Source: an uncultured Paracoccaceae bacterium
GTDB lineage: Bacteria; Pseudomonadota; Alphaproteobacteria; Rhodobacterales; Rhodobacteraceae
Direction: 5' to 3'
Length of the DNA: 64,000 nucleotides
Assembly: GCA_943787785.1 (NCBI GenBank)
Contig: CALSNT010000020.1
Location: forward strand, 69,501 to 133,500
The first letter of the stretch is position 1; each line of letters starts with the position of its first letter. This document shows positions 1-64,000 of the stretch, piece by piece. The notes beneath the pieces were generated by a model that had not been told where the DNA came from, did not search any database, and saw only the letters and a list, made by a program, of their open reading frames with translations. Position numbers and translations under genes: made by a program.

Positions 1-131
1 TCGATCTGGCTCATCCAGCCGACCGAGCGCCCAAGATTGCTCGCCATTCCCGTCAAGGTCAGCCCACGCGCCTTTCGCAGCGCACGAATGTCGGCGCCAA
101 GGGTGCGATGGGTGGAGGGATCGTGGAGCAT
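1..131 (-). CDS. XRE-family helix-turn-helix regulator, N-terminal part (runs off the window)
   Basis: Only the first 43 or so residues are inside the window. The translation starts MLHDPSTHRTLGADIRALRK and continues with ARGLTLTGMASNLGRSVGWMSQI, which is the first half of a Cro/CI-type (XRE) DNA-binding helix-turn-helix: a basic helix 1, then a typical recognition region ending in SQI. Proteins of this type in Rhodobacterales often carry a C-terminal cupin sensor domain, but that part would lie before base 1 and cannot be seen. The ATG at 131 is the first start in frame with the helix-turn-helix. Its target is unknown. Confidence 0.75.
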   Translation of the reverse strand, partial: MLHDPSTHRTLGADIRALRKARGLTLTGMASNLGRSVGWMSQI

Positions 132-208
132 GGATCGGGCTTCGTGAAATTTTTCGTCGTAATTTCACGCTGACATGGTTTCGCGAGTCGCGCAATCCAG
201 AATGTGCG

Positions 209-673
209 TCACGTCAGTGTACGAGTGGCAAACACTGCCGCCAGAATTGAACTCAGGTTCTGTGCGTCAAACGTTGAAAAGGCATCCGGTCGGTCACTGT
301 CGATATCGAAGACCGCAAGCAGCGCCCCGTTGGCATCGCGCACCGGGATCACAAGTTCCGATCGGGTCGAGCTGGCGCAGGCGATATGACCCGGAAATGC
401 ATCAACGTCACCGACCAACTGCACTTCGCCGGTGCGCGCCGCCGCTCCGCAAACGCCGCGATCGAATGGAATGACGAGGCACCCGTGACCACCCTGATAG
501 GGTCCGATTTTCATCAATTCGGGTGCCACAACGCGATAGAAGCCGGTCCAGTCGAACCGACCGTCTGAGTGATGCACTTCGCAGGCGACAGTGGCCATCA
601 GGGCAATTTCGTCGGTTTCACCATCGGTCAGACTGGCGATGGTCGCGGCCAGCGCCTCATAGTCCGCTTTCAT
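209..673 (-). CDS. GAF-domain free methionine-(R)-sulfoxide reductase
   Basis: This 154-residue protein is a single GAF domain of the fRMsr (YebR) type, which reduces free methionine-(R)-sulfoxide in the cytosol, with thioredoxin as the usual partner. The key signature is three cysteines, Cys65 (GHGC), Cys75 (RGVCG) and Cys99 (GHIAC). Their spacing of 10 and 24 residues is the same as that of Cys84, Cys94 and Cys118 of the E. coli enzyme. The SELVIPV strand after Cys99 also fits. The start codon overlaps the stop of the upstream thiolase gene (ATGA at 670-673), so the two are translationally coupled. A plain GAF sensor without enzyme activity is the alternative, but the cysteine pattern argues against it. 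Confidence 0.85.
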   Translation of the reverse strand: MKADYEALAATIASLTDGETDEIALMATVACEVHHSDGRFDWTGFYRVVAPELMKIGPYQGGHGCLVIPFDRGVCGAAARTGEVQLVGDVDAFPGHIACASSTRSELVIPVRDANGALLAVFDIDSDRPDAFSTFDAQNLSSILAAVFATRTLT

Positions 674-1830
674 GGCCGCTCAATGGCAATTGCGGTGCCT
701 TCGCCGCCACCGATGCAGATCGCCGCGACACCTCGCCTCAAACCGCGTGCCTCCATCGCATTCAGCAAGGTGACGATGATCCGCGCGCCTGACGCCCCGA
801 CCGGGTGGCCCAGCGCACAGGCCCCGCCGTTGACGTTCAATTTATCATGGCTGACTCCAAGTTCTGCCATGAAGGCCATTGGGACCACTGCGAAGGCCTC
901 GTTCACTTCCCAAAGGTCCACGTCCTCGACCGACCAGCCGACATGTTTCAGCAGCTTTTCAGTCGCTGGAACCGGAGCGGTCGTAAACCACCCTGGCGCC
1001 TGCGCATGCGTCGCGTGGCCAAGGATGTGCGCCCGCACCGGCAAGCCTGCGTCTGCCCGGGCCAGAACCAGCGCCGCCGCCCCGTCCGAGATCGAGCTGG
1101 AGTTGGCCGCCGTCACGGTGCCGCCGTCGCGGAAGGCCGGCTTCAGATGCGGGATCTTTTCGGGGCGCGCCTTACCGGGCTGTTCGTCCTCGCCAATCTC
1201 GGTTTCACCGGCGCGACCTTTCACACTCACAGCCGCAACTTCGCCTCCGAATGCGCCGCGTGAAATCGCGGTCTGAGCGCGTTCCAGCGAGGCCAGCGCA
1301 TAGCCATCCTGCGCCTCGCGCGTAAATTGATACTTTTCGGCGCAATCCTCGGCATAGGTGCCCATCAGGCGGCCCGGCTCGTAAGCATCCTCCAACCCGT
1401 CAAGGAACATCGAATCCATGACCTTGCTATGTCCGATCCGCGCCCCGCCGCGCATCTTCTCCAGCAGATAGGGCGCGTTCGACATGCTCTCCATACCACC
1501 AGCGACGGCGACACTGCCGTGGCCAAGCGCCAGAGCATCGGCCGCGTCCATCACCGTTTTCATACCCGACCCGCACATCTTGTTGACCGTTGTGGCAGGC
1601 ACCTCGTCGCCCAACCCGGCAGCGTACCCGGCCTGGCGCGCTGGCGCTTGCCCCTGCCCGGCGGGCAACACCACGCCCATCGACACGAAATCAGCCGACT
1701 CGGTGCCTGCCTGATCCAAGGCCGCCCGAATCGCCACTCCTCCAAGAATCGGTGCCGCAATCGTGGCGAAATTGCCCTGAAACCCGCCCATCGGCGTGCG
1801 TGCTGCGCCGGAAATCACCACGTCAGACAT
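670..1830 (-). CDS. Thiolase (acetyl-CoA C-acyltransferase)
   Basis: A 386-residue thiolase that condenses or cleaves acyl-CoA units. The nucleophile is Cys86 in VNKMCGSGM, the GGMESMSNAPY loop follows, and the second half of the active site is His342 in ALGHPVGASGAR and Cys372 in CIGGGEG. Length matches the 390-residue family. The ATG at 1830 (MSDVVISGAARTPMGGF) is preferred over an upstream in-frame ATG at 1917. It begins the conserved thiolase N-terminus and has a GGAG ribosome site just upstream. Whether it works biosynthetically (acetoacetyl-CoA, PHB) or in beta-oxidation cannot be told. No phaB or fadB homologue is adjacent. It is coupled to the methionine-sulfoxide reductase gene downstream. 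Confidence 0.92.
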   Translation of the reverse strand: MSDVVISGAARTPMGGFQGNFATIAAPILGGVAIRAALDQAGTESADFVSMGVVLPAGQGQAPARQAGYAAGLGDEVPATTVNKMCGSGMKTVMDAADALALGHGSVAVAGGMESMSNAPYLLEKMRGGARIGHSKVMDSMFLDGLEDAYEPGRLMGTYAEDCAEKYQFTREAQDGYALASLERAQTAISRGAFGGEVAAVSVKGRAGETEIGEDEQPGKARPEKIPHLKPAFRDGGTVTAANSSSISDGAAALVLARADAGLPVRAHILGHATHAQAPGWFTTAPVPATEKLLKHVGWSVEDVDLWEVNEAFAVVPMAFMAELGVSHDKLNVNGGACALGHPVGASGARIIVTLLNAMEARGLRRGVAAICIGGGEGTAIAIERP

Positions 1831-2147
1831 TCTTAGTTCTCCGCATTTTCTTAAGGATTCATTATAGATTCCAGCCCGTTTCCGTCCAGAGGAGTGGGTT
1901 CGAAACAATTGATCCATTTTGCCCCGAAATTGCCTATCTGCAAACCAACCACGAACAGATTGGTCGGCGATACATGGTCTTGTAGCTGGTTAGTTACCCT
2001 CGACGCTGTGTGAATTAGCCCCCACCCAGAGCATGGCGTCGAGGAACCTGCGCCCCTTCCAAAATTTGTCGGCCTAATCGCCCTCGACACCGCTGTCGTT
2101 CGCCGTAGTTTGGCCGAGATTGATGCAAGTCGAAGGGACGTCTGATC
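1831..2147. other. Intergenic region, 317 bp, divergent promoters expected
   Basis: Non-coding stretch between the thiolase gene (leftward) and the gamma-glutamyltransferase-like gene (rightward). It must hold both promoters. I see several CCTCGAC or GTCGAGG words near 1998-2090 but no clean operator, RNA gene or terminator. A short T-loop-like string near 1898-1910 is not part of a tRNA fold. Confidence 0.6.
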
Positions 2148-3722
2148 GTGCGTGATTTCCAGTTTCCCGGCCGCTCTCCGGTCATTTCCGCGAATGGCAT
2201 GTGCGCGACGTCCAATCCGCTGGCCGCCAAGGTCGCGGTGGAATTGTTGGAACGCGGTGGCAATGCAGTAGATGCAGCAATCGCAGCTGCGGTCATTCTG
2301 GGGATCAGCGAGCCGCAATCCACCGGCATCGGCGGCGACTGCTTTGCGCTGGTTTCGACACCTGGTGAACCAGTGCGGGCGTTGAACGGATCAGGGCGTG
2401 CACCGGCCGGACTGGATGTCGCGGCTCTGCGCGCAGAGGGCGAAACGATTGCACTCGGCAGCACTGGCGCCGTCACGTTGCCGGGGGCCATCGACGGCTT
2501 TATCACCCTGTCTGAAGCGATGGGAAAACTGGGTCTGGATGCCAGCCTTGAGCCTGCGATCCGGTACGCCGAAGATGGAATCCCGGCAGGCGCGCGCACC
2601 GCGTTTGACTGGGCTAACAACGAGGCAACCCTGCGTGGCGATGCACGCACATTCTATCTCAACGACGGCCAGCCGTTGAAAATAGGCGAGAAATTTCGCG
2701 CGCCGATGCAAGCCGATGTACTGCGTCGGATAATCAAAGAGGGTCGCGCAGGGTTCTACGAAGGCGAAGTGGCGGAAGACATGGTGGCCTCGCTCCGCGC
2801 GTTGGGTGGGGCGCACACGTTAGCCGATTTTGCAGCGGTCAAGTCAGATTGGACCGAGCCGGTCAGTGGGTCCTATCGCGGCATGGACTTGATCGAACAT
2901 CCGCCCAACGGGCAAGGCGCGACGGCGATCCTGCTTGCGAAGATCCTCGCGCAATTCGATATCGCGTCGCTGGACCCGACCGGAGTAGAGCGCACTCATT
3001 TACAGGTAGAAGCTGCGAAGCTGGCCTATGACGCGCGGGATCGGTTTGTGGCGGATCCGGATCACGTAAGCCGACTTGAGCATATGATCTCTGACGAGAC
3101 CGCAAAGGCACTTGCCGCGCTGATTGATCCCAAACGTGCGTTGCCCGACCCGGGGCATGCCGCCGAAGCTGTTCACCGGGACACAGTGCTGATCACCGTC
3201 ATCGACAAGAACCGGATGGCAGTTTCGCTTATCTATTCGATTTTCCATGCCTTCGGCGCCGGATTGGCATCCGCCAGGTTCGGCATCAACTTTCAAAACC
3301 GAGGTGCGGGTTTCACGCTGGAGCGCGGCCATCCGAATGAGGCTGCGGGCGGCAAGCGGCCGATGCACACAATCATTCCGGCGCTGTTTGCGCGTAATGG
3401 GTCCGTCATGGGTTGTTTCGGCGTCATGGGCGGGCAGTATCAACCATCAGGCCATGCGCAGATCACCTCGAACCTGGTGGATTTCGGGATGGACCCGCAG
3501 GAGGCGTTGGATGCGCCGCGCAGCTTCCCGGAGTTCGGGAAATTGCAGATGGAACGCGGTTACAGCCACGCCACCCGTGCGGCACTGACGGACATGGGCC
3601 ACGATGTAGTTACGCCGCTAGCGCCGCTGGGTGGCGGGCAGTTGATCCTGATAGATGAAGCTACCGGTGCCTTGGTCGGTGGGTCCGATCCGCGCAAAGA
3701 CGGCTGCGCGCTAGGTTATTAA
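2148..3722 (+). CDS. Gamma-glutamyltransferase family protein (Ntn-hydrolase)
   Basis: A 524-residue member of the gamma-glutamyltranspeptidase family, whose proteins are cut autocatalytically into two chains at a catalytic threonine. The N-terminal half shows the expected GGNAVDAAIAAAVILGISEP block and GIGGDCFAL. The processing site is most likely Thr346 in RDTVLITVID, followed by GAGL and the GKRPMHTIIPAL and GGQYQ blocks of the small subunit. The classical TTH at the cleavage point is replaced by DTV, so the substrate may not be glutathione; related branches include acylases and putative acyltransferases. No signal peptide is seen, so a cytosolic role is likely. The rhodanese gene follows after 7 bases, which hints at sulfur metabolism. 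Confidence 0.85.
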   Translation: MRDFQFPGRSPVISANGMCATSNPLAAKVAVELLERGGNAVDAAIAAAVILGISEPQSTGIGGDCFALVSTPGEPVRALNGSGRAPAGLDVAALRAEGETIALGSTGAVTLPGAIDGFITLSEAMGKLGLDASLEPAIRYAEDGIPAGARTAFDWANNEATLRGDARTFYLNDGQPLKIGEKFRAPMQADVLRRIIKEGRAGFYEGEVAEDMVASLRALGGAHTLADFAAVKSDWTEPVSGSYRGMDLIEHPPNGQGATAILLAKILAQFDIASLDPTGVERTHLQVEAAKLAYDARDRFVADPDHVSRLEHMISDETAKALAALIDPKRALPDPGHAAEAVHRDTVLITVIDKNRMAVSLIYSIFHAFGAGLASARFGINFQNRGAGFTLERGHPNEAAGGKRPMHTIIPALFARNGSVMGCFGVMGGQYQPSGHAQITSNLVDFGMDPQEALDAPRSFPEFGKLQMERGYSHATRAALTDMGHDVVTPLAPLGGGQLILIDEATGALVGGSDPRKDGCALGY

Positions 3723-3729
3723 GGAGACG

Positions 3730-4122
3730 ATGATGGCGATCACGCCGGTCAAGATACTGGTTGCCGAAGCAAAGGCAGAAATCGACTCTCTTTCGCCTGC
3801 CAATGCGCTGGCAGAGGCAGACGCAGGCCGCGCGCTGCTGGTCGATATACGCGATATTCGAGAGCTGGACCGCGAAGGTCGCATTCCCGGAGCCTTCCAT
3901 TCTCCGCGTGGGATGCTGGAATTTTGGGTCGACCCTGCCAGCCCCTACTTTAAGGATGCGCTTGGCCAGGCACCTCGTCTGATCCTGTTCTGCGCTTCAA
4001 GCTGGCGGTCGGCTCTGTCGGCAAAGGCGCTGCGCGACATGGGTCTAACGAATGTGGCAGAAATCGAAGGCGGGTTTTCGGCCTGGCGCAAAGATGGCCT
4101 GCCGGTCGAGGTCAAAAGCTAA
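3730..4122 (+). CDS. Rhodanese-like sulfurtransferase
   Basis: A single-domain rhodanese of 130 residues. The sulfur-carrying cysteine is Cys88 in FCASSWRSA, where the active-site loop ends in SWRSA instead of the commoner AGGRS. The conserved DIRDIRELDREGRIPGA strand-loop and the C-terminal GGFSAW motif are present. Rhodaneses move a persulfide sulfur from donors such as thiosulfate to acceptors. AAGGAGA precedes two adjacent ATG codons; the first is used here. Only 7 bases separate it from the gamma-glutamyltransferase-like gene, so the two are probably one transcript. Its donor and acceptor are unknown. Confidence 0.88.
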   Translation: MMAITPVKILVAEAKAEIDSLSPANALAEADAGRALLVDIRDIRELDREGRIPGAFHSPRGMLEFWVDPASPYFKDALGQAPRLILFCASSWRSALSAKALRDMGLTNVAEIEGGFSAWRKDGLPVEVKS

Positions 4123-4187
4123 GCCAGCGCCGCACTATTGACCCAAAAATATCAACGGCGGAGGCACGAATCGTCGACCGCAGCGCC

Positions 4188-4517
4188 TCAGTTCATCTGA
4201 AAGTGCAGAGGGTAATGCCCGTCGGTGAAATCACCGAACAGGTCATGCAGGTCGGGGTGGTCGATCGGCTCACCGGTTGTGTCCAAAAGCAGGTTCTGCT
4301 CGGACACATAAGCGACGTAGTAGCTCTGATCGTTTTCAGCCAGCAGGTGATAGAACGGTTGGTCCTTGGCTGGGCGCGCCTCTTCCGGGATCGCCTCGTA
4401 CCAATCGTCAGAATTCGAGAACATAGCATCCACGTCGAACACCACACCGCGAAACGGGTGTTTGCGATGGCGGACGATCTGTCCCAGATGATATTTGGCG
4501 TGTTTGTTCTTGGTCAT
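4188..4517 (-). CDS. hspQ: Heat shock protein HspQ
   Basis: A 109-residue protein of the HspQ (YccV) family, a small beta-rich cytosolic protein. In E. coli it is heat-induced, stimulates degradation of unstable DnaA and tunes Lon substrate choice; it was first noted as a hemimethylated-oriC DNA binder. The family pattern is clear: HLGQIVRHRKHPFRGVVFDVD at the start, then DQPFYHLLAE, YVAYVSEQNLL and the HP...F ending. Length is normal for the family. The gene points away from the transglycosylase lipoprotein gene, leaving a 270-bp divergent promoter region (4518-4787), in which I did not find a convincing sigma-32 site. Confidence 0.92.
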   Translation of the reverse strand: MTKNKHAKYHLGQIVRHRKHPFRGVVFDVDAMFSNSDDWYEAIPEEARPAKDQPFYHLLAENDQSYYVAYVSEQNLLLDTTGEPIDHPDLHDLFGDFTDGHYPLHFQMN

Positions 4518-4787
4518 GACTCGGGCCTACAAAGGCACACCTAGCTCGCAGTTCCCCCCCTGTCCATCCGCCGAAGGCAATGCTGGGGGAAACAGTCTGT
4601 GAGCGTTCGCTCGACAGACAATCGCAATGCGTGTTTTCCAATCTGCGCACTCGCCTATGCCGCGAATATGCGACTCGGCCTGATCCCGCCGGTGCGTCGA
4701 AATGTGACCGTGTGATACGCCTCGAACATTTCCAAAATCGAATTTTTCTGATAGAAGAGCAAAAAAACAAAGACGTGTGAGAGGCAG

Positions 4788-5378
4788 ATGAGAAAATCCA
4801 GATGGGCTTTGGCCCTGCTGTTGCTTGCCGGGGGCTGTGGAGTCGTCGGTGGTGGCGCGCAACCCCCGAAAAACCTCGACGACGCTTGTTCGATCGTGTC
4901 ACAGCGGCCGAATTACCTGAATGCAATGCGCGCGTCCGAACGCCGCTGGGGCATTCCGGTGTCAGTGCAGATGGCGACAATTCATCAAGAAAGCAAATTT
5001 GACGGCGACGCGCGCACGCCGCTGCGTTTTGCCCTCGGAATTATCCCGATGGGCCGCCAATCATCGGCCTATGGCTATAGCCAGGCGCTGGATGGCACAT
5101 GGGACGAATATGTCGCTGGGCCAGGTCGACGGCGCGCCAAGCGCGACAATATTGACGATGCGACCGATTTCATGGGTTGGTACATGCACCAGTCGTACGA
5201 GCGGCTGGGTATATCCAAAAGCGATGCTCGCAACCAATACCTCGCTTATCACGAGGGCCGGACCGGTTTCAAAAAGGGCAGCTACAATCGCAAGCAGTGG
5301 TTGCTGGAAGTGTCGGACCGGGTCGCAACACGTGCGGCAAATTACGATGGACAGTTGCGGGGATGCGGGCGGATTTGA
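4788..5378 (+). CDS. Lipoprotein lytic transglycosylase (SLT domain)
   Basis: A 196-residue predicted lipoprotein. A hydrophobic signal sequence ends in LAGGC with the lipidated Cys17. The mature part is an SLT-fold lytic transglycosylase domain that would cut peptidoglycan in the periplasm. The catalytic glutamate is Glu68 in ATIHQESKFDG, and the later AYGYSQALDGTWDEY and YLAYHEG motifs are typical of the small alphaproteobacterial members. The ATG lies just after GAGAGGC. A hairpin overlaps the stop codon and probably ends transcription. It is convergent with lolA. Confidence 0.88.
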   Translation: MRKSRWALALLLLAGGCGVVGGGAQPPKNLDDACSIVSQRPNYLNAMRASERRWGIPVSVQMATIHQESKFDGDARTPLRFALGIIPMGRQSSAYGYSQALDGTWDEYVAGPGRRRAKRDNIDDATDFMGWYMHQSYERLGISKSDARNQYLAYHEGRTGFKKGSYNRKQWLLEVSDRVATRAANYDGQLRGCGRI

Positions 5379-5387
5379 TCCGCCCGC
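5365..5387. terminator. Hairpin between convergent genes, probable bidirectional terminator
   Basis: A perfect 10-bp inverted repeat, GCGGGCGGAT and ATCCGCCCGC, with a 3-base TTG loop. It covers the stop codon of the transglycosylase gene (5376-5378) and lies 17 bases past the end of lolA. There is no long T run on either side, as is common in GC-rich alphaproteobacteria, so termination is inferred from position and stem strength. Confidence 0.6.
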
Positions 5388-5403
5388 CGCAGGCTAAATA
5401 GGG

Positions 5404-6012
5404 TCAGCCGCCGCGTTTTGCTGTTTCGGCCTGAATGCTGAACAGATGCGCTGGCAGGGTGATCCCGTTTGCCAGCTTGCCCAGCACGACGGTGGTCTTA
5501 ATCCCGGCCCCATCGGTGATGATCCACTGGCGTAACTCGACTGGGTTGTCTGTGAATTTCAGCTCAATATGACCATATTCCGGGTGTTCAGGGTCCTGCG
5601 CGCGCACCGTCGTTGCCGTACCGTCAAACGTGTGGCCCGTAACCATGTTTCGCCGGGCCAGATTGACGTTGCGCTCGAGAATTATGCTAAGCGGGGTACG
5701 TTTCAGAGGGTATTGCTCCGGCGCGCCGGTGTTCGAACGCCCGTCGAAAATCCCCACTGTACTGGCCCCGGCCATCACCAGAAGATCCTCGGGCGGGGCA
5801 TATTCAAATCGAATGCGCCCGGGGCGCTTGATCAGGATTTTTCCGACCGAGATCGTGCCGTCATCGTTGATTTGCGTGAAATCGGCCCCTGCCGATTTGA
5901 TCGTGTTCAGATAGGCCGAAATTGCGTTCAGCGAAAGGGGTTCGGCAAACGCGGGAAGCGACGTAGCCAGAAGCAACGCGGGGGCGGCCAGCAATATACG
6001 ACGTCTGTTCAT
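5404..6012 (-). CDS. lolA: Outer membrane lipoprotein carrier protein LolA
   Basis: A 202-residue periplasmic chaperone that carries lipoproteins from the LolCDE complex to the outer membrane. The start at 6012 gives MNRRRILLAAPALLLATSLPAFA, a standard signal peptide with an AFA cleavage site, and has AAGAGG upstream. A longer in-frame ATG at 6105 would bury the signal peptide and is rejected. The mature region has the LolA pattern: a QI.DDGTISVGKILIKRPGRIRFEYAPP strand series followed by EDLLVMAG and a C-terminal W.I.D..G stretch. In Rhodobacterales lolA usually sits directly downstream of ftsK on the same strand; here an opposite-strand gene separates them. Confidence 0.92.
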   Translation of the reverse strand: MNRRRILLAAPALLLATSLPAFAEPLSLNAISAYLNTIKSAGADFTQINDDGTISVGKILIKRPGRIRFEYAPPEDLLVMAGASTVGIFDGRSNTGAPEQYPLKRTPLSIILERNVNLARRNMVTGHTFDGTATTVRAQDPEHPEYGHIELKFTDNPVELRQWIITDGAGIKTTVVLGKLANGITLPAHLFSIQAETAKRGG

Positions 6013-6224
6013 GATAACCTCTTGGGGCCAAATACCGGCCAGTAACGCACATCCAGAATGACACATAACCACTTCCGGTCCCGGTTCCACCCCGCGCCCG
6101 ATCAATTGGCCGGGAGTTGCCGATGATAGTAAGCTGGGATCGTCCCGACGGTCGGCGGCATGGAGTCTGAGTGGCCAACCCTGAACCGAACTGCCATGCT
6201 GCTGAAAAACATACGGAGTAAGGA

Positions 6225-6668
6225 ATGATTGAACGCCTCGATTACGTTTCTATCAACGGCCCTGCCATTGCGAGTATGGCGAAGGCAAAAAACGACATGG
6301 CGTCGATAGAAGACAGGCTTAGGGCAATCATCGAACTGCGTGTTTCCCAGATTAACGGATGCGCCTATTGTGTCGATCTTCATACACAAGAGGCGCGGAA
6401 TTCAGGTGAGCCCCAACAAAGACTGGATTGCCTTACTGTTTGGCGGGAGGTTCCATTCTTCGATGATGCCGAAAGAGCGGCACTTGAGTGGGCGGAAGCT
6501 GTCACACTCATCACCAAGAACGGAGCGCCGGAACCCTTATACGACAGCCTATCGGCGCATTTTTCCGAAAGGCAGATTGTCGATCTGACGCTCATCATAG
6601 CGCAAATGAATGCCTGGAACCGTTTGGCAATCAGCTTTGCCCACCTGCCAAAAGCGAGGACCGCGTAG
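6225..6668 (+). CDS. Carboxymuconolactone decarboxylase / AhpD-like protein
   Basis: A 147-residue protein of the AhpD-like alkylhydroperoxidase branch of the CMD superfamily. The redox motif is Cys46-x-x-Cys49 in NGCAYCVDLH with His53 three residues on, and Glu37 lies upstream in the same helix, as in AhpD-type proton relays. The likely role is thiol-based reduction of peroxides in the cytosol; the electron partner is not visible. It sits on the opposite strand between ftsK and lolA, two genes that are normally neighbours, and its base composition looks less GC-rich than either flank. That suggests a later insertion. The start has only a weak upstream AAGGA. Confidence 0.85.
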   Translation: MIERLDYVSINGPAIASMAKAKNDMASIEDRLRAIIELRVSQINGCAYCVDLHTQEARNSGEPQQRLDCLTVWREVPFFDDAERAALEWAEAVTLITKNGAPEPLYDSLSAHFSERQIVDLTLIIAQMNAWNRLAISFAHLPKARTA

Positions 6669-6735
6669 TAACCCGGCGCGGGCCTTGTGCCCCGCAGCGC
6701 GGAGTTTGAGCCTCTCATGACCTAGATCCAGTAAA

Positions 6736-9555
6736 TTAATGCCCTTCGGGCACCAAAATCTCGCGCTTGCCAACGTGGTTCGCGGGGCTAACCAAACCCT
6801 CGTCCTCCATCTGTTCCACCAGCCGAGCGGCCTTGTTGTAGCCGATCGCCAGCTTGCGTTGGATGTAACTGGTGGAACACTTGCGGTCCTTCAGCACGAT
6901 GGCGACAGCGGTGTCGTACATCGCATCTTCGCTGTCGGTGTTGCCGCCTAGCCCCAGGACCAGATCAATGTCGGATTCAGTGTCGTCTGACGGACCATCG
7001 ACAACACCGCTCATATACTCCGGTGGGCCGAAGGTCTTGAGGTGGTTGACGATTTCCTCAACCTCCTCATCGCTGACGAATGGCCCGTGTACGCGCGTGA
7101 TTTTGGAGCCACCGGCCATATAAAGCATGTCGCCCATACCCAGAAGTTGTTCGGCGCCCTGTTCGCCCAGGATCGTACGGCTGTCGATTTTCGACGTGAC
7201 CTGGAAGGATATCCGGGTTGGGAAGTTCGCTTTGATCGTGCCGGTGATGACATCGACTGAGGGCCGTTGGGTCGCCATAATAAGATGGATCCCCGACGCC
7301 CGCGCCATCTGGGCCAGACGCTGGATGCAGGCCTCAATCTCCTTACCCGCGACCATCATCAGGTCGGCCATCTCGTCCACTACCACGACGATGTAGGGGA
7401 TTTTGACCGGCATGATTTCCTCGGTCTCGAAGACAGGTTCGCCGGTGTCGTCATCAAACCCGGTCTGAACGGTGCGAGAGAACATCTCGTCCTTGTCCAG
7501 CGCATCCTTTACCCGGCTGTTGTAACCTTCGATGTTGCGGACGCCCATTTTCGACATCTTGCGATAGCGTTCCTCCATCTCGCCCACGACCCATTTCAAG
7601 GCAACAACTGCCTTTTTCGGGTCGGTTACAACGGGCGAAAGCAAATGCGGGATGCCATCATAGACGGACAATTCCAGCATCTTCGGGTCAATCATGATCA
7701 TTCGGCATTCCGCCGGGGTCAGCTTGTAAAGCAGGCTCAGGATCATCGTGTTGATCGCCACAGATTTACCGGACCCGGTGGTCCCGGCAATCAGCAGGTG
7801 AGGCATTTTGGCGAGGTTCGCCACAATCGGGTCGCCGCCGATGTCCTTGCCCAGCGCCAGTGGCAGTTTCTGCGTTCCGTCGCCAAAATCGCGGCTGGCG
7901 AGTATCTCGCGCAGCAACACCTTTTCACGATTCTCGTTAGGCAGCTCGATACCTATTACCGAGCGGCCCGGCACCGTGCTGACGCGTGCCGACAGCGCCG
8001 ACATCGAGCGCGCGATATCGTCGGCCAGACCAATCACCCGGCTGGCTTTCAATCCCGGCGCGGGTTCAAGTTCGTACATCGTCACCACGGGGCCGGGACG
8101 GACGCTGACGATTTCACCTTTGACGCCGTAGTCATCCAGAACCACCTCCAGCATCCGGGCGTTTTCTTCCAGCGACTCATCGCTCAGCTGTGCGCGTTCG
8201 ATGTTCACCGGGTTGCTAAGTAAACTCAGCGGTGGGGTTTCAAAGGCTGAATTGCTGTCGTCAAACCCAAGTCCAGGTTGGGCTTCAGCGCGAGCCTTCT
8301 TTGATTCCTTGGGCGCTTTACGGATCGGATGCTGCACCTTGCGAGCCAATTCTGCCAACGGGGCCAGCCTAGGGCGCGAATCTTCAGAATGCTCGGCAAC
8401 CTCCTCGATAGGGGTCGGAGTGAACCCATCGTCGAAATTCTCGACAAAGGCGTTCAGGTCGTCGTCCGTCGGCGCCGGGGGAATTACCCCGCCGCCACCA
8501 GATGTCCGCGTTTCCGGGTCAACAGAGGCGCGGAACGCGCCACCCAGTTTCGGCTCGGCATTATCTGAACTGCCCGCCGCCCGCGATACCAGAGGTGGAA
8601 CAATCCGAGACGGGATTTCAGGACTGACCGCTTCCTGTCCGACGCGCTTGCGGATTACATCGGCGATCCGGGCGCTGATCCGCGCGTCGCCTTCCAGATC
8701 TTCATATGTCTGCGGCGCACTATCAGGCTCAGCGTCCGCCTTGCGGCCCAGGAACGGCAGAAAACGCGCTTTACCGCGCTTTTCCGAGTGCTCTTCCGGC
8801 AGTGCAGATTTGAGCGCTGCTTTGGCCTCAAATGCAGCAATCGCAGCTTCTTTGCGCTCGGCGCGCCGCGCGGCACTGTTACGTGCCAAAACCAACGAGC
8901 CGGTCAACAGAGCGGTGACCAGCGCCGCTATTCCAGCATAGATCATGATAATTCCGGCAGCCATGATGCGGAACCCAAGGCGCGCTTCACGCCCGTTCAC
9001 GCCCAGTACAAACAACGCCATTGCCACTGCACCCAAGGCCATGATCAGTGCCATCACCTTCAGGCCCATTGCCGTGCTCAGAGGCATCACTCCCAGGATC
9101 GCGCCCAGAACCGTATCGCCAAACAGCCCACCCAACCCGAAGGAATGAGTCCAGGCCGACGTCGGCACATGGGTCGAGGCATAGACCGACGCCACCGCAA
9201 TCGCGATCGGCGCAAAGATCAGCCGCCCAATGGCGCGATCTTCACCGATATGCAGCACGAAACGTGCGCCCCAGACCGTCAGCACCAGCGCCAGGCCCCA
9301 GGACCCCATACCAGCGATGATATATAGCGGTGAGGCAATCGAGGCTCCGAACCGCCCCAGCATGTTTGATGCGGGCGCATCAGTTGCGGTCAGCCAGCTA
9401 GGATCTTCGGGCACATAGGTGGCCAGAAGGGCCGCAATCGCAAGCCCCAGTGCAATGAGGGCAAATCCCAACAGTTCCTTGCCGCGCCGTTCCAGCGTCG
9501 CTTGCGTTGCACTGTCAAAAAGCGGGTCACGCCGCCGGGCTGAATAAGATGCCAT
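6736..9555 (-). CDS. ftsK: DNA translocase FtsK
   Basis: A 939-residue membrane-anchored DNA pump that clears chromosome termini at the septum. The first 210 residues hold about four membrane spans. A charged, low-complexity linker follows (roughly residues 220-430). The motor domain then carries Walker A GTTGSGKS near residue 587, [16 protein letters not shown] as Walker B, and [15 protein letters not shown]. The last 65 residues are the winged-helix gamma domain (SDIDLVLG...[21 protein letters not shown]) that reads KOPS sites. The ATG at 9555 has GAGGT upstream; an in-frame ATG at 9585 would overlap the aminotransferase gene and is less likely. The aminotransferase gene ends 10 bases upstream, so the two are probably co-transcribed. 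Confidence 0.95.
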
Positions 9556-9565
9556 CAGTTTTACC

Positions 9566-10753
9566 TCACGTATACAGGCAGTCACGAAGCCGGGTCAGGC
9601 CGTGCTGCAGTTCTTCTTTTGGGGCGACCATGGCCACCCGGATATATCCGTCACCCGGCGTCCCGCCACCGGGGGTTGTTTCACGCGCAAGATAAGCGCC
9701 CGGCAGAACCCGGACGCCAGTTTCCCGCCAGAGTTTCGTGGTCGCTGCCTCTCCGTCGTCGACGGGAAGCCAAAGGAAGAATCCGCCTTCGGGAGCGGCA
9801 CAGCCGTCGACCCCCGCGAACACCGCATCAGCGACGTCGTATTTCGCCTGATAAAGTTTGCGACTGGCCTCGACATGGTCCTCGTCGCCCCACAGGCGTT
9901 CTGACACCCGTTGGATCGGCAATGGCACCGGAGCGCCGGAATAGGCCCGCAAACGGCGAATGTGGCGCATCGATTCTGGGCCAGCGGCCACGAATCCTGA
10001 CCGCAGCCCAGCCAGATTGGAGCGTTTCGACAACGAGTGGATGATGATCGCGCGTTCTGGATCGGCGCCGACGTCCTCGGCAACTTGCATCAGCCCGACC
10101 GGAGGGTCGTGTCTGTAGATCTCAGAGTAGCATTCATCCGCGATGATGCGGAAATCGTGGTGTTCGGCCAGGGTAAGTAGCTGCGCCCAATAGTCCCGCG
10201 TCGCCACGGCGCCCTGCGGATTGCCCGGGGAGCAGACGAAGGCAACCTCGGTCCGATCCAGTACGTCCGAGGGCAGGGCAGCGTAGTCGGGCAGGAAGCC
10301 TGAATCTTCAGTTGCCGAAACATAAACCGGTTCGGCCCCGATGGTCAGAGCGCCAACGGCATAAACTTGGTAGAACGGGTTCGGCACCAGCACCGCCGGG
10401 CGGTCACCATTACGCGCCGTTTCCGGGCAAAGCGCCAGAACCGTGTTGAACAACCCCTCACGAGAACCGTTGAGCGCCATGATGCGATCCACCGGCACCT
10501 GCACGCCGTAGCGGCGCGACAGCCACGAAGAAATCGCTGCCAGTAGTTCGGGCGCGCCGTCATTGGGCGGATAAAGTCGGAATTCCTGCGCTGTGGCTGC
10601 GATTCCTTCAGCCACCCAATCGGGGAACGGATGGGCAGGCTGACCGATGGACAAATGCAAAACTTCGCCGCCCGGTTCATGGGCGTCGAGAAGGCTCCGC
10701 AAGCGCGGAAACGCATAATCTGGCAGGTTCGAAAACCGCTCAGGAAAAACCAT
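9566..10753 (-). CDS. Class I/II PLP aminotransferase (DapC-like)
   Basis: A 395-residue fold-type I aminotransferase. The PLP lysine is Lys243 in [13 protein letters not shown], preceded by the [10 protein letters not shown] loop and the ADECYSEIY strand that holds the cofactor ring. The C-terminal GGFFLWLP and GYIRVAMV strands complete the fold. Its closest remembered relatives are annotated as N-succinyldiaminopimelate aminotransferase (DapC, lysine and cell-wall synthesis), but aspartate or aromatic substrates cannot be excluded from sequence alone. Placement just upstream of ftsK links it to a cell-envelope and division context, which mildly favours a diaminopimelate role. Confidence 0.85.
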
Positions 10754-10858
10754 ATCTGCCTCAGTCCGGGATCATTAGCGCCCCGTGTAAGGCTTAGAAT
10801 AGACTAGGAAATGCCCGTTGGTCCAGTCTGCACTTCAGGCAGTCGTGCGATGTTGCAT

Positions 10859-12187
10859 TTAGGCAAGTTCTGCCTCGATCGCTGCGCCAATCCGCAAAAG
10901 GCGCGCTTCGGCCATGGGCGCGCCCAATAGCATGAGACCGGTCGATGGCACACTCAGTGGTAGTGTCAGGGCGCACAACCCCAACAAATTGCCGATTCTG
11001 GTATTGCGAAGGGCCATCAGATTTGAGTGCACGAAATAGTCGTTTTCAGTATTCAGCCGCTCCACATTCGGCGGCATGATCGGCGCGGTCGGCAAAATTA
11101 CCGCATCATAGCCCGCTGTGGCCGCCAGATACCCGGCCCGGTGGCGCTCGATCGTACGCCACGCAGCGACGTAATCCGGGGCCGAAACATCAGCGCCACC
11201 CCGAAATCGCTCGCGAACCTGGTAGAACATTGCATCCGGGTTCGCTTCAATCTCGTCTTTCCAAAGGCCGTAAGCCTCGGAGGCAAAGACCAGGCCGGAA
11301 GTTTTCAGAACGTCGTCCACATCTGGCAACGCCCCGGAGGAAACGATAGCACCCGCGGCACTCAATCGGCCAACGGCCGCCTCAAATGCCTGTAAGACGG
11401 GGCCTTCAGCATCAACCAGCGGCGCGCCTTCAAGCGCCAAAAGACGCAGACCCGACAGCGGCGCGCCGGCCAGGTCGGCGGGCTTGGTGCCCTCCATTGC
11501 TGCCACCAACAGCCCCGCATCCTCGACTGACCGGCACAGTGGCCCGACGGTATCGAATCGTGGACACAGCGGCACGACACCCTTCAGAGACAAACGCCCC
11601 GAGGTTGTCTTCAGCCCTACCAGATCATTCCAGACCGACGGAATGCGCACCGATCCGCCTGTGTCCGAGCCGATCCCCGCCGCCGCAAGCCCGAAAGCCA
11701 CGGAGGTCGCCGCGCCTGACGATGACCCACCCGGCGCAGCCTCGGCATCATTCACACATGGCGGCGTTTTGGTCATCGGATTCAACCCAAGCCCGGAAAA
11801 CGCCAGTTCGGTCATATGGGTCTTGCCCAGGCAGACCAGCCCGGCCGCGCTGGCGTTGGCCAACACCCGTGCATCCCGATCCGGCACCCGGCCGGCCAGC
11901 AGTTTCGAGCCAGCCTCGGTAACAGTTCCGGCGGAATCGAACAGGTCCTTCCAGCTGACCGGCACCCCGTCCAGAGGTGAGCGCCGCAACCCTGATACGG
12001 CCCGATCCCTTGCCGCCCGCGCCTCGGCCCGCGCCCGATCCGCCGTCGAGCGGGCGTAGATCCGGGGCGTCAATTCATGGGCGTCGATGGCATTCAGATA
12101 GGCTTCAGTCAAGTCAACCGGGTCAATTGCTCCCGCCGCGATCCCGCGCCCCAATTCTGCCGCCGTCATCTTCAGCCAGTCGCCCAT
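10859..12187 (-). CDS. Amidase (amidase signature family)
   Basis: A 442-residue amidase-signature hydrolase. The Ser-cisSer-Lys triad is visible: Lys80 in VSWKDLF, the cis-serine within GGSSSGAA (residues 153-160), and the nucleophile Ser179 in GSDTGGSVRIP. These enzymes hydrolyse carboxamides or act as amidotransferases. It is not GatA: no gatB or gatC is nearby, and the sequence resembles the stand-alone amidases common in Rhodobacterales. The physiological amide is unknown. It is divergent from the UbiH-type gene with an 83-bp gap, too short to hold much regulation. Confidence 0.88.
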   Translation of the reverse strand: MGDWLKMTAAELGRGIAAGAIDPVDLTEAYLNAIDAHELTPRIYARSTADRARAEARAARDRAVSGLRRSPLDGVPVSWKDLFDSAGTVTEAGSKLLAGRVPDRDARVLANASAAGLVCLGKTHMTELAFSGLGLNPMTKTPPCVNDAEAAPGGSSSGAATSVAFGLAAAGIGSDTGGSVRIPSVWNDLVGLKTTSGRLSLKGVVPLCPRFDTVGPLCRSVEDAGLLVAAMEGTKPADLAGAPLSGLRLLALEGAPLVDAEGPVLQAFEAAVGRLSAAGAIVSSGALPDVDDVLKTSGLVFASEAYGLWKDEIEANPDAMFYQVRERFRGGADVSAPDYVAAWRTIERHRAGYLAATAGYDAVILPTAPIMPPNVERLNTENDYFVHSNLMALRNTRIGNLLGLCALTLPLSVPSTGLMLLGAPMAEARLLRIGAAIEAELA

Positions 12188-12270
12188 GTCTCACCCCTCT
12201 TTTCACCGCCCGACGCTAGCGTCACGGGAACACATGGACAATCCCACAGCACCTCGGATAGGTCGCTGGC

Positions 12271-13497
12271 ATGGCGCATGATGCAGATGTTCTGATCGTC
12301 GGCGGCGGGCTTGTCGGGGCCACGCTGGCGCTGGCGCTGGATCGGGCGCGGCTTTCCTCGGTGCTGATCGACGCGCGTCCGGCTGACACACAAAACGCCC
12401 CCGGTTTCGATGGTCGCAGCTATGCTTTGGCGCTTTCTTCGGTACGGATGCTGAAGGCCACAGGACTTTGGCCCGCGCTGGCCGCCGAGGCGCAACCGAT
12501 GCTTGAGATCAAGGTCAGCGATGGTCGCGCTGGCACCGGTCCCTCGCCCTTCGTGGCCGAGTTTCACCACGGCGAAATCGAGGAAGGCCCGATGGGCCAC
12601 ATGATCGAGGATCGCCATCTTCGCCGTGTTTTGCAGAAGGCACTGGACGGGGCGCGACGCGTTACGCGGCTGTCGGGTCAGACGCTGGAGAAGCAGGTGC
12701 CCGGCACGGCCGAAATTGAACTGACGCTGTCCGGCGGTCAAACGCTGAGCGCTCCGGTCGTCGTTGCCTGCGACGGCAGAATATCCGGGACCGCCGAACG
12801 CGCGGGCATCCGCCATCTGCGCACTGACTACGGCCAGACTGCACTTGTCTGCGCCATAGCACACGATCTCCCCCACAACGGCATCGCGCACCAATTCTTC
12901 ATGCCCGAAGGTCCGTTGGCCGTGTTGCCGCTGGCTGGCAATCGAAGTTCCATCGTCTGGACCGAAGCGACCGATCGTGCCGCCGCAATTCAGGCGCTGG
13001 GTGATGACGACTATCTGCAAGTGCTGCGACCAAGGTTCGGCGATTTTCTCGGCCCTATCACCCTCGCCGGGGCGCGCTGGACTTATCCGCTTGGCCTGTC
13101 ACTGGCCGAGCGTTTGGTGGCCGACCGCATTGCGCTGGCGGGGGACGCCGCCCATGCCGTGCACCCCATTGCCGGGCAGGGCCTGAACGCCGGGCTGCGC
13201 GATGTGGCCGCTTTGGCCGAAGTTCTGACCCTTGCCAAACGGCGCGGTGAGGATATCGGACAGACCGACGTGCTCAACCGTTACGAACGCTGGCGACGCG
13301 CTGACGTGACCACGCTGGCGCTTGCGACAGATGCATTCAACCGACTGTTTTCAAACGACGATCCGGTCTTGCGGGGCCTCCGAAATCTTGGCCTTGGCGC
13401 GGTAAACGCGCTGCCGGAAGTGCGCCGGAGCTTCATTCGTGAAGCTGCGGGTTTGAGTGGCGATCTACCGCGCCTGTCGATGGGTCAGGCGATCTGA
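12271..13497 (+). CDS. UbiH/UbiF/COQ6-family FAD-dependent hydroxylase
   Basis: A 408-residue flavoprotein monooxygenase of the ubiquinone-ring hydroxylase family. The dinucleotide fold starts at residue 8 (VLIVGGGLVGATLALAL), the DG motif appears in VVACDGRISG near residue 172, and the second FAD motif is GDAAHAVHPIAGQGLNAGL near residue 290. These three blocks in this order define the family. The expected role is O2- and NADPH-dependent hydroxylation of a polyprenyl ring during ubiquinone synthesis at the inner membrane. Which ring position it modifies cannot be told. It ends facing the CRTAC1-like gene, with no hairpin in the 35-bp gap. Confidence 0.9.
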   Translation: MAHDADVLIVGGGLVGATLALALDRARLSSVLIDARPADTQNAPGFDGRSYALALSSVRMLKATGLWPALAAEAQPMLEIKVSDGRAGTGPSPFVAEFHHGEIEEGPMGHMIEDRHLRRVLQKALDGARRVTRLSGQTLEKQVPGTAEIELTLSGGQTLSAPVVVACDGRISGTAERAGIRHLRTDYGQTALVCAIAHDLPHNGIAHQFFMPEGPLAVLPLAGNRSSIVWTEATDRAAAIQALGDDDYLQVLRPRFGDFLGPITLAGARWTYPLGLSLAERLVADRIALAGDAAHAVHPIAGQGLNAGLRDVAALAEVLTLAKRRGEDIGQTDVLNRYERWRRADVTTLALATDAFNRLFSNDDPVLRGLRNLGLGAVNALPEVRRSFIREAAGLSGDLPRLSMGQAI

Positions 13498-13532
13498 GAG
13501 CCAGACTCGATCACCCGGATGACACCCTGAGC

Positions 13533-15084
13533 TCAATGACGTGTGAGGATCAGCCCGCCTCCATCACGCAGCAACTTCCAGCGGTTGTTCACGCCAATCT
13601 CGACCCAGTCGCTCACCGCGCCATCGGGCCAGATCACTCGAACGTCGGCATCTTCGGCCTCGCCCAATCCAAAATGTTCCGGCACAGCACTCCCCCCGGC
13701 GTGACCACCGCCGATAGTGATCTCGCGTGTTTGCGTTGACCCGTCGGTGCGCACCTCAATCCACGACCCGACCGCGCGCCTGTTCGGTGCGGTTTGGCCG
13801 AGTTCGAGACTGATCCAATTGCCGGTTTGCGATGCCACATTCTGCCAAATCTCAATAGGTGCACGGCGGTTCACCACAGCCAGATCGAGCAGACCGTCAA
13901 GGTTCAGGTCAGCCAAAACCGCGCCCCGACTGCGATCCAATGTCGCGATGCCAGCATTGAGGCCCGCTTCGGAGAAGCTGCCATCTGTCTGCTGAATCAG
14001 TAGATTGTTGGGGTCATCCATCGCCGCGTCGGGCATTTGCTCGACGTTGCCTTTGGCGATGAAAATATCATCCAGCCCGTCGTTCTGTACGTCCCCAAAA
14101 GCCACATGCCAGCCGGTTGAGGGCCGCCCATCGCCACCAGTAAACGGGCGGTGCGCGGTCGTGCCGCGATCGTAGGGCGCATCCTGATAGGTCGGCCCGG
14201 TCGTCCCCGGAAGGCGCGATTGCAACCGCTGATCGCCCATCGAAGACAGTAACACTTCGGGCACGCCATCGCCGTCCAGATCGCGGCTGGCAATGCCCAT
14301 GCCCCAAAGGTGATGGTCGCGCCAACCGTCGGCCTCTGTGAACAGGCGCGGCGTCGCCTCCATCGCCCACATCTGCTCGGCCCCCGCCAGAGACGTAGTA
14401 GTGCCTGTCGTTCGAGACCCGCAGATCGGCGCGTCCGCTGCGGTTCCAATCGGTGAACAGCATCGACAGTGTGCAAAAACCGGGGCTGAGCGTCTGCGGC
14501 GACCCATAGCCATCGCCCTCAGGGCGGAATAGCTGATGGTCATCGCAGGCCTCGAAGGGACCGTCCGGATCGTCCCGATCAACGTAATTTCCAAATGCCA
14601 GGGTTGGCAGGGATTGATCCGCCTCCCAAGTTGCGGAGAACGCCGTAGTCCAGCCATTGCCTGAGGCAACTTCGATGCCGGTAAATGCCTCAAATCGGCA
14701 GGCGTCGAGGCCACGCAGCAGGCGGTTTTCACCAACGCGCAGGATGGCGAGGTCAAGCTGCCCGTCGCCGTCGATGTCCAGCGGATAGGCCCCAATGACA
14801 CCGGTCAGCGCAAGTTCTGGCGGTGTCTCGGTGGTGAAGTCGAGCGTGGCACCGGGACCCTCGGTCGTATTGTGCAGCAGGCTCGCTGGGTTTTCACCCC
14901 CGGCGGCATAAACCTCCGGCAGATCATCTCCATTGCAATCAAATGCAGCAACTCCACCACCTACGAAATGCTCCCAGCCGCCGGTGTACTGGTGCGACAG
15001 CTCGGCGTTGCGGCGTTCGAATCGCGGCTCGGCCACGGCGCTGCCTGCGGCCAGGATCAGTGCGATGGCCAACTCAGGCCGCAT
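13533..15084 (-). CDS. CRTAC1-like secreted protein with FG-GAP/VCBS repeats and ASPIC/UnbV domain (frameshifted)
   Basis: About 517 residues once one frameshift is repaired. The N-terminus (MRPELAIALILAAGSAVAE) is a signal peptide. Calcium-loop repeats follow, such as FDCNGDDLPEVY, LDIDGDGQLDLA, RDLDGDGVPEVL and ADLNLDGLLDLA. The C-terminal ASPIC/UnbV-type block carries NWISLELG, GSWIEVRTDG, GGGHAGGSAVPEHFGLG and VRVIWPDG. The frame breaks at a C run at 14381-14385. Removing one base joins NDRHYYVSGG directly to AEQMWAMEATPRLF, which is the expected order. The start overlaps the last 11 bases of the ROK gene, so the two share a transcript. Such proteins are thought to be secreted, calcium-binding beta-propellers; the ligand is unknown. 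Confidence 0.8.
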
Positions 15085-16270
15085 TGTTTGCCAGGTTTTC
15101 CAGCGCGATCTTGGCGACGCCTTCAATCGCAAAAGCCGCCGCACCTTTCGCCCACATCTGGTCGCCCCATTTGTGGATCTGGATATCGGGCGGCGGTAGG
15201 TCGATCTGAACAATGGACTCGCGAATGCTCTCGATCACCTCATCAGCGTAAAGGTAATCATATTGCATCCGCTCACCCGACAGGATGATTAACTGGGGGT
15301 CGAAAATATTGACAAGATTGGCCAACCCCATGGCAAAAATCCGACCCGCGCGACGAAAAATCGACTGGGCGATGGCGTCGCCGTTTTTGGCCGCCTCGAA
15401 CAGGGCATCTAGGCTGCGCGCATCGCCAGAACCGGAGAGGTCGGTAGCCACCGCAGCCTCGCGCAGTAGCGCGTAGTCGGCGACATAGGCCTCCAGACAT
15501 CCCCGTTGGCCGCACCGGCAAAGCGCCCCGTCAAGCTCCACCTTGATGTGCCCGAATTCGGCGCCGCAACCGCGCGTACCGCGATAGAGTTCATCCCCCA
15601 GAACAATGCCCATTCCGACGCCATTCTCGATGGTGGCGACGATGAAATCGCTGACCCCGCGCCCCAGACCGAAGTATTTCTCGGCCATGGCAACAAGGTT
15701 GGCGTCGTTGTCCACGAAGACCGGAAGCGACAACGCCTGCGACAACAACTCCCCCAGCGGCGCATTACGTTCTTGCAGGGAAGGCGACCAATAGACGAAC
15801 CCGCGCGTCGCATCGACGATGCCGGAAATACCGAGGCCGAGGCCAGCCAACCCTTCGACGCCGCACCCAGCCTCATCCGCACCGGCGCGGACGGCGCGGG
15901 CGATTTCGGCGACCATGTCGGCGATCGAGGCCTGAGCCTGCTCAAGAGGTACGCTGAACTCGGCCAATTCCTCGCCCGCAAAGTCGAGGATGACCATGCT
16001 GATGGCCTGATTAGTCAGCTTCAGCCCGGCCACCCGCCGCGCCGCACCGCGCACTGCCAGATCCACACGTGGACGCCCGCGACCCGCACTTGGGCGGTCG
16101 GTGGCGGTCTCTTCGACAAGGCCTTCCGCAATCAATTCTGCAGTCAGGGCGGTGACGGTCGGTGGGCTAATGTCGGTCTGACGCGCCAGGTCGACACGGG
16201 CAATGCGGCCAGCTTTGCGGATTGCCGCCAGGATGGTACTCCGCCCCGAATGTCGCTGGTCCTGAGCCAT
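15074..16270 (-). CDS. ROK-family transcriptional repressor (XylR type)
   Basis: A 398-residue ROK repressor. Residues 8-55 form a winged helix-turn-helix (STILAAIRKAGRIARVDLAR, then SPPTVTALTAELIAEGL). The rest is a sugar-kinase-like ROK domain with the zinc motif around His251, Cys261, Cys263 and Cys268 (CRCGQRGCLEAY). Such proteins bind DNA without sugar and let go on binding xylose or another monosaccharide. The divergent neighbour is the xylose-type ABC transporter, and a perfect 23-bp palindrome lies in between, so this protein is the obvious candidate to bind it. The gene overlaps the CRTAC1-like gene downstream by 11 bases, which puts that secreted protein under the same control. Confidence 0.88.
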   Translation of the reverse strand: MAQDQRHSGRSTILAAIRKAGRIARVDLARQTDISPPTVTALTAELIAEGLVEETATDRPSAGRGRPRVDLAVRGAARRVAGLKLTNQAISMVILDFAGEELAEFSVPLEQAQASIADMVAEIARAVRAGADEAGCGVEGLAGLGLGISGIVDATRGFVYWSPSLQERNAPLGELLSQALSLPVFVDNDANLVAMAEKYFGLGRGVSDFIVATIENGVGMGIVLGDELYRGTRGCGAEFGHIKVELDGALCRCGQRGCLEAYVADYALLREAAVATDLSGSGDARSLDALFEAAKNGDAIAQSIFRRAGRIFAMGLANLVNIFDPQLIILSGERMQYDYLYADEVIESIRESIVQIDLPPPDIQIHKWGDQMWAKGAAAFAIEGVAKIALENLANNAA

Positions 16271-16399
16271 GATCCTGGCACGTGCCCTTGATTTACTGGT
16301 GGTTTATTATTTCGCACAGGAAATCAATTATGGCAAGATTGCATCTGATTCCCGCAGTTTGTGCAAATATTGCATCAACTTCAGGCAACGATCCTGATA

Positions 16400-16405
16400 T
16401 ATAAT
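16400..16405 (+). promoter_or_regulatory. Candidate -10 box of the xylF promoter
   Basis: A perfect TATAAT lies 94 bases before the xylF start. No good -35 hexamer is found at 15-19 bases upstream, so an activator or an alternative promoter is possible. Transcription from here would begin near 16412, immediately in front of the palindromic operator. Confidence 0.4.
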
Positions 16406-16413
16406 TTGTTTTT

Positions 16414-16436
16414 CGAATTTTATGTGATAAAATTCG
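16414..16436. promoter_or_regulatory. Perfect palindromic operator upstream of xylF, probable ROK repressor site
   Basis: A 23-bp inverted repeat with perfect 10-bp arms, CGAATTTTAT and ATAAAATTCG, and a 3-base GTG spacer. It sits in the 228-bp gap between the divergent ROK repressor and xylF genes, just downstream of a TATAAT box, where a bound protein would block transcription. It is the strongest dyad I noticed in this gap. Assigning it to the adjacent ROK protein is inference from position. Confidence 0.7.
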
Positions 16437-16498
16437 CGCGCTGGCCGATTCCCCCGATCCGGGACCGCGCAGCACAACAGTCAGGGAGACTTGGAACA

Positions 16499-17518
16499 AT
16501 GAACATCAAGACACTTTTCGCCACCACGGTCATGACCGCTGGCATGGCAACCGCCGCATTCGCACAGACCGTTGGCGTTAGCTGGTCAAACTTTCAGGAA
16601 GAACGCTGGAAGACCGACGAAGCTGCTATCATTGGCGCGCTGGAAGCTGCCGGTGCGACCTATATTTCCGCTGACGCGCAGAACTCGGCTGGCAAGCAGC
16701 TGACTGACGTTGAAGCGCTGATCGCACAAGGCGCCGAAGCGCTGATCATCCTGTCGGTGGACAAAGATGCCGTTGGTCCCGCGATTGACGCGGCAGACGC
16801 CGAAGGCATTCCGGTCATCGGCTACGACCGTCTGATCGAAGACAACCGCGCTTTCTATCTGACGTTCGACAACAAGGGCGTTGGCCGGATCATCGCCGAA
16901 GCCGTGACGGCCGTTCAGCCGGAAGGTAACTTCGCGATCATCAAGGGCGACAAGGGCGATCCGAACGCGCTGTTCCTGCTGGAAGGCATGATGGAAGTGA
17001 TCGGCGACGACGTCGAAGCAGGCACCATCAAGATCGTCGGCGAGGCCTTCTCGGACGGCTGGAAGCCGGACAATGCACAGAAAAACATGGAGCAGATCCT
17101 GACCGCCAACAACAACGAGGTTGACGCGGTTCTTGCCGAAAACGACGGCATGGCCGGTGGCGTGATCGCTGCGCTTTCGGCACAGGGCCTCGACATCCCG
17201 GTCGGCGGACAGGACGGCGACCATGCTGCGCTGAACCGCGTCGCGCGTGGCACTCAGACGGTTTCCGTCTGGAAAGACTCTCGTCAGCTGGGTGCTGCTG
17301 CTGCCGATATCGCGCTGGCTCTGGCTGGTGGCACGGCGCTCGCCGATGTCGAAGGTGCGGTGAAGTGGTCCGGCGGTGAAAAGGGTGTCGAAATGGACGC
17401 TATCTTCCTGGCCCCGACGCCGATCACCAAAGACAACATCAATGTCGTGATCGACGCGGGCCACATCGCCAAAGACAAGGTCTGTGAAGGCGCAATGGAC
17501 GGCGTAACCGGCTGCTGA
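16499..17518 (+). CDS. xylF: Xylose-type ABC transporter substrate-binding protein XylF
   Basis: A 339-residue periplasmic sugar-binding protein. The signal peptide is MNIKTLFATTVMTAGMATAAFAQ. The mature protein follows E. coli XylF closely: EERWKTDEAAI, then VIGYDRLI, FYLTFDNKGVG, LTANNNEVDAVLAENDGMAGG and GGQDGD. These include the residues that line the xylose pocket in XylF. The ATG at 16499, with AGGGAG upstream, is right because an in-frame ATG at 16361 would put the signal peptide 46 residues in. A stable hairpin follows the gene. Xylose is the best guess. No xylA, xylB or xylose dehydrogenase gene lies in the window, so another pentose or glucose is possible. Confidence 0.88.
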   Translation: MNIKTLFATTVMTAGMATAAFAQTVGVSWSNFQEERWKTDEAAIIGALEAAGATYISADAQNSAGKQLTDVEALIAQGAEALIILSVDKDAVGPAIDAADAEGIPVIGYDRLIEDNRAFYLTFDNKGVGRIIAEAVTAVQPEGNFAIIKGDKGDPNALFLLEGMMEVIGDDVEAGTIKIVGEAFSDGWKPDNAQKNMEQILTANNNEVDAVLAENDGMAGGVIAALSAQGLDIPVGGQDGDHAALNRVARGTQTVSVWKDSRQLGAAAADIALALAGGTALADVEGAVKWSGGEKGVEMDAIFLAPTPITKDNINVVIDAGHIAKDKVCEGAMDGVTGC

Positions 17519-17533
17519 TCGCCTGAACAATCC

Positions 17534-17561
17534 GGTGCCGCCGCATTTGTGTGGCGGCACC
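17534..17561 (+). terminator. Stem-loop after xylF, partial terminator or mRNA stabiliser
   Basis: GGTGCCGCC and GGCGGCACC form a perfect 9-bp stem around a 10-base loop, starting 16 bases after the xylF stop. There is no T run. In binding-protein-dependent transport operons such a hairpin after the first gene typically protects the binding-protein mRNA, so that it is made in excess of the permease. A 137-bp spacer to xylH follows. Confidence 0.6.
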
Positions 17562-17698
17562 ATCCACGGCCGGGTGCTAGCCTGCGTGCCTATCAAACCA
17601 ACAAATTCATGGACGTGTGCTGCGTATCGCCTAGCATGGGCGCGACAGTCTTTCTGCACACGCCGCCGAGCCTCACCATGACCTGATGGGATGATCCG

Positions 17699-19034
17699 AT
17701 GAGCCAGACCGACACATCCGCCCCCGAAACGGCCCACTCCAGCGCAGCAGCAGTCGAAGGCGCTTTCGCGCGCTTCCTGCGCGCTACTGAATTGGATACC
17801 CGGCTTTTGGGAATGCTGGGCGCGCTGGCGCTGATCTGGGTCGGATTTCACATGTATGGCGCGCTGGTCAATAATTTCGGAGCCTTCCTGACGCCCCGCA
17901 ACCTGTGGAATCTCAGCGTCCAGACCTCTTCCATCGGGATCATGGCGACCGGAATGGTGCTGGTTATCGTCACCCGCCACATCGACCTGTCGGTCGGCTC
18001 GGTCCTGGGGTTCTGCGCCATCGTAATGGGCGTGATGCAGGTGAATATCCTGCCGCAGTTCCTGGGTCTTGGGCACCCGTTTTTGTGGATCATCGCCGTC
18101 ATCACCGGCCTGATCTGCGGCACCCTGATCGGAGCCTTCCATGGCTGGTTGATCGGATACCGCGGCATCCCCGCCTTTATCGTCACGCTTGGCGGGTTAC
18201 TGGTCTGGCGCGGCGCGGCATTCCTTGTCGCTCGGGGCGAGACGATCTCGCCCGTCGACCCGACTTTCGCCTTGCTGGGCGGCGGACCTTATGGCGCAAT
18301 CGGCGCGACAGGCAGCTGGCTTCTGGGCGCGTTGGGTTGTGTCGGTGTCATCGCGTTGATCCTGATGGGCCGGGCCCAACGTCGCAAATTCCAGTTTCCG
18401 CTACGCCCTGTCTGGGCCGAATCCTTCCTGGCCGTGGTCGGCTGCGGTGCCGTGATCGGTGCGACGCTGCTGGTGAATTCCTACCCCTGGCCCAAGGGCA
18501 TTGTGCGCCGCTATGCCGAGGCCGAGGGGATCGAGGTTCCACCCGACGGCCTGTTTATCAGCCACGGCTACGCGATCCCGGTCCTGATCCTGATCGCCGT
18601 CGGCATCGCCATGAGTTTCCTGATGAGGTCGCACCCGCTTTGGCCGCTACGTCTATGCCATGGGCGGCAACCCCGAGGCGGCCGAGCTGGCCGGCATCAA
18701 CACCCGCTGGATGACGGTCAAGATCTTCGCCCTGATGGGCGCGCTGGCCGGGCTGTCGGCGGTTGTCGCCAGCGCGCGCCTGAACTCGGCGACCAATGCA
18801 TTGGGAACCCTGGATGAGCTTTACGTGATCGCGGCAGCGGTCATAGGCGGCACCTCGTTGGCCGGAGGCATCGGCACAATCTATGGCGCGATTCTCGGTG
18901 CGTTGGTCATGCAGAGCTTGCAGACCGGTATGGTGCTGATCGGATTTGACGCTGCCATTCAGCAGGTCGTCGTCGGTTCGGTTCTGGTGCTGGCCGTGTA
19001 CCTCGACATTCTTTATCGCGGCAAATCGAAGTGA
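17699..19034 (+). CDS. xylH: Xylose-type ABC transporter permease XylH (frameshifted)
   Basis: The inner-membrane channel of the sugar transporter, about 444 residues after repair. The N-terminal part carries the family pattern [27 protein letters not shown] and several membrane spans. The C-terminal part has the cytoplasmic loop [15 protein letters not shown] that meets the ATPase and [20 protein letters not shown]. One extra base, most simply the T at 18629, breaks the frame. Removing it joins SFLMR to [20 protein letters not shown], exactly the expected loop. As an intact gene is expected in this operon, a sequence error is likely. xylG follows after 11 bases. Confidence 0.85.
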
Positions 19035-19045
19035 GGGGCGAAGAC

Positions 19046-19798
19046 ATGAACACCCAAAGCACACCTCTGGTCGAAATGCGCGACATCTCGATCGCCTTCG
19101 GCGGCGTCAAAGCGGTCGACCATGTGACCGTTGACCTGCACCCCGGAGAAGTCGTCGGCCTTCTGGGTCACAACGGCGCCGGGAAATCGACGCTCATCAA
19201 GATCCTGTCCGGGGCCTATCAGGCCGACGCCGGACAAATCCTGATCGAGGGCCAACCGGTCGAGATCAACAACCCCCGCGACGCCCGCACCCATAATATC
19301 GAGACTATTTACCAGACCCTTGCGCTGGCCGATAACCTCGACGCCGCCAGCAACCTGTTTTTGGGGCGCGAGCTGGTGAGTTCGCTGGGCTTTGTCGATG
19401 ACGCCCGTTTGGAATCCGAAACCCGCAAAATTATGGGCCGCCTGAACCCTAACTTCAGCAAATTCGCCGATCCGGTGAAGGCCCTGTCAGGCGGGCAGCG
19501 CCAATCCGTCGCCATCGCTCGCGCGGTCTACTTCAACGCCCGCATTCTTATTATGGACGAGCCAACCGCCGCCCTCGGCCCGCAGGAAACCAAGATGGTG
19601 TCCGAACTTATTCAGGAGCTGAAGAAACAAGGTATCGGCATCTTCCTTATCAGCCACGACATCAATGACGTGATGGAGCTGTGTGACCGCGCTTCGGTGA
19701 TGAAAAACGGCAAACTGGTCGGCACGGTGGACGTGAAAGACGTCACCGACGATGATCTTCTGGGTATGATTATTCTGGGTAAGAAGCCGGGCGAATAA
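19046..19798 (+). CDS. xylG: Sugar ABC transporter ATP-binding protein XylG (single ATPase domain)
   Basis: A 250-residue cytosolic ATPase that powers the XylF-XylH importer. Walker A is GHNGAGKS (residues 41-48), the signature is [14 protein letters not shown], and Walker B is [14 protein letters not shown]. coli XylG and most pentose ATPases have two fused ATPase domains (about 510 residues). This one has one, so it must work as a homodimer, as in the FrcA and half-size alphaproteobacterial members. The ATG at 19046 follows GAGGGG; an in-frame start at 19031 overlaps the xylH stop and is less likely. A strong hairpin 43 bases later closes the operon. Confidence 0.88.
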
Positions 19799-19841
19799 AC
19801 ATCTCTCTGCTGTCTTCCTTTTGTGAATACTCCGGGGAGGT

Positions 19842-19863
19842 CCGGAGGGGCTGGCCCCTCCGG
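19842..19863. terminator. Terminator hairpin between convergent xylG and pgm
   Basis: A perfect 9-bp stem, CCGGAGGGG and CCCCTCCGG, around a 4-base CTGG loop, in the 72-bp gap between two convergent operons. It lies 8 bases past the end of pgm and 43 past xylG, so it can serve both strands. No T run follows on either side. Confidence 0.65.
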
Positions 19864-19870
19864 CGCTGCT

Positions 19871-23537
<3,667 letters not shown>

Positions 23538-23541
<4 letters not shown>

Positions 23542-24956
23542 CGGGCGATGGACTCGTAAAGCGCAGCATAGAGCGGGGCCGACGCCTCCCAACCGACCGG
23601 CTGGCGCATGGCGTTGCGCTGCATTTTTGCCCAGACATCAGGCACGCGCCACAGGTCCAGCAATCGCGCGAAAGCTCCAGCGATGGCGTCCGCAGTGACC
23701 GGGTGAAACTGAACGCCTGTAGCAACTCCGCTGGCCAGCGCGACGGGATTTGCATCGATCACCGTGTCCGCCAGGCCGCCGGTGCGAGCGACGACCGGCA
23801 AGGTGCCGTAACGCAGCCCATAGAGTTGAGTCAGCCCGCACGGTTCAAACCGGCTGGGCACCAGAATTGCGTCCGCCCCGGCAATCATCCGGTGGCTGCG
23901 CCCTTCGTCATAACCGATGTGGACCCCGACATTCGGATGGCTGGCCGCTGCGCGCCACGCGGCTTCCAGGGCCTTGTCGCCGGTGCCCAGCAATGCAAGC
24001 TGCCCTCCGTGGTCGATCAGCGCAGGCAACGCATTGAGCAGCGCATCGAGGCCTTTCTGCTCGGACAATCGGGAAACAACGACCGTCAGCGGCCCGTCAG
24101 CTACCGGCAAGTCAAACTCTGCCCGCAGCGCCGCCTTGGCCTTCGCCTTGCCGCGCGGCGTCGTATAGGTCTGAATTGCGGGGTCGGTCGCGGGGTTCCA
24201 GAGGTCGGTGTCGATCCCGTTCAGGATGCCGGTCAGATCGCTGGCGCGGGTTTTCAGCACCCCGTCCATGCCCATGCCGAATTCTGGCGTCAAAAGCTCC
24301 CGCGCATAGGTGGCCGAAACGGTGTTGATCTTGTCGGAGTAAACAATCCCCGCCTTCAACGCAGAAATCTGGTTCCAGAACTCGAAACCGTCGCTGGTGA
24401 AATCGGCCCGATCCAATTCCAGCGAAGCGATTGCGCTTGCTGGGGCAAGCCCGTGGAACGCAACGTTGTGAATCGTCAGCAGGGTGCCGGGGCGGTTGGC
24501 ATCGTCGCGCAGGTAAAGCGGCACCAGTCCCGCCTGCCAGTCATGGCCATGTACGACGTCTGGCCGCCAACCTTTGATGGCACCACCGGCCAATCGGGCC
24601 GCCATCTTGCTGAACGCCGCAAATCGCAGGGCGTTGTCCGGCCAGTCGGCACCTCCGGCGTCGAGATACGGCGATCCATCCCGTTCGAAAAGGTGCGGCG
24701 CATCGAAGACCAACAGGTCGAGGCCTTCTGCCCGTCCAGAAAGCACCTTGACCGGGCCACCGAAAAAATCAGCCTCTTTCAGAACCGTTCGTGGCTTTTC
24801 CAGCGCTTGCACAACCGCCGGATACCCCGGCAGGAACGTTCGCACCGCCCAACCCTGCCCGATCATCGCTCCGGGCAATGCGCCGACAACGTCGGCCAGC
24901 CCGCCGGTTTTCACCAGCGGCGCACACTCGGACGCGACCGACAGGACGTGCTTCAT
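23538..24956 (-). CDS. glgA: Glycogen synthase GlgA
   Basis: A 472-residue bacterial (GT5) glycogen synthase that adds glucose from ADP-glucose to the growing alpha-1,4 chain. The ADP-glucose motif [13 protein letters not shown] begins at Lys16, and the C-terminal Rossmann domain carries the [29 protein letters not shown] block with the catalytic glutamate. Length is normal. The ATG at 24956 overlaps the glgC stop (ATGA); an in-frame ATG at 24971 lies inside glgC and would add five unusual residues. It is coupled at both ends, so the GlgC product and its user are made together. Confidence 0.95.
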
Positions 24957-26218
24957 GCTTGCGCGTTCCACCGCTCGATCATTGGCTTGGTGATTAGCGT
25001 CACGCCGCCGTCAGAGACGTTGAACCACTTGGCATCCTCAACCCGGTCTTCGCCCACCACCAACCCTTCGGGGATAACCACGCCCCGGTCGATCACGACC
25101 TTGGTCAGATGGGCGGACCGACCAATTTCGGCATAGGGCAGGACCACGGCCTCTCTCAACTGCGCATAGGAGTTCGTGTGCACCTGTGTGAACAGCAACG
25201 AGTTGCGAATCTGCGTGCCCGACACAACACACCCCCCCGAGATAAGTGACGACACCGCCGTGCCGCGCCGGTCCTCGGCGTCGTGGATGAACTTGGCGGG
25301 CGGGACGCTTTCGGAATAGGTCCAGATCGGCCATTTGCGGTCCCACAGGTCCAGGTCGGGCGCGAAGTCCGTCAGGTCGATGTTGGCTTTCCAGAACGCA
25401 TCGACAGTTCCCACATCCCGCCAATAGGCAGGCGCATCGGGCGAATGGCGTACGCAGCTTTCATCAAACCGATGTGCCATCGCCTTGCCGTTCTCGACGA
25501 TGTCGGGGATCAGGTCACTGCCGAAATCATGGCTAGAATTGCTGTCCTCGGCATCCCTGAGCAACAGCTCACGCAGGAAATCCCAACGAAAAACGTAAAT
25601 CCCCATCGAGGCGAGCGTAACGTCCGGATCACCCGGTGTGCCCGGTGGGTTTTTTGGCTTTTCCAGAAACTCGGTGATCCGCCCATCCGCGTCCGTGGCC
25701 ATCACGCCGAACGCCGATGCCTCGGCACGTGGAACCGTCAGGCAGCCAACAGTGACGTCCGCGCCGGTTTTTTCATGCTGACGCAACATGAGCTCGTAAT
25801 CCATTTTGTAGATATGGTCCCCGGCCAGAACAAGGACATAATCAACGTCATAACTATCAACGATATCAATGTTTTGCGTCACCGCGTCGGCGGTTCCCAG
25901 ATACCACTTATTCTCGCTCACCCGTTGGCTGGCGGGAAGGATATCGAGGTATTCGTTTCGCTCGGCCCGGAAAAAGCTCCAACCGCGCTGACAATGGCGG
26001 ATCAGGGAATGCGCCTTGTACTGGGTCGCGATGGCCATTTTTCGTATGCCGGAATTCAGCGCGTTCGACAGGGCAAAGTCGATGATCCGGGTCTTGCCGC
26101 CGAAATAAACCGCCGGTTTGGCGCGCATGTCGGTCAGTTCCTGCAATCGGCTACCACGCCCGCCAGCCAGCACGAAAGCCATGCTGCGGGCGGAAATCCG
26201 GTCGTTCATGTTGGCCAT
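24953..26218 (-). CDS. glgC: Glucose-1-phosphate adenylyltransferase GlgC
   Basis: A 421-residue ADP-glucose pyrophosphorylase, the committed and allosterically controlled step of glycogen synthesis. The nucleotide loop is [20 protein letters not shown]. The catalytic aspartate lies in [14 protein letters not shown], the sugar-phosphate site in [11 protein letters not shown], and the left-handed beta-helix domain fills the last 130 residues. Length matches alphaproteobacterial GlgC proteins, which are typically activated by fructose 6-phosphate and pyruvate (family knowledge, not visible here). glgB ends one base upstream of its ATG. Confidence 0.96.
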
Positions 26219-26219
26219 G

Positions 26220-28184
26220 TCAGTCCCTTTCGTTGTCGGGGTCAGTGTCGGGCATCAGGATGATCGTACTTAACGGTGGAAGCGTCAGCGAGGCCGAAGC
26301 AGGTTGCCCGTGCCAACCCTCATCACGCGCCTCAACAACGCCGAGGTTGCCCCGGTTCCCACCGCCGTAGAGGTCGGCATCGGTATTCAGAACCTCGCGC
26401 CAGAGACCGGCCTGCGGCAAGCCACATCGCCAGCTGGATCGCTCCACCGGAGTCATGTTGCAAACGACGACGGCGGGCGGATCGTCGGGCCCACCGCGCC
26501 GGACCCAGGCAAAGACGGACTGCGCGGCATCGCCGCCGTCGATCCACTGAAACCCCTCAGCTTCGCAATCGCGAGCGTGCAGAGCGGGCGTGCCGCGATA
26601 GAGCGTGTTTAGATCGCGGACCAGCCGTTGTACGCCCTTGTGCGCCGGGTCATTCAGTGCGCCCCAATCGACCGAGGCATCGTGGTTCCACTCGGTCCGC
26701 TGCGCCAACTCCTGCCCCATGAACAGCAGCTTCTTGCCCGGATGGCCCCACATGAAACCGTAATAGGCCCTCAGATTGGCAAATTTCTCCCAGTCATTGC
26801 CCGGCATCTTGGCCAGCATCGCACCTTTGCCGTGGACAACCTCGTCATGGCTGATCGGCAGGATGAAGTTTTCCGAAAACGCATAATCAATGCCAAAGGT
26901 CATCTGGTGATGATGGTGGCTGCGGTGAATCGGCTCTTGCGCCATGTACGACAGCGTGTCGTTCATCCAGCCCATGTTCCACTTGAAGCCGAACCCCAGG
27001 CCGCCTGCATCCACCGGCGACGACACGCCGGGATACGCGGTCGATTCCTCGGCCACCGTCATGATCCCCGGCACCTCGCCATAGGTCGTGACGTTCATCG
27101 TCTGAAGCATGCCGATCGCCTCGTAATTCTCACGCCCGCCGTCTTTGTTCGGGATCCATTCGCCGGCATCGCGCGAATAGTCGCGGTACAGCATCGAAGC
27201 GACGGCATCCACGCGCAACCCGTCGAGATGATATTCTTCCAACCAATACAGCGCGTTAGAGACGAGGTAGTTTTTCACCTCGGTCCGGCCATAGTTGAAG
27301 ATCAGGGTGTTCCAGTCCTTGTGAAACCCCTCCTTCGGGTCGGCATGTTCATAAAGATGCGTTCCGTCAAACTGCGCCAACCCATGCGCATCGGACGGGA
27401 AATGCCCCGGAACCCAGTCGAGGATCACGCCAATCCCCGCCTCATGCGCCGCCTCAATCAGGTCGCGGAATTCATGTGGGGGCCCGTGACGGATGGTGGG
27501 GGCATAAAGGCCGACGGGCTGATACCCCCAAGAGCCGTCGAAAGGGTGTTCTGTGATCGGCAGCAGTTCGATATGGGTGAAGCCCATGTCAGCGGCATAG
27601 CCGACCAGTTCAACCGCAGCCTCCTTGTAGGAAATCGGGCGATTGCCTTCATCGACCCGGCGCTTCCAACTGGTCAGATGCACCTCGTAAATCGAGATTG
27701 GCGCACGGCGGTCCTGATGCGCCGCGCGGTCGTTCATCCACGCATCATCAGACCAGCCAAAGCCGAGGATGTCGCGGACCACGCTGGCGTTGTCGGGGGG
27801 ATGCTGGCTGCCGAACCCCATCGGATCCGCCTTCAACAAGCGTTCGCCGTGGTGCGGCAGGATCGCGTATTTATAAGTGTCGCCATCCGCAACGCCGGGC
27901 ACGAACGCCTCCCAAACGCCGGTATGGCCGCGTTGGGTCAGCCGGGTCGCGCCGTCGTTCCAATCGTTGAAAGACCCGACGACCGAAACCGCCCGCGCAT
28001 TCGGTGCCCAGACCGCAAAATGCGTGCCCGCTGCGCCATCCTGCGTCGTGACATGCGCCCCTAGGGCTGTCCAAAGACGCCGATGCGTCCCCTCGGAAAT
28101 CAAGTATTCGTCAAGTTCGCCGAGGCTGGGCCTGAATGGTGAAGCATTCGGACTTTTGTTCTTCGGAGTGTTTTCCGATGTCAT
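26220..28184 (-). CDS. glgB: 1,4-alpha-glucan branching enzyme GlgB
   Basis: A 654-residue GH13 branching enzyme that makes the alpha-1,6 branches of glycogen. One N-terminal carbohydrate-binding module ([20 protein letters not shown]) precedes the barrel. The catalytic set is [15 protein letters not shown] with the nucleophile aspartate, [11 protein letters not shown] with the general acid, and [13 protein letters not shown] with the third acidic residue. E. coli GlgB is longer (728) because it has a second N-terminal module that is missing here. The gene lies 49 bp after glgP and one base before glgC. Confidence 0.96.
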
Positions 28185-28233
28185 AGGCTCAGGCTAACGT
28201 ATTGAACGGGCGGGTCAATTCCAAAGCCTGATA

Positions 28234-30639
28234 CTATTCAGCGGCTATATCCGACAATCCTGCCACCGGTGACGCCTTCCAGATATCAGCCAGGTAGCCT
28301 TTGATCGTCCGATCCGACGAAAACCACCCGGATCGCGCGGAATTCAATGCAGCGATTCGCACCCAATGATCCGCGTCGCGATAGGCCGCATCGACCTCTC
28401 GTTGCGCACGCCAATAGTCGGTGAAGTCCGACGCGACCAGGAAATAATCCGGCCCGGCGATATTGTCGGCGATATGCCTGAACCGATCGTGGTCGCCCTG
28501 AGAGAACGTGCCCGCCCGGATCGCATCAATCGCATGCGCAAGCCGCGGGTCGGCCGCAATCGCCTTCCCCGCGTGGCCGTCCATCGCGCGGCGCGCATCC
28601 ACCTGCTCGGCCGCCATGCCAAACAAGAAGAAATTTTCCGCTCCCACGTGCTCGCGAATTTCAACGTTGGCGCCGTCCAGCGTGCCAACCGTCGGCGCAC
28701 CGTTCAGGGCGAATTTCATGTTTCCCGTGCCGGAGGCTTCTTTGCCTGCAGTCGAGATCTGCTCGGAAAGGTCACTCGCTGGTATCAGGCGCTCCGCCAA
28801 GCTGACGTTGTAGTTCGGCGCAAAGAACACCTTCAACAGATCGCCAGTGACCGGATCGGCATTCAAGACCTCGGCGACCGAGTTGATCAGGTGGATGATG
28901 TCCTTGGCAAACCCATAGCCGGGCGCTGCCTTGCCGCCGAAGATCTTCACCCGCGGAGTCCAGCTAGCTGTCGGATTTGCGCGCATCTCTTGCCACAGGG
29001 CGATGGTTTCAAGAATGTTCAGATGCTGGCGCTTGTATTCATGGATGCGCTTGATCTGCACGTCGAACATGGCAGCCGGGTCCACGGACACGCCATGAGT
29101 GTCGCCCAGCCAATTCGCCAGATCGACCTTATTGGCGTGTTTTGCGGCTCCAAAGCGGTCGCGCCATCCGGCATCTTCAATCGAGGTTTCCAGCTGCTTC
29201 AATTGCTCAAGATCATCGACCCAATCGGTGCCGATCGTCTCATCAATCAGGCCGGACAGGCGCGGGTTGCAGCCCAGAAGCCAGCGCCGCGGCGTGACGC
29301 CGTTGGTTTCGTTGACGATCCGGTCGGGGTGCAGGGCGTTCAACTCTCCGAACACCGTTTTCTTCACCAGGTCCGTGTGCAGCGCCGAGACGCCGTTCAC
29401 CCGGTTCGCCATGACAAACGCCAACCGTCCCATCTGAACATGATGATGGTCGCGAATGCCCTGATTGCGTTTTGGGTGCGCCTTTGCATGCGCGTCGTCG
29501 ATTACACCAATCAGTTCCATATGGCGCGGCAGAAGATGCGCCATCAGCCCCTCGGACCAGCTTTCCAGAGCTTCGGGTAGCAGTGTGTGGTTGGTGTAGT
29601 TCAGAGTACCTCGTGCAATCTCGATAGACTCTGGCAGATTAATCCCACGCTCGTCGTGCAGCAGGCGCACCAATTCCGGCCCGGCAATCGCCGGGTGCGT
29701 GTCGTTCAGTTGAATTGCGACCTTCTGGGGCAACAGGCGCAGATCGCCATGCTCGCCTTCAAACCGGCGCAGCAAATCGCGCAAAGACGCAGCAGTGAAG
29801 AAATACTCTTGCTTCAGGCGCAGCGCTTTGCCCTGATCGGTGGTGTCGTCAGGATAGAGAATACGGCTGATCGTGCGGGCCAGCGCTTCTGGTTCTGCGG
29901 CCCCAGCGTAGTCGCCCTGATTAAACCTATGCAGATCGAAGGCATGGATAGGTAGCGCGCCCCAAAGACGCAGCGTGTTCGCCCAGCAGCCCTTCCAACC
30001 GATTACCGGCGTGTCGTAGGCGCGTGCAATTACCGCTTCGCCCGGCCGCCATTCGGTGCGATCTGCGATCCGCACTACCTCTCCACCGAAGCCGATATTG
30101 AAGGCGGCCTCCGGGCGCTCAAATTCCCAGGCGTGGCGTTGGGTCAACCAGTCTTCGGGTTCCTCGATCTGGCGGCCATCCTCGAACCGCTGCCGAAACA
30201 GCCCGTTCTCATAGCGGATGCCATAGCCCATGGCCGGAACGCCAAGCGTCGCGAGGCTTTCCATGAAGCAGGCGGCAAGACGACCCAGACCGCCATTGCC
30301 CAGCGCCGCGTCCGGCTCGTTCGCCATCACATCATTTAGAGACAATCCCAAGTCTGCCATCGCAGCATCCGCTGCCTCGCCCAGACCCAGGTTCACGATG
30401 GCGTCCTGCAAAAGACGTCCGATCAGAAATTCCATCGACAGATAGTAAACCCGCTTGGCCCCAGCCCGGTACGTTGCGCGAGTCGAGGTAAACCACCGAT
30501 CCATCATCCGGTCGCGCACTGCCAACGACAGCGCCATGCGCCAGTCATAAAGTATTGCGTGTTCCGGATCCTTGCCCAGCGAATAGCCCAGATGGCGCAA
30601 CACTTCGGCGCGCAGATCGTCCGTCGTCATATCTGACAT
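28234..30639 (-). CDS. glgP: Glycogen/starch/alpha-glucan phosphorylase GlgP
   Basis: An 801-residue GT35 phosphorylase that releases glucose 1-phosphate from glycogen chain ends. The PLP lysine is in KEASGTGNMKFALNG, followed by TVGTLDGANVEI. Other family blocks are NGGLGRLAACFMESLATLG, AIQLNDTHPAI, TNHTLLPEALE and VFFAPNYNVSLAE. Length is typical. It is the first gene of the glg operon, so the promoter for all six genes probably lies in the 73 bp before it or further upstream. Degradation and synthesis genes are thus made together, and control must be largely at the enzyme level. Confidence 0.96.
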   Translation of the reverse strand: MSDMTTDDLRAEVLRHLGYSLGKDPEHAILYDWRMALSLAVRDRMMDRWFTSTRATYRAGAKRVYYLSMEFLIGRLLQDAIVNLGLGEAADAAMADLGLSLNDVMANEPDAALGNGGLGRLAACFMESLATLGVPAMGYGIRYENGLFRQRFEDGRQIEEPEDWLTQRHAWEFERPEAAFNIGFGGEVVRIADRTEWRPGEAVIARAYDTPVIGWKGCWANTLRLWGALPIHAFDLHRFNQGDYAGAAEPEALARTISRILYPDDTTDQGKALRLKQEYFFTAASLRDLLRRFEGEHGDLRLLPQKVAIQLNDTHPAIAGPELVRLLHDERGINLPESIEIARGTLNYTNHTLLPEALESWSEGLMAHLLPRHMELIGVIDDAHAKAHPKRNQGIRDHHHVQMGRLAFVMANRVNGVSALHTDLVKKTVFGELNALHPDRIVNETNGVTPRRWLLGCNPRLSGLIDETIGTDWVDDLEQLKQLETSIEDAGWRDRFGAAKHANKVDLANWLGDTHGVSVDPAAMFDVQIKRIHEYKRQHLNILETIALWQEMRANPTASWTPRVKIFGGKAAPGYGFAKDIIHLINSVAEVLNADPVTGDLLKVFFAPNYNVSLAERLIPASDLSEQISTAGKEASGTGNMKFALNGAPTVGTLDGANVEIREHVGAENFFLFGMAAEQVDARRAMDGHAGKAIAADPRLAHAIDAIRAGTFSQGDHDRFRHIADNIAGPDYFLVASDFTDYWRAQREVDAAYRDADHWVRIAALNSARSGWFSSDRTIKGYLADIWKASPVAGLSDIAAE

Positions 30640-30712
30640 CCCATTTGATTGGGCCGCTTATTCAGTCAAATCCGCGAGGGTGCAAGCCGAATTGCTGCAA
30701 CGCAGCGTTGCC

Positions 30713-32614
30713 TCAGGCGCTGTCCGCCCATTCCCACGGGCGGGTGAACTGACCCAGCACGGCACCAACGGTTGCGTCATCCGCATCGCCGGTCTTTTTC
30801 ACTTTGGCGACGAGGCCTCGGCCTTTGTCTTCGACCACGGAGTCAATTTCCGCCGCCACGCCAGCCTCGGCCAATGCCGCGCCGTAGACCCGGGTGATCG
30901 CGCTGCGCCTAAGGTCAGGTTTGAACACCTTGCCGACGGCAGTTTTCGGCAGTTCATCCATGATCTCAATGTATTTTGGCAGGGCCGCGCGCTCACTGAT
31001 CTTACCCAACAGGTACGCCGTCAGCTCGTTGGTGGTGGCTTCGCCGCCCTCGATCAATTCGACGTAAACGGCCGGGATCTCGCCGGAATGCGCATCCGGC
31101 TGACCGATTGCCCCGGCAACGGCGACGGCCGGATGTCCCGCCAGAGCTTCTTCGATCACGGCCGGGTCGATATTATGACCGCCCCGAATAATCAGATCCT
31201 TTGCCCGACCGGTGATCCAAAGATAACCGTCTTCGTCAATCCGCCCCAGATCGCCGGTGCGCAAGAACTCACCGTCGGCAAACAGGCCGTCATTCTTGTC
31301 GGCCTCGGTATAGGTGTGCTCGGCATAAACGCCGGGGTTGGACACACAAATCTCGCCGACCTCGCCCACCGGGTGTTCTGCCTTAACACTCCCGTCTTCT
31401 GCACAATCCAGGATTCGCACGCGGCTATATGGAAGCGGCACCCCGACCGAGCCGATTTTCTTGGTCCCGTCCACCGGGTTCACCGCAACAAGACAGGTCG
31501 CCTCGGTCAGGCCATAGCCTTCGGTCACCTCAACACCTGAGGCTTCGGCGAAGCGCCGGAACAGTTCGATCGGCATCGGCGACGAACCGGAAAACACGTT
31601 CTTGACGCTTGAAATATCGGCATCCACCGGGCGCTGCATCAAGGCTGAGACCGCAGTCGGCACAGTGATGATGAAAGTAACCTTCCAGCGTTCGATCAGC
31701 TTCCAGAAGTTGTCGAACACCCCGTCGCCGCGATAGCCCGCAGGAGTGGGGAATACGACATGCGACCCGGCGGTGAGCATCGCCATCAGGATCACATGCA
31801 CCGCAAAAACGTGGAACAGCGGCAGCGGACAGATAATCGTGTCCTCTTCGGAAAATAAGAGCCGCGCACCAAGCCAGCCATTGTAGACCATGCCTGAGTG
31901 CAGATGCTGTGCCACCTTGGGCATCCCAGTGGTGCCGCCGGTGTGGAAATAAGCACCCACGCGGTCGTCGGTCGCTTCCTCGAAATTCAGCCGGTCGGCA
32001 TTTTCCCTGGCCATCTCGGCAACAAAATTCAGTACCTGCGCCTTGTGGGTCACCGGGTTCTTTGGACGCACCAGCGGTACGATCCAGCTTTTCGGCGGGT
32101 TTAGATAGCGGTTGAGGTCAACCTCAAGCACCGTTTCGACATTCGGGGCCAGCGCGATGGCTTCAGCGGCATTCTGCGGCACGTCGGTTTTCGGGAAGGC
32201 CTTCAGCGTCACCACCACCTTCGCCTTGGTTTCGCGCAGGATCGAGGCGATCTTTTCCGGCTCCAGCAGCGGGTTAATCGGATTGATGATCCCCGCCGTC
32301 ATGCCACCCAACAGGGCAAAAATCGTTTCGGTCGCGTTGGGCAGGATGTAGGCAACGACGTCGTTGTCACCAACGCCAAGTCGACGAAACAGGTTGGCGG
32401 CCTGCGTGGTCTTGGCGTGAACCTGCGCCCAGGTCAGCGTTTCCGCCTTGTCGCGCGGTCCAGATTGCAGTTGATAACTGACCGCCGGGCGATGCCCATG
32501 CTCTGCCGCTGTCTGGCCCATCCGGGCGTAGACCGAATGCGCCATTCCCCGCTCTTCCCAGGTGGACTCGGCTTCAATCGCTTTGCAGTCGGCTAGGCCG
32601 GCGAAAATGCGCAT
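30713..32614 (-). CDS. Acyl-CoA synthetase (AMP-binding family)
   Basis: A 633-residue adenylate-forming ligase that would activate a carboxylic acid with ATP and CoA. The P-loop is HTGGTTGMPKVA, then EGYGLTEATC, the FLRTGDLGRIDEDGYLWITGR hinge and the catalytic lysine in KTAVGKVFKP. It has an extra C-terminal stretch of about 60 residues (DSVVEDKGRGLVAKV...) compared with FadD. The ATG at 32614 has GGGGAG upstream and is preferred over an in-frame ATG at 32656. The substrate is unknown; fatty or branched acids are plausible. No beta-oxidation genes flank it. Confidence 0.88.
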   Translation of the reverse strand: MRIFAGLADCKAIEAESTWEERGMAHSVYARMGQTAAEHGHRPAVSYQLQSGPRDKAETLTWAQVHAKTTQAANLFRRLGVGDNDVVAYILPNATETIFALLGGMTAGIINPINPLLEPEKIASILRETKAKVVVTLKAFPKTDVPQNAAEAIALAPNVETVLEVDLNRYLNPPKSWIVPLVRPKNPVTHKAQVLNFVAEMARENADRLNFEEATDDRVGAYFHTGGTTGMPKVAQHLHSGMVYNGWLGARLLFSEEDTIICPLPLFHVFAVHVILMAMLTAGSHVVFPTPAGYRGDGVFDNFWKLIERWKVTFIITVPTAVSALMQRPVDADISSVKNVFSGSSPMPIELFRRFAEASGVEVTEGYGLTEATCLVAVNPVDGTKKIGSVGVPLPYSRVRILDCAEDGSVKAEHPVGEVGEICVSNPGVYAEHTYTEADKNDGLFADGEFLRTGDLGRIDEDGYLWITGRAKDLIIRGGHNIDPAVIEEALAGHPAVAVAGAIGQPDAHSGEIPAVYVELIEGGEATTNELTAYLLGKISERAALPKYIEIMDELPKTAVGKVFKPDLRRSAITRVYGAALAEAGVAAEIDSVVEDKGRGLVAKVKKTGDADDATVGAVLGQFTRPWEWADSA

Positions 32615-32721
32615 GATGTTCTCCCCTCGAGCGGCCCTGGCGCGGACCGTCATCATTGTCAGAGAAAATGCGGCATTTGGCGGCGTCCCGCAACAAATTG
32701 CGGCATCGGTGACGCCGCGTC

Positions 32722-34509
32722 CTACTCCGCCGCCAGCCCTTCGGTAAATTGAAGGCGGGCCAGGCGCGCATAAAGCCCGCCTTCGGAGACCAAGGCGTCA
32801 TGGGTGCCCTCGCCCACAATCCGCCCATCCTCCAAAACGATTATCCGGTCTGCCTGCTTCACTGTCGCCAACCGGTGCGCCACGATCAGCGTTGTCCGCC
32901 CCTGCGCCAGCTTCTGCACCGCCTGCTGCACCGCGCGTTCGCTTTCCGCGTCCAGCGCGCTGGTCGCCTCATCCAGCAGCAGCACCGGAGCGTCACGCAA
33001 AATGGCGCGCGCGATGGCGATCCGCTGCTTCTGACCACCTGACAGCATCACGCCGCGTTCGCCGACAAAGGTGTCATAGCCTTGGGGAAGCGCGGACAGG
33101 AAACCGTCAGCGGCAGCGGCCTTCGCTGCAGCCTCAACCTCGGCATCACTTGCCTCCGGACGGCCAAAACGGATGTTCTCGCGCGCGGTGGCGGCAAAGA
33201 TCACCGGATCTTGCGGCACCAGCGCAATCGCCCGCCGGAAGTCGCCCCGTGCCAGCTGCGTCAGGGACTGGCCGTCCAACCGGATTTCTCCAGAGGTCGG
33301 ATCATAGAACCGCAACAACAGCTGCAGGATCGTCGATTTCCCGGCCCCAGACGGCCCGACCAACGCCACCGTCTCGCCCGGCGCAATCCGCAGGTTGACG
33401 CCATCCAGCGCCGCCGCTTCCGGCCGCGCCGGATACCGGAAACTGACGGCGTCAAATTCAATCTCACCCTTTGCCGGATGTGTCAGCGCTACGGGGTTCA
33501 CCGGATCAGCGATGGCGTCCTCGACGTTCAGCAGTTCCACCAAGCGTTCCGTTGCACCGGCGGCGCGCTGCAACTCTCCCCAAAGCTCGGTCAGCGCGGC
33601 GACCGACCCGGCCACGAGAACGGCGTAAATGACAAACTGCACCAACTCGCCCACCGTCATCAGATCGGCCCGAACGTCGCGCGCGCCGATCCACAAAACC
33701 CCCACCACACCGGAGAAAATCAGCGCAATCACGATCATCGTCATCAGCGCCCGCACCCCAACGCGGGTTTTCGCCACCTCAAAACTGCGCTCGGTCACCT
33801 GCGCGAAATCCGCCTGACTGGCGGTTTCATGGGTGAAGGCCTGAACCGTTTGAACCGCCAGCAGCGCCTCAGAGGCATTGCCCGACGACGCCGCGATCCA
33901 ATCCTGGTTTTCGCGGCTGAGCACCCGCAACCGTCGCCCCAAAACGAATATCGGAACCAGTACAGCGGGCACGATCAACAGCACCAGCAGCGTCAGCTTG
34001 ACCGAGGTGAACAACAGCAGCGCCAGCCCGCCAAAAAACAGCAGTGTGTTGCGTAGAGCCAGTGACAGGGACGACCCAATCACCGACAGAACCAGCGTCG
34101 TGTCGGTGGTGATCCGGCTGATCACCTCTCCGGTCATGATTGTCTCATAGAACTTGGGGCTCAGCGTGATGACACGATCAAATACCGCCTTGCGGATGTC
34201 GGCCACCACCCGCTCACCCAGCCGGGTCACCAGATAATACCGCAAACCGGTCCCGACGGCGAGCATTCCGGCAAGTGCCAAGGCCGCCAAAAAATACTCG
34301 TCGAGTAATGCCACAGCAGTGCTTTCGAACCCGTCCACGACACGTCGCACCGCCAGCGGCAGGATCAGCGCCACGCCAGCGGTAAGAACCAGCGCCGAAA
34401 ATGCCGCCAGCATCAACAACTTGTAGGGACGCATGAAAGGCCACAGCCCGCGCACGGCACCGACGCGGCGGGACGCTTCCCGTTCTTCCTCAACTTGTCC
34501 GCGTGCCAT
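32722..34509 (-). CDS. Exporter-type ABC transporter, fused permease and ATPase
   Basis: A 595-residue half transporter that should work as a homodimer in the inner membrane. Residues 30-300 contain six predicted membrane spans with the TMD pattern of MsbA-like exporters (RLGERVVADIRKAVFDRVITLSPKFYE). The ATPase has Walker A GPSGAGKST, the Q-loop VPQDPVIFAATARENIRFG, the signature MLSGGQKQRIAIARA and Walker B VLLLDEATSALD. MsbA-type lipid flippases, multidrug exporters and siderophore exporters share this layout. GAGGG lies before the ATG. The nearby acyl-CoA synthetase does not identify the cargo. Confidence 0.88.
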   Translation of the reverse strand: MARGQVEEEREASRRVGAVRGLWPFMRPYKLLMLAAFSALVLTAGVALILPLAVRRVVDGFESTAVALLDEYFLAALALAGMLAVGTGLRYYLVTRLGERVVADIRKAVFDRVITLSPKFYETIMTGEVISRITTDTTLVLSVIGSSLSLALRNTLLFFGGLALLLFTSVKLTLLVLLIVPAVLVPIFVLGRRLRVLSRENQDWIAASSGNASEALLAVQTVQAFTHETASQADFAQVTERSFEVAKTRVGVRALMTMIVIALIFSGVVGVLWIGARDVRADLMTVGELVQFVIYAVLVAGSVAALTELWGELQRAAGATERLVELLNVEDAIADPVNPVALTHPAKGEIEFDAVSFRYPARPEAAALDGVNLRIAPGETVALVGPSGAGKSTILQLLLRFYDPTSGEIRLDGQSLTQLARGDFRRAIALVPQDPVIFAATARENIRFGRPEASDAEVEAAAKAAAADGFLSALPQGYDTFVGERGVMLSGGQKQRIAIARAILRDAPVLLLDEATSALDAESERAVQQAVQKLAQGRTTLIVAHRLATVKQADRIIVLEDGRIVGEGTHDALVSEGGLYARLARLQFTEGLAAE

Positions 34510-34667
34510 GTTGCCCTCGTCCGATAGAACCCCGGCGTGATACTAAGCGCGCGCGCCGCTCACAAGATCAACCACGGCAAGTTCACCTAGGTTTGGCGAC
34601 AGAAGAGCCGCCCTACACAATCATTGGTTGGAAAATATCCCCGCCGGAGGCACGAAGTTCTTCCACA

Positions 34668-35678
34668 TCACCCAATTAACGAACGCACCTTTGCCAACGT
34701 TGTTGCATTCACCGCAACGCCCCGCGTCGCTGCCATCGCGCGTTTTCCACCACGCCCATCCCCCGGCAGCCGCGCGCCAGGTTGAGCGTGGATCGCACCC
34801 ACCAGCTCGGCGATGTTGGCAGCAAAGCCGCCGCCCGAGGTCGCGCCCGGATCGATCGCAAGGAAGAACTGTCCGGTTTTTGGTGGCCCGCCTTTGGTTC
34901 CCGAAAACGGGCTGGCATTCATGCCGAGCGTCGCCCCGGTCATCGCAGCAGCCATCACCTCGACCAGCAACGCGATGCCGACACCCTTGTAACCCCCGGA
35001 CGGCGCCATCGATCCTGTCAGCGCAACAGCCGGATCGGTCGTCGGTTTCCCGTCCTGGTCCAGCCCCCAACCCTCGGGGATCGGTTGCCCCTCGCGGTTA
35101 TGCTTCATGATCTCGGACTTGGCGATGACACTGGCGCTTTGGTCGATCAGCACAGCCACCCCGCCTTGCCCATCCGGCACGGCCAGCGAGAACGGATTGG
35201 TACCGACCACCGGCTTTTGTCCGCCCGACGGCGCAATCGACGCAGGTGCATTGGTAAACCCGATCCCCAGCAAACCGGCCTGTGCCAGACGATGCGTGTG
35301 ATAACCTAAAACGCCACAGTTATAGGAATTCCTGATCGCCAGCGCAGCGACGCCTTGTTCGCGGGCCAGCGGAATCAGCGCCTCGAATCCTGCATCAATC
35401 GCTGAATGCGCGAAACCGGTGGCTGCGTCGACAGCGATCACGCTGGGTGCCGGCCGCGTCAACACCGGAACCGCCTGCCCGTCGACTTTGCCGCACTGAA
35501 CGTGCTCGGCGTAAATCGGGATATAAGCGAGGCCGTGGGATGCGACGCCGTCCGCCTCTGTCGCCGCAGTTGCGGCCGCCAGAGGGCGAGCGTTCGCCTC
35601 AGTCGTTCCAGCAGCCATCAGTGCGCGCACGGACAGGTCTTCGATTTCGGTAAGGCTAAGCGTTTCAGTGTCTGGCAT
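34668..35678 (-). CDS. Malate/L-lactate dehydrogenase (Ldh2) family oxidoreductase
   Basis: A 336-residue NAD(P)H-dependent oxidoreductase of the Ldh2 family, which includes malate, sulfolactate and ureidoglycolate dehydrogenases and the cyclic-imine (piperideine or pyrroline carboxylate) reductases. Recognisable blocks are ADGVASHGLAYIPIYAEHV with the conserved catalytic-region His, GFAHSAIDAG, AIRNSYNCGVLGYHTH, VVGTNPFSLAVPD, and GYKGVGIALLVEVMAAAMTG. It is the last gene of a five-gene operon and begins 14 bases after the DUF3726 gene. The context with an aldehyde dehydrogenase and an amidohydrolase-fold protein suggests catabolism of a nitrogen-containing compound, but the substrate cannot be read from sequence. 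Confidence 0.85.
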   Translation of the reverse strand: MPDTETLSLTEIEDLSVRALMAAGTTEANARPLAAATAATEADGVASHGLAYIPIYAEHVQCGKVDGQAVPVLTRPAPSVIAVDAATGFAHSAIDAGFEALIPLAREQGVAALAIRNSYNCGVLGYHTHRLAQAGLLGIGFTNAPASIAPSGGQKPVVGTNPFSLAVPDGQGGVAVLIDQSASVIAKSEIMKHNREGQPIPEGWGLDQDGKPTTDPAVALTGSMAPSGGYKGVGIALLVEVMAAAMTGATLGMNASPFSGTKGGPPKTGQFFLAIDPGATSGGGFAANIAELVGAIHAQPGARLPGDGRGGKRAMAATRGVAVNATTLAKVRSLIG

Positions 35679-35692
35679 GTCGGTCTCCGGTG

Positions 35693-36280
35693 TTAGTCAT
35701 TGTCGCTCAGACCCGCACCAGCACCCGCAAGGCGGGATGCCTCGGTGGCGGGGGCATAGGTTCGGTTGGCGTAGGTTGATAGGCTGTCCCAGATGGCCTG
35801 CGGAACCTGCGCACGGCTGGTCGGCGTCGACGGCAAGCCAGATCCAACTTTGATGCTGACCGCGTCTGTGCGTGTACTGGTCAGATCGCAAGGCTCTGCG
35901 ATTGCGCCACCCGGCCAAACCTCTGCAACCGCTGGAAACACCAGAAGGGGACACAGCGTTGGTCCAAGCCTAAGCGGGGAAGCGGTCAACACCTCGGCCC
36001 GATCCAGCATCGCAGCCCCGGTCGTGACCGGGCACAGCCAGCCACCCCTAGCCGTCCACTCGCCGCCGCCAATGACAGGCGCAAATTCAGACAGCGTCTT
36101 GCCGTCCAGCTGATCCAGCAAGTCGGCAAGCGCTTTTGTTCCCGGCAAATCGCGCGCGGCCAGCCAGCACGTCGCACGCGCGGCTTCGTCTGCCATACCC
36201 CAGTCAAAACCCGCACCACGCGCCGCCTTGGTGGCCATCGCCGTCAGCTCGGAAATTGAAACGTCGATGAGTCCAGTCAT
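35693..36280 (-). CDS. DUF3726 family protein
   Basis: A 195-residue soluble protein I place in DUF3726 by its overall pattern (ISELTAMATKAARGAGFDWGMADEAARATCWLAARDLPG near the start, then LCPLLVFPAVAEV) and by its place next to an Ldh2-family gene, a pairing I remember from Rhodobacteraceae. No catalytic motif, signal peptide or membrane span is visible. Its ATG overlaps the stop of the upstream 559-codon gene (ATGA at 36277-36280), so it is translationally coupled. It may be a subunit or accessory factor for one of the operon's enzymes. Confidence 0.7.
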   Translation of the reverse strand: MTGLIDVSISELTAMATKAARGAGFDWGMADEAARATCWLAARDLPGTKALADLLDQLDGKTLSEFAPVIGGGEWTARGGWLCPVTTGAAMLDRAEVLTASPLRLGPTLCPLLVFPAVAEVWPGGAIAEPCDLTSTRTDAVSIKVGSGLPSTPTSRAQVPQAIWDSLSTYANRTYAPATEASRLAGAGAGLSDND

Positions 36281-37956
36281 AACGGCGGATAAGCCCAGTC
36301 GTCGGCATCCGTCCCGGCCACTTCGCCCGGATAGGGCGCGTTCTGGAACATGTTGATCCGCACCCAGCGGTCTGATCGAGGGTCAAAATGCCCGGCACCG
36401 AAAAAGCTCAGTTTGCAGCGCAGCATGTCGATGGGCAGGACTGTCGCGCTAATCGTGTTGTCGCGGATTTCTCCAAAAGGCGCAGTCTGGGCGATCTGAA
36501 TACGGCGGACCATATGGCGGTGCTCGGGCATGGCCAGCAACAGGTCGGCGATCAGGGCATCGTCTGCCCATCCGGCAAGCGCGGCACGCAAAGCTGCAGC
36601 ATCACGCCCCGGAGAGAGTGGTTGTTCGTACCGCTCAATCGGCTCTTCGAATCGCTCTCCCAAACGCGGCTCCAGTTTTTCCGCGCTGACATACCAGACA
36701 CGGGCCTGTTCGTCGCGAGCGGCCCAATCGGTCTCCAACGCCCAGCCATAGGTGGTTTCCAGCGCGGCGCGGGTTGCCCCGACCGTTGCGGATCCGTCAA
36801 TTCGAGCTGGCGGGCTGCGCAGACTCATGGTGTCGGCGAGGTCATCAACCACGGCACCGTGCGGTTCCAGCATCAGCGAGACGAGTTGTTCCTGACCCTC
36901 GCAGGTCAAATTGGCCTCGCCCCAAGTATACAGGTCATCCCACGGGGTCGGACCGGAAAGCGGCGTAACGGCCAGATGCTCGGCTAGTTTGTCGAGGTCG
37001 GGGCGCAGATCAGCAAGTTTGGCTTGTTGCAATGGATGATCCGAGTGCCAATCGGCGGCGTTGACCCGCGCGCGCGCGACCAAATCCACGAATTCGCGCG
37101 AACTGGACTCATCGCCAGGCAACGCGCGAACCCGTGCCAGCGCTGTTTCCCTCGCTGCGATCCAGTTATTCAAAAGCGCGGGGTGGTTGACCAGATATGG
37201 CGCCATGCCGAGGCCAGTGGAGTTGCCGATGCCCAGACGGCGGGCCAATGGGGCTGCGAGGTGTACTGCCCCGGACCCGCCTTTGACACGCGCCAGATGC
37301 TCAGCAAGACGCAGCACGAAATCGCGGATCAGGAAGACGGTCAGCATCTCGGCCTGAAAGGGGGCTGCAAATTCGGGCCGGTCGCAAATCGCGCGGTAGT
37401 CCGAAGCGCCAAACTTGCCGGACCCGTAAACCGCAGTCGTCCGCATCAGATAGCCGACCCGGATGATCATATCCTCGTCAGGCTGCCGCCCATCGGCCAA
37501 ACGGTCGACCACGTGATCGAACATCCGAACCGAGCGGTTGGTGCGTGACAGGGTCAATTCCTTTTCACTGACCCGTCCAGCCTCCTGCAAGGGAACATTG
37601 GCCTTCAGCCGGGCGATATCCGCCGTGGTCGGCACCCCGTCAAACAGCGCATAGGTGCAATCCCACGCTTCGGCGATGACCCGGTCGGAACGCTTTTCAG
37701 CAGGCAGATCGTGGGCGAAGGCCACAAGCGAATAGGTTCGGGTTGGCGTCGTCGCACTCAGCACCGCGTGACCAACACCGTGGGCATCGATATCAAAAAC
37801 CGGGCAATCAAACTTCCAGCCCTCAGCCTTCATCCGGCGCATCAGAATGCGCATGAAGGACAGTCGGCTGGCATGGAAGGAGCCCATGCGTGCCAGTCGC
37901 ATCACCTGTTCCGGTGGGCGCAGGGCAACGTGCGCAGGGGCGGCTTCGGCCCTCAT
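36277..37956 (-). CDS. Unrecognised 559-residue protein in a coupled catabolic-type operon
   Basis: I do not recognise this family. It is a soluble, charged protein without signal peptide or obvious membrane span. Candidate conserved features are an N-terminal RMGSFHASRLSFMRILMRRM, a CPVFDIDAHGVGHAVLS strand pair, SLVAFAHDLP, SDRVIAEAWDCTYALFDG, RVGYLMRTTAVYGSGKFG with YRAICDRPEF, and a C-terminal RRIQIAQTAPFGEIRDNTISATVLP. The ATG at 37956 overlaps the stop of the dipeptidase-like gene (ATGA), and its own stop overlaps the DUF3726 start (ATGA). This strict coupling implies it is an enzyme or subunit made in fixed ratio with them. An upstream in-frame start at 37992 is less likely because it lies inside the previous gene. 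Confidence 0.75.
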   Translation of the reverse strand: MRAEAAPAHVALRPPEQVMRLARMGSFHASRLSFMRILMRRMKAEGWKFDCPVFDIDAHGVGHAVLSATTPTRTYSLVAFAHDLPAEKRSDRVIAEAWDCTYALFDGVPTTADIARLKANVPLQEAGRVSEKELTLSRTNRSVRMFDHVVDRLADGRQPDEDMIIRVGYLMRTTAVYGSGKFGASDYRAICDRPEFAAPFQAEMLTVFLIRDFVLRLAEHLARVKGGSGAVHLAAPLARRLGIGNSTGLGMAPYLVNHPALLNNWIAARETALARVRALPGDESSSREFVDLVARARVNAADWHSDHPLQQAKLADLRPDLDKLAEHLAVTPLSGPTPWDDLYTWGEANLTCEGQEQLVSLMLEPHGAVVDDLADTMSLRSPPARIDGSATVGATRAALETTYGWALETDWAARDEQARVWYVSAEKLEPRLGERFEEPIERYEQPLSPGRDAAALRAALAGWADDALIADLLLAMPEHRHMVRRIQIAQTAPFGEIRDNTISATVLPIDMLRCKLSFFGAGHFDPRSDRWVRINMFQNAPYPGEVAGTDADDWAYPPL

Positions 37957-38930
37957 GCCGGCCCGAAACTGGTGTCGAAGAAGCGCAACCAATTGTCGCC
38001 CATGATACCAGCCACGTCCTCCGCCGATAGGCCGGTCGCACGGAGCCCATCTTCGATATTCCCGAAATCACGATTGTCGCGGTACCACGCCGGCATCGGC
38101 GGAAAGCCAGCGTCACTGGCCGACCCCTCGCCATAATCAATCGCCTTGGTCCAGCGCCCGACGCGCATCCATTCTACCACCGAGTCCGGCTGATCCTGGC
38201 ACAGGTCACTGCCGACGCCGAGGTTTTCTGGCCCGGCGAGGTCCGCCGTCTTCGCAATCATGTCGCAGAAATCCTTCAAGGTGCAGTCGGATTTTCCTTT
38301 CAAATGATGGGGATAGAGCGAGAATCCCAGCATCCCGCCAGACTGCCCCAGCGCGCGGATCACATCGTCGGACTTATTTCGCAGTGCCGGATGCCAGAAC
38401 GCCGGGTTGGCGTGGGTGATGGCGATGGGGCGGGTGGAATGTTCGATGGCTTCCAAGGTCGAGCGATCCGCCGAATGGCTCATATCCACGACCATCCCAA
38501 CCCGATTCATTTCGGCCACCACCTGCTTGCCCATTCGGGTCAAGCCGGGATCTTCCGCCTCGTAGCAGCCTGTCGCCAGCAGCGACTGGTTGTTATAGCT
38601 GAGCTGCATGAACCGCGCGCCCAGTGTGTGATTGATCTCGACCAGACCGATGTCATCCTCGATCGGGCTAGGGTTTTGATACCCAAAGAAAATCGCCGTC
38701 CGCCCGGTCTCCTTGGCTCGCCGTACGTCCTCGCCGGTACGGCCATGAAAGATCAGCTCGGGGAAGCGTTCAAACCAGCGGTTCCATTGTTCGATATTGA
38801 GGACGGTCTCTCGGAACACCTCGTGATAAGCAATGGTGACATGCACCGCATCGAGGCCGCCATCGCGCATCTGGCGGAATATCTTCTCCGACCAATTGGC
38901 GTATTGCAGACCGTCGATGCGAAAGCTCAT
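37953..38930 (-). CDS. M19 dipeptidase-like protein with altered metal site
   Basis: A 325-residue member of the M19 (membrane dipeptidase) amidohydrolase fold, without signal peptide. His152 (DMSHSADR), His173 (ITHANPAFWHP) and Asp242 (GVGSDLCQD) match the second metal site and catalytic base. The first metal site is gone: the usual DGHxD is DGLQY at residues 6-10, and the bridging glutamate of the EGG motif is replaced in FFGYQNP (Gln85). It belongs to a subfamily with the N-terminal pattern GGLDAVHVTIAYHE and the YNNQSLLATGCYEAEDPGLT segment. Ordinary dipeptide cleavage is therefore doubtful; a cyclic or amide-type substrate is more plausible. It is coupled by ATGA overlaps to the genes on both sides. 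Confidence 0.85.
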   Translation of the reverse strand: MSFRIDGLQYANWSEKIFRQMRDGGLDAVHVTIAYHEVFRETVLNIEQWNRWFERFPELIFHGRTGEDVRRAKETGRTAIFFGYQNPSPIEDDIGLVEINHTLGARFMQLSYNNQSLLATGCYEAEDPGLTRMGKQVVAEMNRVGMVVDMSHSADRSTLEAIEHSTRPIAITHANPAFWHPALRNKSDDVIRALGQSGGMLGFSLYPHHLKGKSDCTLKDFCDMIAKTADLAGPENLGVGSDLCQDQPDSVVEWMRVGRWTKAIDYGEGSASDAGFPPMPAWYRDNRDFGNIEDGLRATGLSAEDVAGIMGDNWLRFFDTSFGPA

Positions 38931-40375
38931 TTCGGCGTTCCCGCTGCGATGTAGGCAGTTTTAACCGTCGTGTAGAATTCGGCAGCATACCCGCCCTGTT
39001 CGCGCGGGCCATAGGAACTGTCGCCGCGTCCGCCGAAGGGCACGTGATAGTCGGTGCCAGCGGTCGGCAGGTTGACCATGACGCAGCCGGTGCGCGCGTT
39101 CCGGCGGAAGTGCGTTGCGCGGGCGAGGTCGCGGGTGACGATTCCCGATGTCAGGCCGAAGTTGGTGTCGTTGACGACGGCGAGGGCTTCGTCATAGTCG
39201 CCCACTTTGATGACGCTGGTGACCGGGGCGAATAGCTCTTCGCGGTTGATTTGCATGGCGTTTGTTGTGTCAGCGAAGACTGCGGGGGACATGTAATAAC
39301 CCTCGGTCGGGCGTGCCAGACGCTCGCCGCCGCACAGCAGGGTTGCCCCTTCGGATGTGCCCAACGCGACATTGTCGAGGTTCGCCTGAAGCTGTCCCTC
39401 GCTGACAACCGGGCCGATCTGGGTCCCTTCTTCAAGCGCATGACCGACCTTCATCGCCTTGGCACCTGCAACCAGTTTATCGGTAAATTCATCATGCACA
39501 TCGGCATGAACCACCAACCGCGACGAGGCGGTGCATTTCTGCCCCGACCCTCCAAACGCGCCACCGAGCGCCAAGGTCACGGCCAGATCGATGTCGCCGT
39601 CTTCCATCACCGCCAAGGCATTTTTCGAGCCCATCTCCATCTGCAACTTGGTCAGATTGCCGATGGCCGAGGCAGCGATTCCCTTGCCCACGGGAACCGA
39701 GCCGGTGAAGGAAATTGCGTCGATGCCGGGGCTTTCAACCAGCGCCTGACCAATGCTGCCGCCCGACCCCATGACAAGGTTGAACAACCCCGCCGGGATG
39801 TCCTGTTTCGTAATAATCTTTGTCAGCTCGACCGCCGATGCGGGCGTAAGGTTCGCTGGTTTCCAGACCACAGCATTTCCAAAAGCCAGCGCCGGGGCGA
39901 TCTTCCACGCCGCCGTGGCGGTGGGGAAGTTCCACGGAGAGATCACCGCGACCACGCCCACCGGTTCGCGATCAACCAAAACCTCGATCCCCGGACGGGT
40001 CGAGGTCACCCGGTCACCGATCTGACGCAGGCATTCAGCGGCATAGTAGGTGAAAAATTGTCCGGCTCGGTAGACCTCCCCAACACCTTCGGCGCGCGGT
40101 TTTCCTTCTTCGCGGGACAAAAGTTCGCCCAGCTCGGCCGATCGCCCCATCAATTCTGTGCCGATTGCCATCAGCACGTCGTAGCGTTTTTCAATGCCGG
40201 TTGCGGCCCAGGCCTGTTGCGCCGGTCGCGCACCAGCGACTGCCGCATCCAGTTGGGTCGAGTTAGCTTGCGCGAAAAGCCCAATAATATCAGAGGTATC
40301 AGACGGATTTCGGTTCTCGATTTCCGAGGCGCCACTCTGCCATTCTCCGGCGATAAAGTTCTGTTCAACAGGCAT
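38927..40375 (-). CDS. NAD(P)-dependent aldehyde dehydrogenase
   Basis: A 482-residue aldehyde dehydrogenase, first gene of the five-gene operon. The nucleophile cysteine is in GGSGQKCTASSRLVV, the general base glutamate in LQMEMGSKN, and the cofactor-binding region includes VISPWNFPTATAAWKIAPALAFGN and FTGSVPVGKGI. The sequence resembles alpha-ketoglutarate semialdehyde dehydrogenases, which finish pentose, sugar-acid and hydroxyproline catabolism, but other semialdehydes are possible. The ATG at 40375 has GGAG eight bases upstream; a GTG three codons earlier is a weaker start. The 229-bp gap to the divergent BA14K-like gene should hold the operon promoter. Confidence 0.88.
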   Translation of the reverse strand: MPVEQNFIAGEWQSGASEIENRNPSDTSDIIGLFAQANSTQLDAAVAGARPAQQAWAATGIEKRYDVLMAIGTELMGRSAELGELLSREEGKPRAEGVGEVYRAGQFFTYYAAECLRQIGDRVTSTRPGIEVLVDREPVGVVAVISPWNFPTATAAWKIAPALAFGNAVVWKPANLTPASAVELTKIITKQDIPAGLFNLVMGSGGSIGQALVESPGIDAISFTGSVPVGKGIAASAIGNLTKLQMEMGSKNALAVMEDGDIDLAVTLALGGAFGGSGQKCTASSRLVVHADVHDEFTDKLVAGAKAMKVGHALEEGTQIGPVVSEGQLQANLDNVALGTSEGATLLCGGERLARPTEGYYMSPAVFADTTNAMQINREELFAPVTSVIKVGDYDEALAVVNDTNFGLTSGIVTRDLARATHFRRNARTGCVMVNLPTAGTDYHVPFGGRGDSSYGPREQGGYAAEFYTTVKTAYIAAGTPK

Positions 40376-40604
40376 GCGGCACACTCCGGTTATCCGATAT
40401 CAGGGGGCCGCTATTGTCAAACATGCGGCTTGTGATACGTTCGTTACTGCAGTTTGCCTTAGCCGTCTGCATTCAAATGCGGCACTTTGGCAGGCCGATT
40501 CGTCGACTGGGGTGCTCGACGGGTCTGCAACCGAACTGTGTCAGGAAGCGTTTTGGAGGATGGGCACGTACGACGTGTAACCAGTAACTTTGAAAGGCTC
40601 AAAA

Positions 40605-41150
40605 ATGTTACGCAACTTCAAGAGAACCCGAATTGTCGGCGCGATGGCGCTTGCTTTTACCATGGCGGCGACGTCTCTGAGCGCCGGTGGCGCCGTGCAG
40701 ATGCCAGGGTTTGGCGCAGTTTCGACCGGCAGCTATGGTGCCGGTCTGGCTGATCTGATTCAGGCCAACCACAAAAACAACCGCTGGCGTGGTAATGTCT
40801 GGTGCCGCGAGCATCCACGTCGTTGCGACCGGTTGAGTGATCGCGGCCGTGATCGCCCTCGGTTCAAGCGCGGACATCGCGGGTCAAAGTTCCGCCGTCA
40901 TGGCTATCGTCGTCACAACGACGGCTGGTGGTATCCGCTGGCGGCGTTCGCTCTGGGTGCCTACATCGTCGATCAGCACCACAGGAACCAAGGCTACGGT
41001 AGCGAATGGAGCCACATTCCACGCCGCAACATGGCCAAGCACGATAACTGGTGCGACTGGAAATACCGCAGCTACAGCCGTCGCTCCAAGACCTTCCAGC
41101 CCTACCACGGGCCGCGCAAGTTCTGTAACTCGCCGCACGATCTGCTGTAA
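40605..41150 (+). CDS. BA14K-like secreted protein
   Basis: A 181-residue protein with a signal peptide (MLRNFKRTRIVGAMALAFTMAATSLSAGG), a basic middle region rich in Arg and His, one hydrophobic stretch (WWYPLAAFALGAYIV), and a C-terminal BA14K-type module, WCDWKYRSYSRRSKTFQPYHG ending in RKFC. BA14K was described as an immunoreactive Brucella protein with lectin-like activity; relatives are common envelope proteins in alphaproteobacteria. AAAGG lies ahead of the ATG at 40605. A TTG five codons upstream is possible but less likely. It is on its own, divergent from the aldehyde dehydrogenase operon. Confidence 0.8.
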   Translation: MLRNFKRTRIVGAMALAFTMAATSLSAGGAVQMPGFGAVSTGSYGAGLADLIQANHKNNRWRGNVWCREHPRRCDRLSDRGRDRPRFKRGHRGSKFRRHGYRRHNDGWWYPLAAFALGAYIVDQHHRNQGYGSEWSHIPRRNMAKHDNWCDWKYRSYSRRSKTFQPYHGPRKFCNSPHDLL

Positions 41151-41954
41151 TTGAAACTGGCTCGGCCAAGGTGGCTTCGTGACCGCCTTGGCCGTTTCCG
41201 GCAGCACGACAGGTGGAATCACCGTTGGGCGACGCAACGCGACTCTGACCGAAGGTTTCGCGTAGACCTTAACTTTGGTCGGGGACGGAGACGACCATGG
41301 GGACGTTCACATCCGGCTTAAACAGCGATTGCAGTGCAAGTTTGTCGATCTTGCCCGTCGCAAGTTTCGGCAAGCTTTCCAGACACTTAACGACATGCAC
41401 CGGGAAGTCGAAATCTGTTTCTATAAGATGCCAGTTTGCAGCATCAAACCCGATCGGGCGTGATGCAACAATCGCCGCACATATTCTGGGAAATCCATCG
41501 TCTGCTTCGACGCCGACGACGGCAACCGCAGTGACCCCATCCATCGAAAGCAATGCCTGTTCCAGAAATCCAGGGTGAAGTTTATTGCCGCCGTAGTTAA
41601 TGACGACGGAACTGCGGCCCAGGATCGTCAGATAACCATCTTCAGATACGCGCCCGATGTCACCTGTAGGAAACCAGCCATCGACGAGTGAGCTTCCATC
41701 GCCGACATCCTTACCGATATATCGCCCGGCGATTTCAGGCGAAACGCGGGCTCGGATCATTCCCTTTTGTCCATCGGCGAGGCGGTTGTCCCCGTCATCG
41801 AAAGCCGCAACCTCCACAGTCTCAATCACTTTGCCGACGCACCGATCTTCCTTGATGTTGTCAGAGGAGGATTTCCAGGCGATTCGGGCGACTTCTGTCG
41901 CTCCATAGGATGTTATGATCTCGTCTATCAGGTAGTCTTTTGCATCTTTGATTA

Positions 41955-43010
41955 GAGCGTGTCTCTGCCTTTCAGATTCAGGATTCCCAGATTGGCTGCT
42001 ATGTGATTCCCTGCCCTTGAGGCAGATATGGGGGTTACAGATGGGCAAGCCACATCCAATAGAGCTGCGAACGCGTGTTGTCGCGTTTGTCGATGAGGGC
42101 CATGGTCATCGCGAGGCGGCGCGACATTTCCGGGTGTCACCGAAATTCGTGAACGACCTGATTAAACTGCGGCGTAAAACGGGATCACTTTTGCCGCGGC
42201 CTCAGGGCAATGGCGGCGGACATGGAAAGCTGGCCGGAGTGACCGGTTGGATCGACGCGCGCGTCACCGCCAAGGGCGAGATCACGCTGGATGAGTTGGT
42301 AGCTGAGCTGGCCGAGACCCACGGTATCGACGTTCATCGTGGCACTGTCTGGCGGGTTCTGCGTGGCCTCGGATTGACGCATAAAAAAAGACCTGCAGGC
42401 GCTGAACAGAAGCGCAAGGATGTTGCTGACCTGCGCCGCATCTGGATAATGAGACGCCAGCCCTTCATGGCCAACCATCTGGAAAGGCTGGCCTTCATCG
42501 ACGAAACCTCGGTCAAGATCAACATGGCCAAGACGACCGGCTGGGCACCGCGCGGGCAGCGTTTGGTCGACCATGCGCCGTTCGGGCACTGGCGCACCCA
42601 AACTTTTATCGGTGCCCTGCGTCATGACCGGCTGGATGCACCCTGGGTAATCGACGGGGCAATGAACGGCGAAATGTTTGATCGCTATGTCGAGACTCAA
42701 CTGGCCCCGACATTACGTGCAGGCGATGTCGTCATCCTCGACAACCTGTCCAGCCACAAAAACCCCAGTGCGGCCCGAACCCTGCGCGAGATCGGCGCAT
42801 GGTTCCTTTTTTTGCCGCCCTACAGTCCCGATCTGAACCCAATTGAAATGGCGTTCTCGAAACTTAAGGCACTCATCAGAAAGGCTGCGGCCCGAACATA
42901 CGAAGACCTCTGGCAAGCGGTCGGCCGGGTTTGCGATCTGTTCTCAGACGAGGAATGCTACAACTTCTTCAGAGCAGCAGGATATGAGGCCAATTAACTG
43001 CAACCCGCTC
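41955..43010 (+). mobile_element. IS630-family insertion sequence, apparently complete
   Basis: A 1,056-bp element bounded by TA dinucleotides at 41953-41954 and 43011-43012, the target duplication typical of IS630/Tc1-mariner elements. Its ends start GAGCGTGTCT on the left and, read inward from the right, GAGCGGGTTG, so the inverted repeats are short and imperfect. The single transposase gene lies inside. The insertion splits a ligase pseudogene, whose frame is restored when the element and one TA are removed. This fixes the ends to the base. Confidence 0.88.
42041..42997 (+). CDS. IS630-family transposase
   Basis: A 318-residue transposase with an N-terminal paired helix-turn-helix (residues 5-60 and 75-120) and a DDE catalytic core. 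The triad is Asp154 (AFIDETSVK), Asp234 (VILDNLSSHK) and Glu269 (PDLNPIEMAFSKLK). The spacing of 34 residues between the last two gives the DD34E signature of IS630. The ATG at 42041 begins MGKPHPIELRTRVVAFVDEG, the usual family N-terminus. An in-frame ATG at 41948 lies outside the element and is rejected. It is uninterrupted, so the element may still be able to move. Confidence 0.93.
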   Translation: MGKPHPIELRTRVVAFVDEGHGHREAARHFRVSPKFVNDLIKLRRKTGSLLPRPQGNGGGHGKLAGVTGWIDARVTAKGEITLDELVAELAETHGIDVHRGTVWRVLRGLGLTHKKRPAGAEQKRKDVADLRRIWIMRRQPFMANHLERLAFIDETSVKINMAKTTGWAPRGQRLVDHAPFGHWRTQTFIGALRHDRLDAPWVIDGAMNGEMFDRYVETQLAPTLRAGDVVILDNLSSHKNPSAARTLREIGAWFLFLPPYSPDLNPIEMAFSKLKALIRKAAARTYEDLWQAVGRVCDLFSDEECYNFFRAAGYEAN

Positions 43011-43520
43011 TAAGGGGCGGGGGCAAAATGCCCCGGTTACACGGGCCACCGGGAAGCGCGTTCTTATCGGACGTGATTTCAGGTCCTCGATGACCTCAGC
43101 CAAGAGGGCCGGTGCTACCAGAAGATATGTCGGGCAGTATCGCTGGATGGATGCCAGCAAGGCTGATGATGAATTTGCGGGTGCGTTGATCAATACGCCG
43201 CGGGCGGCCAGGGCAACCATACAATCAACGAACACCGGCAAACTGCCGCGTCCCGCTGTCAGCAGGAATCTCTTCTGTGTCGGGAAATAGGCGTCCTGAC
43301 TTTTGGTTCCTATCTGGTGCAAAATTGCGCGGGCGCTGAATTCGATCAACTTCGGACGACCAGTTGAGCCCGAAGAGGAAAAGATCGCCGAGAAATCCTG
43401 TGCGATGGTCAGCCCAAGCGATGATATCGGCTTTTTGGGTCGGAACCAGTCCTGGGAGACTGTCATGGTCGGAAGGCCATCTGAACCGCACCGGGTTTGC
43501 CGGAGGCTGATTTGTCTTAG

Positions 43521-43616
43521 TTACGCGGCCATATCTGATCTTTCCAGAGCTGCGTAGAAGTTGGCCTCGGCTTCTGCCAAAACAGGCACGGTCTGTGCAA
43601 TACTGGAATCGTTCAT
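43521..43616 (-). pseudogene. Truncated 5' end of an NTF2/SnoaL-like gene at a deletion scar
   Basis: A 31-codon reading frame, MNDSSIAQTVPVLAEAEANF then YAALERSDMAA and a stop. AAGGGAG lies before the ATG. The VLAEAEANFYAALERSD helix is typical of the first helix of SnoaL/NTF2-like small proteins. The frame stops exactly where homology to the ligase paralogue begins, so a deletion appears to have fused the first codons of this gene to the middle of the ligase gene. Family assignment from such a short piece is tentative. Confidence 0.45.
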
Positions 43617-43734
43617 AGTCGGTCTCCCTTGCGGTGTGGTTTGCGCAAAACCACTGTAGGGACCTGAGACACGGCTATGATCACCCGCTGAGCTATTTGA
43701 GGGCTACGCAGGCAATCATAGCCTCTACATCAAC

Positions 43735-44023
43735 GCCATTCCGAAGGTGTTACGGCCCGGAGTATGTCAGTGGCAGGCTGCAGAACTGGGCTGAAAACGC
43801 AGGGATAGGTTTGATCTACATAGAACCAGGCAAGCCACAATGGAACGCCCAAGTCGAACGCTACAATCGAACCGTCCGCAATGAATTGCTCGTACGATAT
43901 CACTTCAAAAGCATCGAGGAGGTGCAAGAACACGCAACGTGATGGCTATGGACATACAACCACGAAAGGCCAAACATGGGGATCGGTGGCGTGACGCCGA
44001 TACAGAAACTGAAAGCAGCTTAG
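43735..44023 (+). pseudogene. IS3-type transposase (integrase core) remnant
   Basis: The C-terminal part of an IS3-family OrfB. The pattern is YGPEYVSGRLQNWAENAGI, then IEPGKPQWNAQVERYNRTVR with the catalytic glutamate, and, after an in-frame TGA at 43940, WLWTYNHERPNMGIGGVTP up to a TAG at 44021. The N-terminal half and the first two catalytic aspartates are missing (CYGPEY replaces the expected DNGPEY), and there is the internal stop, so it is dead. Only 12 bases separate it from the IS256 target duplication. No matching left end is visible. Confidence 0.8.
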
Positions 44024-44035
44024 AATCTACTGACA

Positions 44036-44043
44036 AGCCCCTC
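44036..44043. repeat. IS256 target-site duplication, left copy
   Basis: AGCCCCTC, identical to 45381-45388 on the other side of the IS256 element. Eight bases is the usual duplication length for this family. Confidence 0.9.
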
Positions 44044-45380
44044 GAGTTATGCCCGAAAGTTGGTGATGGTCTGAAGTAGGCGGCATATCATGGCGGTGTT
44101 GAAGACGCCGTCAGTCTCAAAGAGAAAGGATATGCCACCATGGCTAAAACGACTGTTGTCCCGTTCGAACTGCCATCGGAATTTTCGCCGGATCCTCTGA
44201 CCGAGGTGATCCAGGTTGGGGCGAAGGAGCTGCTGCGCACGGCGGTCCAAGCTGAGGTTTCAGCGTTTATCGCCGAGCACGCGCACCTGCTGGACGATGA
44301 AGGCCGCCAGCGTCTGGTGCGGCACGGCTTTCTGTCCGAGCGCGAGATGATGACGGGAATCGGGACGGTCCCAGTGCAAGTGCCGCGCGTCCGTGATCGT
44401 GGGTCCAATGCGGATGGCGGCAAGATCAAGTTCCGCTCATCGCTGGTTCCGCCCTATCTGCGCAAAGCGAAGTCCGTCGAGGAGCTGTTGCCCTGGCTGT
44501 ACCTGAAAGGCATCTCGACGGGGGACTTCAGTGAGGCGCTGGCGGCGCTTCTCGGACCGGATGCCGAGGGGCTGTCGTCTTCGACCATCACGCGCCTGAA
44601 GGCGGCGTGGTGGGACGAATACGAGATCTGGCGCAAGCGTGATCTCACGGGCAAGCGCTACGTCTACGTCTGGGCGGATGGGGTTTACTTCACGCCGCGC
44701 CTGGACGGCGATCGTCAATGTATGTTGGTTATTATTGGTGCCGACGAATACGGCGAGAAGGACGTTCTGGCGATCGCCGACGGGTTCCGGGAGAACGCGG
44801 ACAGTTGGCGCGACCTGCTGAAGGGGCTGAAGAAGCGTGGCCTGACCGTGCCGCCGGAACTGGCCACCGGCGATGGTGCGCTCGGGTTTTGGACGGCGCT
44901 GCGCGATGTCTTTCCCGACACCCGGGAACAGCGCTGTTGGGTCCCCAAGACAGCGAACGTTCTGGGCGCCATGCCCATATCCTTGCACGAAAAGGCCAAG
45001 GCGGCCTTCGATCTCTTTGTCGAAACCTACGGCGTGAAATACGAGAAGGCCGTCGCCAAGCTGGTCAAGGACCGTGACGAACTGCTCGCCTTCTATGACT
45101 TCCCGGCCGAGCACTGGAAACACATCAGAACCACAAACCCAATCGAAAGCGTCTTTGCCACGGTCAGAAACCGCACCCGGAAAACCAAGAGCTGCCTGAA
45201 CCGCAAGACCGCGCTCGCCATGGTGTTCAGGTTGATGATGTCAGCGAAGAAGAAGTGGCGGAAGATCTCCGGGCCAAACCGTCTGCCCGAGGTCATTCAG
45301 CGACTTGAGTTCAAAGACGGGATCAAGCAAATTCAAACCGCCGCCTGATGACGGCCGTCACCAACTTTTGAGTATAGCTC
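44044..45380 (+). mobile_element. IS256-family insertion sequence, complete
   Basis: A 1,337-bp element with 26-bp imperfect terminal inverted repeats at 44044-44069 and 45355-45380. Both read inward as GAG(T/C)TAT(G/A)C(C/T)C and then (G/A)AAAGTTGGTGA(T/C)GG, with 21 of 26 positions matching. It is flanked by identical 8-bp target copies, so it arrived by transposition and its surroundings have not rearranged since. The transposase gene is intact. It lies in the gap between the IS3 remnant and the intact ligase gene and breaks no recognisable gene. Confidence 0.92.
44140..45348 (+). CDS. IS256-family transposase
   Basis: A 402-residue mutator-type transposase. The first catalytic aspartate is in YVYVWADGVYFTPRL, the second in ELATGDGALGFWTAL, and the conserved CWVPKTANVLGAMP block replaces the CxxH-type motif of the family. 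The late glutamate is in HIRTTNPIESVFATVRNRT. The gene has no internal stop and its length is that of active members. It starts 96 bases inside the left end and stops 32 bases from the right end. Confidence 0.93.
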   Translation: MAKTTVVPFELPSEFSPDPLTEVIQVGAKELLRTAVQAEVSAFIAEHAHLLDDEGRQRLVRHGFLSEREMMTGIGTVPVQVPRVRDRGSNADGGKIKFRSSLVPPYLRKAKSVEELLPWLYLKGISTGDFSEALAALLGPDAEGLSSSTITRLKAAWWDEYEIWRKRDLTGKRYVYVWADGVYFTPRLDGDRQCMLVIIGADEYGEKDVLAIADGFRENADSWRDLLKGLKKRGLTVPPELATGDGALGFWTALRDVFPDTREQRCWVPKTANVLGAMPISLHEKAKAAFDLFVETYGVKYEKAVAKLVKDRDELLAFYDFPAEHWKHIRTTNPIESVFATVRNRTRKTKSCLNRKTALAMVFRLMMSAKKKWRKISGPNRLPEVIQRLEFKDGIKQIQTAA

Positions 45381-45388
45381 AGCCCCTC
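45381..45388. repeat. IS256 target-site duplication, right copy
   Basis: AGCCCCTC, matching 44036-44043. It lies directly after the right inverted repeat of the element. Confidence 0.9.
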
Positions 45389-45477
45389 TTGAAATGGCTG
45401 GATTACCACCCCACTTCCTTTTGCCGTATTGCAGAATCAATTTGAAACTCACTTTTCCTTAGCGAATCAGGATCAAA

Positions 45478-47007
45478 TCAGGCATGCTTGGTTAGCGTCA
45501 CAAACAAAGGGACGTCCGCTTTCGGTCGAAATTGCTCTTGCAATGCGATCCTATCCACTTTTCCGGACGCCAATAATGGCAATTTTTCCAACTGTGTCAC
45601 TAGATGTACGGGGAACTCAAATTCTTTGGCAACGAGGTGCCAATTTGCAGATTCAAAATCCACAGCAACCGAACTCACCATTGCTGCGCAGATACGTTGA
45701 AATCCGTCTGGGGCTTCAACGCCAACAACGGCTACGGCTGAAACTCCTTTCATCGACAGCAAAGCTTCTTCCAAGAAGCTGGGATGCATTTTGTTGCCGC
45801 CAAAGTTAATAACAGCACTTGAGCGCCCAAATATTTCGAGGCTGCCGTCCTCCAGAATTGTGCCAGTGTCTCCGGTTGAAAACCAACCGTTGCTCAGGGG
45901 CGCAACAGTGACAGCTGTACTGCCCACATATTTTCCGGCCACAATCGGATCAACTTTTGCACGAATGGAACCAATCTCCCCTCGCTGAAGCTTGTTGCCA
46001 TCCTCATCAAATGCCGCAATTTCTACGCCTTGGACCGGATTTCCAACGCTACGGGGATTCGCTTCGGGACCCGACGCGGTCTTCCAAGCCATCCGGCCAA
46101 CTTCAGCCGCCCCGTAAGAGGTGACGACCACATCACACAACAGCCTAAGTGCATCCGCTTTGACCTTTGGCGGGCAGTAGGCGCCAGTTGCGCGAACGCA
46201 GTTCACGCGCGTATTGATAGGATTGAGTTCTAACAATTCAACCATTTCGGCCAGCATTGCCGGAGCTGCCAGAAAATAGTTCGGGCTATATTTCTGGATG
46301 GCGGTGAGCATTCCCTGTGCACTATGAACAGTCGCTCGTATCAGCAGGCCACCACTTTGTAGTGAGATCAGCGTATCAACAAAGCTAGAAAGCATCGCCG
46401 CATTGGTGGACAGTAGCAAGCGCTTGCTCTCTGAAAAGTACAAATGCTCACCCTTTGTTTTTACACGGTGAAAAACTGCATCGGCGCTGAATTCAATCAG
46501 CTTCGGCCGACCTGTCGAGCCGGATGACGGAAATATTACTGAGAAGTTTTGGGCAATCGAAAGTCCGCTGGTAGACACAGGCTTCTTTGGGGTGAACCAT
46601 TCCTGCTTGATCATTGTGGTTCGGAAAGCTGATTTTAGGTTTGGCTGATCCGTCAGAACCAGATCAAGATCAACGCCAAGCTCTTCATAGTTCGCCAAGT
46701 CTCGGCTATATGCGACGCGACAGCCGTTCATCATTAGCGCCAACGCCATGACAAGATTAACGTCTGGGTTCTTTGAGGCGACGCAGACACAGCGGCGGCC
46801 CTGAATTTTCTTAGCTCTGAAAACTTTCGACAGCGCGACAACGTTTCCTACAACGTCACTTAGCGTGGTGGATCCGCTGTCCGAGCAAATCGCCAAAAGT
46901 GACGAATGCGAATTTGCAAGCGCAATCAACTGCGAAAAAAAAGTCTTGTTGGACAGAAGCGCGCCGCCGGCATGCGGCTGATCTGTTAGGCTGGCTTTTT
47001 TTTTCAT
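45478..47007 (-). CDS. Stand-alone AMP-binding acyl/aryl-acid ligase
   Basis: A 509-residue adenylate-forming enzyme. The P-loop is SSGSTGRPK (residues 161-169). VTSYGAAEVGRMAWK follows, then the GWFSTGDTGTILEDGSLEIFGRS hinge and the catalytic lysine in LLASGKVDRIAL. It would activate a carboxylic acid as the acyl-AMP and pass it to CoA or to a carrier protein. The N-terminal 120 residues are divergent from FadD-type enzymes. No carrier protein, condensing enzyme or transporter is near, so the product is unknown. Codon use is AT-richer than in the flanking operons, which points to acquisition. The truncated paralogue at 41269-43512 shows the locus once held two copies. Confidence 0.85.
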   Translation of the reverse strand: MKKKASLTDQPHAGGALLSNKTFFSQLIALANSHSSLLAICSDSGSTTLSDVVGNVVALSKVFRAKKIQGRRCVCVASKNPDVNLVMALALMMNGCRVAYSRDLANYEELGVDLDLVLTDQPNLKSAFRTTMIKQEWFTPKKPVSTSGLSIAQNFSVIFPSSGSTGRPKLIEFSADAVFHRVKTKGEHLYFSESKRLLLSTNAAMLSSFVDTLISLQSGGLLIRATVHSAQGMLTAIQKYSPNYFLAAPAMLAEMVELLELNPINTRVNCVRATGAYCPPKVKADALRLLCDVVVTSYGAAEVGRMAWKTASGPEANPRSVGNPVQGVEIAAFDEDGNKLQRGEIGSIRAKVDPIVAGKYVGSTAVTVAPLSNGWFSTGDTGTILEDGSLEIFGRSSAVINFGGNKMHPSFLEEALLSMKGVSAVAVVGVEAPDGFQRICAAMVSSVAVDFESANWHLVAKEFEFPVHLVTQLEKLPLLASGKVDRIALQEQFRPKADVPLFVTLTKHA

Positions 47008-47069
47008 CCGAAGTTCTCAATACTCAGTAAACTAAAAAATGGCACAAACATGTAACGTCAACGAAGAAA

Positions 47070-47092
47070 GGGGCGGACCCTTCGGCCGCCCC
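47070..47092 (-). terminator. Rho-independent terminator after the porin gene
   Basis: Read on the minus strand, GGGGCGG and CCGCCCC form a 7-bp stem around a 9-base loop and are followed by TTTCTTCG. It lies 25 bases after the porin stop codon and would also insulate the ligase gene downstream. Confidence 0.75.
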
Positions 47093-47116
47093 TCTCCAAG
47101 TCCAATCTTTGCAAGA

Positions 47117-48005
47117 TCAGAACTTCATTGAGATACCAAAGTCATAGGCAGTTTCATCTACACTCTCGTTGTGTGCAATACCAGCCACAAGCGATGCGCC
47201 GCCGCCCAAATCATGGCTAGCACCTAGACCCCAGTCAGTACTTCCGTCTGTATCTGCCGCAAACACGGTGAACGTGGTCGCTCCGGTAGCCATCTCCGCA
47301 GATACCGCCCATTCTTCACCATCATCATCGGTATCGGTCATGATGCCGTGCAGTGCAACCGAGCCGACGTCTACGCCAACGCCAACAAATACACCGGTGT
47401 CGTCATCGTCGTCGCTTTCCACACCAAGGGCCACGTTGAATGTGCCCAGCATCGTATGCAACGCCCATCGCGAGGCCCTCACCGAGGTCTCCATCGCTCG
47501 TTCTCGTTGTCTACACTGAGATGGAACCCAAGCGCACCGGAGCTGTACGAATACAGAAGCGCCGGACCGTCGTCATCGCTGGGGCGTCGTTCAGATCATA
47601 GTTGACCTCATTTAGATCCCCTAAGCCGGTGAGGCCGACGCCCGAAACTTGACCAACTGCGGCGTTCGCAGCGGAGTCGACGTCGCCCATGGCCAGCGTG
47701 TGGCCGCCTTGGCTGATGAAGACTGAACCGGCGGTGCCGTCATCGGCGCCGCCAGCATCTGCAGCGCGGAAGCTAAAACCGAAGCCCAGACCACCGTCGG
47801 TTTCGCCCGCACCGTTGAACTGTACACGTGCACGGCTTGTGAACTTAAGACCATCGCCGTTGTCTTCGTTGATGACACCCATGCGAGCGTCGCCCGCCAG
47901 AGTGATCGAGTGATCATGCCCGGTGTCGGCCATGGTGAAATCTGCCGCGGCGGCTGCGCCGACCGACAGGACCAGAGCGGTCGATGCAAGTAGAGTAATT
48001 TTCAT
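47117..48005 (-). CDS. Outer membrane porin (frameshifted)
   Basis: About 290 residues when repaired. The N-terminus is MKITLLASTALVLSVGAAAAA, the signal peptide of Rhodobacterales porins. Alternating beta-strands follow (LKFTSRARVQFNGAGETDGGLGFGFSFRA, VFISQGGHTLAMGDVDSA). The C-terminus ends AYDFGISMKF with the terminal Phe needed for outer membrane insertion. Between 47440 and 47590 the frame changes about three times: DDDGPALLYSYSSGALGFHL, GDLGEGLAMGVAYDAG and TFNVALGVESDDDDDTG lie in different frames. These pieces make one plausible porin in order, so sequence errors are more likely than decay. It would form a general diffusion channel. It has a proper terminator. Confidence 0.82.
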
Positions 48006-48268
48006 TTTCCACGTCCCCTTTGAGGTTTTAACAAGTTGTTGCTATCGCGACAGGGGATTCTCTCCAAGAGCACCTTAATGATTTTCCGGATTCAACGCCC
48101 TTGTGCGACCCGTATGCAACACTATCGGGTCCAACACCTGCATTTTCGAGCAATATATGGCCGATTGCCGCCGATGGCGACACGAATTTGGCATATTCCT
48201 TAAGGCCTTGTTAGAGGGAATCGCCTCGGATACTAAGTTCTGGGCGCGACTGGTGGGAGGCTTATCAC

Positions 48269-48748
48269 ATGTTAAGGCAAATCGTTCTGGTGAGCGCGCT
48301 GACGGGAATCACCCTGGCTCCCGCGGCATGCGGCAAAGTGAGCCTGGGCGGCGGCGGGTTTGACGGCACAGCGGGCAAAACAAACAGCACGTCAGGAATT
48401 CGAAAATCTTCCATTCTCGATCTTTTGGAGAATAAGGACGATCCGAACACGACGATTGAAGTAAACAAGTACATCTGGCGCGCTGCTCAGCAGGTTTTGG
48501 ATTTCATGCCGATCCAGTCGGCTGACCCGTTCTCGGGCGTTCTGTCATACGGCTATGGCGTGCCGCCGGGATCCCAGACCGAATACCGCGCGACGGTTTT
48601 CGTCCAGGACCCCGCACTGGACGCGCGTGCTTTGTCCGTTGCCCTGGCCACCCGCCAGGGCCCGGCGGACCGCGCCACGATTCGCGCCATTGAGGATGCG
48701 ATCCTGACACGGGCGCGCCAGTTGCGGATTGCGGACGGGAAACTGTAG
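48269..48748 (+). CDS. DUF3576 family lipoprotein-like protein
   Basis: A 159-residue exported protein. The N-terminus (MLRQIVLVSALTGITLAPAAC) is a signal sequence ending in a probable lipid-anchored Cys21. The mature part fits DUF3576: SSILDLLENKDDPNTTIEVNKYIWRAAQQVLDFMP, SADPFSGVLSYGYG, TEYRATVFVQDPALDARALSVAL. GGGAGG precedes the ATG. In many alphaproteobacteria this gene stands directly before leuS, lptE and holA, as here; that placement suggests an envelope role near LPS assembly, but no function is established. Confidence 0.85.
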   Translation: MLRQIVLVSALTGITLAPAACGKVSLGGGGFDGTAGKTNSTSGIRKSSILDLLENKDDPNTTIEVNKYIWRAAQQVLDFMPIQSADPFSGVLSYGYGVPPGSQTEYRATVFVQDPALDARALSVALATRQGPADRATIRAIEDAILTRARQLRIADGKL

Positions 48749-48838
48749 GGCCGCAGCCCCTAGACCCTTCGTCGCCAACGACTTATCAGAAGCGCCGGGC
48801 CGAGGGGTCCGGCGTTTTGCTATACTAAGGACCGATCC

Positions 48839-51404
<2,566 letters not shown>

Positions 51405-51418
<14 letters not shown>

Positions 51419-51893
51419 CCGCCGCACGTTGCTTTTGTCGCTGACCGCACTGGCGGGCTGCGGGTTCACTCCTGCGCTGGCCCCGGGCGGGTCCGCCGAA
51501 GGGCTGCGTGGCTCTATCGCCGTGGACGCGCCTCCCGATCGGCAAACATTCCTTCTGGTGCAGCATCTCGAACAACGCCTCGGCAAACCCAACGGGGCCA
51601 GCTATCGCCTCGCCGCGGATCTGAGCATCAGCGAGCGCGGGATTGGCCGCGACCCCGACTACAACACCACCCGCCGTCAGCTGACCGGCACCCTAACCTA
51701 TCGACTGTATGCGATGGGAAGTGAGACTGAGGTTGCTAGCGGCAGAGTATCAAACTTTGTCGGCTATGGCTCCACTGGCAACACGGTGGTGACTCTGTCG
51801 GCAGAATCGGATGCCCGGGGTCGCCTGATGGTCATACTCGCCGATCAATTGGTCACCCGACTGATCGCCACCGCGCCAGACTGGCGGGCATGA
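51405..51893 (+). CDS. lptE: LPS-assembly lipoprotein LptE
   Basis: A 162-residue outer-membrane lipoprotein that plugs the LptD barrel and helps deliver LPS to the cell surface. The signal sequence ends in TALAGC with the lipidated Cys19. The mature protein is short and beta-rich ([36 protein letters not shown]), as in alphaproteobacterial LptE proteins, which are weakly conserved. The identification rests mainly on the lipobox, size and the leuS-lptE-holA gene order. Its start overlaps leuS by 14 bases, and its stop overlaps the holA start (ATGA at 51890-51893). Confidence 0.82.
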
Positions 51894-52892
51894 AGCTTTC
51901 CACCCGCGACGCTTCCGCCTATTTCGCCAAACCTGATCCGAGCAAGACCGGCATTCTGATCTATGGCGGTGACGCAATGCGCGTGGCGTTGAAACGTCAG
52001 CAGGTGATTGCCGCTTTGATCGGCCCGAATGGCGACGATGAAATGCGCCTGACCCGCATTCCCGGAGGTGATCTGCGCGGCGATCCGGCCCAATTGATCG
52101 ACGCGATCAAGGCGCAGGGGTTCTTTCCCGGCCCGCGCGTTGCTTTTGTCGAGGACGCCAACGAGTTCGCCGCCCCGGCCATTCTTGCCAGCCCTGGACG
52201 ATTGGACCGCTGGCGATGCGCAGATCGTCGTCACCGGCGGAGCGCTGAAGCCGACCTCGAAACTGCGCAAGGCGTTCGAGGGGCACGCCGACGCCTATGC
52301 CGTCGGCATCTATGATGACCCACCCAGCCGGGACGAAATTGCGGCCATGCTGAAGGACGCCGGACTTGGCGCGCTGGACCGGGACGCCGAATCGGCGCTG
52401 AACGCTCTGGCCGGCGAGCTTGACCCCGGCGATTTCCGCCAGACTGTCGAGAAGATCGGCCTCTATAAGCTGAATGACTCCACCACGCTGACCACCGAGG
52501 AAATCGCCGCCCTCGCCCCGGCTTCTGCCGAAGCCGAGATCGACGCGGTGCTGAATGCCGCCGCCGAAGCACGCTCGGACCAGATCGGCCCGCTTCTGGC
52601 GCGGCTGGAAGCGCAGGGCACCACGCCGGTCAGCTTGTCGATTGGCGCTGCCCGCCATTTTCGCGCCCTGCACGGCGCTGCGGTCGACCCGGCGCGTGGA
52701 CTGGGCCGCGTGCCTTGGAAAGCGCGCGAGCGGATGCAGCGCCAGGCAAACGCCTGGGGGATGCACCGGCTGGAACGGGCGATGGCCACGCTGGTCGAGA
52801 CGGATTTGACGCTGCGCTCAGCCTCGCATGCGCCGCCGATGGCCGTGATTGAACGGACCTTCATCCGCCTCGCCATGATGGCCCCGCGCTGA
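51890..52892 (+). CDS. holA: DNA polymerase III subunit delta HolA (one frameshift)
   Basis: About 334 residues after repair. HolA is the clamp-loader subunit that opens the beta sliding clamp. The N-terminal AAA-like domain is recognisable from ILIYGGDAMRVALKRQQVIAAL, followed by RIPGGDLRGDPAQLIDAIKAQGFFPGPRVAFVEDA. The frame breaks near 52190; the rest follows as LDDWTAGDAQIVVTGGALKPTSKLRK, then DRDAESALNALAGELDPGDFRQTVEKIGLY and the C-terminal collar domain. One base change restores the gene, and holA is essential, so an error is likely. The GST-type gene follows two bases after the stop. Confidence 0.87.
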
Positions 52893-52894
52893 CC

Positions 52895-53836
52895 ATGGGC
52901 GGGATGATTGACGGCACTTATTTCGCTGAAGACCCGGCGCCGGACACTGACGCAGCCGGAGAATTCAAGCGCGCCCGCGCCGATATTCGCCATTGGATTA
53001 CCCGTGACGGGGCATCCGGGCCAACCGGCGGTCACGGCTTCACACCCGAGCCGGGACGCTATCACCTCTATGTTGCGTGGAATTGCCCCTGGGCGCATCG
53101 GGCGCTGCTGGCCCGTGTTCTGTTGGGATTACAAGACGCGATCACTCTCTCATATGCTCGCCCGCGTCGAACCGAGGACGGCTGGGTCTTTGATAAGGAT
53201 GGCGAGTTCGCGGACCCGGAACTGGGTGCCACCGCGCTGCATCAAGTCTATTCTCGTCAATCGCCCGCATACACTGGCCGGATCACGGTTCCCGTTCTGT
53301 GGGATAGGCAAACGCAGCAAATCGTCTCGAACGAATCCGCTGACATTGTGCGGATGCTGGGCGCGTTTCGCCAAGGCCCGGACCTTTGCCCCGACAGGCT
53401 GCGCCCTGACATCGACCGCTGGAACGGGCTGATCTATCGAACCGTCAACAACGGAGTCTATCGCGCGGGCTTCGCACGTACACAGGCCGCCTATGACAGC
53501 GCCGTGGTCGAGGTGTTCGACACGCTCGACAATATCGAGGCGCATTTGGCAACAAACGACTGGTTATGCGGCGACACACTGACCGAGGCCGATCTGCGTC
53601 TGTTCCCGACGCTTGCCCGCTTCGATGTCGCCTATCACTATGCCTTCAAGTGCAACCTGCGCCGACTGATCGACTACCCGAACCTTTGGCACCACGCGAG
53701 GAGGTTTCATGCCCTGCCCAGTGTCGCAGAGACCGTGCGGTTCGATATCTACAAACAGGGCTATTTCTCACCCTCTGAGTTGCGCAATCCGTTGGGGATC
53801 GTGCCCGCCGGGCCGGTGATTGACTGGGCGCTATAG
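52895..53836 (+). CDS. Glutathionyl-hydroquinone reductase (Xi-class glutathione transferase)
   Basis: A 313-residue Xi-class GST of the YqjG/ECM4/PcpF type, which removes glutathione from glutathionyl-hydroquinones. The catalytic cysteine lies in VAWNCPWAHRALLAR. The VPVLWDRQTQQIVSNESADIVRML segment binds glutathione, and the C-terminal helical domain has WLCGDTLTEADLRLFPTLARFD. Length fits the class. It begins two bases after holA, so it is co-transcribed with the leuS cluster. Its 3' end overlaps that of lpxK on the other strand by 6 bases. Confidence 0.92.
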   Translation: MGGMIDGTYFAEDPAPDTDAAGEFKRARADIRHWITRDGASGPTGGHGFTPEPGRYHLYVAWNCPWAHRALLARVLLGLQDAITLSYARPRRTEDGWVFDKDGEFADPELGATALHQVYSRQSPAYTGRITVPVLWDRQTQQIVSNESADIVRMLGAFRQGPDLCPDRLRPDIDRWNGLIYRTVNNGVYRAGFARTQAAYDSAVVEVFDTLDNIEAHLATNDWLCGDTLTEADLRLFPTLARFDVAYHYAFKCNLRRLIDYPNLWHHARRFHALPSVAETVRFDIYKQGYFSPSELRNPLGIVPAGPVIDWAL

Positions 53837-54817
53837 GTCCAGCGCAGCGAGTTTTGAGTCCAGTTCAGACCAATCATCCACAACCAGACGAACCGGCACC
53901 GTCAACACCTGCACCCGCGCATCCGCGCTGAGGCGCACGGCATCCTTTTCGGTGCAGACAAGTTGCGCACCCAAAGCGTTGGCGCGCGCCGCCAGCCGTT
54001 TGAACAGCGTGTCCGAGATCGGCCGGTGGTCATCCAATGCCAAACTCTCTGCGCGGTCCGCGCCAAGACCGTCGAGCGTCGCAAAAAACCGCGCCGGATC
54101 GCCGATTCCTGCGAAAGCCACGACGCGCTGACCGGACCAATCCATACCGGTTGCCAGCGGCTCCAGTCTTCCCGTGACATGGGGGCAAGCAATTGCATGG
54201 CCCCAGAGTCGCGAGAACTCATCCTGAGGTTCGGCAGCGCCAACGGACAGCAACAGATCAGCGCGGGCCAACCCTGAGGTAACCGGCTCTCGCAGAGGGC
54301 CAGCCGGAAACACCCGACCATTGCCAAAGCCGCGGGCGGCATCGACGATAACCAAGGACAACGCTTTGGCAACCGCCGGATTCTGATGGCCGTCGTCCAA
54401 CAGGATAACATCTGCCCCGGTCACCGCCCGCACTCCCGCCGCCCGGTCGCGCGCCACGATGGTTGGTGCAAAGGCAGCGTGGAGCAGCGCCTCGTCACCC
54501 ACCTCATTGGCGCTGTGAAGATGCGGATCGACGCGCAACGGTCCGGCTTCTGATCCGCCATGGCCGCGGGTAACGATACAGACCCTGTGGCCGCGACCAG
54601 ACAGCTTCTCGGCCAATGCGATTGTGACCGGCGTCTTGCCAGTGCCACCCAGGTTGATGTTCCCGATGCAGATAACCGGGACGGGCGGCACGACCTCCGC
54701 CTGGCGCGCGACACGCCGCGCCGTCATTTGCGTTGCCAATGCCGCCAGCGGAGCCAGCATTCGCGCGCGCAAACCGGGCGCGCCCGGAGGGTTCTGCCAG
54801 AACTCAGGTGGTCGCAT
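53831..54817 (-). CDS. lpxK: Tetraacyldisaccharide 4'-kinase LpxK
   Basis: A 328-residue inner-membrane-associated kinase that phosphorylates the 4' position of the lipid A precursor. The Walker A motif is GNINLGGTGKT (residues 52-62). The family also shows RGHGGSEAGPLRV, GDEALLHA, DVILLDDGHQNPAVAK and FPAGPLREP, which all fit LpxK. The ATG at 54817 (MRPPEFWQNPPGAPG) is the normal LpxK N-terminus; an in-frame ATG at 54904 lies inside kdtA. It overlaps kdtA by 14 bases, so the two lipid A and core steps are coupled. Confidence 0.93.
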   Translation of the reverse strand: MRPPEFWQNPPGAPGLRARMLAPLAALATQMTARRVARQAEVVPPVPVICIGNINLGGTGKTPVTIALAEKLSGRGHRVCIVTRGHGGSEAGPLRVDPHLHSANEVGDEALLHAAFAPTIVARDRAAGVRAVTGADVILLDDGHQNPAVAKALSLVIVDAARGFGNGRVFPAGPLREPVTSGLARADLLLSVGAAEPQDEFSRLWGHAIACPHVTGRLEPLATGMDWSGQRVVAFAGIGDPARFFATLDGLGADRAESLALDDHRPISDTLFKRLAARANALGAQLVCTEKDAVRLSADARVQVLTVPVRLVVDDWSELDSKLAALDL

Positions 54818-55925
54818 GGCCACTGTTTTCCTCGGTCGCTGAGCGGTGTTCCGACAGCACTTCGCCGATCGCCACGACCGCCCGTTCGATCGCATCAGCC
54901 CCATCGGTCGTCACCTGCCAGGCCGCATGGGCCATCTCGGCGGCGCGCTCGGGCTGTTGCAGATCTTCGACAGTCGCGCCCAACTGCGCAGGCGAAACCA
55001 CCGAACGCGCCGCCCCCACAGCAGCCAGCCGGTCATAGGCATCGCGGTGCTGTGCAACGTTGGTTCCGTGCAATATCGCGGACCCGAGCGCCGCACCCGA
55101 CAGCGGATCGATGCCACCGCCGGGGGCCACCAGCGATCGGCCCAGAAACGACACCGACGCGAGACGATACCACAGGCCAAGCTCATCCTCGGTATCGGCA
55201 ATGTAGATCTGAACGTCCGAATCAGGTTCGGCACCGGTGCTGCGCAGCGCGACAACCCAGCCTTCTGCATCGAGCCGGTCACGCAATTTCGGACCGTCGT
55301 TTGGATCTTCCAATGCCAGAATCAGCAGCAAGCGATGTGCCGAGCGGGCCGCCCGGGCGTGGGCGGCGACAACGATTGGGGCCTCGGGCGCGGAAATATG
55401 CGCTGCCAGCCAGACTGGCCGTCCGGCAAGCAGATCTGCCAATGCGCTGCGATCCGCTTCTATGCAGGGCAAGGGCACCGGAGGTGCTTCAAAAGGACCT
55501 GTCCGGATCACGCGCTCGGCCAATGGGGGATGGCGTTCCAGACTTGAGGCGGCATCGTCGTTCGACACCAGAATGTGGCTCGCATGATCCATTCGCGGCC
55601 CCCTCCCCTGAAGCGGCCATAAACGTTTTACCAGTCCGGCGCCCGGCAGGACCGGGTCAATCAATATCAACGGAATGCCACGTGTGGCCAGTTCATCGAC
55701 GAACTGAGGGCGGGTGTCGGTCGCCATCCAAATCGCAATTGCGGGCGCGGCTCGGCTCAGGAACTCAATGTATCCGGCGCGGTTTTCGGTTGGAAGAACT
55801 TCATACCTCATCCCGGGTAACATAATATTTTCAGTGCCTTGCATCGATCCAGACGTCAGCAATACGGCGTGCTCGGGATGCGTTTCAAGCAAGCGCGCGC
55901 CCAGCGCAACCGCGGCGCGCAGCAC
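54804..55925 (-). CDS. kdtA: 3-deoxy-D-manno-octulosonic acid (Kdo) transferase, N-terminus uncertain
   Basis: A GT30-type Kdo transferase of about 373 residues that adds Kdo to lipid IVA. Recognisable features are HAVLLTSGSMQGTEN, the SHILVSNDDAASSLERH and IRTGPFEAPP hinge, PVWLAAHISAPEAPIV, and the late donor-binding block YRLASVSFLGRSLVAPGGGIDPLSGAALGSAILHG. Classical KdtA is 410-430 residues, with an N-terminal membrane anchor and HAASVGE holding the catalytic base; here that place reads LWLHAGDRSVL. The only start in the frame is a GTG at 55925. The open frame continues upstream for tens of codons without ATG, so the true start, or a frameshift near 55930-55975, is unresolved. Confidence 0.75.
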   Translation of the reverse strand: MLRAAVALGARLLETHPEHAVLLTSGSMQGTENIMLPGMRYEVLPTENRAGYIEFLSRAAPAIAIWMATDTRPQFVDELATRGIPLILIDPVLPGAGLVKRLWPLQGRGPRMDHASHILVSNDDAASSLERHPPLAERVIRTGPFEAPPVPLPCIEADRSALADLLAGRPVWLAAHISAPEAPIVVAAHARAARSAHRLLLILALEDPNDGPKLRDRLDAEGWVVALRSTGAEPDSDVQIYIADTEDELGLWYRLASVSFLGRSLVAPGGGIDPLSGAALGSAILHGTNVAQHRDAYDRLAAVGAARSVVSPAQLGATVEDLQQPERAAEMAHAAWQVTTDGADAIERAVVAIGEVLSEHRSATEENSGHATT

Positions 55926-55972
55926 GCTCCGATCACCGGCGTGCAGCCAAAGGGTCTGGGGTGCGGTACGGT

Positions 55973-56218
55973 TCAGGAACCAAGCTCTTCTGTCGGAGAC
56001 GCGGGCGCCTCTTCGTCGCGGAGGCGATGAATATGGGCAATGAAATACCGCATATGGGCATTGTCGACTGTGCGCTGCGCCTCGGCCTTCCAGGCGTCAT
56101 AAGCGCTGGCATAGTCGGGGAACATGCCAACCATATGAATGTCTTTGACGTCTTTGAAGGCGGTCTTGGTGGGGTCAATCAACTCGCCACCAAAGACGAG
56201 ATGCAGGCGCTGGGTCAT
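55973..56218 (-). CDS. DUF4170 family small protein
   Basis: An 81-residue soluble protein, LHLVFGGELIDPTKTAFKD then IHMVGMFPDYASAYDAWKAEAQRTVDNAHMRYFIAHIHRL. This is the DUF4170 pattern. In alphaproteobacteria the gene is regularly found just before kdtA, as here, which suggests a role in or near lipid A and core assembly, but no function is established. A strong GGAGG lies five bases before the ATG. The kdtA frame opens right at its stop codon, which argues for coupling. Confidence 0.85.
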   Translation of the reverse strand: MTQRLHLVFGGELIDPTKTAFKDVKDIHMVGMFPDYASAYDAWKAEAQRTVDNAHMRYFIAHIHRLRDEEAPASPTEELGS

Positions 56219-56525
56219 GGGCCCTCCGGGGCGGTTGGGTCAGTTTGCGCGCAAGGTATCGGAGCGACGATGGGGGGTAAAGCGGCGGGTTTCGAGGCGT
56301 CGGAAAAGGGTCGGCAAGGGGTCGGCAAAGCATATGCGGAGTGTATGGCAGTTGGATGGCAGTCGGGCCAAGGGGTCGCTGCTAGGCGTAGGATCCGAAT
56401 GACCGAAGCGAGCCAAATTCGGTCATAGGCAGCGGCACGGGATATGGCTGCTGTTGACAGAGATCAAAGTTTGCGAGGGTCGCGAAGGTAATTTTTAGGC
56501 GTAATCACTCATATAGGACAAAGGC
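56219..56525. other. Intergenic region, 307 bp
   Basis: Between the leftward DUF4170 gene and the rightward SGNH-like gene. It should hold both promoters. A tandem GGGTCGGCAA repeat is seen near 56310-56330. The last 100 bases are AT-richer. I see no RNA gene or coding frame with normal codon use here. Confidence 0.5.
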
Positions 56526-57257
56526 ATGATTGCGCGCTTCACTCACGCCCTATTTCTTGGAATTCTGACTGCTGTGGCTGGAACGGCGATTGCTCAGAAC
56601 GATCCCGAAGATAACGAGCTAACCATGGTCTATCTTGGCGCCTCTTGGATGCAGCGTGCAGCCTACTTGTTCTCGCAACAAGCGGCAGCAGATCTAGGGG
56701 TAAAGGTGAATTTCTGGCAGCGCAATGCGGGTGGCCAAGTCGCACTCGCTACAGCAAAGCTTGCGGCAGGCGGACAATGGGATCTTGTCGATGATGCTGA
56801 TGTCGTCCTTGTTATGTTGACAGGAAATTTTGGGCGTCGAGAAGGTTATTGTCTGGATACTCCAAGCAACGAGCCTTTTAGTGAATCCCCGGGAGCTCTG
56901 AGAGAGGAAGTGGACGCGTTCCTAGCGGAACTAGACAGGAATGTTGACCTTGAGCGGACAATGGTGCGGATTGGGCTTCCCGCAGTGAAGCCTCACTTCA
57001 GGACACAATGGGTTGAACGTGGCGTTGTCAACGCATGCGGCAGAGAGTGGTCCGCTCTGCTAAATCAGTGGAGAGAAGCTGCGTCCGACTACGATATTCC
57101 GGTCGTTGATATGACCCGCGAGTGGAACGGCGACCAAGGACTCATGGCCTCTCCGGTCGAGTACTTCGGCTGGGATCGTGTTCACCTCAACGAGGAGGGC
57201 GCCCAAGTTGTAGCCGATCTTATTCGCGCTGGGGGCTATGCGCCGCTCTCTCCCTAA
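56526..57257 (+). CDS. Secreted SGNH/GDSL hydrolase-like protein
   Basis: A 243-residue exported protein. The signal peptide covers about residues 1-23 (LTAVAGTAIAQ). Its overall plan is that of SGNH esterase-fold proteins: an early strand with YLGASWMQRA, where Ser40 could be the nucleophile, then DADVVLVMLTGNFGR, and a late Asp217-x-x-His220 in DRVHLNEEGAQVVADLI. The classical GDS of block I is replaced by GAS, so activity is uncertain. It is AT-richer than its neighbours and lies between cysQ and the DUF4170 gene, which are usually adjacent, on the opposite strand, so it looks acquired. Confidence 0.65.
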   Translation: MIARFTHALFLGILTAVAGTAIAQNDPEDNELTMVYLGASWMQRAAYLFSQQAAADLGVKVNFWQRNAGGQVALATAKLAAGGQWDLVDDADVVLVMLTGNFGRREGYCLDTPSNEPFSESPGALREEVDAFLAELDRNVDLERTMVRIGLPAVKPHFRTQWVERGVVNACGREWSALLNQWREAASDYDIPVVDMTREWNGDQGLMASPVEYFGWDRVHLNEEGAQVVADLIRAGGYAPLSP

Positions 57258-57393
57258 TGCGAGGTCGGCTTTGTCTGCAAAGCAGAGGTTCGTCTCGTAT
57301 GAAACTCAATCGATGTAAGGAAGGATGCGCGGGGGAAATTTAACATGCAGGTGCAGCTCATCTTCGCTGATGGGTCACGGTACAACCCTGATC

Positions 57394-58179
57394 CTACGCC
57401 AACCCCGCCAGCAGCCCGGCCTGAATCTCCGCGCTCCCCGCCACCACTCCCGGAGTCAGCGCCCGCTCGCTGTTGAACACCAGCGGCGCCCCTATCCGGT
57501 CGCTGACCCGCGCGCCCGCCTCGGCCACGATCAGGGCACCGGCGGCGATGTCCCATTCCCAGGCGTCGCGCAGGGTGAGCATGGCGTCGAAGCGGCCCTG
57601 GGCGACCAGCGCCATCCGATAGGCGAGCGAGGGACGAAAGTGGCGATGGATGTCCGGCACGCCTGCGGGCCAGTTGGCAGGCTCCAGCGTGATGCGGGGG
57701 GTGAGGACGGTGGCGCCGGTGATCCCGGCGCGCTGTCTGGCGCGAATCGGGGATGCGTTCAGGGTCGCGCCCTGGCCGACGGCAGCAGCGTAGGTGTTGG
57801 ATTTGGCGGGCATGGCGATGGCGGCGGCGACAGGCATGCCGTTTTCGACCACTGCGACAGAGATCGCCCAGTTGGACTGTCCGTCCAGATAAGCGCGAGT
57901 GCCATCAATCGGGTCGACGATGAAGGTGCGCGGGGCGCTCAGGCGTGCCGGGTCGTGGTCGGATTCTTCGCTGAGCCAGCCGTAGGTCGGGCGGGCGTTG
58001 CGCAGGTGGTGTTCCAGCGAGGCGTTGACCGCCAGATCGCCTTCGGAGACCGGACCAGCGCCTTCGTCCTTGTCCCAGACCTGAGGGTCGGATTTCCAAT
58101 GGCCGAGGGCGATGGGGCCAGCTTGCGCAACAGCCTCCAGCAGCAGCGCAAGATCGTCTGACGCATCAGGCTCCGGCAA
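57394..58179 (-). CDS. cysQ: Inositol monophosphatase family, 3'(2'),5'-bisphosphate nucleotidase CysQ-like
   Basis: A 261-residue lithium-sensitive-type phosphatase. Metal ligands are in WLSEES (Glu71, Glu72) and DPIDGTRAYLDG (Asp89, Asp92), with a further Asp in AWEWDIAAG. CysQ hydrolyses PAP, the by-product of sulfate activation; SuhB-type inositol phosphatases have the same motifs, so the exact substrate is inferred from similarity and from the pmbA-cysQ-DUF4170-kdtA order. Its start overlaps the stop of the pmbA-like gene by 14 bases. Confidence 0.85.
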   Translation of the reverse strand: MPEPDASDDLALLLEAVAQAGPIALGHWKSDPQVWDKDEGAGPVSEGDLAVNASLEHHLRNARPTYGWLSEESDHDPARLSAPRTFIVDPIDGTRAYLDGQSNWAISVAVVENGMPVAAAIAMPAKSNTYAAAVGQGATLNASPIRARQRAGITGATVLTPRITLEPANWPAGVPDIHRHFRPSLAYRMALVAQGRFDAMLTLRDAWEWDIAAGALIVAEAGARVSDRIGAPLVFNSERALTPGVVAGSAEIQAGLLAGLA

Positions 58180-59512
58180 TCGTCAGCCCCTCGACCAGAA
58201 GCGAGGGGATGACGCGGGAGAGTTCCGGGCGGCCGTCATTGGCGGGGATCAGGCTTAGCAGCATATCGCGAAGGTTTCCTGCGATGGTGCATTCGTTGAC
58301 CGGGTATTGGATTTCGCCGCCTTCGACCCAGAAGCCTGAGGCTCCGCGCGAGTAATCTCCGGTCGTCGGGTTGATCGACGCTCCGATCAGCGACGTGACC
58401 AGCAGGCCCGTGCCCATGTCGCGGATCAGGTCGGCGCGGCTGGCCTCGCCCGGGGTCAGGATCAGGTTGCCGACGGTCGGGAAGGGCGCGCCGCCAGTGC
58501 CCCGGCTGGCGTTGGCGGTGCTGGGCATGTAGAGTTTGCGGCCTGTCGTCAGGTCCAAGGTCCAGCCGGTCAAGATGCCTGCGTCGACAATGTTGCGGTT
58601 TGCGGTTGGCAGCCCCTCGGCGTCGAAAGCCCGTGAGGCGGCGATGCGGGGGCGGTGCGGGGTCTCGGTCAGGGTGAGTGCGTCAGGCAGCACGGGCTGG
58701 CCGAGGGCGTCGCGCGCCCACGTGCCTCCACGCACGACGGCTGTGCCGTCGATTGCCGCCAAAAGATGGCCAATCAGGGTGCCAGCGACACGTTCGTCAA
58801 AGATCACAGGGGCGGGGCCGGTAGGGGGTTTGCGTGCTCCGGCGCGGGCAACGGTGCGTTCGCCTGCCTGGGTGCCGACCTGTTCGGGCGGTGGCAGGTC
58901 AGCGGCGAAGACGCGGGATTCGAAGGCGTGGTCACGCTCCATGTCCGTGCCTTCGCCGGTGATGGCGACGGCCGAGACCGAGCGGCTGGTGCGTCCATAG
59001 CGTGCTGTGAAACCGTTGGTTGCGGCCAGCGCGATGTCGGATCGTGAATAGCCCGCAGCGCTGGACTGGACTTGCGACACACCGATAACTGCCGCCGCTG
59101 CTGTTTCGGCGCGTCGGGCGTCAGCCTCCAGTGCGGCAGCATCGGGGGCCGCACCGGGGTCGGCCAGTTCCAATGCAGTCACATCCGTGTCTGGCGTCAG
59201 CTGCTCCGGGTCGGCAAGGCCGAGGGCGGGGTCCAGAGGCGCTTCGCGCGCCATTGCAACAGCGCGCTCAGCCATATCAGTCAGCGTCGCCGCATCGCCC
59301 TTGCCGGCCGAAATATTTGCCTGCCGCTGGCCGACGAAAACTCGCAAGCCGATGTCGAGCGCTTCCGAGATTTCGACGTGCTCAAGCGCGCCGTTCAGGA
59401 CGTCTGCCGACAGGGCGGCGGACTGAACGGCAATTGCGTCGGCAGCATCGGCCCCGGCTTTACGGGCGCTGGCGATCAAGCGCTCAGTCAGGTCGGATAG
59501 CGGATTAGTCAT
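58166..59512 (-). CDS. pmbA: TldD/PmbA family metallopeptidase (PmbA)
   Basis: A 448-residue PmbA/TldE-type protein. With TldD it forms a heterodimeric protease that cuts modified peptides such as microcin B17 precursor and helps degrade CcdA. PmbA lacks the HExxxH motif carried by TldD, and none is seen here. Landmarks are VGQRQANISAGKGD, DAEGLPTANRNIVDAGILTGW, YMPSTANASRGTGG, DYSRGASGFWVEGGEIQYPVNECTIAGN. The ATG at 59512 begins MTNPLSDLTERL; an ATG at 59545 is possible but adds an unusual leader. cysQ is coupled downstream. Confidence 0.9.
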   Translation of the reverse strand: MTNPLSDLTERLIASARKAGADAADAIAVQSAALSADVLNGALEHVEISEALDIGLRVFVGQRQANISAGKGDAATLTDMAERAVAMAREAPLDPALGLADPEQLTPDTDVTALELADPGAAPDAAALEADARRAETAAAAVIGVSQVQSSAAGYSRSDIALAATNGFTARYGRTSRSVSAVAITGEGTDMERDHAFESRVFAADLPPPEQVGTQAGERTVARAGARKPPTGPAPVIFDERVAGTLIGHLLAAIDGTAVVRGGTWARDALGQPVLPDALTLTETPHRPRIAASRAFDAEGLPTANRNIVDAGILTGWTLDLTTGRKLYMPSTANASRGTGGAPFPTVGNLILTPGEASRADLIRDMGTGLLVTSLIGASINPTTGDYSRGASGFWVEGGEIQYPVNECTIAGNLRDMLLSLIPANDGRPELSRVIPSLLVEGLTIAGA

Positions 59513-59545
59513 TGCACAGAGTTGTCCTTTCGCAGCCCTAGGCAC

Positions 59546-59635
59546 CTAGTCGGTGACCCAGGCATCGGCAAGGCCGTACGATTGGATGCTGGCAAAAGCA
59601 AACGGGCCGCCCGGCTTGGACGGCACGCCTTTCAC
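59546..59635 (-). CDS. Possible 29-residue peptide (speculative)
   Basis: The 137-bp gap between the DUF2125 gene and pmbA contains a GTG-started frame reading MKGVPSKPGGPFAFASIQSY and then GLADAWVTD. Codon choice resembles the neighbours and it lies in the same direction. There is only a weak GAG ahead of the start. It could equally be chance or the tail of a decayed gene. Confidence 0.2.
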   Translation of the reverse strand: MKGVPSKPGGPFAFASIQSYGLADAWVTD

Positions 59636-59649
59636 ATTCTCGAAGTGGA

Positions 59650-61176
59650 TCAGCGCAGACGCAGACCGTTGGCAGAAATACCGCCCTCAGGCGTCAGTTC
59701 AATCTCGGACACCAGCGAGTCAGGCCCGTTGCCGGGGCGCGCGAACATGCCCATCATGCCGCGAAATCCCAGCGCCTGTTCTGATGGGATCAGGCCCATC
59801 GCGATCAGTTTGTCGAGCAACGCATTGGCCCCGTCTAGGCTGAGGTTCACCTTGCCGACAGGCTTGGGCATGCCCGGATAGGTCTGCATGTCGGTGTTGT
59901 CGAAGGTGAATGCACCGGTACCCTGCAGGACCGCCCCGGCAAGCGCCAGTTGCAGCTCGCGCAAGTCGAGGCTGTGGATCTGCCCCGGCATCTCGTCTCC
60001 GAAGTTACCCTGCTGGACCTCGGGCGACATGATGTCGATGTTCCAGTTTGCCTTGCCCATCGTGTCGATGATCAGCGTGGCCGGATCGTGGGGCAGCACC
60101 CCTGCCGGGTCGATCATTGACCAGATCATCTCGGACACAGCCAGATCGCGTAGAATCAGGCCAAAGCCAACGTCCTGCGGCGTTTCCGACGCCATAATCG
60201 GCATCGTCAGGCGACCGCCGGTTTCTGCTGCGGTAAACTCGACCTGGGGAAACGGGATTTCCGATCCCGACACGGTTATCGCTACATCGGTATTGCCACC
60301 GCCATAGCTGATTCCATCGGCGTTCATCGAAAAATCCAACGATCCGGTGGCCGAGGACACATCGGCATCGAAAGTGGAATTATCGGGCCCAGAGGCCTGC
60401 ATCGAGTAGGACGCGGCACCCGATGTCAGCGTCCCCGCCACCGCAAAGCCATCCATCAGCATTCCGGCCATGTCTGTAAGATCGGCGGACTCGAGCAGTG
60501 TCGACGTCGAGGTCGAGGCGATGTTCGCAATTTCGCCAGTCAGGACGATACGCCCCTCATTGCCTTCAGGATCGGCGAAATCGACGTCGATGGTCGCGCG
60601 CTCCATGTTTGAGTTGGCATCGACCTGGCGTGGATCGCCGTCGGACAACGTATAGCTGCCGTCCAGTCCAACTGCACGCAGATCGAAGGTGCCGTCGATT
60701 TGCTGGTCATCAACGCTGAGGTTGGCCAGCGACATGCCAACTTCAGGGGCAAGGTAATCGTACCGGCGTTGTGCCTCGTCGCCTGACGCAACCATGGTCA
60801 GTCCGGCCAGGTCCATTGCGATGATATAGCTGACCTCCGGGCCATCCGGGATATCCTGTGTAACCACAAGATCGAATTCCGGCGACATGGAAATTGACAC
60901 CGTGCCGTCGCCGCGCTCCTGAAACCGCACTTCTGCTAAGGTGCCGCTGACGTCGTCGCTGCCGGTGCCATCGACATCCATGGCAATGCGCAGACCAGAA
61001 ACGACCAACGTATCGCCCTCTCGCGCAACATTGGCGGTCGTCATCATTTCGCCATAGCTGGCAGCCTGGGCTTGCCAGTCTTCCCAGACTTGTTCGGGTG
61101 TAACATCGGCCAGAGCGCCGCTTTGAGGCAGTAGCAAAAGCATCGCTGCGCCCCCGAGGGTTGAGCGATTTTTCAT
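59650..61176 (-). CDS. DUF2125 family exported protein
   Basis: A 508-residue protein with a signal peptide (MKNRSTLGGAAMLLLLPQSGALA) and a long, acidic, beta-rich mature region. It matches DUF2125-type periplasmic proteins of Rhodobacterales by size and by blocks such as VTPEQVWEDWQAQAASYGEMM, DVGFGLILRDLAVSEMIWSM and PGQIHSLDLRELQLALAGA. The repeated Ile-Asp/Thr-Gly strand pattern suggests a lipid- or protein-binding beta structure. The function is unknown. It reads toward pmbA and is divergent from the crotonase-like gene with a 133-bp gap. Confidence 0.75.
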   Translation of the reverse strand: MKNRSTLGGAAMLLLLPQSGALADVTPEQVWEDWQAQAASYGEMMTTANVAREGDTLVVSGLRIAMDVDGTGSDDVSGTLAEVRFQERGDGTVSISMSPEFDLVVTQDIPDGPEVSYIIAMDLAGLTMVASGDEAQRRYDYLAPEVGMSLANLSVDDQQIDGTFDLRAVGLDGSYTLSDGDPRQVDANSNMERATIDVDFADPEGNEGRIVLTGEIANIASTSTSTLLESADLTDMAGMLMDGFAVAGTLTSGAASYSMQASGPDNSTFDADVSSATGSLDFSMNADGISYGGGNTDVAITVSGSEIPFPQVEFTAAETGGRLTMPIMASETPQDVGFGLILRDLAVSEMIWSMIDPAGVLPHDPATLIIDTMGKANWNIDIMSPEVQQGNFGDEMPGQIHSLDLRELQLALAGAVLQGTGAFTFDNTDMQTYPGMPKPVGKVNLSLDGANALLDKLIAMGLIPSEQALGFRGMMGMFARPGNGPDSLVSEIELTPEGGISANGLRLR

Positions 61177-61309
61177 GGTTTACCTTTCCGGCTTGTGCGA
61201 TTTCGCCCCAGTCTGCCTGTCCGGTCCCCTACGTCAAGTGCTGTGCAGCTTGGAGCCGATGACATTCGGGGTTAGGTCAAAAGCGACGCACAGCATCGGG
61301 TAGGCAAAC

Positions 61310-61930
61310 ATGATCCGGATCACGAATGAAAAGGGCGTTACACGCCTGACGCTGAACCGCGCGGACAAAGCCAATGCCCTGACCTCAGCAATGCTGGAGA
61401 CGCTTGATGAGGCGGTTGCCAAGTCTACTGCGTCGGTTCTGGTCCTGACTGGTGCCGGACGCACATTTAGCGCAGGTGCTGATCTGGACGACGTTGGGAC
61501 CGGATTGGCCACCGATCCGGTGTGGGAGCGTTTGTCGGCGCGCATCGCCTGCTATCCCGGACTGACCATCGCCGCTTTAAACGGCACGGCGGCGGGTGGC
61601 GCGCTGGGCATGGTGCTGGCCTGTGATCTGCGCCTGTCCGTGCCCGCAGCAAAGTTTTTCTATCCGGTGATGCGGCTGGGCTATCTGCCTCAACCCAGCG
61701 ATCCCGCTCGGCTGAGCGCCTTGGTGGGCACGGCCCGAGCCAAGCTGCTGCTAATGGCCGGGCAGCGGTGGACTGCGGCAGAGGCACTGGATCTTGGGCT
61801 GGTTGACCGAGTTGTTGAGCCAGATGCGCTTGAAGACATGGTAGGTGAATTGGCAGCGGATGCGCTGGGTGCGGACCGGGCGCATGTCGCGGCGATCAAA
61901 GCTATGTTTGCGCCCGGTGCGGCAGGTTGA
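61310..61930 (+). CDS. Crotonase-fold protein lacking both hydratase glutamates
   Basis: A 206-residue enoyl-CoA hydratase/isomerase-family protein, about 50 residues shorter than typical (255-260) because the C-terminal helices are reduced. The CoA-binding and oxyanion parts are recognisable: LNRADKANALTSAML, SAGADLDD, NGTAAGGALGMVLACDLRL. The two catalytic glutamates of true hydratases are replaced: Gly100 sits where Glu is expected before the ACD strand, and Val120 replaces the Glu of the usual PE motif (FFYPVMRLG). Hydration is therefore unlikely; another crotonase-type reaction or a binding role is possible. It overlaps the flavoprotein gene downstream (TTGA at 61927-61930). Confidence 0.85.
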   Translation: MIRITNEKGVTRLTLNRADKANALTSAMLETLDEAVAKSTASVLVLTGAGRTFSAGADLDDVGTGLATDPVWERLSARIACYPGLTIAALNGTAAGGALGMVLACDLRLSVPAAKFFYPVMRLGYLPQPSDPARLSALVGTARAKLLLMAGQRWTAAEALDLGLVDRVVEPDALEDMVGELAADALGADRAHVAAIKAMFAPGAAG

Positions 61931-63123
61931 GTGCCGACTGCGAACCACTCGACGCGCTGGTCATCGGGGGTGGTCCTGCGGGCTTGATGGCTGCAGAAGC
62001 GCTTGCTGGCGCGGGGCATCGCGTCGTCGTGGCCGAGGCCAAACCAAGCGTCGGGCGGAAATTCCTGATGGCCGGAAAATCCGGGTTAAACCTGACCAAT
62101 GCAGGGTCGCGGGACGCGGTGCTGGCTAGTTTCGGCGACCGTGCTGCACATCTGGAGCCGATGCTCCGGGCGTTTGATCCGGGTGAAATTCAACACTGGG
62201 CCGAAGGGCTGAACCAGACGTTGTTCACGGGCAGTACCGGGCGGGTATTTCCCCGCGCGATGAAAGCTTCGCCATTGCTGCGGGCGTGGCTGGCACGCCT
62301 CTCTGGGCTTGGGGTCGAGGTGCGCACCCGTTGGCGCTGGACGGGATGGGAGGGGTCCGACGTGATGTTCGAGACGCCCGGGGGGTCGAGGCGCATCTGT
62401 CCGAAGGTTACGATCCTTGGCGTTGGTGGTGCCAGTTGGGCGCGTTTGGGCTCGGACGGGGCCTGGGCTGCGCATTTGGCGGCTGAGGGTGCGGCGCTTG
62501 TACCGTTTCGCCCCGCAAATGGTGGTCTGTCAGTTGAATGGTCCGGCCCGATGCAGCGCCATTTTGGAACGCCAATCAAGGCGGTGAGGTTGAATGCTGG
62601 TCCGCTAACCAGTCGCGGCGAGTTCGTGATCTCGGCGAAGGGGTTGGAGGGCGGCGGCATCTACGGCGTATTTGCCGCTGTCCGCGATGGCGCGCCCTTG
62701 CTGCTGGATCTGCAACCGGGTCGAGACCGCGCCGAAGTTGCTGCCCGGCTGAAACGCCCACGCGGCAAGACCAGCCTGTCGAACCATCTACGAAAGACAC
62801 TGAAACTGCCTCCGGTGCAGATTGCGCTGCTGCAAGAGTTCGCGCGACTGCTGCCGGTCGACCCGGCCGAGTTGGCTTCCGTTATCAAGGCCTTGCCCAT
62901 CCGCCATGCTGGACCACTCCCAATGGACGAGGCGATCTCGACCGCAGGCGGAGTGTCGTTTTCGGCGCTTGATGAAACGCTGGAACTTATTGCAAGACCC
63001 GGAACATTTGTTGCGGGTGAAGCGCTGGACTGGGAGGCCCCGACGGGTGGCTATTTGTTGACGGCCTGCCTGTCAACCGGCCACTGGGCAGGTCGCCATG
63101 CTGCGCGCCGGTTGTCCGGCTGA
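61927..63123 (+). CDS. NAD(P)/FAD-dependent flavoprotein (HI0933-like, TIGR03862 type)
   Basis: A 398-residue flavoprotein. The FAD motif is VIGGGPAGLMAAEALAGAGHRVVV near residue 12. It is followed by GRKFLMAGKSGLNLTN, diagnostic of the HI0933/BaiN-like family, and by GGASWARLGSDG and TAGGVSFSALDETLEL near the C-terminus. The substrate is unknown; relatives have been suggested to be reductases. No ATG fits. A TTG at 61927 overlaps the upstream stop and gives the normal N-terminus, so translation is coupled to the crotonase-like gene. Confidence 0.85.
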   Translation: MSADCEPLDALVIGGGPAGLMAAEALAGAGHRVVVAEAKPSVGRKFLMAGKSGLNLTNAGSRDAVLASFGDRAAHLEPMLRAFDPGEIQHWAEGLNQTLFTGSTGRVFPRAMKASPLLRAWLARLSGLGVEVRTRWRWTGWEGSDVMFETPGGSRRICPKVTILGVGGASWARLGSDGAWAAHLAAEGAALVPFRPANGGLSVEWSGPMQRHFGTPIKAVRLNAGPLTSRGEFVISAKGLEGGGIYGVFAAVRDGAPLLLDLQPGRDRAEVAARLKRPRGKTSLSNHLRKTLKLPPVQIALLQEFARLLPVDPAELASVIKALPIRHAGPLPMDEAISTAGGVSFSALDETLELIARPGTFVAGEALDWEAPTGGYLLTACLSTGHWAGRHAARRLSG

Positions 63124-63257
63124 AATACGCTGGCGTGTCAGGATGGCCCCTTTGAGGCGGTCCCCGGCGGTAGGGGCGCAGCACGCACGGGAGGGAATTC
63201 GGGGCAAGGACGAGGCCGTGGCTTGATTTTGCCGCGATCTGCGTTCAGAGTTTTCCC

Positions 63258-63602
63258 ATGACGATCCAGACACCTACCCCGTTCCCGGCGGCAAGACCGG
63301 CCCCTGAGCAAGTTACGTTTGATCGCAGTGAGTTATCGACAATCCTGGGACTCTATGGGCGCATGGTCGCTGCCGGAGAGTGGCGTGATTACGGGATGTC
63401 GTTCCTGCGCGAGGTTGCGGTCTTTTCGGTGTTTCGACGCTCGGCTGAAAACCCGCTCTACAGGATAGAAAAGCGCCCCAAGCTACGCAATCGGCAGGGG
63501 CTCTATGCGGTGATCGGCATGGACGGACGCATCCTGAAGCGCGGCCATGATTTGCGGACTGTTCTACGGGTGCTTGAGGTCAAACTGATCCGTGCGATTT
63601 AA
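63258..63602 (+). CDS. DUF2794 family protein
   Basis: A 114-residue protein matching DUF2794: VTFDRSELSTILGLYGRMVAAGEWRDYGM, then SVFRRSAENPLYRIEKRPKL and GMDGRILKRGHDLRTVLRVLE. It is widespread in alphaproteobacteria and its function is not known. The protein looks cytosolic and basic. Its 3' end overlaps that of the NlpC/P60 gene on the other strand by 23 bases. Confidence 0.88.
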   Translation: MTIQTPTPFPAARPAPEQVTFDRSELSTILGLYGRMVAAGEWRDYGMSFLREVAVFSVFRRSAENPLYRIEKRPKLRNRQGLYAVIGMDGRILKRGHDLRTVLRVLEVKLIRAI

Positions 63603-64000
63603 GGCGAGCGATGCGTTTCCTTGATGTTGGCAGCCCGTCGCCCGCTGTTTCGATCCGTTTGATGGCCGTCGCGGTGTTTTCGATCACAACCGCCAACGGC
63701 GCCGCAGTGGCGTGGATGATCCGATCCGCATCCATTGCCAGTGCGACATGGCCTTTCCAGAAGATCAGATCACCTCGTTGAAGCACCGCACCGTCGGGCA
63801 GCGGATCGCCGACAGCGTTCTCGATCAGATCACTGTCGCCGGGGCAGGCAACGCCGCAGGCCAGCAGGGACGCCTGCACCAGGCCGGAGCAATCCAGTCC
63901 GTCGCCAGTGTTTCCAGCCCAGAGGTACGGGGTTCCGAGGAACAGCCTTGCGACCTCGACCGGGTCATCCTCAACCGTGTCGATGGGGCGCAGATGGTCG
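63580..64000 (-). CDS. NlpC/P60 family peptidoglycan hydrolase, C-terminal part (runs off the window)
   Basis: The last 139 residues of a cysteine peptidase that cuts peptide stems of peptidoglycan, often between D-Glu and diaminopimelate. The catalytic cysteine is in LGTPYLWAGNTGDGLDCSGLVQ, and the histidine is in DLIFWKGHVALAMD, with HATAA as the third part of the site. The protein continues past base 64000 without a stop, so its N-terminus, which would show SH3 domains or a signal, is not available. An internal GTG at 63879 is not the start because the conserved YLWAG and DCSGL motifs lie upstream of it. Confidence 0.9.
   Translation of the reverse strand, partial: DHLRPIDTVEDDPVEVARLFLGTPYLWAGNTGDGLDCSGLVQASLLACGVACPGDSDLIENAVGDPLPDGAVLQRGDLIFWKGHVALAMDADRIIHATAAPLAVVIENTATAIKRIETAGDGLPTSRKRIARLKSHGSV

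Follow-up and report, generated by a model that had tools for sequence, protein, structure and literature searches.

Five minus-strand genes span positions 34668–40375 of the window (the whole 64,000-nucleotide stretch analysed here) and were read directly from the sequence. From the first gene of the operon onward they encode an aldehyde dehydrogenase (ALDH), an M19-like protein, a 559-residue protein, a DUF3726 protein and an Ldh2-family oxidoreductase (Table 1). The gene identities, the three ATGA stop-start overlaps and the 14-base spacing are all as the initial annotation placed them, and the spacer in front of the Ldh2 gene includes GGAG, which resembles a ribosome site. The window held no LysR gene or betaine-type transporter adjoining the five-gene operon.

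Table 1 Features of the five-gene operon, in positions of the window.
Feature	Position	Strand	Remark
ALDH gene (first of the operon)	38927..40375	-	482 aa from ATG
ATGA stop-start overlap, ALDH/M19-like	38927..38930	-	read directly
M19-like gene	37953..38930	-	325 aa
ATGA overlap, M19-like/559-aa	37953..37956	-	read directly
Gene of the 559-aa protein	36277..37956	-	without Pfam or NCBIfam family
ATGA overlap, 559-aa/DUF3726	36277..36280	-	read directly
DUF3726 gene	35693..36280	-	195 aa
Gap of 14 bases, DUF3726 stop to Ldh2 ATG	35679..35692	-	caccggagaccgac
Ldh2-family oxidoreductase gene	34668..35678	-	336 aa

The ALDH matched Pfam Aldedh (6e-152), and its top NCBIfam models were alpha-ketoglutaric semialdehyde and 2,5-dioxovalerate dehydrogenases, with 476 bits versus equivalog cut-offs of 750–770, a score too low to name it an alpha-ketoglutaric semialdehyde dehydrogenase. 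The Ldh2 protein matched Pfam Ldh_2 over its full length (2e-91, 307 bits, residues 8–331), and its NCBIfam matches were all below cut-off. Its closest solved relative, again at full length, was the delta1-piperideine-2-carboxylate reductase DpkA (1wtj, E=8e-57), which suggests a putative cyclic-imine reductase. The M19-like protein matched Peptidase_M19 (PF01244, 4e-71, 240 bits versus a cut-off of 26) and had the amidohydrolase 2i5g as its closest solved relative. Like the M19 membrane dipeptidases it kept the metal-site residues H152 and H173, but DGLQYANW stood in place of the N-terminal HxD segment, and the bridging Glu of dipeptidase 3id7 aligned with Q85, part of a Q85-N86 pair invariant across 34 homologues. 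With both the HxD near the N-terminus and the bridging Glu gone from the binuclear zinc site, it would be wrong to take the M19-like label to mean a dipeptidase.

The 559-aa protein had no Pfam match above cut-off and no NCBIfam family, and when 72 of its homologues were searched against Pfam no family appeared in more than 5 of the 72, with chance-like scores. Its AlphaFold2 model (pLDDT 92.2, pTM 0.92), searched at full length against the PDB, gave no Foldseek match at E≤0.001 (best E 0.13), and the best VIA-align score, with the domains kept together, was Z 3.8. For a long model such as this, searched as a whole, a missing PDB match does not prove a new fold. Invariant residues were rich in Arg and Gly and included a GIGNSTGLGM loop; no Cys or His was invariant among the homologues, and the protein is thus without an obvious metal site.

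The DUF3726 protein (Pfam DUF3726, 9e-21) was also modelled with AlphaFold2 (pLDDT 92.2), and the model aligned with 15 Ldh2 entries at Z 9.8–12.7 over 144–172 residues. The best of these was 3uoe_A (rmsd 3.1, 167 aligned) and DpkA 1wtj shared the same fold at Z 10.9, while the first unrelated match reached only Z 4.4, a clear gap below Ldh2. The top 27 Foldseek rows were all from the Ldh2 family (best E 1.1e-3), and the first 56 residues matched the Ldh2 profile at E 4e-5. Single-sequence profile comparison of the DUF3726-like proteins of Natrinema and Sinorhizobium with Ldh2 gave no support, and the link rests on the predicted structure and the family profile. The predicted fold is that of a shortened Ldh2 (type-2 malate/lactate dehydrogenase), with the outer fold kept in 195 residues versus about 335. 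The sequence contained no SHG motif and fell short of a full-length Ldh2 catalytic domain. Being about 140 residues shorter than the Ldh2 enzymes and devoid of SHG, the DUF3726 protein as modelled is probably a non-catalytic partner. One genome (G449) carried an 869-aa frame in which a DUF3726-like segment, with weak profile support, was fused to the 559-aa C-terminus, and this fusion supports a complex of the two proteins. A literature search for DUF3726 found no paper.

When one genome per species was scanned, relatives of the 559-aa protein turned up at 74 loci; in the window's family the gene was carried by 177 of 394 genomes. Sixty loci were fully flanked (at least 5 kb upstream and at least 3 kb downstream), and among these DUF3726 was present at 58/60 and M19 at 55/60, frequencies that make M19, the 559-aa protein and DUF3726 a near-invariant core. 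The other members were more variable: ALDH and LysR each occurred at 34/60, always together in every layout counted, Ldh2 at 30/60 and a BCCT transporter at 20/60, and the complete five-gene set was found at 13/60. Overlap coupling is common in compact genomes. The same gene order with overlaps of 1–4 bases was present in the existing annotations of Ruegeria TM1040, Aminobacter and Phaeobacter, and because it recurs across genera the overlap-coupled arrangement is not due to chance. Relatives were also found in Pseudomonas, Aminobacter and Shinella and in small AT-rich alphaproteobacterial genomes (1.2–1.6 Mb, 30–36% G+C). More distant versions, about 29–32% identical, came from two bacteria, Sinorhizobium and Bosea, and one archaeon, Natrinema, where they lay in gene neighbourhoods unlike that of the operon. 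The viral contigs searched held no relatives. The operon is therefore widespread and conserved far outside this genome, and the neighbourhood conservation bears out the initial proposal of a conserved operon for catabolism that centres on an unrecognised protein.

Transporters accompanied the operon in many of these genomes. BCCT genes lay between the M19 and 559-aa genes or past the operon end, and the TM1040 operon was also associated with one. Glycine-betaine-type ABC systems stood directly in line with the operon in Aminobacter, Shinella and the alphaproteobacterial genomes L143, L147, L157 and L159. Judged from the transporter types and the neighbouring genes, the substrate is very probably a betaine. 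RidA genes were close by at 14 loci. In some genomes the operon was adjoined by dmdA and sox genes, or had MttB-like genes (judged from sequence starts), OYE-type flavoenzymes or heterotetrameric sarcosine-oxidase-like genes nearby; L143 had a TmpA/gamma-butyrobetaine-type dioxygenase and an MR/MLE enolase near the operon.

Genes annotated as sarcosine oxidase alpha adjoined the operon in TM1040, L010 and L014, and a maximum-likelihood tree placed them not with ordinary SoxA but in the MgdC clade of N-methylglutamate dehydrogenase (Mgd) with 95–99% support. This clade was calibrated by dmm-regulator-mgd synteny and contains the reference subunits of two genomes, encoded 5–10 kb from gmaS. One of these reference loci has consecutive genes for a DmmA-type reductase, a protein with a glutamate-synthase domain and an AraC regulator, together with mgd-type genes. 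The same arrangement is described for R. pomeroyi SPO1579-1588, with TmaR in the position of the AraC regulator beside mgd (PMC13390433). The AraC regulator beside the operon's MgdC-clade gene shared 52% identity with its counterpart next to mgd at the reference locus. Another calibration row, G004, lies 16 kb from gmaS and grouped with the other clade, which makes gmaS proximity alone an imperfect marker. Of the 66 places that could be tested, 6 had MgdC within 10 kb of the 559-aa gene, where 0.4 were expected, and most Mgd genes were not adjacent to it.

Across the window's family, an Mgd-clade gene (E≤1e-300, a cut-off that also admits a 55–58% identical subclade of putative function) was present in 162/177 genomes with the 559-aa gene versus 125/217 without, genomes that all come from one family and are hence not independent. 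The DMSP gene dmdA, included as a control, associated with the 559-aa gene more strongly still (odds ratio 11 versus 7.9 for Mgd). The co-occurrence is accordingly in part an effect of marine lifestyle, and its value as proof is weakened. Among genomes without gmaS, the Mgd-clade gene occurred in 87/97 with the 559-aa gene versus 81/166 without, and stratifying by dmdA left the association in place, with odds ratios of 7.8 and 6.5 in the two strata.

The conserved gene set, the betaine transporters and the mgd genes next door led us to read the operon as a route for breaking down an N-methylated betaine to N-methylglutamate, with homarine as the best fit. We put the probability at about 0.7 that it serves catabolism of such a betaine, most likely homarine, imported by BCCT or ProXWV and converted to N-methylglutamate and, through Mgd, to glutamate. 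The operon, its conservation, the transporters, the Mgd linkage and the folds are results of the analysis; the substrate and each individual step we infer. To get from homarine to N-methylglutamate, the ring must be opened, an aldehyde oxidised, one carbon lost, and an imine or enamine turned into an amino acid; one carbon must leave since the homarine skeleton has six carbons and N-methylglutamate five. A BCCT or ProXWV-type transporter would bring in homarine (N-methylpicolinate). The N-methylpyridinium ring would then be opened by the 559-aa protein together with the DUF3726 protein, a step given to this pair purely by elimination. The ALDH may then oxidise the semialdehyde from ring opening, the M19-like protein may remove the N-bound leftover carbon as formate, the Ldh2 enzyme may, like its DpkA-type relatives, reduce the resulting C=N or enamine to an N-methyl amino acid, and Mgd would convert N-methylglutamate to glutamate. 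The route agrees with the chemistry initially suggested for the operon (ring or amide opening, semialdehyde oxidation and imine reduction), as does the closeness of the Ldh2 protein to delta1-piperideine-2-carboxylate reductase. Two observations sit less easily with it. None of the five genes is a recognisable oxygenase, which counts against homarine, as a ring opening in which one carbon is lost points to the use of oxygen. ALDH and Ldh2 are absent near 26 and 30 of the 60 fully flanked loci, respectively, and there these steps are either done elsewhere or not obligatory.

Ferrer-Gonzalez et al. 2026 (Nat Microbiol 11:1531) reportedly describe an operon, homABCDER, that yields N-methylglutamate and occurs in Rhodobacterales and open-ocean oligotrophs. 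The operon analysed here agrees with this and is probably that homarine operon. LysR and the five genes would presumably match homR and homA-E. Mgd participates in homarine catabolism, according to a statement in PMC13390433 citing Ferrer-Gonzalez et al. 2026; the published pathway, a conserved one, uses the enzyme whose genes adjoin this operon type in several genomes. The initial view that no described pathway has this gene set is then probably mistaken.

It is unlikely that the substrate is instead another quaternary or N-methylated betaine (proline, hydroxyproline or pipecolate betaine, or a carnitine-like or sulfonium compound) with another product, Mgd proximity reflecting general methylamine islands. 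The transporters are of betaine type and not homarine-specific, and some neighbours come from other betaine routes (DmdA, sox, the TmpA/gamma-butyrobetaine-type dioxygenase, the MR/MLE enolase, MttB-like and OYE-type genes), but these differ between genomes whereas Mgd adjacency recurs. The core also contains neither a Rieske demethylase nor a carnitine dehydrogenase, and simple demethylation needs no imine reductase and semialdehyde dehydrogenase. Somewhat less likely again is a wholly undescribed pathway in which the 559-aa/DUF3726/M19 core acts on another substrate, distinct from the homarine pathway of 2026. Such a pathway would agree with a 559-aa protein that matches no family or PDB fold and with the different neighbourhoods of the Sinorhizobium pSymB, Bosea and Natrinema versions, but the Mgd linkage and the homarine-Mgd statement in PMC13390433 fit one known pathway.

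Hydroxyproline- or proline-type catabolism, comparable to the hypY/hypS set of Sinorhizobium, would make the ALDH an alpha-ketoglutaric semialdehyde dehydrogenase, the Ldh2 protein a pyrroline-2-carboxylate reductase and the M19 protein a peptidase supplying amino acids. The best ALDH models (476 bits) and the DpkA-like Ldh2 protein lean this way, but the ALDH score is far under the equivalog cut-offs, the M19-like protein is without dipeptidase metal ligands and the operon is accompanied by betaine-type transporters. The annotated operon neighbourhoods of Phaeobacter, TM1040, Aminobacter, Pseudomonas MPC6 and Shinella lack genes for hydroxyproline epimerase, D-hydroxyproline dehydrogenase and deaminase. 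We consider the idea highly improbable and rejected it because its signature genes are absent and the M19-like protein has lost its metal ligands. For the Sinorhizobium pSymB paralogue, trigonelline was considered because it is N-methylnicotinate, and was rejected: a strain without pSymA that retained pSymB did not grow on trigonelline (PMC4207669).

Returning to the homarine reading, we propose only tentatively, at less than even odds, that the 559-aa and DUF3726 proteins form a two-subunit enzyme of unsolved fold for opening the ring of N-methylpyridinium or similar betaines; the distant rhizobial and haloarchaeal relatives would take other substrates. The claim of a new pathway has probably been overtaken, and the remaining interest is in this pair. 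New here are the predicted DUF3726 fold, the single-genome fusion of a DUF3726-like segment and the 559-aa protein, the 559-aa model with no PDB match and the ligand loss of the M19-like protein. DUF3726 now has a predicted fold and a putative partner, and the 559-aa protein is a candidate enzyme, with no solved-structure match, for a step left unexplained by the known families in the operon. Betaines, homarine among them, are abundant solutes in the sea, and their oceanic fate is actively studied. With the 559-aa gene in nearly half of the sampled family genomes and in small AT-rich alphaproteobacteria, the operon is a usable marker.

Upstream of the operon, the window carries two transposase genes, one of which, of IS630 type, interrupts an AMP-binding ligase gene.

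Ligase and transposase genes upstream of the operon (window positions)
Feature	Position	Strand	Remark
AMP-binding ligase gene	41269-43466	-	split
IS630-type transposase gene	41948-42997	+	inside the ligase gene
Mutator-family transposase	44140-45348		between the split ligase gene and the intact paralogue
AMP-binding ligase paralogue	45478-47007		intact

Elsewhere in the same genome (G000), the Mgd alpha-subunit gene was broken into two frames (G000:C16:25140-28074), through either a frameshift or an assembly error. A gmaS-type glutamine synthetase III gene (G000:C20:31533-32828) shared a contig with the operon, about 72 kb away.

At L160/L124 (G449:C2), a single 869-aa reading frame encoded the 559-aa protein together with a DUF3726-like segment at its C-terminus, as a fusion. 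In the haloarchaeal version, on a Natrinema versiforme plasmid (L110), the 559-aa-like gene overlapped the DUF3726-like gene, and the pair lay near a BCCT transporter, an ALDH, and a dihydrodipicolinate-synthase-family gene. Sinorhizobium meliloti pSymB (L107, 397-399 kb) and Bosea (L111) had a distant sister system (29-31% identity) comprising 559-aa-like, DUF3726-like, and M19-like genes and an ABC transporter with its solute-binding protein. This sister system is not sufficient for growth on trigonelline. Within a 1.4-Mb alphaproteobacterial genome, the operon at locus L143 (10315-15513) was followed by genes for DmdA, an MFS transporter, a TmpA/gamma-butyrobetaine-type dioxygenase, and an MR/MLE enolase, and together with them constitutes a compact betaine island.
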